Of a DNA stretch of 64,000 nt, positions 1 through 64,000 are shown one piece after another (positions within the stretch are counted from its first letter, which is position 1; each line of letters begins with the position of its first letter). The stretch spans positions 1 to 64,000 of the forward strand of contig NZ_SLWU01000004.1 in the NCBI RefSeq assembly GCF_004345675.1. The letters run 5' to 3'. The position numbers were made by a program, and so were the translations under genes. The notes under the pieces were generated by a model. That model searched no databases, was not told the DNA's origin, and saw only the letters and a list, made by a program, of their open reading frames with translations. This DNA is from Caldanaerobacter subterraneus. Lineage in GTDB: Bacteria; Bacillota; Thermoanaerobacteria; Thermoanaerobacterales; Thermoanaerobacteraceae.

Positions 1-438
1 GAAAGGGTAGCGGTAAGTAAGGCGAGACTTTTTAGGAGCAGGTTTACCAGGAGCCCATTGATGTTTACACACTTTACACTGTAGTTTTTGAAAGCCGTCA
101 GGGTCTTTACCAAAACTGTACAAATAATCAGGAGGGGCACTGCAAACAGGGCACTTATCAACATCAACACAAAGGGGTTTAATACGTCTAACATGAGAGA
201 TAGGCTTACCTTGAGCTTCAGCTTCGGCAAGGATTTTCTTGTAATCTTTTTTCTCAACAACTTTTTCAACAAGTGGCAAAGGATCCTCTAAAGGTGACAA
301 AACTTTGTAGCCTGAAGGTTGGAGGTCAACAGGCGGCTGAATATCTACTTTAAAGTGTTTGAGAGCGAATAGAGAAATTTTAAGCAAAAAATTTAATAAA
401 TGAGTAAGAAGGAAAACGGGTAGTAGTTGTCGAAACAT
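1..438 (-). CDS. IS transposase, N-terminal part (cut by window edge)
   Basis: The minus strand is open from an ATG at 438 to the window edge (146 codons, no stop). It begins MFRQLLPVFLL, has a hydrophobic N-terminal stretch, and then a zinc-ribbon-like pair of CxxC motifs (CPVC near residue 95 and CKVC near residue 123) followed by a basic segment. Transposases of several insertion sequences begin with such a zinc ribbon and carry the DDE catalytic domain further on, which here would lie outside the window. I identify it as a probable DDE transposase from this architecture and from the repeat-rich, gene-poor flank; I cannot name the IS family. The leader upstream of the start (440-520) contains interlocked inverted repeats, described separately. 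Confidence 0.6.
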   Translation of the reverse strand, partial: MFRQLLPVFLLTHLLNFLLKISLFALKHFKVDIQPPVDLQPSGYKVLSPLEDPLPLVEKVVEKKDYKKILAEAEAQGKPISHVRRIKPLCVDVDKCPVCSAPPDYLYSFGKDPDGFQKLQCKVCKHQWAPGKPAPKKSRLTYRYPF

Positions 439-519
439 AAATTAGGATTCCCTCCTTTGGGTTGATGGTGTTTGTTTTTGCTACAACTACTACCTACGAC
501 ACCAAGGGGAGGGAATCCT
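419..519 (-). repeat. Two interlocked inverted repeats at the transposase start
   Basis: Two perfect 12-bp inverted repeats interleave. Arm A (419-430) pairs with A' (483-494), and arm B (444-455) pairs with B' (508-519); B/B' extends with G-U pairs to about 17 bp. The order A-B-A'-B' is that of a pseudoknot. In the minus-strand transcript, arm A lies inside the first codons of the transposase, so folding would involve the start region. B' probably also marks the outer end of the element. Confidence 0.6.
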
Positions 520-594
520 CCTTTTTCTCGAAAAAAATTTTTATTCCAATGTTTTGGAGACTATAGATACGCGAATTTAAGGCTTTAATTTGAC

Positions 595-600
595 GTTACA
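595..600 (+). promoter_or_regulatory. GTTACA motif upstream of the AcoR-type activator gene
   Basis: GACGTTACA ends at 600, 20 bases before the activator start. The same core GTTACA occurs at 2607-2612 (in AACGTTACA) and 2626-2631, which are 75 to 100 bases upstream of the predicted sigma-54 promoter of the dehydrogenase genes. This is a candidate activator binding motif, an inference from recurrence only. Confidence 0.3.
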
Positions 601-620
601 TGGTACGGGGGGAGAGGTGA

Positions 621-2645
621 ATGAAAGAAAATTTTTATGGAGTTTATGAAGAAGTGTGGCATCAATGGAACGATTTTCAAAACACCATGACTATCTCAAA
701 ACAAATCGTTAGATCGGAAATACTTAAATCTTGGGAAAGGTGCAAAATTGCAGGCGTCGATCCGTACCAGGAACAAGGACAAGAAATTATCGAGGGTTCT
801 GCTTTAAAAGAAGCCAGAGAAAGACAAGAAGAACTAATTCAAGCTGCTAGGCCGGTTATGGAAAAGCTTTTATCGCTGTCTAGTGACTATGGTTTCCTCG
901 CAGTTTTAGTAGGAGAGGACGGTTATATATTAGAAACATTAGGGAATAACAAGGAAACTATAGACCTAGCTCGAAAAACCAATTTCATTCCTGGCGCATG
1001 CTGGCGAGAAGATAAAGTGGGCACTAACGGGATAGGAACCGCAATGGTTATAGGACAAGCCCTTGATGTAACTGGGGCTGAGCACTTCTGCCGTGGACTT
1101 CACTCTTGGACATGTGCTAGTTCTCCAATTTTTAGTCCGGAAGGAAAACTTATTGGAGTTATTGACCTTTCGGGACCCTGGTACCGAGAAAATAAACTGG
1201 CATTAGCTACTATAGTATCTTCTGCAATTGCGATTGAAAACAATTTGAAGCAGAGTAAAGCCTTTAAAGAAACTTTAACTTACAGACAACTCTCAGAATA
1301 CTTTTTAGAAAGCAACCCTGATCCCTTATTAGTGATGGATAATACAGGAAGATTAGTCAAGGTTAATTATGCATCTGAGAAAGTTTTGGGATGGAAAAAA
1401 GAAGATTTAATAGGACGAAAAGCTGATGAAATATTTGACAATTCGCAGGAAATCCTATTCCTCATAAAAGCGCGGCAGAGTGTAAAAAACAAGGAAATAT
1501 TAGTGCAAAGTAGAAAAGGTATCTTGCGGTGTAGCGCAGATGTTTCACCTATAAGTGGTTATTACAATGAAAATGTAGCGGCTCTAATAGCTCTAAAAAT
1601 GCATGAAGGTAGTCAATTTTATATAAGCTCTCCTCCAGCCTTAAAAGGATTCGAAGTAATATTAGGGAATCATCCCTGTTTGCGTGAAAGCATACGATTA
1701 GCCCAAATTGCAGCAAAGAGCGATGCACCAGTCCTCATTTTAGGAGAGACAGGGACAGGGAAAGACCTTTTTGCAAGAGCCATTCATGAGGCTAGTGGTA
1801 GAAAAGGACCTTTTGTGGCGATAAATTGCGGTGCTTTGCCGCGAGAATTAATTGGAAGTGAGCTTTTCGGCTATGTAGGTGGAGCTTTTACCGGTGCACG
1901 GCCAGAGGGCAAGCCAGGTAAATTTGAACAAGCACAAGGAGGTACTTTATTTTTAGACGAAATAGGCGATATGCCTATGGATATACAGGTTTACCTTTTA
2001 CGAGTGTTGGAAGAAAAAAAGGTAGTTCGAATAGGCGGACATAAGGAGATACCGTTAGATGTTCGAATTATTGCTGCGACCAATTCGGATTTAACGAAGT
2101 TAGTAAAAGAGAAAAAATTCCGAGAGGATTTGTATTTTCGCCTGAGAGTTCTCACTATTCATTTATGCCCGTTACGAGAACGCAAAAGTGATATACCTCT
2201 TCTTTTTCAACATTTTGTTAATAAATTTTCACAAAAATTGGGTAAAACTATTACCAATATTGATCCATCAGTTTGGTCTTTATTAAATAATTACGACTGG
2301 CCAGGAAACATTAGGGAATTACGAAATGTGGCAGAATGGGCAGTGAATATAGCAGAGGATAATACAATTTCTGCTAGTCATTTGCCGTCTTACTTATCTG
2401 GTTCTCAAACTATCCGCGAGGACAGTAATAGCTTTTCTTCTACCTCTCTTGTTGAACTGGAAAAGCAGGAGATTAGTCGACTTCTCGAACATTATGGAGG
2501 TAATATAACTAAAGTTGCTAAAGCCTTAGGCATAGCACGGAACACCTTGTATAGGAAGCTTTATAAATATGGACTAAAGACTCGTTATAGTGTTCCAAAA
2601 TCTAACGTTACAAAAAGAGACATAAGTTACAAAGAAGCAAATTAA
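621..2645 (+). CDS. acoR: Sigma-54-dependent activator, AcoR type (GAF-PAS-AAA+-Fis)
   Basis: This 674-residue protein is an enhancer-binding activator that uses ATP to open sigma-54 promoters. Order of domains: GAF-like sensor region (about 60-220), PAS (about 225-330), AAA+ domain with Walker A GETGTGKD near residue 375, the sigma-54-contacting GAFTGA loop near 420, Walker B GGTLFLDE and an arginine-finger region, then a Fis-type helix-turn-helix near 625-655 (NITKVAKALGIARNTLYRKL). The ATG at 621 follows GGGGGGAGAGGTGA. It lies directly upstream of the E1alpha/E1beta/E2 genes, the arrangement known for AcoR and acetoin dehydrogenase operons, so it probably senses the substrate of that complex and activates the promoter at 2706. 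The substrate assignment (acetoin or a related compound) rests on context. Confidence 0.85.
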   Translation: MKENFYGVYEEVWHQWNDFQNTMTISKQIVRSEILKSWERCKIAGVDPYQEQGQEIIEGSALKEARERQEELIQAARPVMEKLLSLSSDYGFLAVLVGEDGYILETLGNNKETIDLARKTNFIPGACWREDKVGTNGIGTAMVIGQALDVTGAEHFCRGLHSWTCASSPIFSPEGKLIGVIDLSGPWYRENKLALATIVSSAIAIENNLKQSKAFKETLTYRQLSEYFLESNPDPLLVMDNTGRLVKVNYASEKVLGWKKEDLIGRKADEIFDNSQEILFLIKARQSVKNKEILVQSRKGILRCSADVSPISGYYNENVAALIALKMHEGSQFYISSPPALKGFEVILGNHPCLRESIRLAQIAAKSDAPVLILGETGTGKDLFARAIHEASGRKGPFVAINCGALPRELIGSELFGYVGGAFTGARPEGKPGKFEQAQGGTLFLDEIGDMPMDIQVYLLRVLEEKKVVRIGGHKEIPLDVRIIAATNSDLTKLVKEKKFREDLYFRLRVLTIHLCPLRERKSDIPLLFQHFVNKFSQKLGKTITNIDPSVWSLLNNYDWPGNIRELRNVAEWAVNIAEDNTISASHLPSYLSGSQTIREDSNSFSSTSLVELEKQEISRLLEHYGGNITKVAKALGIARNTLYRKLYKYGLKTRYSVPKSNVTKRDISYKEAN

Positions 2646-2680
2646 GATTTCATAATTTCTCGTAAAAATCAAGAGTTAAA

Positions 2681-2718
2681 TATGCCAGCACTCAATAATG
2701 GGTGCTGGCATATTTTTT
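2681..2718 (+). terminator. Intrinsic terminator of acoR
   Basis: A perfect 10-bp stem (ATGCCAGCAC at 2682-2691 with GTGCTGGCAT at 2702-2711) with a 10-base loop is followed by ATTTTTT. It lies 36 bases after the acoR stop. Its 3' arm overlaps the sigma-54 promoter at 2706-2721. Confidence 0.75.
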
Positions 2719-2721
2719 GCA
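2706..2721 (+). promoter_or_regulatory. Sigma-54 (-24/-12) promoter of the acoABC genes
   Basis: TGGCATATTTTTTGCA matches the -24/-12 consensus TGGCACGNNNNTTGCW with GG and GC exactly ten bases apart. The activator gene upstream carries GAFTGA, so a sigma-54 promoter is expected here. A sigma-A-like alternative, TTGACA at 2801-2806 with TATATT at 2823-2828 (16-base spacer), lies closer to the gene. I favour sigma-54 as the regulated promoter but cannot exclude both. Confidence 0.65.
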
Positions 2722-2871
2722 AGAATATATTTAATGCAAAATGCAAAATCTAAAAGGGGGGATGTAACAAAAACAAAAAATTAAAACATATTCACCTTCT
2801 TTGACATTATAAAGCAAGGTAATATATTGCAAAAAATTGAAAAAATTATAAATAGATAGGAGTGAAGAGGT

Positions 2872-3861
2872 ATGAACATTCCTAAAGAAACTCTTATGCG
2901 TATGTATCTTGAGATGGTTACAATTCGATTATATGAGGAAACTATGGCTGAAGCCTATCAGGAGGGGAAATACCCAGTATTCAACATTGCATCAGGCCCA
3001 GTCCCTGGCGAGATGCATTTAGCTGCAGGACAGGAGCCTGTAGCTGTAGGGGTATGCATGCACCTTAAAAAGGAGGATGCTGTAGTAGGTACTCACCGGC
3101 CTCACCACTTTGCTATTGCAAAAGGAGTAGATCTCAAACGCATGACAGCAGAAATATTTGGTAAAGTTACCGGTTTAGGCCGCGGCAAAGGTGGTCACAT
3201 GCACCTCTTTGACCCTGATGTACACTTCAGCTGCAGCGGCATCGTTGGTGCTAGCATTCCACAAGCAGTAGGAGCAGCCCTAGCTTTCAAAATGCGCAAA
3301 GAAAAGCGAGTAGCTGTGGCCTTTTTTGGTGACGGTGCTGCAAATCAGGGTACTTTTCATGAGGGACTTAACTTAGCTGCAATCTGGAAGCTACCGGTGG
3401 TGTTTGTATGTGAGGACAATAGTTGGGCAATTTCTGTACCAAAAGAAAAGTCTACAGCTATCAGTCAAAATGCTGACCGTGCAGTTGCGTATGGTATACC
3501 TGGAGTATACGTGGGAGAGAACGATGTCTTAGCTGTTTACGAAGCTGCTGGCGAAGCAATAGAGAGAGCACGTCAGGGAGGAGGACCAACTATTATTGAA
3601 GTTAAAACAGATCGTTTCTTTGGACATTTCCAGGGTGATCCGGAAGTATATAGACCTAAGGACGAAGTTCAGCGCCTAAAGCAAAATGATCCAATTAAGC
3701 GGTTCAGGAAATACCTTATTGAAAATGACATAGCCACAGAAAATGAACTTAAACAATTAGACGATGAGGCACGAAAACGTGTTGAGGAGGCTTTCTTGTT
3801 TGCTCGGGAGTCACCCTATCCAGCGCCGGAAGAAGCCCTACTTCACGTGTTTGTAGAATAG
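2872..3861 (+). CDS. acoA: TPP-dependent dehydrogenase E1 alpha subunit
   Basis: The 329-residue protein is the alpha subunit of a thiamine-diphosphate-dependent E1 of the acetoin/2-oxoacid dehydrogenase family. The TPP-binding motif is visible as GDGAANQGTFHEG followed by the terminal CEDN, and the family segments THRPHHFAIAKG and GKGGHMHLF are present. Length agrees with AcoA-type subunits (about 320-340). The ATG follows ATAGGAGTGAAGAGGT. It is first in a run of three co-directional genes with 44- and 34-base gaps, after an AcoR-type activator. Pyruvate dehydrogenase E1alpha is the nearest alternative, but the activator and the absence of other pyruvate dehydrogenase genes favour acetoin cleavage or a related reaction. 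Confidence 0.82.
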   Translation: MNIPKETLMRMYLEMVTIRLYEETMAEAYQEGKYPVFNIASGPVPGEMHLAAGQEPVAVGVCMHLKKEDAVVGTHRPHHFAIAKGVDLKRMTAEIFGKVTGLGRGKGGHMHLFDPDVHFSCSGIVGASIPQAVGAALAFKMRKEKRVAVAFFGDGAANQGTFHEGLNLAAIWKLPVVFVCEDNSWAISVPKEKSTAISQNADRAVAYGIPGVYVGENDVLAVYEAAGEAIERARQGGGPTIIEVKTDRFFGHFQGDPEVYRPKDEVQRLKQNDPIKRFRKYLIENDIATENELKQLDDEARKRVEEAFLFARESPYPAPEEALLHVFVE

Positions 3862-3905
3862 TGAATTACGGTCTAGTTGAATAATATTTAAAGGAGGAGA
3901 AAATT

Positions 3906-4925
3906 ATGTCTGCGATAACTTCGCGAAAGCTTACTATGGCAAAAGCAATTGCTGAAGCTATTAGTTTGGAAATGGAAAGAGATCCGAGAGTTTTTGTCAT
4001 GGGTGAGGACGTAGGCGTATATGGAGGCATATTTGGTGCCACAGCTGGGTTGTATGAAAAATTTGGACCAGAAAGAGTTATCGATACACCTATTTCCGAA
4101 GCAGGTTTTATAGGTGCTGCTTTAGGAGCTGCTATGGAAGGTATGCGTCCCATAGTAGAATTAATGTTTGTAGATTTCTTTGGCGTGGCTATGGATCAAA
4201 TTTATAATCACATTGCTAAAAACACTTACTTTTCAGGAGGAAATATTCGAGTACCTTTGGTACTCATGACGGCGGTTGGCGGTGGTTACAATGATGCGGG
4301 ACAGCATTCACAGTGTCTTTGGGGGACTTTTGCTCATCTGCCTGGTCTTAAAGTAGTTGTACCTTCTACTCCTTATGACGCCAAAGGTTTGATGATTTCA
4401 GCCATACGGGATGACAATCCTGTTATATACATGTTCCACAAGGGGTTACTTGGTCTGGGATGGATGACCCTTATTAAGGACAGCACTGGCCCTGTCCCTG
4501 AGGAGCCTTATACAATCCCGTTTGGTAAAGCAGAGGTAAAACGGGAAGGAAAAGATGTTTCAATAATCAGCGTGGCTATGGGTGTCTATCAAGCATTAGA
4601 GGCGGCCAAAGAACTGGAAAAAGAAGGTATAAGTGTTGAGGTTCTGGACCTCAGGACATTGGTGCCGTTAGACCGCGAAGCCATAATAAATACTGTAAAG
4701 AAGACCCACAGAGTATTGGTGGTGGATGAAGACTACCTGAGCTATGGTATGAGCGGAGAAGTTGCTGCAACTGTAGTTGAGCATGCTTTTGACTACTTGG
4801 AAGCGCCTGTAAAAAGATTGGCGGTTCCAGACGTGCCTATCCCATATTCTCGTCCTTTGGAACAGTTTGTATTACCTTCAAGTTCTAAAATTGTGAATGC
4901 AGTTAAGGAATTGCTCAGGTCATAA
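3906..4925 (+). CDS. acoB: TPP-dependent dehydrogenase E1 beta subunit
   Basis: The protein (339 residues) is the E1 beta subunit, which forms an alpha2beta2 heterotetramer with the previous product and contributes to the TPP site. Family features visible are ITSRKLTMAKAIAEA at the N-terminus, MGEDVGVYGG near residue 35, FGPERVIDTPISEAGFIG near 60, and the C-terminal transketolase domain with EVLDLRTLVPLD. The ATG follows AAGGAGGAG at a normal distance. It shares the transcript with acoA and acoC. Confidence 0.85.
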   Translation: MSAITSRKLTMAKAIAEAISLEMERDPRVFVMGEDVGVYGGIFGATAGLYEKFGPERVIDTPISEAGFIGAALGAAMEGMRPIVELMFVDFFGVAMDQIYNHIAKNTYFSGGNIRVPLVLMTAVGGGYNDAGQHSQCLWGTFAHLPGLKVVVPSTPYDAKGLMISAIRDDNPVIYMFHKGLLGLGWMTLIKDSTGPVPEEPYTIPFGKAEVKREGKDVSIISVAMGVYQALEAAKELEKEGISVEVLDLRTLVPLDREAIINTVKKTHRVLVVDEDYLSYGMSGEVAATVVEHAFDYLEAPVKRLAVPDVPIPYSRPLEQFVLPSSSKIVNAVKELLRS

Positions 4926-4959
4926 TAATGAGATTTCAAAGCAGGAGGACTGATATCTT

Positions 4960-6159
4960 ATGCCATACGAATTTCGCATGCCTAACGTAGTATCAAATGG
5001 AATAGAAGGGTTTGTGGTGAATTGGTTCAAGGATGAAGGACAGCCAGTACAAGCAGGTGAATTGCTGTTGGAAGTACAATTTGAAAAAGCGGCTATTGAA
5101 CTCCAGGCTCCAGTAAGCGGCATACTGACAAAAATCCTATGTCCCCAAGGTCATGTAGTCAAGGTTGGGCAACCGCTCTGTTTGATCGAAGAAAAATCCA
5201 CAGAAGTGGCTGGAGGTAGTGGATCTGCGGTACCTCCGGTCCATGCGCCAGAGGAAACGCCCCACTTCCACGGCGAAACGGAGCGAACAACCCAGAGTAC
5301 TCCAGTGGATTCCCAAGTCCATAGTAGCAACACGGGCGATGTAAGAGCCACTCCTGCAGCCCGTAAACTCGCCCGCGAATTGGGAATTCCTCTAGAGGCA
5401 GTGCCGGGTACTGGTCCGGGTGGTCGAATTACTGAGGAAGATGTTAAGAATTTTGCTCAGCGTTCTGAGAAGACAAATTTAACAGCAAGAAGAATACCAC
5501 TCACTCCTACCCAGCGTTTAGTCGGATCAAGGATGTTACAGAGTCTTCGAGAAACTGCACAGTATACATTAGGGCGGGAAGTAGATGTAAGCGCGTTAAT
5601 CAAAATCCGCATGGAGCTTAGACAAAAAGGTTCACCTGCTAACATAACGGATCTTATACATAAAGCAGTGGTTCAGGCGATTTTAGAAAATCCTGTAATG
5701 CAGGCCGTTATTGATGGAGATGATATGGTAGTGCCTGCAGAAGTCCACTTGGGATTTGCTGTTGCCCGTGGTGATGAACTTCTAGTACCTGTAATCAAAA
5801 ATGCTCATAGACTTAACCTTAATGAAATGGCTGTTGAAAGACGCCGACTTACTGATGCAGTTCTACAAGGTATTATAAAGCCAGAAGAGCTACAAGGGGG
5901 TACCTTTACAGTTACAAATCTGGGTACTTATGGTGTTGACTTCTTTACCCCTGTGCTATATCCAAAACAATCTGCAATTCTCGGTATTGGAAGAATAGTG
6001 GAACGACCAGTCCTTGAGAATGGAAACATCCGCTCCGCGCAATTTATGACTCTTAGCCTTACTGTAGATCATCAGGTAATAAACGGTGCCCCTGCTGCTA
6101 GATTCTTAAATCGACTGGCAGAACTTCTTTCTCAACCGGAAGTGCTCTTGGAGTTGTAA
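4960..6159 (+). CDS. acoC: Dihydrolipoamide acyltransferase (E2) of the complex
   Basis: The E2 core protein has 399 residues. Order: one lipoyl domain (about 1-75) with the modified lysine in QFEKAAIE, a linker, a peripheral subunit-binding domain (about 130-165, ATPAARKLARELGIPLEAV), and a CoA-acyltransferase domain. The catalytic motif reads DHQVINGAPAARF: the histidine is present, but the usual DG is NG, so asparagine replaces the conserved aspartate. ATG after AGGAGG. No dihydrolipoamide dehydrogenase (E3) gene follows; the gene is closed by a terminator at 6164. E3 must come from elsewhere. Confidence 0.85.
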   Translation: MPYEFRMPNVVSNGIEGFVVNWFKDEGQPVQAGELLLEVQFEKAAIELQAPVSGILTKILCPQGHVVKVGQPLCLIEEKSTEVAGGSGSAVPPVHAPEETPHFHGETERTTQSTPVDSQVHSSNTGDVRATPAARKLARELGIPLEAVPGTGPGGRITEEDVKNFAQRSEKTNLTARRIPLTPTQRLVGSRMLQSLRETAQYTLGREVDVSALIKIRMELRQKGSPANITDLIHKAVVQAILENPVMQAVIDGDDMVVPAEVHLGFAVARGDELLVPVIKNAHRLNLNEMAVERRRLTDAVLQGIIKPEELQGGTFTVTNLGTYGVDFFTPVLYPKQSAILGIGRIVERPVLENGNIRSAQFMTLSLTVDHQVINGAPAARFLNRLAELLSQPEVLLEL

Positions 6160-6163
6160 TAGC

Positions 6164-6195
6164 AAAAGGGCAGTGCATGTGCGCTGCCCTTTTAG
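6164..6195 (+). terminator. Terminator after acoC
   Basis: AAAAGGGCAG (6164-6173) pairs perfectly with CTGCCCTTTT (6184-6193) just after the acoC stop, closing the operon. Confidence 0.75.
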
Positions 6196-6199
6196 AGTA

Positions 6200-6458
6200 C
6201 ATAAAAAAAGACAAGTTGTAGAAGAAGGTGAGCATGTAAAGGTAATATTATCCAGTAGAGAAATTCTTTTGTTGCCATCGGGAGGATAAAGATAGCGCCG
6301 AAACGATTAAATTGGTTGTTTGTCTGCTTTTAAAACTTATTAGAAAAAAGGGTGGAACAGTATAAAGCTTTTATTTAGTAGATGGAAGCAACAAAATTTT
6401 AAAAGCGTTTGCTGAACAGGAAATAAATGAGCAGGCAAAAGATAAATTCATAAATAAA
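6200..6458. other. Gene-free stretch between acoC and the NfnB-like gene
   Basis: About 260 bases with stops in all frames and no convincing gene. I see no clear homologous remnant, promoter or RNA structure in it. Confidence 0.5.
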
Positions 6459-6511
6459 AGAGACGATAGCTGGATGTATATCCTTCCACAGCACCGACTG
6501 CTATCGCCTCT
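6459..6511 (-). terminator. Terminator of the NfnB/GltA-like gene
   Basis: On the minus strand AGAGGCGATAGC (6500-6511) pairs with GCTATCGTCTCT (6459-6470; one G-U) and is followed by a T-rich run (CTTTTATTTATG), about 20 bases after the stop at 6531. Confidence 0.7.
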
Positions 6512-6530
6512 TTAGTTTACCGAAAAATGT

Positions 6531-9066
<2,536 letters not shown>

Positions 9067-9120
9067 CCCATAGCCAAAGGCTATTCTGATACAAAGTGCC
9101 AAAAGGTTCAACAATTTAAA

Positions 9121-9158
9121 AAAACCCCACTTTTAGCCAATACAAAAAGTGGGGTTTT
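9121..9158 (+). terminator. Terminator after the alcohol dehydrogenase
   Basis: A perfect 14-bp inverted repeat, AAAACCCCACTTTT (9121-9134) with AAAAGTGGGGTTTT (9145-9158). Because it begins with A and ends with T runs, it can act in both directions. Confidence 0.8.
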
Positions 9159-9337
9159 CATCTTTATGTATTTAATTATTGCAAAAAACACAAAAGTAAA
9201 GATTTTATAATTGGATATGAGGGTGTGTCAAAGGAGTAATGATTAAGGTTGCCGATAAATATTTCACTTCTGTGACGCGCCGGAGGTGGCGAGGATTTAG
9301 AAGCTATAAAAAATAGTAAATGGGAGGAGGATTGATT

Positions 9338-11065
9338 TTGGATGTAATCAGTGTATCTAAGGCAAACTGCAAAAATTGCTACCGGTGCGTTAGGCATTGT
9401 CCTGTCAAAGCTATAAAAGTAGTCGGCGGTCAGGCGGAAGTTGTGGATAGCTTATGTATATACTGTGGAAGGTGTGTCATCGAATGCCCCCAGAATGCCA
9501 AGAAAATACGGAACGACCTACATGCAGTAAAAGAATTCATAAATGCCGGTGAAAAGGTTGTAGCCTCCATAGCTCCTTCTTACCCTGCTGTCTTTGACGT
9601 AACTTCTCCTCAGGAGATGTTTTCCATACTGAAGGCCCTAGGGTTTTATGGAGCTGAGGAAACAGCGGTGGGAGCTGAAATGGTATCTATGGAGTACCAG
9701 CATTTGATCAAAAAGGGGCATAAGGGTCCCCTCATAACCACGGCTTGCCCGGTTGTAAAAAATCTGGTAGAGAAATATTATCCAGGACTTATAAGGAATC
9801 TAGCTCCGGTGGTTTCCCCGATGGTTGCTCATGCAAGGTCATTGAAGCAAAGATATGGGTTGGACATTAAAGTTGTTTTTATAGGTCCCTGCATTGCCAA
9901 AAAAGCTGAAGCCCTAGATAGAAGCGTTTTAGGGGATGTAGATGCAGTACTAACTTTTCAAGAATTGGCCGATTGGATAGATGAGAAAGCCTCCGCGGTA
10001 GCTGGAGTAGACTTTGGAGAGCGAGAAAATGTATTAGAACCTTTTATTGCCAGGAGTTATCCCTTGCCAGGGGGGCTTTTAAAGACTTCTTCAATGGAGG
10101 GTGACCTTTTGTCTCGAGAGGTCGTAGTCGTGGACGGTATAGAAAACTGTATGGAGCTTTTAGATGCCCTGGAGATGGGAAACGTAAGTGGTCGCATATT
10201 TGAGATGATGGCCTGTAGGGGTGGCTGTATCAATGGGCCCTCGATGCCGTGTGACAGTTCCCTTTATGAAAGAAGGGAAAGGTTGCTTTCATTTATAGAA
10301 AATAATCAACAGCAGCAGGGATATGAGAATATAAAGGCTTCTGCGGCGGGTATTGACCTCAGGAGGTCTTTCGAGCCGAAGGCTTTTAAAGCGCCTAGGC
10401 CAACCGAATCAGAGATAAGAGAAATACTGGCTTCAATAGGCAAAACGACTCCAGAAAAGGAACTGAACTGCGGGGCATGCGGATATCCTTCCTGCCGCAA
10501 AAAAGCCGAGGCTGTCTACCATGGAATGGCGGAGCCGGACATGTGCATCCCCTACATGAGGTCCAGGGCCGAATCTTTGGCCAACCTGATCATAGACCAC
10601 ACCCCGAACGGCATCATTTTGGTAGACAGTAATTTGAATATAAAGGAAATAAACAGAGCGGCGGAAAAAATGTTCGGTGTTGAAAAGGAACAGGTCCAGG
10701 GGAAGCCCCTTTTCACTGTCATCGACGACAGGGATTTTGCCTGGGTACTGGCCAATAAAACTAACCTCCAGGATAAAAAGGTGAACTATCCCCGGAATTC
10801 TTTAACTACCCTCCAGACTATGTGCTATATCGAGGAAGAGGACATGGTACTGGCGATTATTCAGGATATTACCGAACAGGAAAAGCAGAGGATGGAACTG
10901 GAAAGGGTTAGGGAGGAGACCCTGGAGAAGGCCCAGGAAGTAATAAACAGGCAGATGCGCGTCGCCCAAGAAATAGCGGGACTGCTGGGAGAGACGACGG
11001 CGGAGAGCAAGATGCTGCTCCTTAAGCTTATAGAACTGGTTAAAGGCAGGGAAGAAGAAAAGTGA
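9338..11065 (+). CDS. Sensory [FeFe]-hydrogenase-like protein with PAS domain
   Basis: The protein has 575 residues from TTG at 9338, eight bases after GGGAGGAGG. Order: two 4Fe-4S ferredoxin motifs (cysteines in KANCKNCYRC and LCIYCGRC), the H-cluster domain with the cysteine signatures TACP (near 138), GPCIAKK (near 185) and MACRGGC (near 292), a further Fe-S motif CGACGYPSC near 378, then a PAS domain (about 410-510) and a coiled C-terminus. The L1 motif is TACP instead of TSCCP as in catalytic enzymes. Hydrogenases of this layout are grouped as putative H2 sensors. The next gene, overlapping by the GTGA start/stop, is a phosphatase, suggesting signal output. Base composition here is clearly GC-richer than in neighbouring genes. 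Confidence 0.85.
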   Translation: MDVISVSKANCKNCYRCVRHCPVKAIKVVGGQAEVVDSLCIYCGRCVIECPQNAKKIRNDLHAVKEFINAGEKVVASIAPSYPAVFDVTSPQEMFSILKALGFYGAEETAVGAEMVSMEYQHLIKKGHKGPLITTACPVVKNLVEKYYPGLIRNLAPVVSPMVAHARSLKQRYGLDIKVVFIGPCIAKKAEALDRSVLGDVDAVLTFQELADWIDEKASAVAGVDFGERENVLEPFIARSYPLPGGLLKTSSMEGDLLSREVVVVDGIENCMELLDALEMGNVSGRIFEMMACRGGCINGPSMPCDSSLYERRERLLSFIENNQQQQGYENIKASAAGIDLRRSFEPKAFKAPRPTESEIREILASIGKTTPEKELNCGACGYPSCRKKAEAVYHGMAEPDMCIPYMRSRAESLANLIIDHTPNGIILVDSNLNIKEINRAAEKMFGVEKEQVQGKPLFTVIDDRDFAWVLANKTNLQDKKVNYPRNSLTTLQTMCYIEEEDMVLAIIQDITEQEKQRMELERVREETLEKAQEVINRQMRVAQEIAGLLGETTAESKMLLLKLIELVKGREEEK

Positions 11066-12240
11066 AGATCTTTGCTGAAGTGTTCACCAAAAGCCTTACC
11101 AAAAAAGGAGAAGAGCTGTGCGGGGACAGCGTTGAGGTTGTGCAATCCGAAGACGGCATAATTGCCGTAATGGCCGATGGCCTGGGGAGCGGGGTAAAGG
11201 CCAGTATACTTTCCACTCTTACCGTAAGGATTGCTTCTACCATGATAAAAAACAGGGCTTCCATAGAAGAAGTGGTCAAGACCCTGATTAATACTCTCCC
11301 AGTGTGCCGCGTTCGGCAGCTTGCTTATTCCACTTTTTCCATTCTCGAGATTAACGATGACGGAGAGGGAAGGCTTTTTGAATTTGATAATCCACCTGTG
11401 ATCTACATCCGGGACGGAAAGGTTCTTAAGCTACCTTACAGGGAACTGAGGGTGGAAGAGAGGAAGATTCTGGAGTACCGGTTTGAAGCCTTTCCGGGGG
11501 ATAAAATATTCCTGGTAAGCGACGGAGTCATTCACGCAGGGGTGGGGGGTGTCCTGAACCTGGGATGGCAGTGGCCTAATGTGGCCGAATACCTGCAGAG
11601 GCTTGACAGAAGGGGATATTTCGTGTCGGAAATGGTGGACCAGCTGATCAAAACGTGTAGCCACCTTTATTCCGGTAATCCGGGGGACGATACCACGGTC
11701 GTGGGAGTAGGTTTAAGAAAGTCGGAGCTGATCACGGTACTAGTTGGCCCTCCTGAAGATAGGTCAAAGGATGCAGAAGTCGTGAAAAAACTTATCGACA
11801 GCGAAGGCAAAAAAGTGGTCTGCGGAGGTACTACTGCAAATATTGTTTCTAGGGAAACTGGAAGGAAAGTAGTTACAAATATGGACTATGCCGACCCGGC
11901 GATACCTCCCGTCGGTAGTATAGAGGGAATAGACCTCGTAACCGAAGGTTTGATAACTTTAAGCAGGTGTGTCGAGATACTGAGAAATTTTGTAAACACG
12001 TATTCCTTTTCTCCCCACTTCTTAGACGATATAAGGAAAAAGAAGGACGGAGCTTCAATGCTGGCAGACCTGCTTGTCAACCGCTCCACTCACATCCGCT
12101 TTCTGGTGGGGCGGGCGGTTAATCCTGCCCACCGGAATGCATACCTGCCGGAAGGCGCAAGCGACAAGCTCAAGATAGTAGAGGAACTGGCCCAAATCCT
12201 GAAAAAATGCGGCAAGAGGGTGTATATAGAGCTTTATTAG
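11062..12240 (+). CDS. SpoIIE/PP2C-type serine phosphatase, partner of the hydrogenase sensor
   Basis: The 392-residue protein starts at a GTG that overlaps the stop of the hydrogenase gene, so translation is probably coupled. Residues 1-225 form a PP2C/SpoIIE-like domain with metal-binding aspartates in GDSVEV, MADGLGSG, VSDGV and GDDTTV. The remaining 165 residues (from SELITVLVGPPED) form a separate domain that I do not recognise by function. Pairing of a group-C-like hydrogenase with such a phosphatase is known from other clostridia and suggests that H2 or redox state is relayed by dephosphorylating a serine target, such as an anti-sigma antagonist. No target gene is visible nearby. It shares the high GC content of its partner. 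Confidence 0.8.
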   Translation: MKIFAEVFTKSLTKKGEELCGDSVEVVQSEDGIIAVMADGLGSGVKASILSTLTVRIASTMIKNRASIEEVVKTLINTLPVCRVRQLAYSTFSILEINDDGEGRLFEFDNPPVIYIRDGKVLKLPYRELRVEERKILEYRFEAFPGDKIFLVSDGVIHAGVGGVLNLGWQWPNVAEYLQRLDRRGYFVSEMVDQLIKTCSHLYSGNPGDDTTVVGVGLRKSELITVLVGPPEDRSKDAEVVKKLIDSEGKKVVCGGTTANIVSRETGRKVVTNMDYADPAIPPVGSIEGIDLVTEGLITLSRCVEILRNFVNTYSFSPHFLDDIRKKKDGASMLADLLVNRSTHIRFLVGRAVNPAHRNAYLPEGASDKLKIVEELAQILKKCGKRVYIELY

Positions 12241-12458
12241 AGGAAAAAGAGGCATTGGCCCTGCTCTCAAGCTGCTTTTTTATATTTCTGCTGTTTTTTG
12301 AGACATTTAAAAAGGATTTCACACATTTTAATTATACCAAACAGAAGGGAGGCAGCCTCTATTCTTTTTATGGTGTTTTCTTCTTCAATGTTTTTGCAAT
12401 TATTCTCCAAGTGGTAAATATGTCTATACCTATTCAAGGACCAATATCTATAAAATTC
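12241..12458. other. Gene-free stretch before the c-di-GMP leader
   Basis: Short frames exist on both strands but lack ribosome sites and family features. I see a weak GC-containing hairpin near 12350-12360 (GGAGGCAGCCTC) and nothing else. Confidence 0.4.
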
Positions 12459-12487
12459 TTGACGAAAAATAGCGAAAATTGTAGAAT
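12459..12487 (+). promoter_or_regulatory. Promoter of the c-di-GMP riboswitch operon
   Basis: TTGACG (12459-12464), a 17-base spacer and TAGAAT (12482-12487), placing the transcript start about 35 bases before the aptamer. Confidence 0.65.
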
Positions 12488-12523
12488 ATAATTGAGTTTT
12501 AGCATACTTTAGCAAAATATTAA

Positions 12524-12614
12524 CCTTCGATAAGGGCAAACCCGTCGAAAGGCGGGGGCGCAAAGCCACGGGCCTAAATCCCTGATTGGGACATGGTAGC
12601 CGGGCTGCCGAAGG
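12524..12614 (+). ncRNA. Cyclic di-GMP-I (GEMM) riboswitch
   Basis: The leader contains the GEMM-I signatures AGGGCAAACC, a GAAA tetraloop, GGCGCAAAGCCACGGGCCTAA and ATGGTAGCCGGG in the correct order. The closing stem pairs CCTTCG (12524-12529) with CGAAGG (12609-12614). GGCTGCCG (12603-12610) is perfectly complementary to CGGCAGCC (12643-12650), the 5' arm of the following terminator. An antiterminator can therefore form only when the 3' part of the aptamer is released, so c-di-GMP should switch the operon off. This direction is an inference from pairing. Confidence 0.92.
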
Positions 12615-12641
12615 ATGTGTAAAAATAAAAATTGATTTTCT

Positions 12642-12683
12642 GCGGCAGCCTTGGGTATGGGCTGTCGCTTTTTATGTTTTTTT
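12642..12683 (+). terminator. Riboswitch expression-platform terminator
   Basis: GCGGCAGCC (12642-12650) pairs with GGCTGTCGC (12660-12668; one G-U), followed by TTTTTATGTTTTTTT. It ends 31 bases before the cheW start. Confidence 0.8.
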
Positions 12684-12713
12684 CAAAACCACCATGAGAA
12701 AAGGAGGAAAGTA

Positions 12714-13184
12714 ATGCCTAAAAAAATAGTAGTTTTTAGCCTGGCAGAAGAACTTTATGGACTAGATATCTTCGATGTACATGAAGTTGTCAAAGATGTG
12801 TCTATCACAAAAATACCTGAAACGCCCGAATTTATAGAAGGAATAATAAATTTAAGAGGAAAAATCATACCAGTAATAGACCTTAAAAAGCGTTTTGGAA
12901 TTGGGAAAAAGGAAAAAAGCAAAGACAGCAGAATAATCATAGTGGAAATATTGGGTCAGAAGGCGGGTTTAATAGTCGATGCAGTACATGAAGTAATAAC
13001 CATTGACGAAAACTCGATTGAACCTCCACCACCTGTCACTACAATAGACACTGCTTTCGTAGAAGGAATTGCTAAAACAGACGATAAGATGATAATTATA
13101 ATTAAACTACATTTTCTCTTTAAAGTCAACGAAAAAGAAATGTTTCTAAATGCGAGTTCTGAAGATACGAAGGAAAGAAGTTGA
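12714..13184 (+). CDS. cheW: CheW-type chemotaxis coupling protein
   Basis: The protein has 156 residues from the ATG at 12714, which follows AAAAGGAGGAAAGTA; an upstream in-frame ATG lies inside the terminator and is not used. The whole protein is a CheW fold: KIVVFSLAEELYGLDIFDVHEVV, then TPEFIEGIINLRGKIIPVIDLKKRFG and GLIVDAVHEVITI. It would couple chemoreceptors to CheA, neither CheA nor CheY being in the window. It is the first gene behind the c-di-GMP riboswitch, followed by an HD-domain gene and a chemoreceptor, probably as one unit. Confidence 0.85.
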   Translation: MPKKIVVFSLAEELYGLDIFDVHEVVKDVSITKIPETPEFIEGIINLRGKIIPVIDLKKRFGIGKKEKSKDSRIIIVEILGQKAGLIVDAVHEVITIDENSIEPPPPVTTIDTAFVEGIAKTDDKMIIIIKLHFLFKVNEKEMFLNASSEDTKERS

Positions 13185-13274
13185 AAATCGCTAAAGAGGA
13201 TGTTCGCTTTAATAAAAAGAAGTGATAGCAGTATTTATTAAGGTTTCGATGTGATGAACTAAGGAGGCAAAAAG

Positions 13275-14378
13275 ATGATGCCGGTTCCAAGATATAACAA
13301 AGTGCCAAGCATAAAAGTAGGGTTAAGCATTGAAGAAGCCGTGAAAATTATGGCCAGCCAACAAAGTTTTGTCCTTCAAGTAATAAATGACAAAGGGGAG
13401 CCGGTAGGTTGGCTTAACTGCTTAGATATATTGAAGACTATTATAGAAGACTCCGCTGTGGTAAAGATTAAGGAAAAAAGTATAGAGAAACTCATATGTC
13501 CCATTAATGAAGAAGATTACCTGAATGTGTTTGGGGAACTATCTGATATAAGTCGTTGGGCCGAGAAAAGAGGACACCGCCTTCCCTATTTTACCACAAC
13601 CGAAGGTAATGCAGGTATACTGTCAGTATCTGGGCTTTTACAGGAGGCTTTGGAGGAGAGAGATAAAGAGAGGGAGTTGAGGGAAGAAGCACAATTACAC
13701 TTTGAGAGGATCAACTATATTCATGAAGAACTTGAGAAGGCTTTGGCAAATCTTTTCATCGATCCCAACGTGATAGTGAAGCTTAAATCCATAGTTGAAT
13801 ACCAGGATGAATATGATCTGTCTACTGGGAAAATAAAGATTACCGGAGTGATAAAGGAAGGAACTTACCTACACGTAGTAAACATGCTGCGGTTGCTGGC
13901 CGAATTGTGGGAGCAAGGACTATTAGAACTAGGAGTTATAAACAAAGAGACGCTGGTCAATGCAACCATTTTTCATGACCTTGGCAAAGTGCAACCTCCT
14001 CTGAAAATTGGAGAAGTTGTGGATCCTAAGGAAGCCTTTGAACCTGGTAAGTATCATGCTTTTAGAAGTGCTTTAATAGCAAAAAATGTATATCATCTTG
14101 ATAAAAACGTTGTCCAACTTATCAAATATCATCACCATACTGAGGAAGAACTGCCACCCGATTTTCCTGATGGTCTTCTGCCCATGCACCGGCTTTTCCG
14201 GCTGATAGACGGGCTTTCAGCAGGAATTACACGACGAGGCTCTAAGGTTAATTTGACAGTTAAAGGGACTATTGTCCAGGTGAAAGAGGAAAGCATCCAC
14301 CCGGATTATAACCGGTGCATAGAAATAGACCTCTGCAGGGAGAAGGTAAGTGGTGAAGGCAGAGAGGAAACGTGCTAA
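13275..14378 (+). CDS. CBS-like/HD-domain phosphohydrolase
   Basis: This 367-residue protein has an N-terminal CBS-like region (about 1-115), a charged helical stretch (about 120-150), and an HD domain with FHDLGKVQPP near residue 235, KYHAFRSA near 258, and the downstream histidines KYHHHTEEELPPDF near 283. ATG at 13275 after CTAAGGAGG; a second ATG follows immediately. The HHHT motif and late HRLFRLIDGLSAG resemble HD-GYP-like enzymes, but a clear GYP is missing, so the substrate is uncertain. Its place behind a c-di-GMP riboswitch and next to CheW and a receptor suggests a signalling nucleotide hydrolase, an inference. Confidence 0.7.
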   Translation: MMPVPRYNKVPSIKVGLSIEEAVKIMASQQSFVLQVINDKGEPVGWLNCLDILKTIIEDSAVVKIKEKSIEKLICPINEEDYLNVFGELSDISRWAEKRGHRLPYFTTTEGNAGILSVSGLLQEALEERDKERELREEAQLHFERINYIHEELEKALANLFIDPNVIVKLKSIVEYQDEYDLSTGKIKITGVIKEGTYLHVVNMLRLLAELWEQGLLELGVINKETLVNATIFHDLGKVQPPLKIGEVVDPKEAFEPGKYHAFRSALIAKNVYHLDKNVVQLIKYHHHTEEELPPDFPDGLLPMHRLFRLIDGLSAGITRRGSKVNLTVKGTIVQVKEESIHPDYNRCIEIDLCREKVSGEGREETC

Positions 14379-14495
14379 TGAAAGCAATATCAAGGACAGC
14401 AATAATTTAACCAAGAATGTTATTTTTATATGCTGTTTATTCAACAACTTTGTTGAAGAAAACAAAAAATAACGTAAAAAAGGGGAACTTTAATT

Positions 14496-16490
14496 ATGAA
14501 AACCAAATTTTCCACAAACATGATGTTAAAGCAAAAACTAATTGTGATTTTTATACTATTATCAATTTTACCTGCAATTTTGACTGCAGGCCTTTCATTA
14601 TACCAAAGCAAAAGTTTAGTTGAATATCAAGTTAGTAGTCTAGCAAGGCAAATTGCAAAAGAAAAAGTAGCTTATATTGACTCTTTCATTGAAAAAGTGT
14701 CAGCAGAAGTTGATTCAATTAGTAAAAACCCGGATGTTATTAGTAGAGATACCGCAAAAACTATGGTAGTATTACGAAATGTTAAGGAATCAGATTCAAA
14801 TGCTTTATTTGTTTATATAGGCAATGCTGACAAAGAATATCTTGAATACCCTAAGACAGAACTTTCACAAGGGTTTGATCCAACAACGAGGCCATGGTAT
14901 AAAAAAGCTGAAGAATCATTTGGAAATATAGTCATTACTGAACCATATCAAGATGCAGGTACTGGTAAAATGATTATCACAGTTGCAAAGGCTTTTAAGC
15001 TTGCAGATGGCAAAACAGCTGTTGCTGCTGCAGATGTAAGCTTAGACCAAATTCAAAGCAATATTATGAGGACAAAAGTAGGGGAAAAAGGTTATGCAGC
15101 CTTACTTACGGAAAATGGAACAATAATTGTTCACCCCACGAAAGAAATGATACTTACAAATATAGCAGAAAAATACGACTTTGGTAAGACAATTGTTAAC
15201 AACAAAAGCGGCAGCTTAAAATATAGATTTGGTGGTGAAGATAAAATTTCGGGTTTTGAGCAATCAAAACTAACAGGGTGGATAGCTATAGCGACGATGC
15301 CGCAATCTGAGTATGCAACAAAACTTAACAAGAGTATTGTCTATGTGCTAGTAATATTAGCAATAATTTCTGTTTTAGCCGTGATTATTGGTTTATTCTT
15401 GGCAGGAAATATTGCTAATCCAATCTTACTTGGCGTCAGTTATTTAGAAACTGTAGCGAATGGTGACTTTACAGGAAATGTTGCTGAGCAATTTCTTAGG
15501 CGCCATGACGAAATAGGCAGGCTTGCAGAGGCTATCAATAAACTGCAGGCCAATATTAGACCGCTGCTTTCAGAACTGAAAACCAGTGTGGAGACATTAA
15601 CTAAAAACTCAGAAGCCTTGAGTGCTGTCTCACAAGAAATAGCTGCTTCTTCCAATGACGTTGCAAAAGCCATTCAAGAGGTGGCTTCTGGGGCATCTAA
15701 CCAAGCCCAAGATTTGCAAGAAATAGTATCTCTTATAGGTAATATAACGACAAGCTTAGAAAAAGTATACAATGAACTTGGTCACGTAAAGGAAAATAGT
15801 GAAGAAACCTCTCGATTGGCAAATACCGGCAAGAAAGAGTTAGACGATCTTATTTCTTCAATTAGTGGAGTGCGTGAAGCATTTGAGGTAGTAGTTAAAA
15901 AACTTGGAATTCTTAAAGGTTCAGTAGGACAGGTAGGAGAGATTTTAGAGATTATAAAGGGAATAGCAGAGCAAACGAATTTATTAGCATTAAATGCAGC
16001 TATTGAAGCAGCAAGAGCTGGAGACGCAGGACGAGGTTTTGCAGTTGTAGCAGACGAAATAAGAAAACTTGCAGAACAAACTCGCGTATCTTCTGATAAG
16101 ATAAGTGCTTTATTAAACGAGATAACCTCAGGAACTGATGAGGTTGTAAAGACTTCTGAAGAAGTGACTGCTCAAGTGAATAACCAATTAGAAAATGTAG
16201 AGAATACCATAAAGGCTTTTGATAACATATTAGAATCAGTAGCAGCCATAGCACCGATGATTAAAGCAACATATACAGAAGTAGATAATACCGTAAAAGC
16301 AAAGGACATAGTGTTAGAGCGTGTTGAGAACATAAGCGCAGTTTCAGAAGAGACATCAGCGTCTGCTGAAGAGATATCGGCATCTGCCGAGGAACTTGCT
16401 GCATCTACGCAAGAGATAGCTGCAAACGCACAGCAAGTTTTAGAAGTTGCTAAACGTATTGAGAAACAAGTAGAGCAATTTAAGGTTTAG
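14496..16490 (+). CDS. Methyl-accepting chemotaxis protein (Cache domain)
   Basis: The transmembrane chemoreceptor has 664 residues. TM1 lies at about 14-34, followed by an extracellular double-Cache sensor (about 40-280, with WYKKAEE and the [16 protein letters not shown] segment typical of dCache), TM2 at about 282-306, HAMP (about 306-360), and a long helical signalling domain. The highly conserved hairpin reads [20 protein letters not shown]. The C-terminus EKQVEQFKV has no CheR-tethering pentapeptide. The ATG follows AAAGGGGAACTTTAATT. The gap of 117 bases after the HD gene contains no terminator, so co-transcription is possible. Confidence 0.88.
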
Positions 16491-16505
16491 AAAGCGGTAT
16501 TTATT

Positions 16506-16553
16506 AAAGGGGCTGCCCATAAGCTATACCCGTTGGCTAGAGGGTAGCCTTTA
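16506..16553 (+). terminator. Probable terminator after the chemoreceptor gene
   Basis: GGCTGCCC (16511-16518) pairs with GGGTAGCC (16542-16549; one G-U), flanked by an A-rich side and TTTATATATT. The loop is long and the T-run imperfect. Confidence 0.5.
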
Positions 16554-16702
16554 TATATTATTAATGCTAAAAAAAGAAAACAATGAATTGAAAGTTAATG
16601 AATGACCAACTTTTCCAATAAAAATAAAAAAACAAAGATTTAAAGGAAATTAATAAAGGAACAGATAGAAGAAACTTGGTTTAAATAGAAGGGAGAATAA
16701 AA

Positions 16703-17170
16703 ATGGCTGAAATAAAAGACAAGGAAGATAAAATCATAATTAACTACTGCCGTCCCAAAAGCAGGAAGCAGCGTACTTTTAACCTTGTTTTCCCTTACCT
16801 AAACGACAATGAAATTGCCCTCACATTAGTTGTTGAACAACGTTCATCAGGGAACTGGAAGCCTGTAAGGCAATTATTGACGTAGGAGAAACAACAGCAG
16901 ACGAAGAAGAGGCAACAAATGGCCTTGCTAATTTAATGTGGTATATATACCCCAAAAAGGAACGTGGAAAGGTTTTGCACCTTGTTGTGAACTGGAGGAG
17001 ATTTAATAATAGCAGCATGTCTAAATGAGAAATATGGTGGAAAGCACCTTGCGGCAGTATATTTCAAGCGTCCTGAGATACAAAAAGAGATGGAAGAATA
17101 CTGGGAAGAATTAGAAGAAGCAGTTGATGGCCCGGAAGAATTTGCGGTGATTGGAGACAAAAACAGTTAA
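16703..17170 (+). pseudogene. Frameshifted gene of unknown function
   Basis: A single protein of about 155 residues can be read only by changing frame twice. Frame one, from an ATG after AGAAGGGAGA, runs MAEIKDKEDKIIINYC to about 16860; frame two continues EACKAIIDVGETTADEEE to near 16995; frame three continues GGDLIIAACLNEKYGGKH to the stop at 17168. The three parts have matching composition and no overlap. I do not recognise the family. It sits just upstream of an IS607-type recombinase gene, in a stretch of decayed DNA. Confidence 0.6.
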
Positions 17171-17214
17171 AAATAATAATGCAAAAAGATATAATTTTAA
17201 CTAGGTGATAATAG

Positions 17215-17808
17215 ATGCTGCTGAGTATGCAAAAAGTTAAAGAGATATATGATATCAGTAGAAGAACATTAATAAATTGGGAAAAGGAAGGGTTAATAAC
17301 TCCAGTTAGAACACCAAAAGGAAGAAGAAGATACAAAAAAGAAGACATAGAGAAGTTATTAGGTATGATAGAAGAAAAGCCGAAACCAAAAGTAGTTTTA
17401 TATGCGAGAGTGTCCACAAAAAAGCAAGAAGAATATCTTAAGAATCAAATTAGAAGACTTGAAGAATACGCTAATTCTCAAGGATGGCAGTATGAAGTGA
17501 TATCTGAAATAGCAAGCGGAGTAAATGAAAACAGGAGAGAACTATTGAAACTTTTGAACAAGATTAAAAGAGGAGAAGTTGAGAAAGTTGTAGTAGAATA
17601 CCCTGATAGACTAGCAAGATTTGGATTTGAATATCTTAAGTTTTTTATGGAAAGTTTTGGGGTAGAACTTATAGTTTTAAATGGAGAAGAGAATAAAGAA
17701 GAGATAGACAAAGAATTGGCAGAAGATTTAATAGCAATAGTCACCTCATTTGCGGCAAGAATTTACGGACAAAGAGGTGGCAAAAAACATGTTAACAATC
17801 CAAGCTAA
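17215..17808 (+). CDS. tnpA: IS607-family serine recombinase (TnpA)
   Basis: The 197-residue protein has an N-terminal MerR-like helix-turn-helix (VKEIYDISRRTLINWEKEG, about 5-55) and a serine-recombinase catalytic domain with the nucleophile in VLYARVSTKKQ near residue 67 and the conserved YPDRLARFG near 127. This HTH-then-resolvase order is characteristic of IS607 transposases. ATG after TAGGTGATAATAG. The tnpB start overlaps its end by 20 bases, as usual in IS607 elements, but that tnpB is destroyed. Confidence 0.88.
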   Translation: MLLSMQKVKEIYDISRRTLINWEKEGLITPVRTPKGRRRYKKEDIEKLLGMIEEKPKPKVVLYARVSTKKQEEYLKNQIRRLEEYANSQGWQYEVISEIASGVNENRRELLKLLNKIKRGEVEKVVVEYPDRLARFGFEYLKFFMESFGVELIVLNGEENKEEIDKELAEDLIAIVTSFAARIYGQRGGKKHVNNPS

Positions 17809-18075
17809 ACTTGTTTTTGATAAAGAGGAAGACAAACAAATCGTATTAGATTTAAAGTTATTTGAGAAACTTAGGAAACGCCATATAAACGGAAAAGCAT
17901 ATGAAAATTAAATGGCAAGAAAAAAGGAAAGGAAATCTCAACACAAGAATAGAGATAAATGAAAAATGGTATTTTCTTAAGGATAAATGTAGGTGAAAGA
18001 AAGTACGTATATGCAAAAGTACAGGCGGGATGGAAAAAAGGACTTGGATTAGAAAAAAGAGTACCAGACAATTAT
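17789..18075 (+). pseudogene. tnpB: Remnant of IS607 tnpB
   Basis: ATG at 17789 overlaps tnpA and reads MLTIQAKLVFDKEED, the typical start of an IS607 TnpB, but jumps within 25 codons to KLFEKLRKRHINGKAYEN and then stops at 17911. Further pieces (MKWQEKRKGN, LNTRIEINEK, FLRINVGERKYVYAKVQAGWKK) follow in changing frames. Most of the N-terminal helical domain and all of the RuvC and zinc-ribbon region are absent. This is a deletion-ridden remnant that cannot make an active nuclease. Confidence 0.7.
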
Positions 18076-18659
18076 ATAAAACTTCTCAACACATTGACTG
18101 TAGAGAAATTAGAAGAATTAAAAGAGATAAAGAAAGCAATAGAATTTATACAAAGCCTTGAGAGTGAGTCAGAAAGGGTGCTAAAACCTCTGTATGGAAC
18201 AAGTTTTAGTGCCTATGATTTCTGGCAAGTTCTCAAGGTAGCGGTGGTAACACCACTCTCCCCTGAGAAGGTGCCACGTGACTTCTCTGTCCTGAAAGAA
18301 TTATTAATTCAGGGCAAGTGGGGGAGACCTGTAGAGGCGTTAGTTCCTGCTTCTTGGGGCAGGGGCTAGGTTTCCCAAATACCGCCAGTTGGGGCTGGGA
18401 CAGCCTGAAAGGCGGACTATACAAATACCCCAACCGTCTAAACTGGAGAGTTTTTCCCAGTTTAGATAATCAGGAAAATGAAAAGATTGCTTCCTATCTA
18501 AAAGGAAAAAAGCTTAGCACATTCACTTTTGACTTGGACAGAGGAGTATTTTTGTTCCACAATGTAGAAGTAGATGAACAGGGAAAGGTGAATTTGAAGT
18601 TAATAAGCGAAGTGCCTGTAAGCTTAGAGCATTTAGACCTTTTGAAAAGAAGCTTGTAA
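17959..18659 (+). pseudogene. Chimeric broken gene: TnpB piece joined to an unknown gene
   Basis: The frame 17959-18369 begins with TnpB-like sequence (up to about 18055) and continues into unrelated sequence (KLLNTLTVEKLEELKEIKKA). A frameshift at about 18360, in a G-rich stretch, moves the reading to LGFPNTASWGWDSLKGGLYKYP and on to LISEVPVSLEHLDLLKRSL with a stop at 18657. The second component is about 190 residues, acidic and rich in helix, and I do not recognise it. It appears to be the 3' part of a resident gene into which the IS-like element fell. Confidence 0.55.
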
Positions 18660-18667
18660 AAAATTTA

Positions 18668-18692
18668 ATGGGCCCCTAATGGGCCCTTTTTC
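18668..18692 (+). terminator. Terminator after the broken gene
   Basis: GGGCCC (18670-18675), loop CTAAT, GGGCCC (18681-18686), then TTTTTC. Confidence 0.7.
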
Positions 18693-18712
18693 ATGCTTTC
18701 TATTCTAGATTG

Positions 18713-18721
18713 TGGTATAAT
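18713..18721 (+). promoter_or_regulatory. Extended -10 promoter of rtcB
   Basis: TGGTATAAT is an extended -10 element 31 bases before the rtcB start. No good -35 hexamer is seen 17 bases upstream. Confidence 0.5.
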
Positions 18722-18751
18722 GAAATCACAGAAAATAAGGGTGGTGGGAAG

Positions 18752-20194
18752 ATGTCTGTGGACATTATCCAGGGCTATACATTAGTGAAGGATGGGATAA
18801 ATAAATGGAGAATTCCCAAGTTTGGGAAGATGAGGGTTGACGCTGTCGTCTATGTAAATGATAGTTTAAAGGACCTTTTGAGAGATGACCAATCCTTAAG
18901 GCAGCTTGTTAATGCTGCAAGCCTCCCTGGCGTAGTAGAACCGGTGATTGGCATGCCGGATATTCACGAAGGTTTTGGGCTTCCAATAGGGGGAGTCATG
19001 GCTATAGAAGAAAAAGGGGTGATTTCAGCTGGTGCAGTAGGGTACGATATAAATTGCGGTGTGAGGCTTGTAAGGTCTGACCTTGAAGCAGACTATTTTA
19101 CAAAAGACATCCTCTATAAATTGATTGAGAGAATTGAGCATTACGTTCCGACCGGGATAGGCAAAAAAGGAAAGCATAAGGGTATTACCCGGGTAATTTT
19201 TGACGATGTTGTGCACAATGGAGTTGAAGCGGTGATTAAAGCAGGTTTTGGCAAAAAGTCTGATTTGGAATACATTGAAGAAGGTGGGAAGCTTGAAGGA
19301 GCCGATATTTCGGCGGTATCAGAAGAAGCTCAGGAAAGAGGAGAAGAACAGCTGGGGACTTTAGGAGGAGGCAATCACTTTATAGAAATTCAGAAAGTTG
19401 AGGAGATTTTAGAGGAGAATCTGGCAGAGAAATTTGGACTTTTTAAAGGACAGCTTGCTGTGATGATTCACACGGGAAGCAGAGGGTTTGGCCATCAGAT
19501 TGCTACGGATTATACAAAGATTCTGTGGGAAGCAGCTAAGAGGTATGGGATTGAGGTACCGGAAAAAGGGCTTGCAGCAGCCCCTATAAAGTCAAAGGAA
19601 GGGCAGAATTACTATAAGGCGATGGCGGCTGCGGTGAATTTTGCTTTTTCAAACAGGCAGATAATCATGTTTGATGTGATAAGGGCTTTTGAGGATGTTT
19701 TAAAAAAATCGGAAGAAGAGATGGGGTTTAAACTTGTGTATGACGTTGCTCACAATATCGCTAAGTGGGAAGTACATGGGGGAAAAAGGATGCTTGTTCA
19801 CAGGAAAGGAGCTACAAGGGCTTTGCCGGCAGGACATCCGCAAAACCCGCCTTCCTATAGAGATACAGGACATCCTGCTCTAATTCCTGGCAGTATGGGT
19901 ACAGGTTCCTATGTGGTGGTCGGAACAGAAAAGGCAGCAGAGACATTTTATTCTGTAAATCACGGAGCAGGACGAAGGCTTTCTAGAAATCAGGCTAAGA
20001 AGATAAGCAAAGAGGAATTTGAAAGGTCTATGGGAGATGTGGTGTACAATGTCCGCTCTTATAAAGACATTGTAGATGAATCTCCTCTTGCGTATAAAGA
20101 TGTAGAAGCAGTAGTTTCTGTCCTTGAAGAGAGAGGCATTACTATACCTGTTGCAAAGCTTATTCCTCTTGCAGTTGTAAAAGGCGCAGATTAA
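18752..20194 (+). CDS. rtcB: RNA-splicing/repair ligase RtcB
   Basis: The protein has 480 residues from the ATG at 18752 (GGTGGGAAG before it); an upstream ATG overlaps the promoter and is not used. RtcB joins 2',3'-cyclic-phosphate or 3'-phosphate RNA ends to 5'-OH ends using GTP and Mn2+. Family signatures are GMPDIHEGFGLPIGG near 65, GYDINCGVRL near 97 (metal-binding cysteine), GGGNHFIE near 208, HTGSRGFGHQ near 240, VAHNIAKWE near 332 and VNHGAGR near 407, the last containing the guanylylated histidine. No archease gene is adjacent. The next genes are nucleotidyltransferases, a HEPN toxin and a beta-CASP nuclease. Confidence 0.93.
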   Translation: MSVDIIQGYTLVKDGINKWRIPKFGKMRVDAVVYVNDSLKDLLRDDQSLRQLVNAASLPGVVEPVIGMPDIHEGFGLPIGGVMAIEEKGVISAGAVGYDINCGVRLVRSDLEADYFTKDILYKLIERIEHYVPTGIGKKGKHKGITRVIFDDVVHNGVEAVIKAGFGKKSDLEYIEEGGKLEGADISAVSEEAQERGEEQLGTLGGGNHFIEIQKVEEILEENLAEKFGLFKGQLAVMIHTGSRGFGHQIATDYTKILWEAAKRYGIEVPEKGLAAAPIKSKEGQNYYKAMAAAVNFAFSNRQIIMFDVIRAFEDVLKKSEEEMGFKLVYDVAHNIAKWEVHGGKRMLVHRKGATRALPAGHPQNPPSYRDTGHPALIPGSMGTGSYVVVGTEKAAETFYSVNHGAGRRLSRNQAKKISKEEFERSMGDVVYNVRSYKDIVDESPLAYKDVEAVVSVLEERGITIPVAKLIPLAVVKGAD

Positions 20195-20207
20195 GACTAA
20201 TTTTTGT

Positions 20208-20594
20208 GTGGTGATAAGGGTGAGTATTTCTGATGAAGAAAAAAGAAAAATACGTGAAAATTGGCGGATAAAGAGTGAAAAAGAGAAAGAAATGTTAGAA
20301 ATACGAAAAAAGGATGCATTAGATAAAGCTTATAAGGTTGCTAGGTTTTTGAAAGAAAAGTATAATGTGAATAAAGTCGTGTTATATGGATCACTGGCAA
20401 GGGGATTTGATTTTTGGGAGTTTTCAGATATTGATATTTTTATAGATGGCTGGGATGATGATAGGTTTAACTACTGGACAATGTTCGTTGAAGTAGAAAA
20501 TATTGCAAGACCTTATAGAATAAGTATAGTTACTCAAAGGGATGCTACAGAGGCTTTGCTGAAGGAAATAGAAAGGGAAGGGAGGGAGATTTAA
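20208..20594 (+). CDS. MNT-type nucleotidyltransferase domain protein
   Basis: The protein has 128 residues from GTG at 20208; a second GTG at 20211 and a third at 20220 are alternatives. The nucleotidyltransferase signature is VVLYGSLARGFDFWEFSDIDIF: GS followed by DxD. It resembles minimal nucleotidyltransferases that act as antitoxins by AMPylating HEPN toxins. A HEPN gene does not follow it directly; instead there is a 37-codon frame and then a second MNT gene with a HEPN partner. The gene starts 13 bases after rtcB and is probably in its transcript. Confidence 0.7.
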   Translation: MVIRVSISDEEKRKIRENWRIKSEKEKEMLEIRKKDALDKAYKVARFLKEKYNVNKVVLYGSLARGFDFWEFSDIDIFIDGWDDDRFNYWTMFVEVENIARPYRISIVTQRDATEALLKEIEREGREI

Positions 20595-20599
20595 ATCTT

Positions 20600-20713
20600 A
20601 TGCCTGAGAGAATAGAAAGATTGTTAGAGGTTTTTCCGAAAGCTTTGGAGAATTTAAAAAAGGATATTGAAAAATTTGTAAATGAAATGGAATCTATTAT
20701 AGGAGAAGAATGA
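20600..20713 (+). CDS. Small acidic protein of unknown function (37 aa)
   Basis: ATG at 20600 reads MPERIERLLEVFPKALENLK and ends in MESIIGEE, one amphipathic helix of 37 residues. It is five bases after the first MNT gene. It has a weak ribosome site (GGGAGATTTAAATCTT). It may be a helical partner of the MNT protein, or the surviving start of a lost HEPN gene; I cannot decide. Confidence 0.4.
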   Translation: MPERIERLLEVFPKALENLKKDIEKFVNEMESIIGEE

Positions 20714-20741
20714 CATAGATGAGTATAGCTTTAGTGAAGAG

Positions 20742-21218
20742 GTGTATGTGGTGGTTCAAAAGGATTTGAAGGAAGTAGAAGAAATATTTAAGAGAAATTT
20801 GCAGTATTTAAAAGAAAAGTATGACATAAAATTGATATATATTTTTGGTTCTTATGCTAAAGGAACTAATAAAAAGAACAGTGACCTTGATATTGCAGTG
20901 CTTTTAGGTGGAGATTATGCACCGTTTAAAAAATTGGAACTCATTGGTGACCTAATAGAAATATTTAAAAGAGACGATGTGGACTTGGTGGTGTTAAATG
21001 AAGCAAATCCTGTGTTAAGGCACCAGGTTATAAAATATGGGAAGATTATTTTTGAAGAAAGTGAAGAGGTGAGAGTTAATTTTGAAGTGCAGACTTTAAG
21101 AGAATATATGGATATGGAATATTTTAGAAAAGTGCAAATGGAATTTGTTAAAGAGTGGATTAAAGAAAATGTGAGGGAGAAGGATGACCAAAAATATAAT
21201 GGAATTGATAAATTCTAA
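20742..21218 (+). CDS. mntA: MntA-type nucleotidyltransferase antitoxin
   Basis: The 158-residue protein starts at GTG 20742. The MNT motif is LIYIFGSYAKGTNKKNSDLDIAVLL (first twenty: residues from LIYIF to NSDL), giving GS followed by DxD, and a later aspartate in DDVDLVVLN completes the metal-binding set. In characterised MntA-HepT pairs this enzyme AMPylates a tyrosine of the toxin. Its 3' end overlaps the HEPN gene by 35 bases, which is typical of this pair. Confidence 0.8.
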   Translation: MYVVVQKDLKEVEEIFKRNLQYLKEKYDIKLIYIFGSYAKGTNKKNSDLDIAVLLGGDYAPFKKLELIGDLIEIFKRDDVDLVVLNEANPVLRHQVIKYGKIIFEESEEVRVNFEVQTLREYMDMEYFRKVQMEFVKEWIKENVREKDDQKYNGIDKF

Positions 21219-21624
21219 AATAAATGAGTTACAAAAAAACTTAATATTGTTGAAAAAAATAGCTCAGGAAGTGAATGAGAAAAACATAAAGGAAGATATG
21301 TTGAAATATTGGGGGATAGAGAGAGGAATTCAGATATGTATAGAGAATGTAATTGATATCGCTAATATAATAATTTCTTCTCTGGGATTGGAAAAGCCTG
21401 ATACCTATAGAGAAACAATTTTGCTGTTAAATAAGGCAGGTGTTTTGCCAGAAAACTTTGCAAAAAATATTGCTAATATGATTTCTTTCAGAAATATATT
21501 GGTCCATGACTACACTAGGATTGATGAAAAAGTGATTGTAGATATACTAAAAAATCGACTAGAGGATTTTGTAATGTATATGTCTTATGTGAACAAATGG
21601 CTTGAAAATAACTATAATTTCTAA
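21184..21624 (+). CDS. hepT: HepT-type HEPN ribonuclease toxin
   Basis: This 146-residue, all-helical protein (DUF86 family) carries the RX4HXY motif as RNILVHDY near residue 106. In this family R and H form the RNase site and the tyrosine is the AMPylation target of MntA. ATG at 21184 lies inside the end of mntA after GTGAGGGAGAAGG. The toxin assignment follows from motif and from the overlapping antitoxin gene. Confidence 0.83.
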   Translation: MTKNIMELINSKINELQKNLILLKKIAQEVNEKNIKEDMLKYWGIERGIQICIENVIDIANIIISSLGLEKPDTYRETILLLNKAGVLPENFAKNIANMISFRNILVHDYTRIDEKVIVDILKNRLEDFVMYMSYVNKWLENNYNF

Positions 21625-21642
21625 AATGAAAGGGGATTTACT

Positions 21643-23268
21643 GTGAAAATAACTTTTTTGGGAGCTGCTAAGGAAGTTACAGGTTCATGTTATCTTGTGG
21701 AGACGGAAAATGCTAGGTTTTTAGTTGACTGTGGCATGTTTCAGGGTGGAGAAGTAGAAGACGAGCTAAACTATCAAGAATTTATTTTTGATATAAAAGA
21801 TATCGATTTCGTACTTTTAACCCATGCTCATATAGATCACAGTGGCAGAATTCCTGTGCTTTACAAAAGAGGGTACAGAAAGAGGATTTACGCAACTCAC
21901 GCTACAGTTGACCTGTGCAGGTACATGCTGCCGGATAGCGGGCACATCCAGGAAATGGAAAGCGAGTGGAAGAACAGAAAGAGGAAAAGGGCTGGAAAGC
22001 CTTTGAGGGATCCACTTTATACGGCTGAAGAGGCAGAAGAATCTATAAGCATATTTTATGGTGTTGACTACGGGGAAGTGATAGAGCCTGCACCTCATAT
22101 AAAAGTGAGGTTTAATGATGCTGGGCATATGCTTGGCTCGTCTATAATTGAAGTGTGGGTAAATGAAAAGGGAAAAGAGACTAAAATAGTGTTTTCAGGA
22201 GATCTAGGGAATAAAAAGGTGCCTCTTTTGAGAGATGTAACTCCTATAAATGAGGCTGATTATGTTCTCTGTGAGTCTACATACGGCAATAGGATTCATG
22301 AGGAGGTCGGGGATAGGGCAAAGAGGTTGATGGAAATTATAACCCGCACTATTAAAAGAGGGGGAAATGTTATTATTCCATCTTTTGCTGTTGGAAGGAC
22401 ACAGGAGATATTATATGAGCTTCACAAAGAGAGGGATTTGTATAAAGATGAGATAGAATTTTTGAACAACATCCCTGTGTATGTAGACAGTCCTCTTGCC
22501 ACCTCAATAACAGATGTGTTTGCAAAGCATCCAGAGTGCTTGGATGATGAAACGAGGGAATACATCAAAAAAGGAGAAATGCCTTTAGATTTTCCCAATT
22601 TGCACTTTACCCACAGTGCGGAAGAGTCTAAGGCTTTGAATGAGATTAAGACGCCCATGATAATTATCTCAGCTAGCGGCATGTGTGAGGCAGGTAGGAT
22701 AAAGCACCACCTAAAGCACAATTTATGGAGGCCGGAGTGCACAGTCCTTTTTGTTGGGTATCAGGCAAAAGGCACTTTAGGGAGGAAACTTTTAGATGGA
22801 GAAAAAGATGTGAAGATACTTGGAGAGGATATACACGTTAAGGCTGAAATTGAATATATTGAGAGTTTTTCAGGTCATGCCGACCAAAGAGGTATACTGG
22901 AATGGATTTCTAATTTTAAGAAAAAGCCCAAGAAAATATTCATAGTGCACGGCGAGGATGAGGCACAGGAAGAACTGGCTGATAAGATAGAAGCACAATT
23001 TGGCATAGAGACTTTGATTCCTTCAAGGTACGATGTTTACGATTTTGATAAGGAAGAGCTTATAAAAGGAGAGGTTGAGGATAAAGAAAAGTTTAAATTG
23101 GAGCTTAACAATAAATTAGAAGAGATGAAGTTAAGAAGTGAAAAGGCATTTAATAAGCTACAGGAGATATTAGACAGGAAAGATGGAAAAGATTTAACCG
23201 GCATAATGCTTGAGATAGACAATATAAATGAAAGCCTTATGAAGCTTTATAGGGAACTTTTGGATTGA
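21643..23268 (+). CDS. Metallo-beta-lactamase/beta-CASP RNase
   Basis: The protein has 541 residues from GTG at 21643 (AAGGGGATTTACT before it). It has the metallo-beta-lactamase metal motif LTHAHIDHSGRIPVLYK near residue 65, a second ligand region NDAGHMLGSS near 160 and FSGDLG near 185, then a beta-CASP insert and the C-terminal motifs SASGMCEAGRI and SFSGHADQ. Related proteins are endo- or exoribonucleases (TTHA0252/CPSF-like). The C-terminal 80 residues are a charged coiled coil. It follows hepT by 18 bases and ends the RNA-related cluster before a terminator. Confidence 0.88.
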   Translation: MKITFLGAAKEVTGSCYLVETENARFLVDCGMFQGGEVEDELNYQEFIFDIKDIDFVLLTHAHIDHSGRIPVLYKRGYRKRIYATHATVDLCRYMLPDSGHIQEMESEWKNRKRKRAGKPLRDPLYTAEEAEESISIFYGVDYGEVIEPAPHIKVRFNDAGHMLGSSIIEVWVNEKGKETKIVFSGDLGNKKVPLLRDVTPINEADYVLCESTYGNRIHEEVGDRAKRLMEIITRTIKRGGNVIIPSFAVGRTQEILYELHKERDLYKDEIEFLNNIPVYVDSPLATSITDVFAKHPECLDDETREYIKKGEMPLDFPNLHFTHSAEESKALNEIKTPMIIISASGMCEAGRIKHHLKHNLWRPECTVLFVGYQAKGTLGRKLLDGEKDVKILGEDIHVKAEIEYIESFSGHADQRGILEWISNFKKKPKKIFIVHGEDEAQEELADKIEAQFGIETLIPSRYDVYDFDKEELIKGEVEDKEKFKLELNNKLEEMKLRSEKAFNKLQEILDRKDGKDLTGIMLEIDNINESLMKLYRELLD

Positions 23269-23293
23269 GAATGCCTCCGGGCATTCTTTTTTA
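23269..23293 (+). terminator. Terminator after the beta-CASP gene
   Basis: GAATGCC (23269-23275) pairs with GGCATTC (23280-23286), followed by TTTTTTA. Confidence 0.8.
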
Positions 23294-23307
23294 TATTTAA
23301 GGGCTTA

Positions 23308-23336
23308 TTGCTCCCGCTTTCAAAATGTGATATAAT
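23308..23336 (+). promoter_or_regulatory. Promoter of the lysine riboswitch transcript
   Basis: TTGCTC (23308-23313), 17-base spacer, TATAAT (23331-23336), followed by the riboswitch about 45 bases downstream. Confidence 0.7.
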
Positions 23337-23383
23337 ATAATTGCACTTTGATAAGCTTTACATCAAAAATAGATATTTTAATA

Positions 23384-23562
23384 GCGCATAAATAGAGGAG
23401 CGGCCAAGCATGTATTTGGCGAGGTGTTAAGGAGAAGAACCTCCAATACTCGCTGAAGAAGGTTTGGCTGCCGAAAGGGTGAGCTTGTTCTTGAGCTCAT
23501 CCTTGGTGGTAAACACAAAGTTTACCACTGTCATGGGACCTCCCATGAAGCGCTATTTATGC
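23384..23562 (+). ncRNA. Lysine riboswitch (L box) with ON-type layout
   Basis: L-box signatures occur in order: AGAGGAGCG after the P1 5' strand, GCTGAAGAAGG, GGCTGCCGAAAGGG, a hairpin GGTAAACACAAAGTTTACC and ACTGTCAT. P1 pairs GCATAAATAG (23386-23395) with CTATTTATGC (23553-23562), ten perfect pairs. The same 3' strand is the 5' arm of the terminator at 23548-23599, whose 3' arm (23581-23590) is identical to the P1 5' strand. Aptamer P1 and terminator therefore exclude each other, so lysine should prevent termination and switch the downstream activator gene on. In the usual biosynthetic L box the P1 strand belongs to an antiterminator, so lysine causes termination. Confidence 0.9.
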
Positions 23563-23599
23563 AGTGAAAATATTTTCATTGCATAAATAGCGCTTTTTT
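23548..23599 (+). terminator. Terminator competing with riboswitch P1
   Basis: AAGCGCTATTTATGC (23548-23562) pairs with GCATAAATAGCGCTT (23581-23595), and the inner AGTGAAAA/TTTTCATT extends the stem to more than 20 bp with a tiny loop, followed by TTTT. It is unusually strong, so readthrough without lysine should be rare. Confidence 0.88.
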
Positions 23600-23680
23600 G
23601 TTAGAAATGAAGAAATACTTACATGTTGAAAATATTTTCGGTGTTTTTGCTTTTAATTTTACTCTCAAAGGGGGAGTAAG

Positions 23681-25117
23681 ATGGATTTGAGGTTAAAAGG
23701 ATTACCTCAGGAATTTTACCAAAAAGCGCTGGAGATATTATTAGAAAACATTGATTGGGGTGTACAAATCACTGATAAAGATGGTTATACAATTTATTAC
23801 AATAAAGCTTCTTCGCAAATTGATGGGATTCCTATAGATGAAGCGATTGGAAAGCACGTTTTAGCTATGTTTCCATCCCTTTCTAATAGAGAAAGTACAA
23901 TTTTAAAAGTTTTAAGGACAGGGGAACCTGTTGTCGGACATGAGCAGGAAATTACAAATTGCTATGGACAAAAAGTCAGCCTTTTTACTATTACTCTCCC
24001 CATTGTAATCGATGGAGAAATATGCGGGGCTATTGATATTTCTAAAAACCTCTCCGAAATAAAAAATCTTATGACAAAAGTGATTGATTTGCGAGAAGAA
24101 GTGCGAAATAACAGAAAGAAAAGTGCTGTAAAAGAAAACGAGGAAGCTTATTATACTTTTGATGATATTATTGGAGAATCCAAAGTAATTACAGAACTAA
24201 AGTGCAAGGCTCAAAAAATTGCGAAAAGCAATTCGCCAGTGTTTGTGTATGGTGAGACAGGTACGGGCAAAGAGCTTTTAGTACAGGCAATTCATAATGC
24301 TAGTACAAGGAAGAATGGACCTTTTATTGCTCAAAATTGCGCAGCCCTTCCTGAAAATTTGATGGAGTCAATACTTTTTGGAACAGTAAAGGGAAGCTTT
24401 ACTGGTGCAGAAAATCGCCCTGGTTTGGTAGAGCTGGCTGACGGAGGGACATTATTTTTGGATGAGATTACTTCTTTAAGTCTTGACCTTCAGGCAAAGC
24501 TTTTACGCTTTTTGCAGGAAGGGTATATAAGGAGAATAGGAGATAGTAAGGTTCGGAAAGTAGATGTGAGAGTTATTGCTGCTTCTAACATTTCTCCTTA
24601 TGAAGCTTTAGAGAAGAAAATTTTAAGACCTGACCTTTTTTATCGATTAAGTACCATTGTCTTGTATGTGCCACCTCTTAGGGAGAGAAAAAGTGATATT
24701 CCTCTTTTAGTTAAGTACTTTATCAAGGAATTTAATTGGCAATTGGGGAAGGATATAAAAGGGATAAGCGAAGAGGTGGAAAGAGCCTTGATGAGTTTGT
24801 CCTGGCCGGGAAATGTGCGGGAATTAAAGGGAGTTATAGAGTATGCGGCTAATTTTTGCGAAGGTGAAATAATTCAGTTGCATGACCTTCCTGACCACAT
24901 TTTAAGAAATGCCTTTATAGAGGGAGAAAAAGAGATAGCAGTAGATACTATCGGGATAGAAGGGGATCTCAGAAGCTTTCTAGCAAAAGTTGAATATGAG
25001 CTTATTACTAAAACTTTAAAAAAGACAAATGGGAATATAAGTAGAGCAGCAGAAATTTTGGGTATTCCGAGACAGACTTTACAGTACAAAATAAAAATGT
25101 TAAAAATAAATATTTAA
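23681..25117 (+). CDS. Sigma-54-dependent activator of lysine catabolism (PAS-AAA+-Fis)
   Basis: The protein has 478 residues with a PAS domain (about 15-125), an AAA+ domain (about 160-395) with Walker A GETGTGKE near 190 and Walker B GGTLFLDE near 262, and a Fis helix-turn-helix at 445-475 (NISRAAEILGIPRQTLQYKI). The sigma-54 contact loop reads GSFTGA where GAFTGA is usual. ATG after GGGGGAGTAAG. It is behind the lysine riboswitch and just upstream of a sigma-54 promoter serving the lysine fermentation operon, so it very probably activates that operon. The PAS ligand is unknown. Confidence 0.85.
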   Translation: MDLRLKGLPQEFYQKALEILLENIDWGVQITDKDGYTIYYNKASSQIDGIPIDEAIGKHVLAMFPSLSNRESTILKVLRTGEPVVGHEQEITNCYGQKVSLFTITLPIVIDGEICGAIDISKNLSEIKNLMTKVIDLREEVRNNRKKSAVKENEEAYYTFDDIIGESKVITELKCKAQKIAKSNSPVFVYGETGTGKELLVQAIHNASTRKNGPFIAQNCAALPENLMESILFGTVKGSFTGAENRPGLVELADGGTLFLDEITSLSLDLQAKLLRFLQEGYIRRIGDSKVRKVDVRVIAASNISPYEALEKKILRPDLFYRLSTIVLYVPPLRERKSDIPLLVKYFIKEFNWQLGKDIKGISEEVERALMSLSWPGNVRELKGVIEYAANFCEGEIIQLHDLPDHILRNAFIEGEKEIAVDTIGIEGDLRSFLAKVEYELITKTLKKTNGNISRAAEILGIPRQTLQYKIKMLKINI

Positions 25118-25126
25118 TTTTGCGTC

Positions 25127-25148
25127 TAATGCTTAATTTTCAGCATAA
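25127..25148 (+). promoter_or_regulatory. Candidate upstream activator site
   Basis: The interrupted palindrome ATGCT (25129-25133) / AGCAT (25142-25146) lies about 95 bases upstream of the -24 element, where enhancer-binding activators usually bind. Inference from position and symmetry only. Confidence 0.3.
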
Positions 25149-25188
25149 GATGGGTTTTTATCAGAACGAGCTGTGAATCTTTTATAGG

Positions 25189-25214
25189 AAAAGGCCGAAA
25201 AATGGCCTTTTTTC
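25189..25214 (+). terminator. Terminator after the activator gene
   Basis: AAAAGGCC (25189-25196) pairs with GGCCTTTT (25204-25211), loop GAAAAAT, then a T-run. It insulates the activator gene from the operon, whose own promoter starts just after it. Confidence 0.8.
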
Positions 25215-25229
25215 TTTTTACTCAATGCT

Positions 25230-25245
25230 TGGTATGGATTTTGCA
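25230..25245 (+). promoter_or_regulatory. Sigma-54 promoter of the lysine fermentation operon
   Basis: TGGTATGGATTTTGCA has GG and GC ten bases apart and the TTGCA -12 box of sigma-54 promoters (consensus TGGCACGNNNNTTGCW). Expected transcript start near 25257, about 40 bases before the first gene. Confidence 0.75.
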
Positions 25246-25297
25246 TAAAAGTTTGAGAAGAGGTTTTCAAGGAATTTGAGAAGGGAGGGGATACAGG

Positions 25298-25690
25298 TTG
25301 AAAGCCACAATAAGAGTCAGGATGAGTCTTCATGATGCTCACTATGGAGGAAATTTAGTAGATGGAGCGAGAATTTTACAGCTTTTTGGGGATGTGGCGA
25401 CAGAGCTTTTGATAAGGCACGATGGAGATGAGGGGCTTTTTAGAGCTTATGACAGTGTAGAATTTTTGGCGCCTGTTTATGCGGGAGATTTCATAGAAGC
25501 TACAGGTGAGATAGTAGAAGTAGGAAATACTTCGAGAAAGATGGTCTTTGAGGCGAAAAAGGTGATAGCAGCAAGGCCTGATATCAGTGATTCTGCGGCA
25601 GAAGTGCTGGAAGAACCTATTGTAGTGTGCAGGGCAAGTGGCACTTGTGTTGTGCCAAAAGAAAAGCAGAGGTACAAAAAAGAAGGGTAG
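25298..25690 (+). CDS. kal: 3-aminobutyryl-CoA ammonia-lyase
   Basis: The hotdog-fold protein has 130 residues from a TTG at 25298 that follows GGGAGGGGATACAGG. In lysine fermentation Kal removes ammonia from 3-aminobutyryl-CoA to give crotonyl-CoA. The visible sequence [29 protein letters not shown] and [16 protein letters not shown] fits a single hotdog domain, and its position at the head of the kce-kdd-kamA operon supports the assignment. It is the first gene after the sigma-54 promoter. Confidence 0.85.
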
Positions 25691-25701
25691 GTGAGTGAAG
25701 G

Positions 25702-26529
25702 GTGGAGAAATTGATAATTACTGCGGCTATATGCGGAGCTGAGGTCACAAAGAAGCATAATCCTAATGTGCCTTATACTGTTGAGGAGATGGTGAGAGAG
25801 GCTTTATCTGCATATAATGCAGGAGCTAGCATAATTCACTTGCACGTAAGGTATGATGATGGTACCCCTACACAGGACAAAGAAAGGTTCAGAGAAGTGA
25901 TTGAAGCGATTAAAGCAAAATGCCCTGATGTCATAATTCAGCCTTCAACTGGTGGAGCTGTTGGCATGACTCCTGAAGAAAGGTTACAGCCGGTTTACTT
26001 AAAGCCAGAGATGGCATCACTAGACTGTGGCACAATGAATTTTGGCGGAGATGAAATATTTGTAAATACAGAAAACATGATAATAGAATTTGCCACCAAG
26101 ATGAATGAACTGGGAGTGAAGCCGGAACTTGAAGTATTTGACAAAGGAATGATAGATGCAGCGATAAGGCTTCACAAAAAAGGATATATAAAGGCTCCAA
26201 TGCACTTCAATTTTGTGATGGGAGTAAATGGCGGAATTTCGGCTGAGATGAGGGACTTTGTGTTCTTGATGGAAAGCATTCCTCCAGGAAGCACATTTAC
26301 TGCTACAGGAATAGGACGCTATGAATTCCCTGTAGCTACTATGGCTATACTTGCAGGAGGTCATGTGAGAGTTGGCTTTGAGGATAACGTATACCTCGAA
26401 AAAGGCGTTCTGGCAAAGTCCAATGGTGAACTTGTAGAAAAAGTAGTGAGAATTGCAAGAGAGCTGGGAAGAGAAATTGCAACCCCTGATGAGGCCAGAA
26501 AAATATTAGGGTTAGAGGTGAAGCCATGA
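25702..26529 (+). CDS. kce: 3-keto-5-aminohexanoate cleavage enzyme
   Basis: The 275-residue TIM-barrel protein (DUF849/BKACE family) starts at GTG 25702. It converts 3-keto-5-aminohexanoate and acetyl-CoA into 3-aminobutyryl-CoA and acetoacetate. Zinc-binding HLHVRYDDG near residue 46, QPSTGG near 81, a serine/asparagine-rich FNFVMGVNGG near 173, and FEDNVYLEKG near 230 are the family motifs. It overlaps the next gene by four bases. Confidence 0.9.
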   Translation: MEKLIITAAICGAEVTKKHNPNVPYTVEEMVREALSAYNAGASIIHLHVRYDDGTPTQDKERFREVIEAIKAKCPDVIIQPSTGGAVGMTPEERLQPVYLKPEMASLDCGTMNFGGDEIFVNTENMIIEFATKMNELGVKPELEVFDKGMIDAAIRLHKKGYIKAPMHFNFVMGVNGGISAEMRDFVFLMESIPPGSTFTATGIGRYEFPVATMAILAGGHVRVGFEDNVYLEKGVLAKSNGELVEKVVRIARELGREIATPDEARKILGLEVKP

Positions 26530-27191
26530 GGAAGGTTGTTACTTTTGAAGAGTTGAAGCCTTTATTTAAAGATGGAATGACATTGATGATCGGTGGATTT
26601 CTTGCAAATGGCACACCTGAGAAGTTAATTGACCTTCTCATAGAGTTAAACGTTAAAGACCTTACTATAATTGCCAATGATACCAGTTTTCCAGACAGGG
26701 GTATAGGGCGTTTAGTTGTGGCCGGGCTTGTTAAAAAAGTTATAACTTCTCATATAGGTACTAACCCTGTTACAGGAAAGTTGATGAATGAAGGAAAAAT
26801 TGAAGTAGAGCTCGTTCCACAGGGGACACTTGCAGAAAGGATAAGAGCTTATGGAGCAGGGTTGGGAGGTATCTTGACTCCTACAGGAGTCGGCACAATG
26901 GTAGAAGAAGGGAAACAAAAAATAACTGTGAATGGAAAAGAGTATCTCCTTGAACTTCCACTGGGAGCAGATATAGCGCTTATTAGAGGAAGTATTGTAG
27001 ATGAGTTTGGAAATATCTATTACAAAGGTACGACGAGAAATTTCAATCCTATAATGGCTCTTGCAGCTAAAACAGTTATCGTGGAGGCAGAAAAAATAGT
27101 CAAAGTAGGAGAAATAAAGCCAGAAGATGTCATGACGCCAGGAGTATTAGTGGATTATATCGTAAAAGGAGGGGAAGGCGATGATAACTGA
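26526..27191 (+). CDS. atoD: CoA-transferase subunit A (butyryl-CoA:acetoacetate type)
   Basis: The protein has 221 residues. It is the alpha subunit of a class I CoA transferase that, in this pathway, moves CoA from butyryl-CoA to acetoacetate. Features: [21 protein letters not shown] near the N-terminus and [20 protein letters not shown] further on. The start overlaps the kce stop (ATGA), and its own end overlaps subunit B by 11 bases, indicating translational coupling. Confidence 0.87.
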
Positions 27192-27846
27192 TCAGGAACT
27201 GGCAAAGCAGATAATAGCAAAAAGAATTGCAAAAGAGCTCAAAGATGGGCAGCTGGTGAATTTGGGAATTGGTCTTCCCACTCTAGTAGCCAATTACATT
27301 CCCGAAGGAGTGCACGTGATATTCCAATCAGAGAATGGAATTACAGGTATGGGACCTATGCCAGAGCCCGGAAAAGAGGATGTGAACATAATCAATGCCG
27401 GCGGGCAGTATGTGACAGTTCTGCCTGGCGCAGCGTTTTTTGACAGTGCATTTTCCTTTGCACTTATAAGAGGAGGACATGTGGACGTTACCGTGCTAGG
27501 AGCTTTAGAAGTAGATGAAGAGGGAAATTTAGCTAACTGGATAATACCTGGAAAGTTAGTTCCTGGCATGGGCGGAGCAATGGACCTTGCTACAGGAGCC
27601 AAAAGAGTAATTGTGGCTATGCAGCATACTGCTAAAGGGCAGCCAAAGATTTTGAAAAAATGCCGCCTTCCTCTCACGGCCAAAGGCAAAGTGAGTCTTA
27701 TAGTTACAGAGCTTGCAGTGATAGAAGTGACAAAAGAGGGACTGCTTCTCAAAGAAATTCACAGGGATACATCTATTGAAGAGGTCAAGTCTTTGACAGA
27801 GGCAAATTTAATTATTCCAGATGATGTAAAATATATGGATGTGTAA
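27181..27846 (+). CDS. atoA: CoA-transferase subunit B
   Basis: The 221-residue beta subunit carries the active-site glutamate in the family motif [11 protein letters not shown] near residue 45, with [17 protein letters not shown] before it and [20 protein letters not shown] after it. ATG at 27181 follows AAAAGGAGGGGAAGGCG. Together with subunit A it would yield butyrate and acetoacetyl-CoA for energy conservation. Confidence 0.88.
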
Positions 27847-27867
27847 AATTCGAAGAAGGAGGAGGAT

Positions 27868-28914
27868 ATGTTTATGATGGGATGCAAATACGGTTCTCAT
27901 AGAGTAATTGAGCCAAAAGGGGTTTTACCTCAAGCCGCTTATAAAATTTCTAATGATATGAGTGTACTTTATGATAATGAGATATTGATTGATGTTATAG
28001 CTTTGAACATAGATTCTGCAAGCTTTACCCAGTTAAAAGAGGAGGCAGGGGGAGATCCTGAGAAGATAAAGAAGAAGATCCTCGAGATAGTAAATGAGAG
28101 AGGGAAAATGCAAAACCCTGTCACAGGTTCTGGGGGAATGCTGATAGGCAGAGTAGAAAAAATAGGAGAAGCTCTGGTCGGGAAAAGGGACCTCAAAGTA
28201 GGAGATAAGATTGCAACGCTCGTTTCATTAACTCTTACACCTCTTAGAATAGATGAGATTTTGGATATAAAGATGGATATAGAAAGAGTTGAAATAAAGG
28301 GAAAGGCAATACTTTTTGAGAGCGGGATTTATGCGAAGCTTCCTGAGGATATGGAAGAGACCTTGGCACTGGCTGCTTTAGACGTTGCTGGAGCTCCTGC
28401 TCAGACTGCTAAATTGGTAAAGCCCGGTCAGAGTGTCATGGTGTTAGGAGCAAATGGGAAATCCGGTATGCTATGTTGCTATGAAGCTAAGAAGAGAGTA
28501 GGTCCTACTGGAAAGGTTATAGGTGTGGTGAGAAGGGAAGAAGCAAAGAAAAAGGTGGAAGAACTGGAGATATGCCACGAGGTAGTTATAGCGGATGCTC
28601 AAAAGCCTTTAGAAGTTTTGGATAAAGTTCTAAAGGCCAACGGAGGAAAAGAAGTAGATATTGCTATAAACTGTGTAAATACGCCTAACACAGAAATGTC
28701 CACAATTTTACCTGTGAGAGATGAAGGAATTGCCTACTTCTTCTCCATGGCGACAAGCTTCACAAAAGCAGCCTTAGGAGCAGAAGGGGTTGGGAGGGAT
28801 ATAACAATGATCATAGGAAATGGATATACAAAAGACCACGCAGAAATTACGCTTCAAGAGCTCAGAGAAAATGAAAAATTGAGAAAAGTTTTTGAAGAAA
28901 TGTATGCTAAATGA
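27868..28914 (+). CDS. kdd: L-erythro-3,5-diaminohexanoate dehydrogenase
   Basis: The protein has 348 residues. It is an NAD(P)-dependent deaminating dehydrogenase that makes 3-keto-5-aminohexanoate, the substrate of Kce. A medium-chain-dehydrogenase-like layout is seen with a Rossmann motif VLGANGKSGMLCCYEAKKR near residue 193. ATG at 27868 after GAAGGAGGAGGAT; a second ATG lies three codons later. Assignment relies on operon position and overall resemblance to Kdd. Confidence 0.87.
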   Translation: MFMMGCKYGSHRVIEPKGVLPQAAYKISNDMSVLYDNEILIDVIALNIDSASFTQLKEEAGGDPEKIKKKILEIVNERGKMQNPVTGSGGMLIGRVEKIGEALVGKRDLKVGDKIATLVSLTLTPLRIDEILDIKMDIERVEIKGKAILFESGIYAKLPEDMEETLALAALDVAGAPAQTAKLVKPGQSVMVLGANGKSGMLCCYEAKKRVGPTGKVIGVVRREEAKKKVEELEICHEVVIADAQKPLEVLDKVLKANGGKEVDIAINCVNTPNTEMSTILPVRDEGIAYFFSMATSFTKAALGAEGVGRDITMIIGNGYTKDHAEITLQELRENEKLRKVFEEMYAK

Positions 28915-28952
28915 GGACGGCTGTGATAGTTTAAGAGGGGGAGATGTATAAA

Positions 28953-30206
28953 ATGAGAGTTAACAGAAGACATGAACTTTTTGGGCATGTACCAGACAGC
29001 GACTGGTACAACTGGAAGTGGCAGATTGCAAATAGAATAGAGACAGTGGAAGAGTTGAAAAAATACCTTCCATTGTCGGAAGAAGAGGAAGAAGCTATTT
29101 CTAAGGCATTGCAGAAGTTGAGAATGGCAATTACGCCCTATTACCTTTCTTTGATAGACCCCAATGACCCTAATGACCCGATAAGAAAAAGAGCAGTGCC
29201 GACAATCCATGAGCTTTATCAGGCACCGGAGGACTTAGTGGACCCGCTTTATGAGGATGTGGATTCACCTGTACCTGGACTTACCCACAGGTATCCTGAT
29301 AGGGTATTGATGCTTGTTACAGACCAGTGCTCCATGTACTGCAGACACTGCACAAGGAGAAGGTTTGCTGGAGAAACTGATGCTCCCATGCCGATGGATA
29401 AAATAGAAAAGCAGATTGAGTATATAAGGAATACCCCACAGATAAGAGATGTGCTGATTTCAGGTGGAGATCCTCTCACTTTATCTGATTCACGGCTTGA
29501 AGAAATTATAAAGAGATTAAGAGAAATTCCTCATGTGGAGATAATAAGAATTGGTTCATCAGTACCTGTAGTGCTGCCTATGAGAATAACTCCGGAGCTT
29601 GTCAATATGCTTAAAAAATATCACCCGATATGGCTCAACACCCACTTTAACCATCCGCACGAAATAACAGAAGATTCAAAGAGAGCATGTGAAATGCTAG
29701 CAGATGCTGGAATACCTTTAGGAAACCAGACAGTACTTCTAAGGGGAGTAAATGACTGTGTTCATGTTATGAAAAGGCTGGTGCATGAATTGGTAAAAAT
29801 AAGGGTAAGACCTTACTACATCTATCAGTGCGATTTGTCATTTGGGCTTTCTCATTTTAGAACTCCCGTTTCCAAAGGTATTGAAATTATAGAAGGTTTA
29901 AGAGGACACACTTCTGGTTACTGCGTACCTACATTTGTAGTTGATGCCCCGGGAGGAGGAGGAAAGATTCCTGTTGGACCAAACTACGTAATTTCTCAGT
30001 CCCATGATAAAATAGTTTTGAGAAATTATGAAGGCGTCATTGTGACGTATGTTGAGCCAAAAGATTACACTCCAGGTCCTTGTGTATGCGATGAAGAAGT
30101 TCCAAAATCTGAAGGTGTTGCAGGATTAATGCAGAAGGATACCATTGGAGTATTAGAGCCAGAGAATTTAGAAAGGAAAAAGAGAAGGAGAAAAGATGAG
30201 AAGTGA
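28953..30206 (+). CDS. kamA: Lysine 2,3-aminomutase
   Basis: The radical-SAM, PLP-dependent enzyme, 417 residues from ATG 28953 (an ATG three codons upstream is almost inside the GAGGGGGAG ribosome site). It converts L-lysine to L-beta-lysine. The radical-SAM cluster is CSMYCRHC near residues 126-133, and the PLP lysine lies in DAPGGGGKIPV. Sequence and length agree closely with characterised clostridial KamA. The 3' end overlaps the next gene by 11 bases. Confidence 0.95.
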   Translation: MRVNRRHELFGHVPDSDWYNWKWQIANRIETVEELKKYLPLSEEEEEAISKALQKLRMAITPYYLSLIDPNDPNDPIRKRAVPTIHELYQAPEDLVDPLYEDVDSPVPGLTHRYPDRVLMLVTDQCSMYCRHCTRRRFAGETDAPMPMDKIEKQIEYIRNTPQIRDVLISGGDPLTLSDSRLEEIIKRLREIPHVEIIRIGSSVPVVLPMRITPELVNMLKKYHPIWLNTHFNHPHEITEDSKRACEMLADAGIPLGNQTVLLRGVNDCVHVMKRLVHELVKIRVRPYYIYQCDLSFGLSHFRTPVSKGIEIIEGLRGHTSGYCVPTFVVDAPGGGGKIPVGPNYVISQSHDKIVLRNYEGVIVTYVEPKDYTPGPCVCDEEVPKSEGVAGLMQKDTIGVLEPENLERKKRRRKDEK

Positions 30207-31221
30207 TATTCTTGACCTTATAAAAAATTACAGGACTATCTCTATAATAGGAATGGCAAAAAATGTAGGAAAAACAACTGTATTAAATTATCTTATCAGT
30301 AAGGCCAGGGGTATTTATACCCTTGGTCTTACCTCTATAGGAAGAGATGGAGAGGAATACGACCAGGTTTCCTTTTTCCCAAAGCCGCGGATTTACGTTG
30401 AAGAGAGCACTTTAATTGCCACAGCGAGGGAAGCACTTTTCCGAAGCGATATAACAAAGGAGATAGTGGGAACTACAGGTATATATACTCCGATGGGAGA
30501 AATAATTGTAGCGAGGGCTTTAAGTGATGGCTATGTGGACCTTGCCGGTCCTTCCATTACTAAAGACCTCAAGAGGATAAGCGAGTTTTTGATCTCAATA
30601 GGTGCAGATAAAGTTTTTATAGACGGGGCTTTAAACAGAAAGACCCAGGCTTCTCCAGCTGTATCTGAGGCTACTATTTTATCAACAGGAGCTGTTTTAT
30701 CTCCTGATATGGAAAAGACAATAGATGAAACGGTGTTTACAGTAAAACTTCTGACAGTGCAGAAAGAAAGCGATAGAGAGATAATTGTAAAAGCTAGTAA
30801 AATCCTTAAAAATTCAAATTTGGGGTTTATTTATGAAGGCGGAGAGTACAAAACTGTGGAGGTATTAACTGCTATTGATGCGTCAAAAGAGATTGTAGAG
30901 AATTTAAATGGAGCAAAGTATGTGGTGATAAGAGGAGTGATTACAGATAAGTTGATCAATGATGTAATGACTTCCACTGATAAGTATAAAGGAGTAGTCT
31001 TTTTGGCAGAGGATGCTACGAAGCTTTTCATAGAGGAAGAGACCTTTGTAAAATTTCAAAAGGCGGGCGGTATTTTTAGGGTAGTATTTCCTATAAATTT
31101 GATCTGTGTCGCTGTAAATCCTATATCTCCCACAGGTTACAGATATAATGGAAAAGAATTTTTAAATAGATTGAGGGAAAAATTAGATCTTCCTGTCTTT
31201 GATGTGATGGGTGGTGATTGA
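30196..31221 (+). CDS. kamB: Lysine 5,6-aminomutase reactivase subunit KamB
   Basis: The 341-residue protein has an N-terminal P-loop-like ISIIGMAKNVGKTTVLNYL near residue 15. Proteins of this kind occur between kamA and kamD in lysine-fermenting bacteria and are described as part of a reactivating system that restores adenosylcobalamin in the 5,6-aminomutase. It overlaps both neighbours by 11 bases. The functional label follows from this gene order and family knowledge; nothing in the sequence alone proves it. Confidence 0.75.
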   Translation: MRSDILDLIKNYRTISIIGMAKNVGKTTVLNYLISKARGIYTLGLTSIGRDGEEYDQVSFFPKPRIYVEESTLIATAREALFRSDITKEIVGTTGIYTPMGEIIVARALSDGYVDLAGPSITKDLKRISEFLISIGADKVFIDGALNRKTQASPAVSEATILSTGAVLSPDMEKTIDETVFTVKLLTVQKESDREIIVKASKILKNSNLGFIYEGGEYKTVEVLTAIDASKEIVENLNGAKYVVIRGVITDKLINDVMTSTDKYKGVVFLAEDATKLFIEEETFVKFQKAGGIFRVVFPINLICVAVNPISPTGYRYNGKEFLNRLREKLDLPVFDVMGGD

Positions 31222-32713
31222 TATTAAATTCTTAACTGAAAAAGAAAGAGAACAAGTAGGATTTAACTATGTTATTTCAAAGCTTCAAGTTATAACTCCA
31301 TATGGAAGAGAAGAGCTAAAAAATGCAAGGCCTTATAAGAGAGAAGAAAGAGAAAAACTTGAAAGGGAATATGAGTACGTCGACCTTTTGAAGGAAAGTT
31401 TAGAGAAGGATAAGGAAATATTTTTTAAGATTTTAAAACCGCTATTTAAGATAAAAGATATAAGGAACAGCCTTAAAAGGTGCATAGAAGGGAAAGTGTT
31501 AGATGAGGTGGAATTTTATGAGATAAAAATTTTCGCTCTACTGAGCGAAGAGTTAAGGCTTTTGATTGGAAGGTTGAATTTAGATATTGAAGATATAAAG
31601 CTTGTTTCTTTAACTCCTGTATTGGATCTTTTAGACCCTCAGAAAAAGAGAATTGCTACTTTTTATGTCTACGACGAATATTCCTGTAAGTTAAAAGAGA
31701 TAAGAGAAAAGAAAAGGGAAATTGAGAGGCAGATATTTGCAGAAACTGATAGAGAAAAAATTGAAAAATTAAGGGAGGAAAGGCTTGATATAGTTGCACT
31801 AGAACAAAAAGAAGAACTTGAGGTAAAAAAGAGTCTATCTGAAAAATTGCGCAAATATGTAGACCTTATTGAAAAAAATATAAAGGCTATAGGAAGATTC
31901 GATTTTTTGATGGCAAAGGCTAAACTGGCAATCGAGTACAATGGAGTGAAACCCACGATAAATGACGAGATAAAAATACTTTTTGAAGATGTTATAAATC
32001 CTCAAGTTGCAGATATTTTAAAAACCCAAGAAAGAGAGTTTACCCCTCTAACTATTGAATTAAAGAGCGGGACAACTGTTATCACAGGAGCCAATATGGG
32101 GGGAAAAACTGTAGCTTTAAGAACTTTTGCCTTAAATCTTTTGCTTGCCATGATGGGATTTTTCCCTTTTGCTAAAAAAGTATCTTTTCCTATGCTGGAT
32201 TTTATTCATTTTGTCTCAGAAGATCTGCAATCAATTTCAAGAGGTCTGAGTAGTTTTGGTGCAGAAGTTATGAAGTTAAAGGAAGTAATAGAAGATATAA
32301 AAAAAGGGACAGGATTTGTGGCATTAGACGAAATAGCAAGGGGCACAAATCCTGAAGAGGGACTTTATATTGTGAAGGCTATCTCAAAATATTTGAACGG
32401 TTTTTCTTCTATGACTGTATTAGCTACCCATTATGAAGGGGTGATAGAGGATGACATGGTGCACTATCAGGTCGTAGGGCTTAAAAATGTAAATTTTGAA
32501 GAGTTAAGGCAAAAAATCGTTATAGACGAAGAAAACTCAGTAAAAATTCTCCAGGAACACATGGATTATCGATTAGAAAGAGTGAACCCTAATTGTGAGG
32601 TTCCAAAAGATGCCCTTAACATATGCAGAATATTTGGACTTGAAAGAGAAGTTATAGAGCTAGCTGAGACCTATTATAAGAGGAGGAGAGGGTATGAGAG
32701 AGAGCAAGCTTAA
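31211..32713 (+). CDS. kamC: MutS-like ATPase KamC (aminomutase reactivase)
   Basis: The protein has 500 residues. It shows a MutS-type ATPase domain with Walker A ITGANMGGKTVALRTF near residue 298 and Walker B FVALDEIARGTNPEEG near 372, and a helical core before it. It lacks the mismatch-binding and connector domains of MutS, so DNA repair is unlikely; in lysine-fermentation operons this protein is named KamC and acts with KamB. GTG start at 31211, embedded in the end of kamB; the end overlaps kamD by 20 bases. Confidence 0.78.
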   Translation: MVIDIKFLTEKEREQVGFNYVISKLQVITPYGREELKNARPYKREEREKLEREYEYVDLLKESLEKDKEIFFKILKPLFKIKDIRNSLKRCIEGKVLDEVEFYEIKIFALLSEELRLLIGRLNLDIEDIKLVSLTPVLDLLDPQKKRIATFYVYDEYSCKLKEIREKKREIERQIFAETDREKIEKLREERLDIVALEQKEELEVKKSLSEKLRKYVDLIEKNIKAIGRFDFLMAKAKLAIEYNGVKPTINDEIKILFEDVINPQVADILKTQEREFTPLTIELKSGTTVITGANMGGKTVALRTFALNLLLAMMGFFPFAKKVSFPMLDFIHFVSEDLQSISRGLSSFGAEVMKLKEVIEDIKKGTGFVALDEIARGTNPEEGLYIVKAISKYLNGFSSMTVLATHYEGVIEDDMVHYQVVGLKNVNFEELRQKIVIDEENSVKILQEHMDYRLERVNPNCEVPKDALNICRIFGLEREVIELAETYYKRRRGYEREQA

Positions 32714-34256
32714 TCTTGATTGGGAATTAGTGGATAAAGCCAGAGAAGCTGCGAGAAACATTGTTAAAGATACGCAGAAATTTATAGATGCCCATACGAC
32801 TGTGTCAGTTGAAAGGACGGTGTGCAGACTTTTAGGCATAGATGGCGTAAATGACTTGGGAGTTCCACTTCCTAATGTAGTGGTTGACCATATAAAAAGC
32901 AGGGGAAATCTTTCTTTGGGGGCTGCAATTTATATCGGCAATGCCATGATTTACACAGGGCTTAGCCCTCAAGAAATTGCCGAAAGAGTAGCAAAAGGTG
33001 AACTAGATTTGACTTCGATTCCTATGGCAGACCTTTTTGAGATAAAATTGGCTGTTCAAGATATAGCAGTAAAGACTGTTGAAAAGATAAGAGAGAACAG
33101 GAGAAAAAGAGAGGAGCTTTTAAAGAAATACGGGGATAAGGAAGGGCCACTTCTTTATGTTATAGTTGCGACAGGAAACATATACGAAGATGTGGTTCAG
33201 GCGCAGGCTGCTGCAAGGCAGGGAGCTGATGTCATTGCAGTGATTAGGGCTACAGCTCAAAGCCTTTTAGACTACGTTCCTTATGGACCTACTACCGAGG
33301 GGTTTGGTGGTACTTATGCTACGCAGGAGAATTTCCGGATAATGAGAAAAGCTTTAGATGAGGTATCTGAAGAGCTGGGAAGGTATATAAGGCTTTGCAA
33401 CTATGCATCTGGGCTTTGTATGCCTGAGATTGCTGCTATGGGGGCACTGGAGAGGCTTGATGTGATGCTAAACGATGCTCTTTACGGAATTTTATTCAGA
33501 GATATAAACATGAAGAGAACGATGGTAGACCAGTTCTTCTCAAGGGTAATAAATGGATTTGCAGGAATTATTATAAACACAGGGGAAGACAACTATCTTA
33601 CGACAGCAGATGCTTATGAAAAAGCCCATACTGTATTGGCATCTCAATTGATAAATGAACAGTTTGCACTAATTGCAGGCATTCCTGAGGAACAGATGGG
33701 ATTAGGACATGCTTTTGAAATGAACCCTGACTTAAGGAATGGCTTCTTATATGAGCTTGCTCAGGCTCAAATGGTAAGGGAGATATTCCCCAAAGCGCCT
33801 CTTAAGTACATGCCTCCTACAAAGTACATGACAGGAAATATATTCAAAGGACATGTACAGGATGCTATGTTTAACGTTGTGACTATAATGACAAAGCAAA
33901 GGATACATCTTTTGGGAATGCTGACAGAAGCTATTCATACGCCTTTTATGTCAGATAGAGCGTTGTCTATTGAAAGCGCCAAATATATCTTCAACAATAT
34001 GGCAGATATAGCTGATGAAATTTACTTTAAAGAAGGCGGAATAATTCAAAGAAGAGCTAACGAAGTTTTGAAAAAGGCCTATGAGCTTTTGAAAGAAATC
34101 GAACACGAAGGTTTATTTAAAGCATTAGAGCAGGGTAAATTTGCGGATATAAAGAGGCCGATAGACGGAGGAAGGGGATTAGAAGGCGTAGTGGAGAAAG
34201 ACCCCAATTATTTCAATCCTTTCATTGACCTTATGCTAAGAGGTGATAGAGGATGA
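32694..34256 (+). CDS. kamD: Lysine 5,6-aminomutase alpha subunit
   Basis: The 520-residue protein is the large subunit of the adenosylcobalamin- and PLP-dependent 5,6-aminomutase, which turns beta-lysine into 3,5-diaminohexanoate. Recognisable segments include NLDWELVDKAREAARNIV at the N-terminus, PYGPTTEGFGGTYATQENFR near 200 and PPTKYMTGNIFKGHVQDAMF near 377. ATG at 32694 after AGGAGGAGAGGGT. Its stop overlaps the kamE start (ATGA). Confidence 0.92.
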   Translation: MRESKLNLDWELVDKAREAARNIVKDTQKFIDAHTTVSVERTVCRLLGIDGVNDLGVPLPNVVVDHIKSRGNLSLGAAIYIGNAMIYTGLSPQEIAERVAKGELDLTSIPMADLFEIKLAVQDIAVKTVEKIRENRRKREELLKKYGDKEGPLLYVIVATGNIYEDVVQAQAAARQGADVIAVIRATAQSLLDYVPYGPTTEGFGGTYATQENFRIMRKALDEVSEELGRYIRLCNYASGLCMPEIAAMGALERLDVMLNDALYGILFRDINMKRTMVDQFFSRVINGFAGIIINTGEDNYLTTADAYEKAHTVLASQLINEQFALIAGIPEEQMGLGHAFEMNPDLRNGFLYELAQAQMVREIFPKAPLKYMPPTKYMTGNIFKGHVQDAMFNVVTIMTKQRIHLLGMLTEAIHTPFMSDRALSIESAKYIFNNMADIADEIYFKEGGIIQRRANEVLKKAYELLKEIEHEGLFKALEQGKFADIKRPIDGGRGLEGVVEKDPNYFNPFIDLMLRGDRG

Positions 34257-35062
34257 GCAGCGGCCTTTACTCTACAGAGAAAAAGCAGTACGATACCACC
34301 CTGGATTTGACCAGAGTCAAGCCATACGGGGATACGATGAATGACGGTAAGGTGCAGCTTAGCTTTACCCTGCCTGTGCCGGATGGAGCAAGGGCTGTAG
34401 AGGCAGCAAAACAGCTGGCAAAAAAGATGGGGCTGGAGAATCCAATGGTCGTCTACCATGCTCCTTTGGATAAGAACTTTACTTTCTTCATAATATATGG
34501 AAGTTTGATTCACACTGTGGATTATACCTCCATACAGGTACAGGAACTAGAAATAAAGGCCATGAGTATGGAAGAGACTAATGAGTACATTAAAAAACAT
34601 ATCGGCAGAAAAGTCGTAGTAGTGGGAGCAACCACTGGAACAGACGCTCATACAGTGGGCTTGGATGCTATAATGAACATGAAAGGGTATGCCGGGCACT
34701 ACGGCTTGGAGAGGTATGAGATGATAGAGGCGTACAATTTGGGAAGTCAGGTGCCAAATGAAGAATTTATTAAGAAGGCAATAGAGGTTGGAGCAGATGC
34801 TTTGCTTGTTTCTCAGACAGTTACGCAAAAGGACGCCCACATAAAAAATCTTACGCATCTTGTAGAACTTTTGGAAGCAGAGGGAATAAGAGATAAAGTG
34901 CTTTTGATATGCGGTGGACCGAGGATCACGCATGAGCTCGCAAAGGAATTGGGATATGATGCGGGATTTGGCCCTGGCACATTCGCAGAGCATGTAGCCA
35001 CGTTTATAGTGACAGAAATGGTAAAAAGAAAAATTCCCGGGCTTAAAGGGTATAAAAAATAA
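34253..35062 (+). CDS. kamE: Lysine 5,6-aminomutase beta subunit
   Basis: The protein has 269 residues and carries the cobalamin and PLP sites. The base-off cobalamin motif DxHxxG is DAHTVG with the histidine at residue 133, and the PLP-binding lysine follows at residue 144 in MNMKGYAGH, the same positions as in the characterised clostridial enzyme. A Rossmann-like half (about 115-265) ends the protein. It is the last gene of the operon, followed directly by a terminator. Confidence 0.93.
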   Translation: MSSGLYSTEKKQYDTTLDLTRVKPYGDTMNDGKVQLSFTLPVPDGARAVEAAKQLAKKMGLENPMVVYHAPLDKNFTFFIIYGSLIHTVDYTSIQVQELEIKAMSMEETNEYIKKHIGRKVVVVGATTGTDAHTVGLDAIMNMKGYAGHYGLERYEMIEAYNLGSQVPNEEFIKKAIEVGADALLVSQTVTQKDAHIKNLTHLVELLEAEGIRDKVLLICGGPRITHELAKELGYDAGFGPGTFAEHVATFIVTEMVKRKIPGLKGYKK

Positions 35063-35090
35063 AGGGAGCCGATTAGCTCCCTTTATTTTT
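35061..35090 (+). terminator. Bidirectional terminator of the kam operon
   Basis: AAAGGGAGC (35061-35069) pairs with GCTCCCTTT (35076-35084), then ATTTTT. It also serves the converging permease remnant. Confidence 0.8.
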
Positions 35091-35517
35091 GCACATTTAA
35101 AACACTATGATACCTTCCGTAAGCAAAGTAAATGATAAGGCCGACCAGCATCCATATGCCAAATCTTAGCCATGTCACCCAAGGGAGGCTTGCCATGAGG
35201 TAAATACTAAAAGCTGCTGTTAGAGGTGCTACAAGCCACACTGCAGGTACTTTGAACTTTCTCTCTACATTAGGCATTTTAACCCTTAGGACAAGTATTC
35301 CTATTGAGACAATTACAAAGACAGATAGAGTTCCTATGTTGCAGAGCTCAATTATGATGTCTAAAGGCAGGAAGCCAGCAATTATAGGAGATAATTACCG
35401 CGGTCCCTACTCTTAATGCTCCTTCACCTGTTGACACAAAAATTCCCGTTCCAACGACAGAGCCTATTGCTAAAGCCGCCAGGTCTATTGCGGGTCTATC
35501 CCCTTTCTCTTTCTTTT
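35083..35517 (-). pseudogene. Decayed amino acid permease (APC family)
   Basis: On the minus strand an N-terminal piece reads DRPAIDLAALAIGSVVGTGIFVSTGEGAL (TM1 of cationic amino acid permeases; quoted from several codons) and changes frame at about 35395 into SPIIAGFLPLDIIIELCNIG, RVKMPNVERKFKVPAVW and a final transmembrane segment ending in SVLNVQK. Some 300 residues from the middle are missing. The remnant still has a promoter-like TTGCAA (35622-35627)/TATAAT (35598-35603) upstream. Next to a lysine operon it may once have been a lysine permease, an inference. Confidence 0.75.
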
Positions 35518-35685
35518 AAAAGGAAAATGAATTAAAATACACTTAAAAATTCTTCCCCATAAAAAAGAAAAGGTATACAATTATCTAGTATGCCTAAATT
35601 ATAATACGCCTTTGAAGACATTTGCAAGAATGATTTTGTGGAGCTCCTACAAATTTTTTATAAAAAATTATACAAGATTCATAAT

Positions 35686-36561
35686 TCAGTCTGACCAATT
35701 TCCACTAATTAGAATACATGCAGGGCCTCCTACCAAAACCCTTATTCCTTCTTCTTTTTTTGTAAGTTTCACGTATATTTTAGAAGGTCTTTTCATACTT
35801 TCTCCTTGATGAATTAGATATGTTTTTTCTAAATCGATTACCTTATTTAAGTAAAGATAATATGTTAAAGCGCCATTTGCCGTTCCTGTTGCAGCTTCCT
35901 CATTTATCCCGTATAATGGAGCGAAATCTCTGCAATTAGCGATAGCTTTCTTTTCCTCCAATGTGAATACGTGAAGACTTACAGCATTTTTTTCTTTTGT
36001 AATCTGAGATATTGCCTGGTAATCCGGGTTTATGCTAAAAAGGGTTTCTCTTGATTTGACGGGTACAAGAATGTCCCATAATCCTGTGGATACCAGTTGA
36101 GGTACGAGGTCATAATTTTTACCACCAATTTCTTCAACGGAGATGTTTAGAGCTTTCGCAAGTTTTGAAAGGTCATCTTCATTTAATTTTTCTCCCGCCT
36201 GCGGAGCAGCCTGCTCCATCATTATTTTATCCTCTTCAATATAAATTGGAAGTTTTCCAGCTAGCGAATGCATTGTTACAACATCACCGGCTTTTACAAA
36301 GCCCAGTCTTTTTAAAACAGTGAAGGAAGCAATTGTGGCATGACCGCACAGGTCTACCTCAGAAGTTGGAGTGAAAAAGCGCACTTTGAAGTCTTTTTCA
36401 CCTACTACTTCTATAAATGCCGTCTCTGAATGTTTGAGCTCTGCTGCCAAGTTTTGCATAAAAGTTTCATCTATTTTTTCGCCATTTTCAAGGACAACTA
36501 CACCTGCTGGATTGCCTGAAAAGGGTTTCTCAGTAAAGGCATCCACAATAAATATTTTCAT
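35686..36561 (-). CDS. PhzF-family epimerase/isomerase-like protein
   Basis: The 291-residue protein has the PhzF diaminopimelate-epimerase-like fold: VDAFTEKPFSGNPAGVV at the N-terminus, the catalytic glutamate in LKHSETAFIE near residue 46, DLCGHATIASF near 72 and the second half GINEEAATGTANGAL near 220. Such proteins isomerise various small acids, and the substrate here is unknown. Minus-strand ATG after GGGGGAGAAAAAGGG. Monocistronic by position. Confidence 0.87.
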   Translation of the reverse strand: MKIFIVDAFTEKPFSGNPAGVVVLENGEKIDETFMQNLAAELKHSETAFIEVVGEKDFKVRFFTPTSEVDLCGHATIASFTVLKRLGFVKAGDVVTMHSLAGKLPIYIEEDKIMMEQAAPQAGEKLNEDDLSKLAKALNISVEEIGGKNYDLVPQLVSTGLWDILVPVKSRETLFSINPDYQAISQITKEKNAVSLHVFTLEEKKAIANCRDFAPLYGINEEAATGTANGALTYYLYLNKVIDLEKTYLIHQGESMKRPSKIYVKLTKKEEGIRVLVGGPACILISGNWSD

Positions 36562-36662
36562 CCCTTTTTCTCCCCCTTTTGAATTTGTTTTTACTTCTAA
36601 TATAACACATTAGCTGTTTTTTCAAAAACTATATTTTTGTCCCCAGTGTTGTTAAAGATATG

Positions 36663-36691
36663 TTGAAATTTGTCAGAATAGAAGGTACAAT
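36663..36691 (+). promoter_or_regulatory. Promoter of the loaP-pgm-galU-wzz genes
   Basis: TTGAAA (36663-36668), 17-base spacer, TACAAT (36686-36691), 20 bases before the loaP start. Confidence 0.6.
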
Positions 36692-36711
36692 TTATATGTA
36701 GGGGCAGAAGT

Positions 36712-37227
36712 ATGAAAATGTGGTATGTGCTGTTTACTAAAAGTGGTTGTGAGGAAAAAGTAGGGAAAATCATTAAGAAAATATGGGAAAACGAGATAGA
36801 GGTTCTTATTCCCCGGAGGAAGATAATAGAAAGAATAAAAGGAGAAGAAAAGGAGAAAATCAAACTTTTGTTTCCGGGTTACGTTTTTGTAAAGACTGAA
36901 ATGACAGAAGCCAAGTATCACGAGATTACTTCTGTATTAAAGCAAGGAGTTTTTCTGAAGGAAGACAAAATGCCTGCTTCTGTAAAAGAAGAGGAAATGA
37001 GAGTTATTTTGAACCTCACTGGAGGTTCTGACCTTATAGATGTTTCAAGGGGAGTAAAAGAAGGCGATAGAGTAAAGATAATTGAGGGGCCTCTGTTAGG
37101 ATATGAGGGCTTTATACAGAAGGTTGACAAGAGGAAGAAAAGAGCTAAAGTTATATTTAAAGTAGCTGGGGAAGTAAAAATGGTAGATTTAGGGCTTGAA
37201 ATTGTTGAGAAAATGGTTTTGGTTTGA
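36712..37227 (+). CDS. loaP: LoaP-type NusG paralogue (processive antiterminator)
   Basis: The protein has 171 residues with an N-terminal NusG domain (MWYVLFTKSGCEEKVGKII, then KIKLLFPGYVFVKTEM) and a C-terminal KOW domain (EGDRVKIIEGPLLGYEGFI). It is a specialised paralogue, shorter and more divergent than housekeeping NusG and not next to secE. Such proteins (LoaP) precede long polysaccharide or secondary-metabolite operons and help polymerase through terminators. Here it heads three exopolysaccharide-type genes, which fits. A weak alternative is another NusG-like factor of unknown targets. Confidence 0.8.
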   Translation: MKMWYVLFTKSGCEEKVGKIIKKIWENEIEVLIPRRKIIERIKGEEKEKIKLLFPGYVFVKTEMTEAKYHEITSVLKQGVFLKEDKMPASVKEEEMRVILNLTGGSDLIDVSRGVKEGDRVKIIEGPLLGYEGFIQKVDKRKKRAKVIFKVAGEVKMVDLGLEIVEKMVLV

Positions 37228-37256
37228 GAAAATAATAAACAAAGGAGGGGTGGTAA

Positions 37257-38624
37257 ATGAAGTTAAATGAGAACATGTTTAGAATGTACGACATAAGAGG
37301 CATATGGGGAGAAGACCTGATTGAAGAGACTGCAGAGGTCATAGGTAAAGCTTTTGGAACTTATGTAAAACAAAAGGGAATTAATAGTGTGCTGGTTGGC
37401 AGAGACAACAGGATTTCTTCAAAGCCCATAAGAGATGCTCTAATAAAGGGACTTACTTCCACTGGTTGTGATGTTTTGGATGTAGGGGTTTTAACGACTC
37501 CAGCCTTTTATTATTCCAATATTTTATACAACTCCCAGGCAGGTATGATGATAACAGCAAGCCACAACCCGCCGCAGTTTAACGGCTTTAAAGTTATGGT
37601 GGGACCTTCTACCATCTATGGTGAAGAGCTTAAGAAAATTTATTACATAGCAGAAAAAGGGGAATTTGAAAAAGGTTCTGGAGAGGTAAAATACGCTTAT
37701 CCCATCAATTCTTACATCAACATGATAAAGGAAAAAGTTAAGCTGGGAGATAGAAAATTAAAAGTTGTTGTGGACTGTGGGAATGGCACTGCTTCGCTTT
37801 TCTATCCAGATGTCATATACAATTTGGGCTGTGAGGTATATCCTCTCTACTGCGAATCAGACCCAACTTTTCCCAATCATTTCCCTGACCCTGTAAAAGA
37901 AGAGAATTTGAAGGATTTGATAGAGGAAGTAAAGAGAGTAAAGGCAGATTTGGGGATAGCTTTTGATGGAGATGGAGACAGGATTGGAGTAGTGGATGAA
38001 AAGGGCAATATAATCTGGGGAGACATGTTGATGATTCTCTACTGGAGAGAAATAATGAAGAAACACCCAGGCGCTGATGCAATTGTGGAAGTGAAGTGTT
38101 CTCAGGCTTTGGTTGAAGAAATTGAGAAACTGGGAGGAAAACCTCTATTTTACAAAACAGGTCATTCCCTCATAAAAGCTAAGATGAAAGAAATAAACGC
38201 AGTTTTCACAGGAGAGATGTCAGGACACATGTTCTTTGCAGATGAGTACTATGGGTTTGACGATGCAGCATATGCGGCTGCAAGGCTTTTGAGAATACTT
38301 TCTAATACGGATGAATCATTATCTGAGCTTTTAGCTGATGTTCCAAAATATCCATCAACTCCTGAGATAAGGCTTGAGTGCAGTGATGAGAGAAAATTTG
38401 ATGTAGTAAAAGGGGTAACGGAGCACTTTAGAGAAAAAGGTTATAACATAATTGATGTTGATGGAGCGAGAGTGCTCTTTGATGGAGGGTGGGGATTGGT
38501 CAGAGCTTCTAATACTGGGCCAGAGCTTATTGTGAGATGTGAAGCGAAGACTCAAGAAAAACTTGAGGAGATTAAAAAAGCACTTTCAGAAGCTTTAGCG
38601 AAGTTTGATGTAAAGTTTGAGTAA
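37257..38624 (+). CDS. Phosphomannomutase/phosphoglucomutase
   Basis: The 455-residue alpha-D-phosphohexomutase has the phosphoserine loop MITASHNPPQFNGFKVM near residue 96, the metal-binding FDGDGDRIGVVDE near 240, the sugar-binding FTGEMSGHMFF near 322 and the phosphate-binding RASNTGPELIVR near 425. It interconverts hexose-6- and hexose-1-phosphates for sugar-nucleotide synthesis. ATG after AAAGGAGGGGTGGTAA. It lies between loaP and galU. Confidence 0.9.
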   Translation: MKLNENMFRMYDIRGIWGEDLIEETAEVIGKAFGTYVKQKGINSVLVGRDNRISSKPIRDALIKGLTSTGCDVLDVGVLTTPAFYYSNILYNSQAGMMITASHNPPQFNGFKVMVGPSTIYGEELKKIYYIAEKGEFEKGSGEVKYAYPINSYINMIKEKVKLGDRKLKVVVDCGNGTASLFYPDVIYNLGCEVYPLYCESDPTFPNHFPDPVKEENLKDLIEEVKRVKADLGIAFDGDGDRIGVVDEKGNIIWGDMLMILYWREIMKKHPGADAIVEVKCSQALVEEIEKLGGKPLFYKTGHSLIKAKMKEINAVFTGEMSGHMFFADEYYGFDDAAYAAARLLRILSNTDESLSELLADVPKYPSTPEIRLECSDERKFDVVKGVTEHFREKGYNIIDVDGARVLFDGGWGLVRASNTGPELIVRCEAKTQEKLEEIKKALSEALAKFDVKFE

Positions 38625-38653
38625 AAAGAGAATAACGGAAGAGGGGAAAGTTG

Positions 38654-39559
38654 ATGAAAATAAAGAAAGCGATAATTCCAGCAGCGGGCCTTGGTACCAG
38701 GTTTTTACCTGCTACCAAGGCTCAGCCTAAAGAAATGCTTCCAATTGTAGACAAGCCTACTATACAATACATAGTAGAAGAAGCAGTGCAGTCTGGAATT
38801 GAGGATATTCTTATAATAACTGGAAGAAATAAAAGAGCCATAGAAGACCATTTTGACAAATCTGTAGAATTGGAGCTAGAATTAAAGAAAAAGAACCAAG
38901 AAAGTTTACTAAGCCTTGTAGAAGATATTAGCAATATGGTCAACATTCACTACATAAGGCAAAAAGAACCTAAAGGCTTGGGGCATGCCATTTACTGTGC
39001 TAAATCTTTTGTTGGGAATGAGCCTTTTGCTGTTCTTTTAGGGGATGATGTTGTAGATGCAAAAGTGCCCGTGCTAAAACAGATGATAGAACAGTTTGAG
39101 AGGTATAATTGCACCATAATTGGAGTGCAGGAAGTGCCTGAAGAGGATGTACATAAATATGGAATTGTAAGTGGTACTTTTATTGAGGATAGGCTATATA
39201 AAGTCAACGATTTGATAGAAAAGCCAAGAAGAGAAGAAGCACCTTCTAATATAGCTATTTTGGGAAGGTATATAATTACACCACGAATATTTGAAATTCT
39301 GGAAAATACTCCTCCCGGTAGAGGAGGAGAAATACAGCTTACAGACGCTTTAAAAACTCTTTTAAATTATGAGGCCATTTACGCCTATAATTTTATAGGC
39401 AAAAGGTATGATGTAGGGGATAAACTGGGCTATCTCATGGCGACTGTGGAATATGCTTTGAAAAGGGAAGATTTGAGAGAGCCTTTTAAAAGGTATTTGT
39501 TGTCTATAACTCAAAGCCTTTTTGAGGAAGAAGAAGCTGCTGTAACTGAAAATAGATAA
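38654..39559 (+). CDS. galU: UTP-glucose-1-phosphate uridylyltransferase
   Basis: The enzyme has 301 residues from the ATG at 38654 (a TTG immediately upstream is possible). It makes UDP-glucose. Signature features are PAAGLGTRFLPATKAQPKEM near the N-terminus, KPTIQYIVEEA, KGLGHAIYCAK near 110, LGDDVVD near 133 and a late GRGGEIQLTDAL. It follows the mutase by 30 bases, giving substrate and product steps side by side. Confidence 0.92.
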   Translation: MKIKKAIIPAAGLGTRFLPATKAQPKEMLPIVDKPTIQYIVEEAVQSGIEDILIITGRNKRAIEDHFDKSVELELELKKKNQESLLSLVEDISNMVNIHYIRQKEPKGLGHAIYCAKSFVGNEPFAVLLGDDVVDAKVPVLKQMIEQFERYNCTIIGVQEVPEEDVHKYGIVSGTFIEDRLYKVNDLIEKPRREEAPSNIAILGRYIITPRIFEILENTPPGRGGEIQLTDALKTLLNYEAIYAYNFIGKRYDVGDKLGYLMATVEYALKREDLREPFKRYLLSITQSLFEEEEAAVTENR

Positions 39560-39579
39560 AGATTATAAGGAGGATAAAA

Positions 39580-40533
39580 ATGGAAGAAGAAATCACACTG
39601 AGGGAATTGATTGAAGTACTTTTGAAGAGAAAGTGGATCATCATTGGCATTACTGTTTTTCTAACCCTTATTGTAGGGCTTTTTAGCTTTTTTGTGATTA
39701 AGCCTACTTATGAGGCAAGTGTAACTATTGCTGTTACTGATGTGACGCCTGCTACAGGTTTTTTTGGTTCAAACACCACAGTTATTTTTTCCGACAAAAA
39801 TACAGGTGTGCCTGTTTTTCAGACTGACACGATAGAAAAGGATATTTCTTTACTGCTTTCTTCACTTTTAAAATACCCTGATATGTCGGTAAATGCCTTT
39901 AAGGAAGAGATTACAAATCCGACAGTACTTATGAATACTATTAATCAACTAAAACTGGACCCTAAAAAATACACTTTAGACAGTTTCAAAAAACAAATTT
40001 CTGCATCTGTTTTAAACAATACTAATCTAATACAAATTACAGTTAAAGAAAATGACCCAAAACTTGCTGCGGATATTGCTAATGCCATAGCTCAGAATTT
40101 TAGAAATTATGTCATTGAAAGAAATGCGAAACAGACTGACAAGCTAATGCAGACTCTTCTCAAGCTCATAGATATGCAAAACGAGAAAATTAAAAAGGTG
40201 CAAGATGAAATTGCAAATTTGACTAGTAGTTCTGACAAACTGGAAAAAGAGCAAAAACAAAAAGAACTATCTCTTTTAAAGAATACAAGGGATATAATGC
40301 TTGAAAAGTACAATATGCTTGAACTAGTCAAAGAGTCAGACTTAGGTAAGCAGAGCATTCTTATTACCAGCAAAGCTTTAGTTCCTGAAAAACCTGTGGC
40401 GCCTAAAAAAATGCTGAACGTATTGATTGCCTTTATATTGGGAGGAATGATTGGAGTATTTGTTGCATTTTTTATGGAGTATTGGGAGAAGACAGAACCT
40501 ACTGAGAAGCATTTTGCGAAAAGTGAAGAATAA
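39580..40533 (+). CDS. Wzz-type polysaccharide chain-length regulator
   Basis: The 317-residue protein has two membrane segments, at about 20-40 and 285-305, flanking an extracytoplasmic domain that ends in a coiled coil (about 190-245), the layout of Wzz/YveK/CapA proteins. N-terminal EITLRELIEVLLKRKW and the proline-rich VPEKPVAPKK before TM2 fit. There is no tyrosine kinase domain and no kinase gene follows. The cluster stops here although such genes usually continue into glycosyltransferases, suggesting a shortened locus. Confidence 0.85.
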   Translation: MEEEITLRELIEVLLKRKWIIIGITVFLTLIVGLFSFFVIKPTYEASVTIAVTDVTPATGFFGSNTTVIFSDKNTGVPVFQTDTIEKDISLLLSSLLKYPDMSVNAFKEEITNPTVLMNTINQLKLDPKKYTLDSFKKQISASVLNNTNLIQITVKENDPKLAADIANAIAQNFRNYVIERNAKQTDKLMQTLLKLIDMQNEKIKKVQDEIANLTSSSDKLEKEQKQKELSLLKNTRDIMLEKYNMLELVKESDLGKQSILITSKALVPEKPVAPKKMLNVLIAFILGGMIGVFVAFFMEYWEKTEPTEKHFAKSEE

Positions 40534-40542
40534 TTTCTTTTG

Positions 40543-40581
40543 CCCGCCTATATATTAATAAAGGAAAGGCGGGATTTTTTT
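40543..40581 (+). terminator. Terminator after the Wzz gene
   Basis: CCCGCC (40543-40548) and GGCGGG (40568-40573) close an A/T-rich loop, followed by ATTTTTTTT. The stem is short but the T-run good. Confidence 0.55.
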
Positions 40582-40950
40582 GAGAAAAAATAGCATATCT
40601 TCTTATAAAATTGCTGCCACTTACATAGGGACAGTTGTAGGAGCAGGGTTTGCTTCGGGACAGGAGATACTGCAGTTTTTTGTGTATCACGGCAAAAAGG
40701 GAATATTGGGACTTTTGATTGTTACTCTCCTTTTTGTATTTTATGGCAATGCTATTTTGTTTTTGGGGAATTGCTTTAGAGCTTCTTCTTACAAAAGAGT
40801 AGTTTTTGTAATTGCAGGGGAATTGCACTGATTTCAAGTAGAGTTGGCTTTGCCAATCTTGTTCACTATCTTTATCCTATCGCTGGGTACGGGGGAATTA
40901 TACTGCTTTTGAGCATAACGTGTAAGATAAATAACTGTCGAAAAATGTAG
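40580..40950 (+). pseudogene. Decayed YkvI-like membrane protein gene
   Basis: The first 83 codons encode two membrane segments with YIGTVVGAGFASGQEILQFF, the start of YkvI-like transporters. After a frame change near 40830 the downstream sequence reads ISSRVGFANLVHYLYPIAGYG and ends at 40948, the C-terminus of the same family. About 200 residues between the parts are missing. It is a deletion remnant. Confidence 0.65.
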
Positions 40951-41000
40951 ACAATTGTGCTAAAATATTTGTTGAGAGAAAAAAGAGCGGAGGGGTGAAA

Positions 41001-41663
41001 TTGGCTAATAAATATTTATACGACAAAAAAACGGTGTGCCCAGTCTGCAAGCAGGAATTTACATATACCAGGGTGAGAACTTCTCAGCTAAAAGTGGAAG
41101 AAAGAGGGAGGGATTTTTACACAAAGTATAAAGATGACATCAATCCTTTTTTCTATGAAGTAATTGTATGTCCAAATTGCGGCTACGCTGCTTTGGAGTC
41201 GGAGTTTGAAAAAATAACTAATGACAAGAGAGAAAAAATTTTATCTTTAGTCAGTGAAAAATGGGTGAAAAGAGAATTTTCGGGAGAAAGAACTCCACAG
41301 AAAGCTTTAGAGGCTTACCTATTGTCCTTGTATTGTTCTCAAATAAAAGAGGACAAGCCCATAGTATTTGCAAAGACGTGTCTTAGAATTGCCTGGATAT
41401 ATAGAATTTTAGGGGATAAGGCTAATGAGGAAAAGTATTTGAAACACGCACTGGATTCCTATGTAAAAGCCTACAGCGGTTCAGATGTATATGAGGAAGA
41501 AATACTTCTAATATACATGATTGGCGAGCTTAACAGGATGTTAGGGAACAAGGAAGAAGCCTTGAAATGGTATAATAAGGTTATACATCACCCTGAAAGG
41601 TCAAGGCATACCATGATAGTGGAGCTTGCGCGGGATGGATGGCACAGCTTGAAGGAAGAATGA
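41001..41663 (+). CDS. DUF2225 protein
   Basis: The protein has 220 residues from TTG at 41001, seven bases after GGAGGGG; a GTG at 40995 is too close to that site. The N-terminus has two zinc-ribbon CxxC pairs (CPVCKQEF and CPNCGYAA) and the remainder is helical and TPR-like. This is the DUF2225 family, whose function is not known. An extended -10, TGCTAAAAT, lies at about 40957-40967. It ends in a terminator. Confidence 0.78.
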   Translation: MANKYLYDKKTVCPVCKQEFTYTRVRTSQLKVEERGRDFYTKYKDDINPFFYEVIVCPNCGYAALESEFEKITNDKREKILSLVSEKWVKREFSGERTPQKALEAYLLSLYCSQIKEDKPIVFAKTCLRIAWIYRILGDKANEEKYLKHALDSYVKAYSGSDVYEEEILLIYMIGELNRMLGNKEEALKWYNKVIHHPERSRHTMIVELARDGWHSLKEE

Positions 41664-41698
41664 GGGCATGTTTTTTAACTTGCCCTCATATTTTATTT
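41661..41698 (+). terminator. Terminator after the DUF2225 gene
   Basis: TGAGGGCA (41661-41668), which contains the stop codon, pairs with TGCCCTCA (41681-41688) and is followed by TATTTTATTT. Confidence 0.7.
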
Positions 41699-41732
41699 AA
41701 GGAGTGAGAAGTTTTGAAGAAGGGGGATTGGG

Positions 41733-44405
41733 ATGGCAAAAGGTACTTCGCAACAGACAATCTATTATTTAGACAAGATAAATTTTAAAGGACTGACTTC
41801 TCAAGAAGCGCAGAAAAGGCTTTTAAAGTACGGTCCAAATGTTTTAGAGGAAGGTGGCAGAGTAAGTCCTATTCAAATTTTTTTAAACCAGTTTCAGGAC
41901 TTTATGGTGATGGTGCTTTTGGCTGCCACTTTGATTTCGGCCCTTATGGGAGAGCTGGCAGATGCCTTGACTATAACTGTAATTGTCATCTTGAATGCGA
42001 TTTTGGGTTTTGTTCAGGAGTATAGGACAGAAAAGTCGCTAGAAGCCCTAAAAAAACTTGCTGCTCCTTCAGCAAAAGTTTTAAGAGATGGGGAGGAGAA
42101 AGAGGTAGAAGCTTCACAGATTGTCATAGACGATGTAATACTTCTGGGAGCAGGAGATAAGGTTCCGGCCGATGCTCTTTTAATAGAAGCTCATAATTTA
42201 GAAGTTGATGAATCAATTCTGACAGGGGAATCAGTGCCTGTCCATAAAGAAGCACCTTTGAATCTGAATAGGACAGCAGTTGAAAGCCGCAACATGGTAT
42301 ATATGGGTACAGTGGTGACAAAAGGCAAGGGGAAAGCAGTTGTCACTGCAACTGGCATGCAGACAGAGATGGGTAAAATCGCTGGGATGATGAAGGAAAT
42401 TGAAGGGGAAGAAACTCCTTTACAAAAAAGGCTTAACAAGCTAGGAAAAGTGTTGGTAGTTTTAGCGCTTTTTATATGCGGCGTTGTCACGGTGATGGGG
42501 ATAATAAGAGGGGCACCTATTTACTACATGTTTTTGTCAGGAGTGAGCCTTGCGGTAGCGGCAATACCGGAAGGGCTTCCTGCTGTTGTTACAATTTCTC
42601 TGGCGATTGGCGTGCAGAGGATGCTTGAGAGAAATGCTTTGATAAGAAAACTGCCAGCGGTGGAAACTCTGGGTTGCACAAATCTGATTTGCACAGATAA
42701 AACCGGCACTTTGACAGAGAATAAAATGACTGTTACAAAGGTGTTTTGCGATGAAGAAGTTTTTGATGTGAGAGGGAAAGAAAATGAGGAGTTAATTAAA
42801 AAGAAAAATATATCTAGAAGTGCTTTAAGAAAGATGTTAGAAATAGGAGCTTTGTGCAACAATGTAAAGGTCAAAAAAGAAAGCATAAAGATAGGAAGAG
42901 AAGTGTTAGAAGAGGATAAGTACATAGGAGACCCTACTGAGGCTGCTATTTTTTCTTTTTCGTTAAAATCAGGCATTTCACAGGATTTTTTGAATAAGAT
43001 AAAGAGAAGTGAGGAAATTCCTTTTGATTCGGAGAGAAAGAGAATGACTGTAATTGTGGAAATAGATGGGGAGAAATACGCTTATACAAAAGGGGCTCCA
43101 GATGTCATATTGGAACTTTGTAGTTTCAAATATGTAAACGAAAAGGAAGTTCCTTTGACGCCTTTTGACAAAAAGAGGGTGCTGGATGTTAATGAATCTT
43201 TTGGGAAAGAGGCTTTGAGAGTTTTAGCTTTTGCCTATAAGAAACTTCCTCCTAAATCTCCGATTATTGCTGAATTTGTAGAAAGGGATCTGGTTTTTGT
43301 AGGGCTAGAAGGTATGATAGACCCTCCAAGAAAAGAGGTATACGATGCGGTTTTAAAGTGCAAGATGGCAGGGATAAAACCTGTCATGATAACGGGAGAC
43401 CATAAAGTTACAGCGACTGCTATAGCGAAAGAACTTAACATACTGGGAGAAGGGGAAAGAGTTATTACAGGCAAAGATTTAGATGAGATGACTGACAAGG
43501 AGTTAGAGAAAACCTGCACAAATGTAAGTGTTTATGCTAGGGTGACTCCTAAGCATAAGTACAGAATTGTAAGGGCTCTTAAAAATAGAGGGTTTACTGT
43601 TGCTATGACAGGGGATGGGGTCAATGACGCTCCGGCTCTGAAAGAGGCGGATATTGGAATTGCTATGGGCAAAGGAGGGACAGAGGTTGCAAAGGAAGCT
43701 TCTTCTATAATTTTATTGGATGATAATTTTGCCACTATTGTTGCAGCTGTTGAAGAAGGAAGAATAATTTATGACAATATAAGGAAATTTATACGCTTTT
43801 TGCTTTCATGCAATTTCGGAGAAGTTTTGACAATGTTTTTTGCAGCCCTTATGTCTCTGAAACTGCCTCTTGTACCCATACAGATATTGATGGTAAATCT
43901 TGTTACAGATGGGCTTCCTGCTCTGGCTTTAGGTCTTGACCCGCCTGAAAAGGACATAATGAGGATGAAGCCAAGAGATGCAAATGAGAGCGTTTTTTCA
44001 AGGGGATTGGGATTGAGGATATTCATAGTTGGGGTTTTAATAGGAATAAGCACTGTAGGGGCATATGTATTTGCACTGGGATACGCTGGCCTTGAAAAAG
44101 CCAGGACTATTGCTTTTGCTACACTAGTTACTGTTGAGATGATACACGCTTTTGAATGTAGGTCTGAAAGACATTTGATTTTTGAACTAGGTTTTTTCAC
44201 CAATCCCTATCTGGTGCTGGCAGTGTTAAGCTCTTTCTTGATTTTTTTATCCACGGTTTACATAAAGCCTCTGGGTGTGATTTTCAAAACAGTGCCTCTT
44301 GATGCTTATGATTGGCTGGTTGTGGTATTTTTCTCATCTATAGAATTTGTCTTCAACAATCTTTACACAGCCTACATAATCCCTCATTTGAGAAAAGAAG
44401 AGTAA
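41733..44405 (+). CDS. Calcium-type P-type ATPase
   Basis: The 890-residue ATPase has the cation N-terminal domain, an actuator motif TGES (LTGESVPV near residue 165), the membrane motif [11 protein letters not shown] near 280 and the phosphorylation site [10 protein letters not shown] near 320, then a nucleotide-binding domain (KGAPDVILE) and [10 protein letters not shown] near 630. About ten membrane helices. The PEGLP motif and size place it with SERCA/PMR1-like Ca2+ (or Mn2+) exporters. Start ATG 41733 after GAAGGGGGATTGGG. It stands alone between two terminators. Confidence 0.92.
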
Positions 44406-44407
44406 AT

Positions 44408-44448
44408 TAAAAGCTGTGGCAGGAAGAAAAAATTTGCCACAGCTTTTA
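44408..44448. terminator. Bidirectional terminator between the ATPase and ndk genes
   Basis: AAAAGCTGTGGCA (44409-44421) and TGCCACAGCTTTT (44435-44447) form a 13-bp stem with A and T runs on both sides. The two genes converge on it. Confidence 0.85.
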
Positions 44449-44451
44449 ATT

Positions 44452-44862
44452 TTAAAGGATGAGTTCAGGAAACCATAATGCTATTTCTCTTTTTGCAGAT
44501 TCCACACTGTCTGAACCGTGCACCACATTGTAAGTGGTGCTGGAAGCAAAGTCTCCTCGTATAGTGCCAGGGAGAGCATCTTCCACTTTTGTCGCTCCGT
44601 TTATCATTCTCACCAGTTTTACAGCATTCTCTCCTTCAAGGACCATAGCAAAAACAGGGCCTGAAGACATGTACTCTATCAAAGGCTTAAAAAAAGGCTT
44701 TCCTTTGTGCTCCTCATAGTGTTTTTCCAGAAGTTCAATTGAAGGTGTGACTACTTTTGCGGCTTTAAGCCTTAACCCCTTGTTTTCATATCTTTTCAGT
44801 ATTTCCCCTATAAGACCCCTCTTTACTCCATCCGGCTTTACAATAGCCAAAGTCACTTCCAT
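44452..44862 (-). CDS. ndk: Nucleoside diphosphate kinase
   Basis: The protein has 136 residues from the ATG at 44862. It transfers phosphate from NTPs to NDPs through the histidine in NVVHGSDS near residue 115. N-terminal MEVTLAIVKPDGVKRGLIGEI and YMSSGPVFAMVLEG fit exactly. A TTG three codons upstream is directly next to the AAAGGA site, so the ATG is preferred. It lies six bases after the DHA2 transporter gene in the same direction. Confidence 0.94.
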   Translation of the reverse strand: MEVTLAIVKPDGVKRGLIGEILKRYENKGLRLKAAKVVTPSIELLEKHYEEHKGKPFFKPLIEYMSSGPVFAMVLEGENAVKLVRMINGATKVEDALPGTIRGDFASSTTYNVVHGSDSVESAKREIALWFPELIL

Positions 44863-44867
44863 AAAAA

Positions 44868-46262
44868 TCAATCCTTTCTTTGTATTTTGATATTGTCTCT
44901 GACAAGAGAAGTAAAGGCGCAGATTACAGAAAAAATTCCTGCAACTATGTATGCTTCTTTAATTGCCCTCATAAATGAAATGTTATAGGGTAAGTTAAAA
45001 GCTTGATAGGCTTTTAACCTGTTGGTGAAAATTGCACCGGCTACAGCGATTCCAATTACCATTCCTACATTTCTCATCGTGGCAAGGGAGGCAGAAGCTA
45101 TACCCAGTCTATTTTTAGGAGCGCTTCCCATTACCGCGCTGTTGTTAGGAGTTTGGAAAATGGCATTTCCTATTCCAAATATAGCAAGACGCCACATGAT
45201 ATCAAACATGGGCGATTTTTCTGTGAGAGTAGCCATTAAAAAGAGAGCCAGAGCCGAAATTAATGCGCCGAAAGTTGAGAGGATTTGAGCTCCATACATA
45301 TCGGCTAGAATTCCGCTTAAAGGAGCTACAATAAACATCATTGCAGGGAAGGAGGTCATAATTATGCCTGCTTTTTCAGTAGAGTAGCCCAGATGTTTCA
45401 GAAGAAAAGGGGTTAAAAAGGTCATCGTGTACTGGGCCATAAAGTTTAAAAGGGTACTTGTGATTCCAAAGGTGAAAGACCTTATTTTAAAAAGTGAGAA
45501 ATCAAACATAGGGAATTCAACCTTGTTTTCTGTACGGATGAAGAGTATGAGAAATACTAAAAAAGCTGCGAAAGAAAAAATGCTTGGCACTGAATACCAG
45601 CCCCATGTTCCACCTTCTGATATAAAAAGCAAAAGGCTTGCTAAAAACATAAAAAAGTAGGTGGAACCATATGGGTCAAATTTTTCTGGCACTCCTTTGT
45701 TTTCAGGTACAACTGTATGGGCCCAAATGTAGCCAATTACACCAATAGGTACGTTTATGTAAAATATAGAAGGCCAACCCAAATATTTTAAGAGAAAACC
45801 TCCCAGAGTAGGTCCAATTGCAAGGCCTATTGAAATTGACATGGCGTTAATGCCTAATGCCTTACCCCTTTCATTTGGTGGAAATACAGAGGTGATTATT
45901 GCAGAAGACATTGACATGAGCATAGCTGCGCCTACTGCTTGAATAGCTCTCATTATTATCAACATATGTATGTTCACAGAAAAGCTTAAAATTAAGGAGG
46001 AAATCGAAAATGTCAAAAGGCCATATTCATATAATTTTTTGTAACCTAGTATGTCTCCAAGCCTTCCAAATGTCATCATTAAACTGCTTACAACAAGGAG
46101 ATATATCATGGAAACCCAGCTTACTGTAGTTATGTTTGTGTGAAAAATCTTTGTGAATTCGGGCATTGCAAGATTTACAACACTTCCATCAATTGGGCCC
46201 ATTATGCTTCCTATGACTACTGCCGATAATATAATCCATTTGTTGTATTGTTTTTGTGCCAT
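44868..46262 (-). CDS. DHA2-type MFS multidrug transporter
   Basis: The 464-residue membrane protein, from an ATG at 46262 after GGAGGGGTACAA, has about 14 transmembrane helices, as in EmrB/QacA drug:proton antiporters. The TM1 motif is MGPIDGSVVNLAMPEF, motif A is FGRLGDILGYKKLY, and motif C-like AIGPTLGGFLLKYLGW follows near residue 150. Substrate unknown. The longer open frame upstream extends into the amj promoter and lacks a ribosome site. It is probably co-transcribed with ndk. Confidence 0.87.
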   Translation of the reverse strand: MAQKQYNKWIILSAVVIGSIMGPIDGSVVNLAMPEFTKIFHTNITTVSWVSMIYLLVVSSLMMTFGRLGDILGYKKLYEYGLLTFSISSLILSFSVNIHMLIIMRAIQAVGAAMLMSMSSAIITSVFPPNERGKALGINAMSISIGLAIGPTLGGFLLKYLGWPSIFYINVPIGVIGYIWAHTVVPENKGVPEKFDPYGSTYFFMFLASLLLFISEGGTWGWYSVPSIFSFAAFLVFLILFIRTENKVEFPMFDFSLFKIRSFTFGITSTLLNFMAQYTMTFLTPFLLKHLGYSTEKAGIIMTSFPAMMFIVAPLSGILADMYGAQILSTFGALISALALFLMATLTEKSPMFDIMWRLAIFGIGNAIFQTPNNSAVMGSAPKNRLGIASASLATMRNVGMVIGIAVAGAIFTNRLKAYQAFNLPYNISFMRAIKEAYIVAGIFSVICAFTSLVRDNIKIQRKD

Positions 46263-46316
46263 TTGTACCCCTCCATCGAAATAAATTATATCACAAAGTT
46301 TGGCAAAAGATAAATG

Positions 46317-46345
46317 TTGAAAAAAAAGGCATTGTAAACTATAAT
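46317..46345 (+). promoter_or_regulatory. Promoter of amj
   Basis: TTGAAA (46317-46322), 17-base spacer and TATAAT (46340-46345), 37 bases before the start. Confidence 0.7.
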
Positions 46346-46382
46346 TATAGGGGAATTTAAAGAGAGAATGGATGGGGAATAG

Positions 46383-47192
46383 ATGATAGATATAAAAAGG
46401 CTTTTGATAGTTGCTTTTTTTACGATGATAATTCATTTTATTGACACCCTTTCTTATTCTATCAGGCCTTCGGGTGTCAGAACAAAAAAGCTTGCTGTTG
46501 CTTTATCGCTTTTTAATATAATGGCTGTAATATCAAGGCTTTCGAACATGATTCAAGCACCTTTTCTTGGAAGCATTGTGGACATGGCGATAAAGATGGA
46601 AAAGGTTGACCTTTTGCAAAATGACATGAGAGTGGTGCTTTTTTCTGCAACTTTAGGGGCTCTGCTAGCAGCTCCTTTAATGCCGACTTTTGTTTCCATA
46701 TTTACCGTTGCAATAAACGGAATGGAAGGAGCAGGTACGGTTCCAAGGTTAATATTGCGGGGTTTCAGGTGGAGCAACCTCAAAAAAATTAAGAAAAAAA
46801 TTGTGATTCCAAGGCTTTCTATGTTAAAAGGTGTTTTTAAAGCGGACATACCCAAAAGTTTTTTGATATACAACGTGATAATTACGTCTATATACACAAC
46901 AGGAGTAATTTCTTCCCTTTACGCTGGAGCTATAATTCCAGAGTACAGGATTACGGCAAGTCAGCTCTCTGGCATTATAAACGGTTTTGCAACAATTTTG
47001 TTTACTGTAGTTGTAGACCCGGTAGCAGCTTTGATTACTGACTTAGCTATGAACGGTAAAAAGACTTTGAAAGATGTGGACAGCATGGTAGTATTGCTTG
47101 TTTTTGGGAAAATTTTGGGTACATTGATTGCGCAGCTTATTTTCCTGCCAGCAGCGAAACTAGTGCTCTTTGTGACAAAGTTGATTGTTTAA
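46383..47192 (+). CDS. amj: Lipid II flippase Amj
   Basis: The 269-residue protein has about six membrane segments: RLLIVAFFTMIIHFIDTLSY at the N-terminus, the basic loop KKIKKKIVIPRLSMLKG near 140, and VVVDPVAALITDLAM near 215. This matches Amj (YdaH), an alternative lipid II flippase of Bacillus and relatives. Single gene with its own promoter. The ATG at 46383 has a modest ribosome site (GGATGGGGAATAG). Confidence 0.85.
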   Translation: MIDIKRLLIVAFFTMIIHFIDTLSYSIRPSGVRTKKLAVALSLFNIMAVISRLSNMIQAPFLGSIVDMAIKMEKVDLLQNDMRVVLFSATLGALLAAPLMPTFVSIFTVAINGMEGAGTVPRLILRGFRWSNLKKIKKKIVIPRLSMLKGVFKADIPKSFLIYNVIITSIYTTGVISSLYAGAIIPEYRITASQLSGIINGFATILFTVVVDPVAALITDLAMNGKKTLKDVDSMVVLLVFGKILGTLIAQLIFLPAAKLVLFVTKLIV

Positions 47193-47299
47193 CGTGAAAA
47201 TAAAAAAATTTTAATACACTTTTAAAAAAAATAGTGTATAATTAAAATTAAATATTGCAAATTTTGATAGCAAATCTGCAATTAAAGGAGATGGGGCAG

Positions 47300-47785
47300 T
47301 TGTATTTCATTAGCCCAACCAAAGGAAAAATGCATATAGATCAAATGTTTGAAGACATCATGGATTTTGTCGAAGGAGACCGGCAAGCGGATTACCGGTT
47401 GATGGTAGGAACTGATTCACAGCCGGGCAATTCCATCTGCTTTGTGACGGCTGTCATCATATACAGAGTGGGTAAAGGTGCGCGGTACTATTACAGGAAA
47501 TTTTATAATAAAAAATCCTTGACTTTAAAACAGAGGATTTTCATGGAAGCAACCTACAGCATTGAAGTGGCTAATTACCTCTTTGAGAAGCTTGTCGAAG
47601 CTGACAAGAACATAAATATACAGATTCACTTGGACGTAGGTGAAAATGGGAAGACTAGGGACATAATAAAAGAGGTTGTAAATATGGTGTTGGGATGCGG
47701 ATTTGAGGCACAGGTAAAACCTGCTTCCTGTGGCGCCTCTAAGGTTGCAGACAAACACACAAAGAGTATGGCTAAAATTGGTTAA
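47300..47785 (+). CDS. YkuK-family (DUF458) RNase H-like protein
   Basis: The protein has 161 residues from a TTG at 47300, nine bases after AAAGGAG; upstream in-frame codons do not fit the family. Sequence FISPTKGKMHIDQMFEDIMD at the N-terminus and MVGTDSQPG near residue 37 (aspartate as in RNase H-like folds), with HLDVGENGKTRDII further on, match the YkuK/DUF458 family, whose role is not established. Extended -10 TGTATAAT at about 47234. Confidence 0.8.
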   Translation: MYFISPTKGKMHIDQMFEDIMDFVEGDRQADYRLMVGTDSQPGNSICFVTAVIIYRVGKGARYYYRKFYNKKSLTLKQRIFMEATYSIEVANYLFEKLVEADKNINIQIHLDVGENGKTRDIIKEVVNMVLGCGFEAQVKPASCGASKVADKHTKSMAKIG

Positions 47786-47817
47786 GCCTCCACTTTTGGT
47801 GGAGGCTTTTAATTTTA
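47784..47817. terminator. Bidirectional terminator after the YkuK-like gene
   Basis: GCCTCCAC (47786-47793), loop, GTGGAGGC (47799-47806), TTTTAATTTT. It also lies at the end of the converging PAP2 gene. Confidence 0.8.
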
Positions 47818-48681
47818 TGCGATTTTTTTGTCGTTTAGCTTAAGGAGGAAAAATGTATAAGGCGCTCCTAGAGAAAGCCAAACTCCACAAAGGCTATACC
47901 TTAAAAAGTTAAACGCATTTTCATAAGGCATTATGAGTTTTAACCCCTCTTTTAAAGCAAAAAATACGGCAACTCCTATTAAAAATTTTGTTACCTGTTT
48001 AGAAAAAGTTCCATGAGTAGTAAAATCAAATTTTTCTTTGTCTACAAAGTAACCTGTCAAAACTCCAGCTATAAGTCCCATGTGCTCATATATATCCTTA
48101 TGCGGGAAAATACATACAAATATAACAGGGACTATAATTGAAAGCAGTATTTTCAAATAAAGTGGAAATTTCAAAGGGTTCTCTCTTAGAATGCTATCAA
48201 TTAATTCACCCAATACTACTATCAAGAAGGCTATCAAAATACCTCCAGCTATGTCTATAGGCCAGTGCACTCCTAAATACATTCTCGAAAAAGATACTAG
48301 GATTACCACAAGACTTCCCAAATACCATAGCCATTTTTTGTTATAGTGAACCATTAAAGTCCCCCAGAAAGTAGCAGAACCCTGTGCGTGGCCGCTCGGG
48401 AAAGAATAACCTCCGGCAGATTGAGTGAATATTGATCGTATCCCGGGATATCCTATGGGGCGGGAAATTTTTGTCACTTCTTTTATGACAGTGTTTATGT
48501 AGATAGAGGCTATTAAAATAAGTCCAAGTTTTAATCCCAACCTTTTGTCAATGCACCAGTAGAAAATGGGAATAAAGATAAAGTAAAAGCCGGAGCTTCC
48601 AAGCATTGTAAGTATTATAAAAAAATAGTCTAAAAAGGGATTTGATATAGTCTGTATGGCTTTTAATATTTCTGCTTGCAT
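47815..48681 (-). CDS. PAP2-family membrane phosphatase
   Basis: The 288-residue protein has the three acid-phosphatase motifs: KEVTKISRPIG, SFPSGHAQGSATFWG and SRMYLGVHWPIDIAGG, between about seven membrane helices. It could dephosphorylate undecaprenyl pyrophosphate or a phospholipid precursor at the outer membrane face. Minus-strand ATG after TTGAGGTGATAAG. It is not in an operon. Confidence 0.87.
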   Translation of the reverse strand: MQAEILKAIQTISNPFLDYFFIILTMLGSSGFYFIFIPIFYWCIDKRLGLKLGLILIASIYINTVIKEVTKISRPIGYPGIRSIFTQSAGGYSFPSGHAQGSATFWGTLMVHYNKKWLWYLGSLVVILVSFSRMYLGVHWPIDIAGGILIAFLIVVLGELIDSILRENPLKFPLYLKILLSIIVPVIFVCIFPHKDIYEHMGLIAGVLTGYFVDKEKFDFTTHGTFSKQVTKFLIGVAVFFALKEGLKLIMPYENAFNFLRYSLCGVWLSLGAPYTFFLLKLNDKKIA

Positions 48682-48827
48682 CTTATCACCTCAATATATA
48701 TAATTCACCAGAAAAACCTAATTTCCTTCAGTTTAAAAAAATTTTAACACAAATTTAATAAAACTTGTGGTAAAATGTAGATAATGGAGTTTAAATTTAA
48801 CAAATTTAGGATAGGGGGTTACGTAGA

Positions 48828-49520
48828 GTGAATTTTTTTGAAAGAATTTATGGCGTATTTTTTCAACCAAGGGAGACAATGGCGGATATAGTGAGAAAGA
48901 AGCCTGTGTGGGAGGGGATAATAGTCTTAATAATTGTAAGCCTCTTGTCCTCAGTGCTGGCTTTTAAGGTGGGTATATCCGGTCAGCCGATTCAACCAGG
49001 GCCTGGATTCTCTCATGCTCCAAGGCTTAATAATTTGTTTTTTGGCTTTATAGTGTTTGGTAGCATTTTTCTAAACCCGATACTGTATTTTATCTACGCA
49101 GCAATATATCATTTTTTGGCTGAGGTCTTAGGTGGAGAAATGTACTGGAGGGAGGAGAAGGAAGAAGGAGAAGCAGTGGTTTTAGGTACTGCTAAGGGAC
49201 TTTATTCGGCAGTATGTTTTGCAGTGCTTCCGAGCATCTTTTCTGCACTGATTTCCCCGTTTTTGATGAAGTTTATGGGGGGAATTGGAGGAGTACTTCT
49301 TGGAATAACTGTATCTTTGGGAATTTTCATATGGATTGCCTTTTTGAACATTTTAGCAATGAAGGAGAACTATAAGTTGAGCACTGGAAATGCTGCCTTG
49401 GTCTTTTTTATGCCTGTGATAGTCGGGATAGTGATTGCAATACTTATGGCCATATTCTTGGGAAGCGTATTTGCAGGAGTTTTTTCTGAAATGATGAGAA
49501 GTATGCCGCCAATACAGTAA
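48828..49520 (+). CDS. YIP1-family membrane protein
   Basis: The 230-residue protein has about five membrane segments, an N-terminal FFERIYGVFFQPRETM and an acidic loop YWREEKEEGEA near 105. This fits the YIP1 domain family in bacteria, of unknown role. GTG start at 48828 after GGGGGTTACGTAGA. An extended -10 TGGTAAAAT is seen at 48768-48776. Confidence 0.75.
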   Translation: MNFFERIYGVFFQPRETMADIVRKKPVWEGIIVLIIVSLLSSVLAFKVGISGQPIQPGPGFSHAPRLNNLFFGFIVFGSIFLNPILYFIYAAIYHFLAEVLGGEMYWREEKEEGEAVVLGTAKGLYSAVCFAVLPSIFSALISPFLMKFMGGIGGVLLGITVSLGIFIWIAFLNILAMKENYKLSTGNAALVFFMPVIVGIVIAILMAIFLGSVFAGVFSEMMRSMPPIQ

Positions 49521-49553
49521 TTCTAGGAAAAAATTTATTTAGTTTTTGACAGA

Positions 49554-49578
49554 TAAGAGGGTTCTAGCCCTCTTTTTT
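49554..49578 (+). terminator. Terminator after the YIP1 gene
   Basis: AGAGGG (49556-49561) pairs with CCCTCT (49568-49573), then TTTTT. Confidence 0.75.
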
Positions 49579-49672
49579 GTTTTTATTATTTGTCGAAAAT
49601 TATTTTCTATCCTTTAGCAGGATTTTTGAAGTTTATAAAGAATATATAAAAATATAGATAGGTGGTGTGGAT

Positions 49673-50164
49673 ATGAGAGAAATTGGAAAAGTGCTGATAA
49701 AAGATTTAGAAAAGAAAGATAAAAAAGCTTTTTCACTTTGGTTGCAGGATGTCAATGTTGTTAAATTTTTAATTGATTTGTTTAAAATATCGAGAAAGAA
49801 AGACAATGTCTTGAATATACCTTTTGGAAAAAACCGCAAGATGTTTGTTTTGGAGACAGAAGAAGGTGAAAAATTAGGCTTCTGCGTTCTTTACGATATC
49901 GACTGGCAGCAGAAAAGAAGCAGCATGTATATTTACATTGAAAAGAAGGAAAATATAGAAATGGATACTGCTCAAGAAATAGTAGACCTACTTCTTAAAA
50001 GGACGGCTTTGAAGTACAATTTAAAAGATATTGAAGTTCACACAAAGAATATCATCTTTGCAAAATGCTTTAACAAGGTTGAGGATTTTAAGAAAGACGA
50101 AGATGGATATAGCTTTAAGGTGGCTCTTGATAATAATACGTTAAGTCTCAATGCGGCCCGATAA
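49673..50164 (+). CDS. Possible GNAT-fold acetyltransferase-like protein
   Basis: The 163-residue protein, from ATG 49673 after AGGTGG, has two beta-strand-like segments, FVLETEEGEKLGFCVLYDID and SSMYIYIEKKE near residues 60-95, which resemble the core of GNAT acetyltransferases such as RimJ/RimL, and a C-terminal KNIIFAKCFNKVEDF. The acetyl-CoA pyrophosphate loop is not clearly seen, so the assignment is tentative. It lies 46 bases upstream of the pgsA-like gene in the same direction. Confidence 0.5.
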   Translation: MREIGKVLIKDLEKKDKKAFSLWLQDVNVVKFLIDLFKISRKKDNVLNIPFGKNRKMFVLETEEGEKLGFCVLYDIDWQQKRSSMYIYIEKKENIEMDTAQEIVDLLLKRTALKYNLKDIEVHTKNIIFAKCFNKVEDFKKDEDGYSFKVALDNNTLSLNAAR

Positions 50165-50210
50165 GGGTCTTTTACTTTTGTAAAAGTTTTAATTTGCAAG
50201 GGGTGTCTTG

Positions 50211-50720
50211 ATGAATATACCAAATATTTTAACTTTAGTAAGATTTTTGTTAATACCCGGCTTTGTATATGCTTTTTTTTGCATGCCAGAAGGGAATGTG
50301 TATGCAGCAATTATTTTTATACTCTCCGGCATTACAGATGTTTTGGATGGATACATTGCCAGGCATTTTAATCAGGTGACTAAGCTTGGGACTTTGTTAG
50401 ATCCCCTTGCGGACAAGCTTATGGTGCTCACTGTTTTGACGAGTCTATGGCTTAAAGGTTTTATTCCTTTTTTCATAATAGGAGTTCTAGCAGTAAAGGA
50501 ACTTGCCATGATAGTAGGAGCAGCTTTTCTCTACCGCAAGCAAAAAATTGCCATACCGGCTAATGCTTATGGAAAGGCAGCAACCTTTTTGTTTTACGTT
50601 GCCATAATTTTTTCTCTTTTTAGATGGCCCTACAACCTTTTTTTAATGATTTTAGCTCTTGGTTTAGCTGTCATAGCTTTTTTCGTTTATGCCTTTGAAT
50701 TTTTTAAAAAAGCTATCTAA
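50211..50720 (+). CDS. pgsA: CDP-diacylglycerol-glycerol-3-phosphate 3-phosphatidyltransferase
   Basis: The 169-residue membrane protein, from ATG 50211 (a TTG just before is possible), carries the complete CDP-alcohol phosphotransferase motif DVLDGYIARHFNQVTKLGTL with LDPLADK after it, giving DGx2ARx8Gx3Dx3D. Four to five membrane segments. Size and motif fit PgsA, which makes phosphatidylglycerol phosphate. A second protein of the same superfamily, with irregular spacing, lies at 60421. Confidence 0.87.
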   Translation: MNIPNILTLVRFLLIPGFVYAFFCMPEGNVYAAIIFILSGITDVLDGYIARHFNQVTKLGTLLDPLADKLMVLTVLTSLWLKGFIPFFIIGVLAVKELAMIVGAAFLYRKQKIAIPANAYGKAATFLFYVAIIFSLFRWPYNLFLMILALGLAVIAFFVYAFEFFKKAI

Positions 50721-50769
50721 AATTAAACTTTTTCGCAAAAAAGGACGATATAAAAGACGTAGATTAAAA

Positions 50770-50896
50770 TTGCAGGAGATGAGCGCCTCCACTGAAGAAC
50801 AGCTCTCAGCAGTAGAAGACTTAAAGAGCGCTGCGAAAAACTTAAGAAGAGGTGGCATTAGAACCAGAAGAAGCTGTGAAGGTTTTTAGGATTTGA
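50770..50896 (+). pseudogene. C-terminal fragment of a chemoreceptor
   Basis: LQEMSASTEEQLSAVEDLKSAAKNL (first 20 residues and a little more) is the end of a methyl-accepting chemotaxis protein. After a one-base shift near 50850 the reading ALEPEEAVKVFRI with stop at 50894 restores a typical receptor C-terminus. The rest of the gene is absent, so this is a leftover. Confidence 0.65.
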
Positions 50897-50910
50897 GAAA
50901 AGGACAAGAG

Positions 50911-50946
50911 AGTTGCTTGGAGGTTTTTACCTTCAAGCAATTTTTC
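50911..50946 (+). terminator. Terminator after the chemoreceptor fragment
   Basis: TTGCTTG (50913-50919) pairs with CAAGCAA (50934-50940), with an inner AGG/CCT, followed by TTTTT. Confidence 0.75.
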
Positions 50947-51019
50947 ATTTTGTTTCTTTTCATTCTTGTGTTAAAATAATTATACGCAGCATATGGGTAT
51001 ACCATAGGGGGGTGTTAGT

Positions 51020-51844
51020 ATAGAGTATATAAAGAAGCTGGAGAAGTTAAGAGACTATGTAAAGAATTTAAAGAGGGTGTTAGTAGCTTTTTCTGGAGGA
51101 GTAGACAGCACTTTTTTGGCAAAAGTGGCATATGAAGAGCTTGGAGAGGATATGCTGGCCGTTACTATTTCAACACCCCTGCATCCTAAAAGGGAGATAG
51201 AAGAAAGTAAAAAATTAGCGAAGGTTTTGGGTTTTCCACATTTGGTGGTTAGATATGAGGAGGTACTTGAGATAGAGGAATTTAAGTCTAATCCTTTGAA
51301 TAGGTGCTATGTTTGTAAGAAAAACCTGTTTTCAAAGCTTAAGGATATTGCAGAGGAAAGAGGATTTTATTACATTGTCGAAGGGACTAATGCGGATGAT
51401 ATCAATGATTTTAGGCCTGGGAGAAAAGCATTAAAAGAATTGGGCATACTGAGCCCTCTTTTGGACTGCGGGATAACCAAAGAAGAAATAAGGCTTTTTT
51501 CAAAAGAGATGGACCTTCCGACATGGAATAAACCTTCTTATGCCTGTCTTGCTTCTAGGATTCCTTATGGAGAAGAAATAACTTATGAGAAGCTCTCTAT
51601 GGTTGAAAAGGCAGAGGAAAGTCTAAAGAGTTTAGGTTTTGATGGATTTAGAGTGAGATATCACGGGGATGTGGCTAGGATAGAGTTAAGAAAAGAAGAT
51701 ATGGAAAGAGTTTTTGAAGAGGATATTAGGAAGAAAATAGTGGAAAGTGTTAAGGAAGCAGGGTTTAAATATGTGACTTTGGACCTTGAAGGCTACAGGA
51801 CTGGCAGTCTTAACCCTAAGAGGAGAGGAGTAGAGGATGTATAA
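51020..51844 (+). CDS. larE: LarE sulfur transferase of nickel-pincer cofactor synthesis, with ATA start
   Basis: LarE is an ATP-dependent sacrificial sulfur transferase for the nickel-pincer nucleotide. The PP-loop FSGGVDSTFLAK lies near residue 25, NRCYVCKKNLF and EGTNADD near 110 and the late PSYACLASRIPYG near 185 are LarE motifs. The family N-terminal helix is encoded from 51020 (IEYIKKLEKLRDYVKNLK) but the only codon at the right distance from AGGGGGG (51006-51012) is ATA. A GTG at 51077 would begin directly at the PP-loop strand. I give the ATA start, which yields 274 residues; either choice retains the active site. It overlaps larB by the last bases. Confidence 0.75.
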   Translation: MEYIKKLEKLRDYVKNLKRVLVAFSGGVDSTFLAKVAYEELGEDMLAVTISTPLHPKREIEESKKLAKVLGFPHLVVRYEEVLEIEEFKSNPLNRCYVCKKNLFSKLKDIAEERGFYYIVEGTNADDINDFRPGRKALKELGILSPLLDCGITKEEIRLFSKEMDLPTWNKPSYACLASRIPYGEEITYEKLSMVEKAEESLKSLGFDGFRVRYHGDVARIELRKEDMERVFEEDIRKKIVESVKEAGFKYVTLDLEGYRTGSLNPKRRGVEDV

Positions 51845-52598
51845 GGAAAAGATACTTGAAGTTTTGGAGAAGTTCAAACAAGGCAGAATATCACAGGAGG
51901 AAGCTTTAAATATACTTCAGAATCTGCCATACGAAGACCTTGGATTTGCCAAGATTGATTATCACAGAGAGCTGAGGAAAGGCTTTCCTGAGGTCATTTT
52001 TTGTGAGGGAAAGACTCCCTATCAGGTTAGAGAAATAGCCTTGGCTATGCATAGAAAAGAGGTGGATGTCCTTGGTACAAGGGCATCAAGAGAGCATTTT
52101 GAAGCAGTAAAAGAGGTTATAGATAAGGCTATCTATTATGAAGAGGCCAGAATAATTTCTGTGAAGAATACCCCTTTAAAAAAGACAAAGGGAGTTATAG
52201 GGGTAGTTGCAGCTGGCACTTCTGATTTACCTGTTGCAGAAGAAGCAGCTGTCACAGCTGAACTTATGGGGAATACTGTAAAGAGATTTTACGATGTGGG
52301 AGTTGCAGGACTACATAGACTGCTTCACAAGCTAGATGAAATAAGAAAGTGCAGGGTATTAATTGCAGTGGCAGGGATGGAAGGGGCTCTTCCCACAGTG
52401 CTGGGTGGGTTGGTGAGTGCTCCTGTAATTGCCGTGCCGACAAGTGTCGGATACGGTGCGAATTTCAGAGGGCTTTCAGCACTTTTGGCCATGTTAAATT
52501 CCTGTGCTAGCGGAGTCACAGTTGTTAACATTGACAACGGCTTTGGTGCAGCTTACGCAGCCACTCTGATAAATAGGATAGGGGAGGAAGGAAAATGA
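51837..52598 (+). CDS. larB: LarB carboxylase of nickel-pincer cofactor synthesis
   Basis: The 253-residue protein has the AIR-carboxylase-like C-terminal domain (VAAGTSDLPVAEEAAVTAE near residue 123; GGLVSAPVIAVPTSVGYG near 185) and the N-terminal acidic helices of LarB, which carboxylates and hydrolyses nicotinic acid adenine dinucleotide. ATG after GAGTAGAGG, within the end of larE, and its stop overlaps larC. The cluster has no larA (lactate racemase). Confidence 0.9.
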   Translation: MYKEKILEVLEKFKQGRISQEEALNILQNLPYEDLGFAKIDYHRELRKGFPEVIFCEGKTPYQVREIALAMHRKEVDVLGTRASREHFEAVKEVIDKAIYYEEARIISVKNTPLKKTKGVIGVVAAGTSDLPVAEEAAVTAELMGNTVKRFYDVGVAGLHRLLHKLDEIRKCRVLIAVAGMEGALPTVLGGLVSAPVIAVPTSVGYGANFRGLSALLAMLNSCASGVTVVNIDNGFGAAYAATLINRIGEEGK

Positions 52599-53768
52599 AA
52601 GTACTTTATTTTGACTGCTTTGCAGGGATTTCCGGAGATATGACCATAGCCTCTTTGCTCAATCATGTGGATGAAGAGGAGTTTAAAAAAGAAATAAAGA
52701 AGATTGCATTGAAAGATTTTGATATTGAGATCAATACAACGCGCAAAAATACTATAAGCGCGAGAACTTTCAAGGTAATCTATCAGGAGGAGAAGCATCA
52801 TCACAGGCATTTAAAGGATGTAAAAGAGATTGTAGAAAGAAGTGAGCTTTCTGAGAAAGTAAAAAAATTGAGCGTTGAAATGTTTGAGAGGCTGGCTGAA
52901 GCGGAAGCGAAAATTCACGGCAGAAGTGTGGAAGAAGTTCATTTTCACGAGGTAGGAGCTGTGGATTCTATTGTAGACATAATAGGGACTGCTATATTAA
53001 TTGACATGATAAAGCCGGATAAAATTGTATCATCTCCTCTTCCTGTAACGTCGGGGTTTGTACACACGCAGCACGGACTTATGCCTGTTCCTGCCCCTGC
53101 CACGGCTGAGCTTTTAAAAGGAATCCCGGTGAAAAGCATAGATATAGAGGGAGAGCTTGTAACTCCGACAGGAGCTGTGATTATAAAGACTCTGGCGGGC
53201 GAGTTTGGTGGTATTCCAGATATGGTGATACATTCTGTCGGATACGGTGCAGGTATGAGGGACCTTGAGATACCCAATTTATTGAGGACTTACGTAGGAG
53301 AAGAGGAAGTAAAAAAAACCTGAAACATTGATGGTTTTGGAGACAAATATAGACGATATGAATCCTGAATTTTATCAATATTTGTTTGATAAGCTTTTTG
53401 AGAATGGAGCTCTGGATGTTTTTTTAACACCTGTAATCATGAAAAAACAGAGGCCAGGTGCGCTTATTACAGTTATATGTGAAGAAGAGAAGGTTGGAAG
53501 GCTAAAAGAGGTAATTTTCAAAGAGACTACTACTTTTGGAATAAGGTATTATGAAGTGTTAAGGCACAAGCTGGACAGAGAAATTGAAGAGATTACTACG
53601 CCTTATGGGAATATAAGAGTCAAAAAAGGGTATTTTAATGGAAAGCTCATTAAAGCCTATCCCGAGTATGAGGATGTAAAAGCTGTTTCAAAGAAGACAG
53701 GTGAAGGGATAAATGACGTTTACAGGGCTATCATGAAGGAAATAGAAGATAAGTTTTTTAAATCTTAA
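52595..53768 (+). CDS. larC: LarC nickel insertase, split by a +1 frameshift
   Basis: The first part (52595-53323, 242 codons) reads MKVLYFDCFAGISGDM, with FHEVGAVDSIVDIIG, and ends in GEEEVKKT at TGA 53321. The second part continues in the +1 frame: after the A-run, KKPETLMVLETNIDDMNPEFYQ to the stop at 53766. Fusing at the A8 run (53311-53318) yields one LarC of about 390 residues. LarC1/LarC2 in Lactobacillus are likewise joined by ribosomal frameshifting. A true programmed shift, transcript slippage at A8, or a one-base sequencing error are all possible. LarC inserts nickel with CTP. Confidence 0.82.
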
Positions 53769-53795
53769 AAGCGGGGCTATTTCCCCGCTTTTAAA
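53767..53795. terminator. Bidirectional terminator between larC and the histidine kinase
   Basis: AAAAGCGGGG (53767-53776) pairs with CCCCGCTTTT (53783-53792), with A and T on either side. Confidence 0.85.
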
Positions 53796-55132
53796 GTAAA
53801 GTAAAAAGTTGTCCCTTCTCCTTCTTTGCTCCTTATTCCGAAATCGCTTTGATGTAGGGTAAGTATTTCTTTCACTATTGCAAGGCCAAGTCCTGTTCCA
53901 GATTTATTTCCTTTGTAGAATCTATCAAATATATGTTCAAGGTCTTTTTCCGGTATTCCACATCCGGTATCTGATATTTTAATGAGGACGTCTTTATCCT
54001 GAAGTTCTGCGGTGATAGAAAGCGTTCCTCCATTTTCCATGCTTGCTATAGCATTGCTTATTATGTTTATTATTGCTCTTTTTATCATCTCTCTATCTGC
54101 TACGACCTTAACTTTCAAGTTTTCAAGTCTTACTTCAATGTTCTTTTCTAAAATTTGAATTTCAAATATATCAAGAATTTCAAATATTAATTTTTCCAGG
54201 TCAATTGTCTCTTCCTTCACCTCCACCATTCCTGATTGAAGTTTAGAAAGCTGCAGAACATCGTCTACCAGTTTTGACATCCTCTCTGTTTCTTTGATTA
54301 CTGTGTTTAAATATTTTTCTCTTTTTTCTTTGTCCTCCCCGTAATAATCTAAAAGCATTTCTGAATATCCTCTTATGAGGCCTAAAGGTGTTTTTAAGTC
54401 ATGGCTTATATTTGCAATTAAATCTTTTCTAAACTTGTCTGTTATAGAAAGCTGCTTTACCATTGTGTTCATGGACTTTGCAAGCTCTCCCAGTTCATCT
54501 TCCTCTTTGTAATTTATTTTTACGTTCAAATTTCCTGAGGCGATTTCATGGGCTGCATTTTTTAGGATCTGTATTGGGCGAGTGAATTTTTTGGACATAT
54601 AGCTGGACACAACGAGAGTAGAAACTATGGTGAGTGCAAAGATCCACCAGAAGACCTCTTTAAAGAGATTGACAGAGTCGTTTATAGAAGCCTCAGGTAA
54701 ACTCATAATTAAGATAGCGGGTTTGCCGTTGTACAAAAAAGGCCTCACAATTGAGAGGTATTCTATGTGGAGAAAAGGGTGTTCGTATTTTACGACTCTC
54801 GTAGTGTTAGTAGGCCTTAAGAGTATTTCAGGGATTCCAAGTCCTCTCATTCCATGCCCTCTATTGTTTCCAGCTATTACTATGTCGTTTTCTGTGATTG
54901 CTATTACTCTTGCATTTGACTTGTCTATGAGTTCGCTTATTAGCATTTCATTGTTATTGTTTATGGCCTGCACTATCTGCTCGCTGTAACTTTTTAATTG
55001 ATTTACCTTGTAATACTCGTATATTCTGTTTATGAAAACTACCTGTGTCAGCCAGAAAAGCAAAAGTACTACCATTCCTATGGAAAGGTATGATATAAAA
55101 AGTTTTTTCCTTATTCCCTTCAAATCAGTCAC
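53777..55132 (-). CDS. Sensor histidine kinase
   Basis: The 451-residue kinase has TM1 (about 10-32), an extracellular segment of about 120 residues, TM2 (about 160-180), HAMP, a HisKA domain with the phospho-acceptor histidine in ANISHDLKTPLG near 240, and a HATPase domain (NAIASMEN; DTGCGIPEKDLEHIFDRFY; GTGLGLAIVKE). It overlaps the response regulator gene by eight bases. Its probable output is the promoter of the adjacent secreted-protein gene, see the TCACA repeats. Confidence 0.88.
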   Translation of the reverse strand: MTDLKGIRKKLFISYLSIGMVVLLLFWLTQVVFINRIYEYYKVNQLKSYSEQIVQAINNNNEMLISELIDKSNARVIAITENDIVIAGNNRGHGMRGLGIPEILLRPTNTTRVVKYEHPFLHIEYLSIVRPFLYNGKPAILIMSLPEASINDSVNLFKEVFWWIFALTIVSTLVVSSYMSKKFTRPIQILKNAAHEIASGNLNVKINYKEEDELGELAKSMNTMVKQLSITDKFRKDLIANISHDLKTPLGLIRGYSEMLLDYYGEDKEKREKYLNTVIKETERMSKLVDDVLQLSKLQSGMVEVKEETIDLEKLIFEILDIFEIQILEKNIEVRLENLKVKVVADREMIKRAIINIISNAIASMENGGTLSITAELQDKDVLIKISDTGCGIPEKDLEHIFDRFYKGNKSGTGLGLAIVKEILTLHQSDFGIRSKEGEGTTFYFTLKAGK

Positions 55133-55799
55133 CTTCCAGTTTATAACCTATTCCCCACACAGTTTTTATGAGGTTTCTCTTTTCGCCCAATTTTTCTCTC
55201 AGCTGTTTTATGTGAGTGTCGACTGTCCTCAAATCTCCGTAAAAATCGTAGCCCCAGACTTCATTGAGACATTTTTCGCGGGATACAACTTTTCCCTTGT
55301 TATCCAGTAAAAGCTTTAAAAGGTCAAATTCCTTTGGAGTGAGCTCAATTTTTTTGCCATCAACAGTGACTTCCCTCGAATGAACATCCATGACAATCCC
55401 TTGATATTCTGTTTTTCCATCCTCTTGAGAGCCATATGTCCTTGATAAAATTGCTTTTACACGGGCCACTACTTCTCTGGGACTAAAGGGCTTTACTACA
55501 TAATCATCTGCTCCCAATTCAAAGCCTAAGAGTTTGTCGTATTCTTCTCCTCTTGCCGTTATCATCATCACAGGAACTTTGGATGTTTCCCTTATTGTTT
55601 TTAAAAGGCTCCATCCGCTTATATCAGGGAGCATTATATCCAAGAGGATTATCTTTATATCTTTGTTTTCGTTGAAGAGGTCAAGGCCTTCTTTTCCATT
55701 TTTTGCAGTCAATACTTGATATCCATTATTTTCTAAATAAGTTTTTAATATATCTCTCATTCCTTCTTCATCTTCAATTACCAAAACTTTGTGCATCAA
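55125..55799 (-). CDS. OmpR-family response regulator
   Basis: The 224-residue protein has a receiver domain (EDEEGMRDIL, phospho-acceptor aspartate in IILLDIMLPD near 52, MITARGEE) and a winged-helix C-terminus (LTPKEFDLLKLLLDNKGKVV; VDTHIKQLREKLG). It is upstream of the kinase on the minus strand and divergent from the DUF2680 gene at 55957. Minus-strand ATG after AGGAGGTGTTTTTTG. Confidence 0.9.
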   Translation of the reverse strand: MMHKVLVIEDEEGMRDILKTYLENNGYQVLTAKNGKEGLDLFNENKDIKIILLDIMLPDISGWSLLKTIRETSKVPVMMITARGEEYDKLLGFELGADDYVVKPFSPREVVARVKAILSRTYGSQEDGKTEYQGIVMDVHSREVTVDGKKIELTPKEFDLLKLLLDNKGKVVSREKCLNEVWGYDFYGDLRTVDTHIKQLREKLGEKRNLIKTVWGIGYKLEGD

Positions 55800-55863
55800 A
55801 AAACACCTCCTGAATTTAGTTTACTTTTTTTTCGGCAAGTTTACAATATTTTAAATTAAACTT

Positions 55864-55901
55864 TCACACTTTCCTCACAGATTTTAAAAAAATGTGTCAC
55901 A
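55864..55901. promoter_or_regulatory. Phased TCACA repeats, site 1
   Basis: TCACA occurs at 55864, 55875 and 55897, i.e. at offsets 0, 11 and 33, between the divergent response regulator and secreted-protein genes. A -10-like TATCAT (55911-55916) follows. The 11-base spacing puts them on one face of the helix, as OmpR-type regulators prefer. Confidence 0.55.
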
Positions 55902-55956
55902 CTTTAGGGATATCATAAATAATGAAAATAAAATTATTGAAAGGAGGTACTTTAAC

Positions 55957-56838
55957 TTGAAGAAAAACAAGTGGTTAATCGCATTAGCGGTAATACTTGC
56001 TTTGGCAATTCCTCTTACAGTTTTTGCTGCAAATCCTGAGGCTGGAACAAAAATTAAGAGCTTTTTTGGAATTGACACATCTAAATTGACACCTCAGCAA
56101 AAACAGATGATTTCTGATTACAACAAGAAAATTGCAGACCTTGAAAAGGAGTTTGTAAACAAGCTTGTGGATGCAGGGCTTATAACAAGGCAGCAGGCAG
56201 ACAATATAATTAAAAACATTGATGAAAGAGTTTCTAAGGCTGATGAAAACAACGTTCCTTTTTTCATGGGCGGAAAGGGATTTGACAGAGGATTTTTTGG
56301 AATAGGCAGAATAGACACCTCTAAGTTCACAGATGAACAGAAAAAGGCTTTAGAAGATATATACAAACAAATGGCTGAACTTCAGAAAAATTTGGTAAAT
56401 AAGCTAGTATCTGAAGGGGTTCTTACTCAGGACCAGGCAAATAAAATTATAAATGCTATAGATAATGCAGTAGCTAACGCTGACAAAAATTTATACGCTA
56501 TGTTTGGTGGAAAAGACGGGCTTGGGTTTATTTTAAGGGGAATTGACCCATCGAAGTTAACAGAACAGCAGAAAAATGAGCTTATCAATTATTTCAAACA
56601 AATGGCACAGCTTCAAAAGCAGCTAGTTGACAAACTTGTAAGCTTTGGAACAATCACACAAGATCAAGGAAATACAATCAAAAATAGAATTGATGAGATG
56701 GTAAAGAATATAGAGCAAAATGGATTGCCTCAAAAATTTTTCAGGCATTTTGAATGGAAAAAGGAATTTAAAAAGGAATGGTTTAAGGAAAATGCTGGTT
56801 CTCCAGTTATACCTCAAGGAAATGGAAATTCAATATGA
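55957..56838 (+). CDS. Secreted protein with three DUF2680-type repeats
   Basis: The protein has 293 residues from a TTG at 55957, ten bases after GAAAGGAGG. Signal peptide: KKNKWLIALAVILALAIPLTVFAANPE, cleaved near residue 25 (AxA-like). Three homologous repeats of about 75-80 residues follow, each with a DTSKLTPQQK-like start, an LVxxGxITxxQ core (ex. LVDAGLITRQQA; LVSEGVLTQDQA; LVSFGTITQDQG) and a helix. The repeats fit the DUF2680 family, of unknown role. It is divergent from a two-component system with matching upstream repeats, so it is probably its target. Confidence 0.75.
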   Translation: MKKNKWLIALAVILALAIPLTVFAANPEAGTKIKSFFGIDTSKLTPQQKQMISDYNKKIADLEKEFVNKLVDAGLITRQQADNIIKNIDERVSKADENNVPFFMGGKGFDRGFFGIGRIDTSKFTDEQKKALEDIYKQMAELQKNLVNKLVSEGVLTQDQANKIINAIDNAVANADKNLYAMFGGKDGLGFILRGIDPSKLTEQQKNELINYFKQMAQLQKQLVDKLVSFGTITQDQGNTIKNRIDEMVKNIEQNGLPQKFFRHFEWKKEFKKEWFKENAGSPVIPQGNGNSI

Positions 56839-56884
56839 ATTTTAGGGTGGCTTCTGCCACCTTTTTATTTATTTCTTTTAAACT

Positions 56885-56922
56885 TCACATTATTATGTGA
56901 AAATGCTCACAGCCTTTTCACA
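56885..56922 (+). promoter_or_regulatory. Phased TCACA repeats, site 2
   Basis: TCACA at 56885, 56907 and 56918, offsets 0, 22 and 33, upstream of the second secreted-protein gene, with a TATTAT (56954-56959) downstream. The spacing pattern is again in multiples of 11. Confidence 0.55.
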
Positions 56923-57001
56923 ATTTCATTATTGGTTGCTCAAACTAAAGGGGTATTATATAAATGTAACAGCAAAAAATAAAAAAAGGAGTGGTGTTAA
57001 G

Positions 57002-57523
57002 ATGAATTTTAAAAAGACTCTAGCAGTAGTACTTACAGGAGGAATGCTTTTAAGTGGAGTGGCAGCTTATGCTGCAACAAATGGCAGCACGGTGAATATT
57101 CCACAAACAAAGCAGTATTCAAGTGAAGCTCCAAGGTATGGCATGAGCAGGAATGCAGATTTTCTAGCTAAATTGACTGGAAAAAGCGCAGACGAAATCT
57201 TAAATGAGTTAAAGGCAGGAAAGACAATGGTCCAAATTGCAGAAGAAAATGGGATAACACTTGACAGCCTGAAGAAAGCGTTAATTGAGCAAAAAGAAGC
57301 TTATATAGACCAGCTAGTAAAAGAAGGCAAAATAACACAGGATAGAGCTGATGCCATGAAGCAAAATATTGAGCAGAGAATAAGCTCTTGGGATGGAACA
57401 TGTCAATACGGCAAAGGTTCTGGATTAGGGCTTGGAATGGGCTATGGCAAAAATAATGCTGGAAAAATGAGCGGTTTTGGTCAGGGCTTTGGAGCAAAAG
57501 GACAGTACAGAGGAGGTAGATAA
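57002..57523 (+). CDS. Secreted glycine-rich protein with one DUF2680-like repeat
   Basis: The protein has 173 residues from ATG 57002 after AAAAAAGGAGTGGTGTTAAG. Signal peptide KKTLAVVLTGGMLLSGVAAYAA, then an LAKLTGKSADEIL / MVQIAEENGITLDSL segment, then QLVKEGKITQDRADAMKQNI, which matches the core of the repeats in the previous gene, and a Gly/Lys/Met/Gln-rich tail (GLGLGMGYGKN and so on). Probably co-regulated with that gene through the TCACA repeats. Confidence 0.72.
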   Translation: MNFKKTLAVVLTGGMLLSGVAAYAATNGSTVNIPQTKQYSSEAPRYGMSRNADFLAKLTGKSADEILNELKAGKTMVQIAEENGITLDSLKKALIEQKEAYIDQLVKEGKITQDRADAMKQNIEQRISSWDGTCQYGKGSGLGLGMGYGKNNAGKMSGFGQGFGAKGQYRGGR

Positions 57524-57550
57524 AAGGCAGGGATTACCCCTGCCTTTTAT
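57520..57550. terminator. Bidirectional terminator between the secreted-protein and bioY genes
   Basis: AAAAGGCAGGG (57522-57532) pairs with CCCTGCCTTTT (57538-57548), flanked by A and T. Confidence 0.85.
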
Positions 57551-58082
57551 TATATATTTCCATTACTGGCTTTAGTTTTAAAGTCAAGTAAGATGCCACA
57601 ATGGCTTTTATTATATCCCCGGGTATGAAAGGAAGAGCTCCTACCATAATGGCTTTTTTCAAAGATATGCCCGCAACAAATGATAATTGCGTTATTCCTG
57701 CGATATAGACCAATATTATTCCAAATAGAATATATGCAAGAAGTACGTTAAAAAAGTTTACCCTTCTGTTCCTCAAGGTCAAAGAAATGAATAAAGCAGC
57801 GAAGGGCCAGCTTAGTATGTACCCTCCTGTAGGTCCTACGATGACGTTTATTCCACCAGTTAGGCCGGAAAAGACCGGCACTCCAACTGCCCCCAAAAGG
57901 TCAAAGACAAAAAGGCTCAAAAAAGCAGCGACAGGGTTTAAAAGTCCTCCTGCAAGCATCACTGCAAATGTCTGTCCTGTTATTGGCACTGGAGAAAAAG
58001 GTAGAGGTATTTTTATAAATCCCATTATAAAAGTTATAGCAGCAAATAGGGATGCCATAGTCATGTCTTTAGTTTTTATCAT
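57534..58082 (-). CDS. bioY: Biotin ECF transporter substrate-binding protein BioY
   Basis: The 182-residue membrane protein has six helices with the BioY signatures IPLPFSPVPITGQTFAVMLAG near residue 25 and GPTGGYILSWPFAA near 87. It binds biotin and works with an ECF energising module, not present in the window. A BirA-like operator lies about 60-90 bases upstream (58140-58170). Minus-strand ATG after TTGAGGGGGCAAAAAA. Confidence 0.92.
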   Translation of the reverse strand: MIKTKDMTMASLFAAITFIMGFIKIPLPFSPVPITGQTFAVMLAGGLLNPVAAFLSLFVFDLLGAVGVPVFSGLTGGINVIVGPTGGYILSWPFAALFISLTLRNRRVNFFNVLLAYILFGIILVYIAGITQLSFVAGISLKKAIMVGALPFIPGDIIKAIVASYLTLKLKPVMEIYNKRQG

Positions 58083-58139
58083 TTTTTTGCCCCCTCAATT
58101 GAAAGTTTCATGGCTATATTATAAATTCTGGGCTGAAAA

Positions 58140-58170
58140 TTGTCAACCATATTTTAAAATTGGTTAACTA
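58140..58170 (-). promoter_or_regulatory. BirA-type biotin operator
   Basis: TTGTCAAC (58140-58147), 15 bases and GTTAACTA (58163-58170) form an imperfect inverted repeat like the BirA operator consensus (TTGTTAAC-N15-GTTAACAA). It lies upstream of bioY, as expected for biotin-repressed uptake. Confidence 0.75.
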
Positions 58171-58174
58171 TTTT

Positions 58175-58203
58175 TCTAAAAAATAATCCCCCTTTGCGGG
58201 GGA
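58175..58203 (-). terminator. Terminator of the DUF151 gene
   Basis: On the minus strand CCCCCGCAAAGGGGG is followed by ATTATTTTTT. It lies just after the stop of the DUF151 gene. Confidence 0.65.
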
Positions 58204-58210
58204 CAATGAA

Positions 58211-58633
58211 TTACTCATTTTTATCTTCGAATTTTAAATCTGCCATGTCGTAGGTAAATTCCGCAAGTCTTACATTTAGGTATATGGGCATGTCAGTGCG
58301 AACCGCTAAAGCTATGGCATCGCTTGGCCTTGAATCCAGCTTTATAAGTTTATCTCCTTGTTTTATATGAACTTCCGCGTAGTAGGTGTCGTCTTTAAGG
58401 TCAGTTATAACCACTTTTTCTGGTTTTCCGCCCAGCTCCTCAATTGCTGATTTTAAAAGGTCTGGGGTGAGAGGTCTTGGAGGTTTTATTCCTTGAAGAG
58501 GTATCGCGATATTTTGAGCCTCTAATGGTCCTATCACTATCGGCAATACTTTTTTCTCATTTTCATCTGTCAAAAGTACGGAAAAATTGCCCTCCACGTC
58601 CATGGTGATTGCCTTTACATTAAATCTCAACAT
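58211..58633 (-). CDS. DUF151 (bifunctional-nuclease-like) protein
   Basis: The 140-residue protein has the DUF151/BFN fold: VLPIVIGPLEAQNIAIPLQG near residue 30, YYAEVHI near 85 and the highly conserved KLDSRPSDAIALAVRTDMP near 102. A BFN-type nuclease activity was reported for plant relatives; the bacterial role is not clear. Minus-strand ATG after ATCGAGGTGTAAAAA. Confidence 0.88.
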   Translation of the reverse strand: MLRFNVKAITMDVEGNFSVLLTDENEKKVLPIVIGPLEAQNIAIPLQGIKPPRPLTPDLLKSAIEELGGKPEKVVITDLKDDTYYAEVHIKQGDKLIKLDSRPSDAIALAVRTDMPIYLNVRLAEFTYDMADLKFEDKNE

Positions 58634-58802
58634 TTTTTACACCTCGATTTCAATGCAATACTTTCCTTAATATCATTATATCATACTTGTGCAAATTTAG
58701 TCTGATAAATTATGTAGTCAAATCAAAGGATTTGAGGTATAATTTTAATTGGGATAGAAATTTTAGGTAGTAAGGGAAGGGCTGAAAAAGGAAGGTGAGA
58801 GG

Positions 58803-60344
58803 ATGTCAAAAAAGAATGAATTGGTTGTAGCACAGGCTTTGGCTGTAAAGACAGGGCTTATCTTGCCAAATGATGACATCTCAGAGATTGTCTCTGAGGC
58901 GGTTAAAGGAATTGCTGAGGATGGAGACATAGTTTGCGTTACAGAAGCGGTTGTGGCAAGGTCTCAAAACAGATATGTGACCTGTGATGACCTGTCTAAA
59001 ATGATCAAAGAAGGGTTTAAATTAAACCCAGGAAGCACACTGGCAGTTGTGTATCCTATCGCCAGTCGAAATCGATTTGCCCTTGTTTTGAAGGCCATAG
59101 CTAAGGCAACTGATGGAGGAAGAGTGATTGTCACTTTTCCAATTCCGTCAGATGAAGTGGGCAATCAAGTGATAGACCCTGAAATGGCAAGGATTCGCCT
59201 TGGACTTAAGACTGTGTACAAGCATTTAACTTCTGCGAGAGGAAGCACGCCTCACTTAAATATCCTGATTAGAGAAGTGATAACGGCTTTGATACTCCAG
59301 TCTCTGGGGTATAGCATTGTGGGCATGAGAAAAATTTTAGGAACAGGCCTATCAGACATAACTGTGAGAACTCCTGAGGGGTTGATTGCTCCTTTAGAAG
59401 TTACTTTTACAGACCATCAAAAGGCTGCAAAAAAAGCTGTAGAGATTTTGGCAGACATGCCTGAAGCTCGCAAAGCCTTTGCAGCAGGTGTGGACCTTGG
59501 AAGGAAAGAGTTTGTTCTCTTTGATGCTTTAAAATACGTTTCTGGAGATGAAAATCCAATTTATCAGATTTCTTTTGCCGATAAATTGGATGCCTTTGCA
59601 GATGATGAGGCTATATATTCCGAAGAACTCGGCAATGAGATGTTCAAACATCCTATAACAGGGGTAGACTACAGGAGGCTGTATTTAGACCTCATTGAAG
59701 AAACAGGGGCAAAAGGAGAAGTGATATTTACAAACAATCCCTTTAAAGTATACGAGATGGGCTATTTGGACGGAATAATTTTGGGAGAGGTCCATGCAAG
59801 GAAATTCCGTAAAGACCTTTTCTTGGCTTTTGGAGCAAAGGTTCCTGTGAAGACGCTGGATGAAATAGGGCCTGCTCCCTGGGGAGTCATAGGTTCTAAC
59901 GTTTCTGATTACCAGAAAGGGGTATTGAAGCTATTGCCTGAAGATGCAGATGGCACAGCAGAGAAGATAAGAGAAAAAATACTAGAAAAGACGGGCAAAG
60001 ACGTGGATGTGCTAATCTTTGGCGACGGAGCTTACAAAGACCCAGATACTGGTATATATGAATTGGCAGACCCATATCCATCTTTAGGTGCATCGGAAAG
60101 GCTGAGAGGATTTAAATTAAGGGAAGGAAAGAAACTAAAACTTGCAGTAGATACCTTGTACAACAAAGGCTACAGCAGAGACCAGATTGAGGAGATTTTA
60201 AGTCAAAATCAGGAAGAACAAAGCGACTTAGGTACTACTCCGAGAAGACTGGTGAGCATAGCAGCCACACTTGCAGACCTTTTAGCCGGATCAGCAGACC
60301 AGGGAACCCCCATTGTTATAGTAAGAGGTATGAAAAGAGGGTGA
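58803..60344 (+). CDS. CofE-like (F420-0:gamma-glutamyl ligase-type) protein, about 510 aa
   Basis: The 513-residue protein carries segments of the CofE family: DGDIVCVTEAVVARSQNRYV near residue 42, the SRNRFALVLKAIA near 88 and a GDGAYKDPDTGIYELADP near 405. True CofE has about 250 residues; here the length is doubled, and no F420 biosynthesis genes are nearby. The central part (about 130-320) has no obvious counterpart in CofE. Members of this long form occur in many clostridia without known function. ATG after GGAAGGTGAGAGG. Promoter-like TATAAT at 58737. Confidence 0.75.
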   Translation: MSKKNELVVAQALAVKTGLILPNDDISEIVSEAVKGIAEDGDIVCVTEAVVARSQNRYVTCDDLSKMIKEGFKLNPGSTLAVVYPIASRNRFALVLKAIAKATDGGRVIVTFPIPSDEVGNQVIDPEMARIRLGLKTVYKHLTSARGSTPHLNILIREVITALILQSLGYSIVGMRKILGTGLSDITVRTPEGLIAPLEVTFTDHQKAAKKAVEILADMPEARKAFAAGVDLGRKEFVLFDALKYVSGDENPIYQISFADKLDAFADDEAIYSEELGNEMFKHPITGVDYRRLYLDLIEETGAKGEVIFTNNPFKVYEMGYLDGIILGEVHARKFRKDLFLAFGAKVPVKTLDEIGPAPWGVIGSNVSDYQKGVLKLLPEDADGTAEKIREKILEKTGKDVDVLIFGDGAYKDPDTGIYELADPYPSLGASERLRGFKLREGKKLKLAVDTLYNKGYSRDQIEEILSQNQEEQSDLGTTPRRLVSIAATLADLLAGSADQGTPIVIVRGMKRG

Positions 60345-60420
60345 TTTTCACCCGACATTTATGTCTTTTCAGCAAGTTGTTTTACTAGAGAGTAATTGAA
60401 AATTTAAAGGGGGAGATAAT

Positions 60421-60951
60421 ATGCCTGCCTTAAAAATTGCTGCCAATGCGCTTACTATAGGCAGAGCAGTAATAGGCATAATCATTGGGGGATTAGGGGC
60501 CTATCAGGGGCGGCAGGCTCTTAAGACTACAGTTTTACTCCTTATGACTGCATGGTTTAGTGATGTTGCTGATGGATTTTTGGCGAGAGCTTCAAAAGTA
60601 AAAGTCAAAGACTGGATCGGGGAGCACGACCTCTACGCTGACATGACGGTATCTGCGGGAGTGCTTTATTATTTGACTTCTAGCAATTACATTCCTGCTT
60701 ATGCGGGATGGGGAATTTTCATCGGTTCTGTAATTTTACTTTACTATTTTCCTTCTACTACTCTTGCGGAAGGGCTTCAGGCAATACCCTATGCTCTTAT
60801 GATATACACAAGCTTTGTCCATATCCCATTTTACGGATTTTTAATAGTGGCTTTTCTACTTTTCCTGATAGTCATAACTTGGCCGCGCTTTCCGAAGGAA
60901 AAAGTGCCTGGCTTTTTAAACGGGATGAGGAATTTAAAAAGGCGAATTTGA
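60421..60951 (+). CDS. CDP-alcohol phosphotransferase-like membrane protein
   Basis: The 176-residue protein has about five membrane helices and a motif DVADGFLARASKVKVKDWIG followed by EHDLYAD. The DG-AR part fits the CDP-alcohol phosphotransferase signature, but AR and G are separated by ten residues (normally eight), and the following aspartates are Gx2Dx3D (normally Gx3Dx3D). It may be an unusual or inactive member. ATG after AAAGGGGGAGATAAT, 76 bases after the CofE-like gene. Confidence 0.65.
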   Translation: MPALKIAANALTIGRAVIGIIIGGLGAYQGRQALKTTVLLLMTAWFSDVADGFLARASKVKVKDWIGEHDLYADMTVSAGVLYYLTSSNYIPAYAGWGIFIGSVILLYYFPSTTLAEGLQAIPYALMIYTSFVHIPFYGFLIVAFLLFLIVITWPRFPKEKVPGFLNGMRNLKRRI

Positions 60952-60960
60952 AAGGATCTA

Positions 60961-60989
60961 TTGACAAGTCCGGAAACTTTGGATATATT
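60961..60989 (+). promoter_or_regulatory. Promoter of the valS T-box leader
   Basis: TTGACA (60961-60966), a 17-base spacer, TATATT (60984-60989), near-consensus. Confidence 0.8.
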
Positions 60990-61009
60990 ATATATCAAAA
61001 CAGAATATC

Positions 61010-61187
61010 AGGCTGTGAAGGAGAGGAGTAGGTGTACACTGGCTACAGAGAGGGACATCCCATGGGCTGAAAGGAGTCCCGCCAAAGGTACACTGAAGGT
61101 AGCTCTGGAGCCTGCAGGCCGAAATAGGAGTAGGTCTGATCGGGTTTGCCCGTTACAGCGTGAGTGATAAATGAAGGTGGTACCGCG
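61010..61187 (+). ncRNA. T-box leader of valS
   Basis: The T-box sequence AAGGTGGTACCGCG is at 61174-61187. The stem I region holds AGAGAGGGAC, GGGCTGAAAGGAGTCCC and a GTGTAC/GTACAC stem (61032/about 61090). GTA, a valine codon, occurs at about 61101-61103 in the specifier-loop position (TGAAGGTAGCTCT), in agreement with the downstream gene. Uncharged tRNA-Val should stabilise the antiterminator and permit valS expression. Confidence 0.88.
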
Positions 61188-61192
61188 GAATG

Positions 61193-61226
61193 CCCTTTCG
61201 CCCTTCCTGGGTGAAAGGGTTTTTTT
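61193..61226 (+). terminator. T-box terminator
   Basis: CCCTTTCGCCC (61193-61203) pairs with GGGTGAAAGGG (61209-61219; one G-U) followed by seven T's. Confidence 0.88.
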
Positions 61227-61267
61227 AAAGTAAAAAGATATAACAACAGATCTAAGGGGTGTGAAGG

Positions 61268-63907
61268 ATGAAAGATATAGCAAAGACGTATAATCCCAAG
61301 GAATTTGAAGACAAGATATATTCTTTCTGGATGGAAAAAGGCTTTTTTACTCCGAAAATTGCCCCTCATAAAAAGCCTTTTACTATTGTGATACCTCCTC
61401 CGAATGTCACAGGAGAGCTTCATATGGGACATGCTTTGGATAATACCCTGCAGGATATACTGATAAGATGGAGGAGGATGCAGGGCTATGCAGCCCTTTG
61501 GATTCCTGGTACAGACCATGCGAGTATTGCTACTGAGATAAAGGTTTTGGATAAAATAAGGGAAGAGACAGGGAAGACTAAAAAGGACCTTACCAGAGAA
61601 GAATTTCTAGAAAAAGCCTGGGAATGGAAGGATAAGTATGAGAATAGAATCTTAAGTCAGCTCAAAAAACTGGGGTCTTCCTGCGATTGGACAAGGACAG
61701 CCTTTACAATGGATGAAAAGCGTTCAAAGGCTGTAAGAGAAGTTTTTGTGTCCTTATACGAAAAAGGACTTATATACAAGGGGAATAGAATAATAAACTG
61801 GTGCCCCAGCTGTAATACTGCCTTGTCAGATGCAGAAGTGGAGCATAAGGAGCATAAAGGACATCTTTGGTACATCAAATACCCTGTAAAAGGGGAAGAG
61901 GACTATGTAGTAATTGCTACAACAAGACCTGAGACCATGCTGGGAGATGTGGCTGTAGCTGTGCATCCTGAAGATGAGAGGTACAAGCACTTAATTGGCA
62001 AGACTTTAATACTTCCGCTTGTAGGAAGAGAGATACCTGTCATTGCGGATGAGTATGTGGACCCCTCCTTTGGGACAGGAGCTGTAAAGGTGACTCCAGC
62101 TCATGACCCCAACGATTTTGAAATAGGTGTAAGGCATAACCTGCCTTTTATAAATATAATGAATGAGAATGCGACAATAAACGAAAATGGAGGTAAATAC
62201 GAAGGCCTTGACAGGTATGAAGCTAGGGAAAAAATAGTGAAAGACCTTGAGGAACAAGGACTTCTCTTGAAAGTAGAGGAGCATGTCCACAATGTAGGTC
62301 ATTGCTACAGATGTGATACAGTTGTTGAGCCTTTGCTTTCTGAACAGTGGTTTGTCAAAATGGAACCTCTGGCAAAGCCAGCTTTACAGGTAGTAAAAGA
62401 GGGTAAAATAAAATTTGTACCCGAGAGGTTTGAAAAAATCTACACAAATTGGCTGGAAAACATAAAAGACTGGTGCATTTCAAGGCAGCTGTGGTGGGGA
62501 CACAGAATACCAGCTTGGTACTGTGAAGATTGCGGCCATGTGACAGTTTCTAGAGAAGATCCTGTAAAATGTGAGGCCTGTGGCAGCACTAACATACATC
62601 AGGACGAAAATGTGCTGGATACATGGTTTAGCTCTGCGTTGTGGCCTTTCTCAACCATGGGATGGCCAGAGGAAACTGAAGATTTGAAGTACTTCTACCC
62701 AACAGATGTATTAGTCACAGGTTATGACATAATATTCTTCTGGGTTGCAAGAATGATATTCATGAGCCTTGAATTTATGAAAGAAATACCATTTAAGTAT
62801 GTGTTAATTCACGGACTTGTAAGGGATGCCCTTGGAAGAAAGATGAGCAAATCATTGGGGAATGGAATAGATCCTCTGGAGGTTATAGAGAAGTATGGAG
62901 CTGATACACTGCGCTTTACGCTTGTAATAGGAAATGCGCCCGGAAATGACATGAGATTTAGCTGGGAAAAGGTAGAGCACAGCAGGAATTTTGCGAATAA
63001 GCTGTGGAATGCATCCAGGTATGTGCTTTTGAACCTGGATGAAAATGATACAAATCTGTACATTGACAATCTAACTCTTGCAGATAAGTGGATATTGACC
63101 AGATACAATAACATTGTAAAAGAAGTAACAGACAATTTAGAAAAATTTGAGCTGGGAGTTGCTGCTTCAAAGCTTTACGACTTTGTGTGGAGCGAGTTCT
63201 GCGACTGGTATATAGAGCTTAGCAAGCCTGTCCTTTACAGCGACAATGAGGAAGCCAAGAAAGTTACAAAATCTGTATTAAGATATGTGCTTGACAATAC
63301 ATTGAGGCTTTTGCATCCTTTCATGCCATTTATTACCGAGGAAATATGGCAGAATTTGCCTCATGAAGGGGAAAGCATAATGGTGGCAGAATGGCCAAAA
63401 TACAGGGAAGACCTTGATTTTGAAGAGGATGCTAAAAAGGCGGAAATTATAATGGAGGCTATACGCGCTATAAGGAATATAAGGGCGGAAGCCAATGTAT
63501 CTCCTTCTAAGAAGGCAAAAGTAATAATAGCTGTTGAGAAAGAAGAGCATGAGAAAATTTTTGAGTCTGGTAAAAACTATATAATGAAACTTGCTGGAGC
63601 GAGTGAAGTGGCAATTGAAAGAAACAGAGGCAACATACCTCAAAAAGCTATGAGTGCGGCCATTTCCGCAGGACTGGTAGTTGTACCCTTAGAAGAGCTA
63701 ATAGATCTTGAAGAGGAGATAAAGAGGCTTGAAGAGGAAAGAGAAAAGGTATTGAAGGAAATTGAAAGGGCTCAGGGCCTTTTGAACAATGAAAATTTTG
63801 TCAAAAAGGCTCTTGAAAAAGTAGTAAATGCAGAAAGAGAAAAGCTTGAAAAGTACACTGCTATGTTAAAGAACATAGAGGAAAGATTGAGCCTTTTAAA
63901 TAGTTAA
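61268..63907 (+). CDS. valS: Valyl-tRNA synthetase
   Basis: The 879-residue class I synthetase has the HIGH-type motif as HMGH ([14 protein letters not shown] near residue 45), an editing domain ([10 protein letters not shown] near 217; [15 protein letters not shown] near 272), a zinc-ribbon (CEDCGHV, CEACGST), the KMSKS motif [11 protein letters not shown] near 522, an anticodon domain and the C-terminal coiled coil typical for ValRS (about 810-875). ATG after AGGGGTGTGAAGG. It is regulated by the T-box leader. Confidence 0.96.
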
Positions 63908-63926
63908 TCCTGTCAGGGGGAGTTTT

Positions 63927-64000
63927 ATGATTTCTCTTTTCAAAAATTTAAAAAGGCAAAAGAAAGAACCAGATATTGTAATAAGGGAAGCGAAGGTAAA
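63927..64000 (+). CDS. Start of an unidentified gene (cut by window edge)
   Basis: ATG at 63927 after CAGGGGGAGTTTT, twenty bases after the valS stop. Only 24 codons (MISLFKNLKRQKKEPDIVIR...) are in the window. It is not the start of folC, which often follows valS. Function cannot be told. Confidence 0.6.
   Translation, partial: MISLFKNLKRQKKEPDIVIREAKV

What the first reader, a model, noticed from the sequence alone, without database searches (positions are those of the whole stretch)
23384..23599. Lysine riboswitch wired as an ON switch
P1 of the L box (23386-23395 with 23553-23562) and the strong terminator (23550-23562 with 23581-23593) use the same strand 23553-23562, and the terminator 3' arm repeats the P1 5' strand exactly (GCATAAATAG). 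Lysine-stabilised P1 therefore blocks the terminator. Most lysine riboswitches switch biosynthesis or transport genes off; here the target is a catabolic activator, for which ON makes physiological sense. I recall suggestions of L boxes near lysine catabolic genes in relatives but not an experimental demonstration of this polarity.
Basis: partly seen in the sequence, partly recalled or inferred. Interest (0 to 1): 0.92.

Follow-up and report, generated by a model that had tools for sequence, protein, structure and literature searches.

The report
Lysine-sensing RNA that turns genes on
A lysine-sensing RNA lies in front of the genes a bacterium uses to ferment lysine and is built so that lysine should switch them on rather than off; this was already predicted for relatives, but comparison of 150 such RNAs suggests that the "on" ones form their own family with a distinctive mark in the sensor.

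Summary
Rfam finds a lysine aptamer at 23385-23563 (94.5 bits). P1 (23386-23395/23553-23562) and a strong intrinsic terminator (23550-23562/23581-23593, then TTTTTT) share strand 23553-23562, and GCATAAATAG occurs only at 23386 and 23581 in the window. So lysine-stabilised P1 should block the terminator: an ON switch. ON wiring is supported by comparison. A terminator overlapping P1 was called in 24 of 29 leaders labelled as lysine-fermentation, against 2 of 121 others, and one of those 2 also looks catabolic. In the window the target is a sigma-54 activator with its own terminator and a -24/-12 site before kal; two relatives' loci lack activator and site, and there the switch sits directly on kal. 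The idea is not new: ON lysine riboswitches, and this arrangement in Thermoanaerobacter, were predicted before; I found no experiment. New here, as far as the held library shows: the ON aptamers group together in trees, and an invariant A of the P2 internal loop (120/120 others) is replaced by G (27/30) or U (3/30). Some relatives carry a second terminator that the displaced arm of the first may control. No experiment could be run.

The parts
23308..23336 (+). sigma-A promoter: TTGCTC, 17 bases, extended -10 TG-A-TATAAT
   Evidence: sequence; the extended -10 is conserved in all six leaders of the genus. The -35 matches only 3 of 6, so the consensus scan did not list it.
23349..23363 (+). TGATAAGCTTTACAT, invariant in six leaders of the genus, function unknown
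   Evidence: alignment; the 14-base form occurs exactly once in the own genome
23385..23563 (+). lysine riboswitch aptamer (RF00168)
   Evidence: cmscan 94.5 bits, E 1.1e-23
23386..23395 (+). P1 5' strand GCATAAATAG
23553..23562 (+). P1 3' strand CTATTTATGC, shared with the terminator 5' arm (the switching strand)
23550..23599 (+). intrinsic terminator T1: arms 23550-23562 and 23581-23593 (helix extends to 23548-23595), U tract 23594-23599
23622..23648 (+). decayed remnant of a second terminator that is intact in three relatives (G007, G003, G002)
   Evidence: weak fold, z -0.12; about -2 kcal/mol against -11.8 in the relatives
23681..25117 (+). sigma-54-dependent activator: PAS, AAA+, Fis-type HTH
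   Evidence: Pfam PF00158, PF02954, PF08448
25187..25213 (+). intrinsic terminator after the activator gene
25230..25245 (+). sigma-54 -24/-12 promoter TGGTATGGATTTTGCA before kal
   Evidence: alone at chance level; perfect TGGCATATATTTTGCA before kal in G010, absent from the activator-less loci of G007 and G003
25298..34256 (+). lysine fermentation operon: kal, kce, CoA-transferase A/B, kdd, kamA, kamB, kamC, lysine 5,6-aminomutase alpha
   Evidence: NCBIfam equivalogs over cut-off for kal, kce, kdd, kamA, KamB, KamC and the mutase; subfamily models for the CoA-transferase

Best explanation
A co-transcriptional lysine ON switch. RNA polymerase starts at the sigma-A promoter near 23343 and makes the aptamer first. 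If lysine is bound, P1 (23386-23395/23553-23562) is held long enough that the incoming strand 23581-23593 cannot displace it, T1 does not complete, and transcription reads into the sigma-54 activator gene. Without lysine, the terminator nucleates at its loop-proximal stem (23564-23580), branch-migrates through P1 and terminates. The activator then drives the kal operon from its sigma-54 promoter. Shown from sequence: the parts, the exclusivity, and the comparative association of this wiring with lysine-fermentation genes. Inferred: lysine binding, the kinetics, read-through in the cell, and the activator's action on the kal promoter.
For: Aptamer and the P1/terminator strand sharing. Nascent-RNA folding: P1 0.99 when RNA ends at 23575, replaced by T1 from 23585. 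Classifier: terminator overlapping P1 in 24/29 catabolic leaders against 2/121 others, Fisher 9e-21; one of the 2 (L241) lies before a MaoC hydratase and a CoA-transferase like the one in this operon. P1 3' strand pairs downstream with median z -5.4 in catabolic leaders and 0.0 in others. Compensation: in G010 the end pair of T1 is U-A instead of C-G while P1 keeps G-U. In G007, G003 and G002 the same switch sits directly on kal. -24/-12 sites occur where the activator is and not in L070/L072.
Against: The terminator state is 13.8 kcal/mol lower than the P1 state, more than lysine binding should pay, so the switch works only under kinetic control. No transcription or binding data. The classifier rows are related by descent, so the Fisher p-value overstates independence, and its thresholds were set after the first terminator table had been seen. 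Five catabolic leaders (among them L245, L250, L076, L089) fail it because the hairpin lacks a good U tract or misses the stability cut-off. L244 shows no excess of P1-3'/downstream pairing in the duplex test (z +0.6).
Confidence: 0.88

Rival explanations
1. An ordinary OFF switch: lysine promotes termination, as in lysC/lysP leaders.
For: Most studied lysine riboswitches are OFF; the aptamer is a full RF00168 match.
Against: OFF wiring needs a terminator outside P1 and an antiterminator. Here the only strong terminator uses the P1 3' strand. In 119 of 121 leaders not labelled catabolic no such overlapping terminator was called.
Confidence: 0.04
2. The terminator is too stable to be displaced: the leader terminates constitutively and the activator is made only by leak, the aptamer being a relic or a mere timer.
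For: 13.8 kcal/mol gap; 22-bp terminator.
Against: Aptamer, P1 and T1 are conserved in six leaders of the genus while the spacer and upstream leader diverge, and the sharing recurs across distant clostridia. Terminators that outweigh P1 are expected of kinetically controlled ON switches such as pbuE (established knowledge, not tested here).
Confidence: 0.05
3. ON wiring is right but the ligand is not (only) lysine, for example beta-lysine or another intermediate of this pathway.
For: The catabolic aptamers group apart, with a changed P2 loop and changed P3 and P5 closing pairs.
Against: The junction sequences AGAGG, GCCGAA, UGG, CUG.CA and G.GCU are the same in both groups. That these line the pocket is from memory, not tested.
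Confidence: 0.06

Closest known systems
Predicted activating lysine riboswitch before pspF3-kal-kce in Thermoanaerobacter (Mukherjee, Barash & Sengupta 2017, PMC5584792)
   Same: same kind of gene order and the same claimed positive regulation, in T. tengcongensis and T. wiegelii
   Different: the passages read give no expression-platform mechanism, no experiment, and no comparison of ON with OFF aptamers
ON lysine riboswitches as cited in Barrick & Breaker 2007 (PMC2258182, their ref. 21, taken to be Rodionov et al. 2003)
   Same: metabolite binding buries a piece of the terminator stem in an alternative pairing
   Different: stated in general terms; the primary paper was not held, so which loci it shows could not be checked
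Adenine riboswitch pbuE (B. subtilis) and glycine gcvT ON switches
   Same: works like them: ligand-stabilised aptamer helix competes with a stronger terminator
   Different: different aptamer class and ligand; similarity of mechanism is from established knowledge, not tested
Tandem (double) lysine riboswitches (PMC9481103, 14 representatives)
   Same: two lysine aptamers each with a terminator, as seen here in relatives G326 and G369 before kdd
   Different: the window has one aptamer

Membership tests
Lysine riboswitch (RF00168, L box) | full-length covariance-model match above gathering score | tested here: met
   94.5 bits against 30, positions 1-182
Lysine riboswitch (RF00168, L box) | conserved five-way junction sequences | tested here: met
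   AGAGG, GCCGAA, UGG, CUGUCA, GCGCU present
Lysine riboswitch (RF00168, L box) | AGUA of the P2 internal loop (loop E / sarcin-ricin motif); common but not required, the literature notes variants | tested here: not met
   window has UGUA, most of the ON group GGUA; A in 120/120 other aptamers. The model still scores far above threshold, so this marks a variant and does not exclude membership
Lysine riboswitch (RF00168, L box) | binds L-lysine | not testable with these tools
   needs in-line probing or ITC
Transcriptional ON riboswitch (terminator shares the P1 3' strand) | terminator 5' arm overlaps P1 3' strand, no separate antiterminator needed | tested here: met
Transcriptional ON riboswitch (terminator shares the P1 3' strand) | ligand increases read-through | not testable with these tools
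   needs in vitro transcription
Lysine fermentation operon | kal, kce, kdd, lysine 2,3- and 5,6-aminomutases together | tested here: met
   NCBIfam equivalogs over cut-off

The most novel reading that the evidence does not exclude
Lysine ON switches are not OFF switches rewired case by case but one distinct aptamer lineage, tied to lysine-fermentation genes. Its mark is loss of the otherwise invariant A of the P2 loop, with A-U in place of G-C at the P3 closing pair and U-A in place of C-G in P5, perhaps tuned to a higher lysine threshold. In several members (three leaders of the window's genus, and less strongly leaders in other clostridia) a second terminator is controlled in relay: lysine frees the 3' arm of the first hairpin, which then pairs with the 5' arm of the second.
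Probability: 0.5. Interest if true: 0.68.

Novelty: new member of a known kind. Interest (0 to 1): 0.52.

Why it matters
It would be a natural RNA device that activates catabolism of an amino acid, with the regulator's own leader as sensor, and the same aptamer class stands before lysA in the same genome (contig C3), where ordinary OFF wiring is expected. That allows a direct comparison of how one aptamer fold is wired, and perhaps tuned, to opposite ends. The grouping and its one-base mark give a simple way to tell likely ON from OFF lysine riboswitches in genomes, and a testable structural question about the P2 loop.

Tried and rejected
(1) Relay as the general mechanism: constrained folding supports it in L021/L024/L025, L244, L251 and L092, partly in L245, not in L247, L250, L093, L094, L096, L111; L251 depends on how long P1 is taken to be (0.73 left with 14 pairs, 0.00 with 10), and in the window the second terminator is dead; so it is kept only as a side hypothesis. 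(2) ON-type aptamers at targets other than lysine fermentation: a model of the ON subclass (R1) was run over 398 genomes of the phylum; the best non-catabolic matches whose sequence was read (17) all have the A of AGUA and biosynthesis or transport targets; nothing in 149 genomes of another phylum, where there was no positive control. (3) TGATAAGCTTTACAT as a regulon operator: near matches in the own genome appear to lie inside genes, judged by eye. (4) L238/L239 (P1 3' strand pairs downstream, transporter targets) look like another arrangement and were not pursued. (5) The 2003 paper on the LYS element was not held, nor the review cited for positive regulation.

Full report
What is there. The window carries a complete lysine riboswitch aptamer (RF00168) at 23385-23563. 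P1 is GCATAAATAG (23386-23395) with CTATTTATGC (23553-23562). The next feature is an intrinsic terminator whose 5' arm, GCGCTATTTATGC (23550-23562), contains the whole P1 3' strand and whose 3' arm (23581-23593) repeats the P1 5' strand; the helix extends to 22 pairs with a four-base loop and is followed by six T. The decamer occurs nowhere else in the window, and shuffled downstream sequence never reaches the match. The coordinates in the finding are exact.

How it should work. With RNA ending at 23575, P1 forms with probability 0.99; once the RNA reaches 23585 the terminator displaces it, and in the full leader it wins by 13.8 kcal/mol. So the switch cannot be an equilibrium device; lysine must slow strand displacement while polymerase passes the U tract. 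This is the logic of the pbuE adenine switch (established knowledge). These folds are equilibrium models of successive RNA lengths and do not simulate kinetics.

What it controls. The first gene downstream is a PAS/AAA+/Fis sigma-54 activator, followed by a terminator (25187-25213), a -24/-12 site (25230-25245) and the lysine fermentation operon, with equivalog matches for kal, kce, kdd, kamA, KamB, KamC and lysine 5,6-aminomutase. The -24/-12 site on its own is no better than chance in 64 kb, but in G010, which also has the activator, perfect sites stand before a permease and before kal, and none is found in the loci of G007 and G003, which have no activator at that place and where the riboswitch sits directly on kal. 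Six of the ten genomes of the genus searched, the window's included, carry the catabolic switch.

Comparison. I collected 150 distinct lysine leaders, nearly all from kal-bearing genomes and the window's family. A terminator overlapping P1 was called in 24 of 29 leaders of kal or kdd operons and in 2 of 121 others (the cut-offs were chosen after the table of terminators had been printed). Of the two, L169 (lysA) is a weak call with a normal terminator further down, and L241 precedes a MaoC hydratase and a CoA-transferase alpha subunit in a kal-bearing genome. A second measure, pairing of the P1 3' strand with the 50 bases downstream against shuffles, gives median z -5.4 for the 30 catabolic and 0.0 for the 120 other leaders (L241 counted as catabolic). 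Related sequences are not independent, so the p-values describe contrast and not the number of origins.

The ON aptamers as a group. On a FastTree of aptamers 28 of 30 catabolic ones form a clade (support 0.983). With the signature and P1 columns left out, IQ-TREE's quick search needs two changes, and a tree with all 30 held together is 55 log units better than that search found and is not rejected (p-AU 0.909). An unrejected clade is not proof, and several branches are long. The base before GUA in the P2 internal loop is A in all 120 others and never A in the 30 (27 G, 3 U; the window has U). P3 and P5 closing pairs also differ, while the junction sequences do not. A covariance model of the ON group found, in 398 genomes of the phylum, no ON-type aptamer away from lysine fermentation among the matches whose sequence was read; lower-ranked matches were not all read.

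A side observation. In G007, G003 and G002 a second terminator follows, and its 5' arm plus an upstream decamer are complementary to the 3' arm of the first. Folding with the P1 3' strand removed drops the second terminator from 0.94 to about 0.01, whereas with first hairpins from other leaders it hardly changes. Similar drops occur in L244, L251 and L092, a smaller one in L245; six other leaders show none. The complementarity could also be left over from duplication of the first terminator. In the window the second hairpin has decayed.

Known or new. ON lysine riboswitches that bury terminator pieces are stated in Barrick & Breaker 2007 (PMC2258182), and a positively acting lysine riboswitch before pspF3-kal-kce in T. 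tengcongensis and T. wiegelii is stated in Mukherjee 2017 (PMC5584792). I found no experimental test in the held library, which lacks most subscription journals. The grouping, its mark and the relay were not met in what I read; that is not proof of novelty.

Noticed in passing
window 23349-23363: TGATAAGCTTTACAT, an imperfect palindrome just after the promoter, is invariant in all six leaders of the genus while its surroundings diverge; exact 14-base form unique in the own genome.
   Followed up: partly
L058 1013-1457 and L059 8794-9205: Tandem lysine aptamers, each with its own P1-overlapping terminator, before a kdd-led lysine fermentation operon; L058 has a third terminator with the same 5' arm.
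   Followed up: partly
L076 7765-7990 (Caloramator fervidus): The P1-overlapping hairpin is nearly identical to the window's but is followed by TTATATAATG rather than a U tract, close to the ribosome-binding site; how it acts is unclear.
   Followed up: no
L238, L239: Lysine leaders before a transporter whose P1 3' strand pairs downstream without a U tract; possibly a different, perhaps translational, arrangement.
   Followed up: no
window 61006-61208: T-box leader (RF00230, 100.6 bits).
   Followed up: no
window 12526-12613: c-di-GMP-I-GGC riboswitch (RF03167, 78.9 bits).
   Followed up: no
window 2706-2721: Perfect match to the sigma-54 promoter pattern, TGGCATATTTTTTGCA; gene downstream not examined.
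   Followed up: no
window 21643-23268: Beta-CASP MBL-fold ribonuclease gene upstream of the leader; best NCBIfam match is the type VII CRISPR Cas14 model, but well under its cut-off.
   Followed up: no
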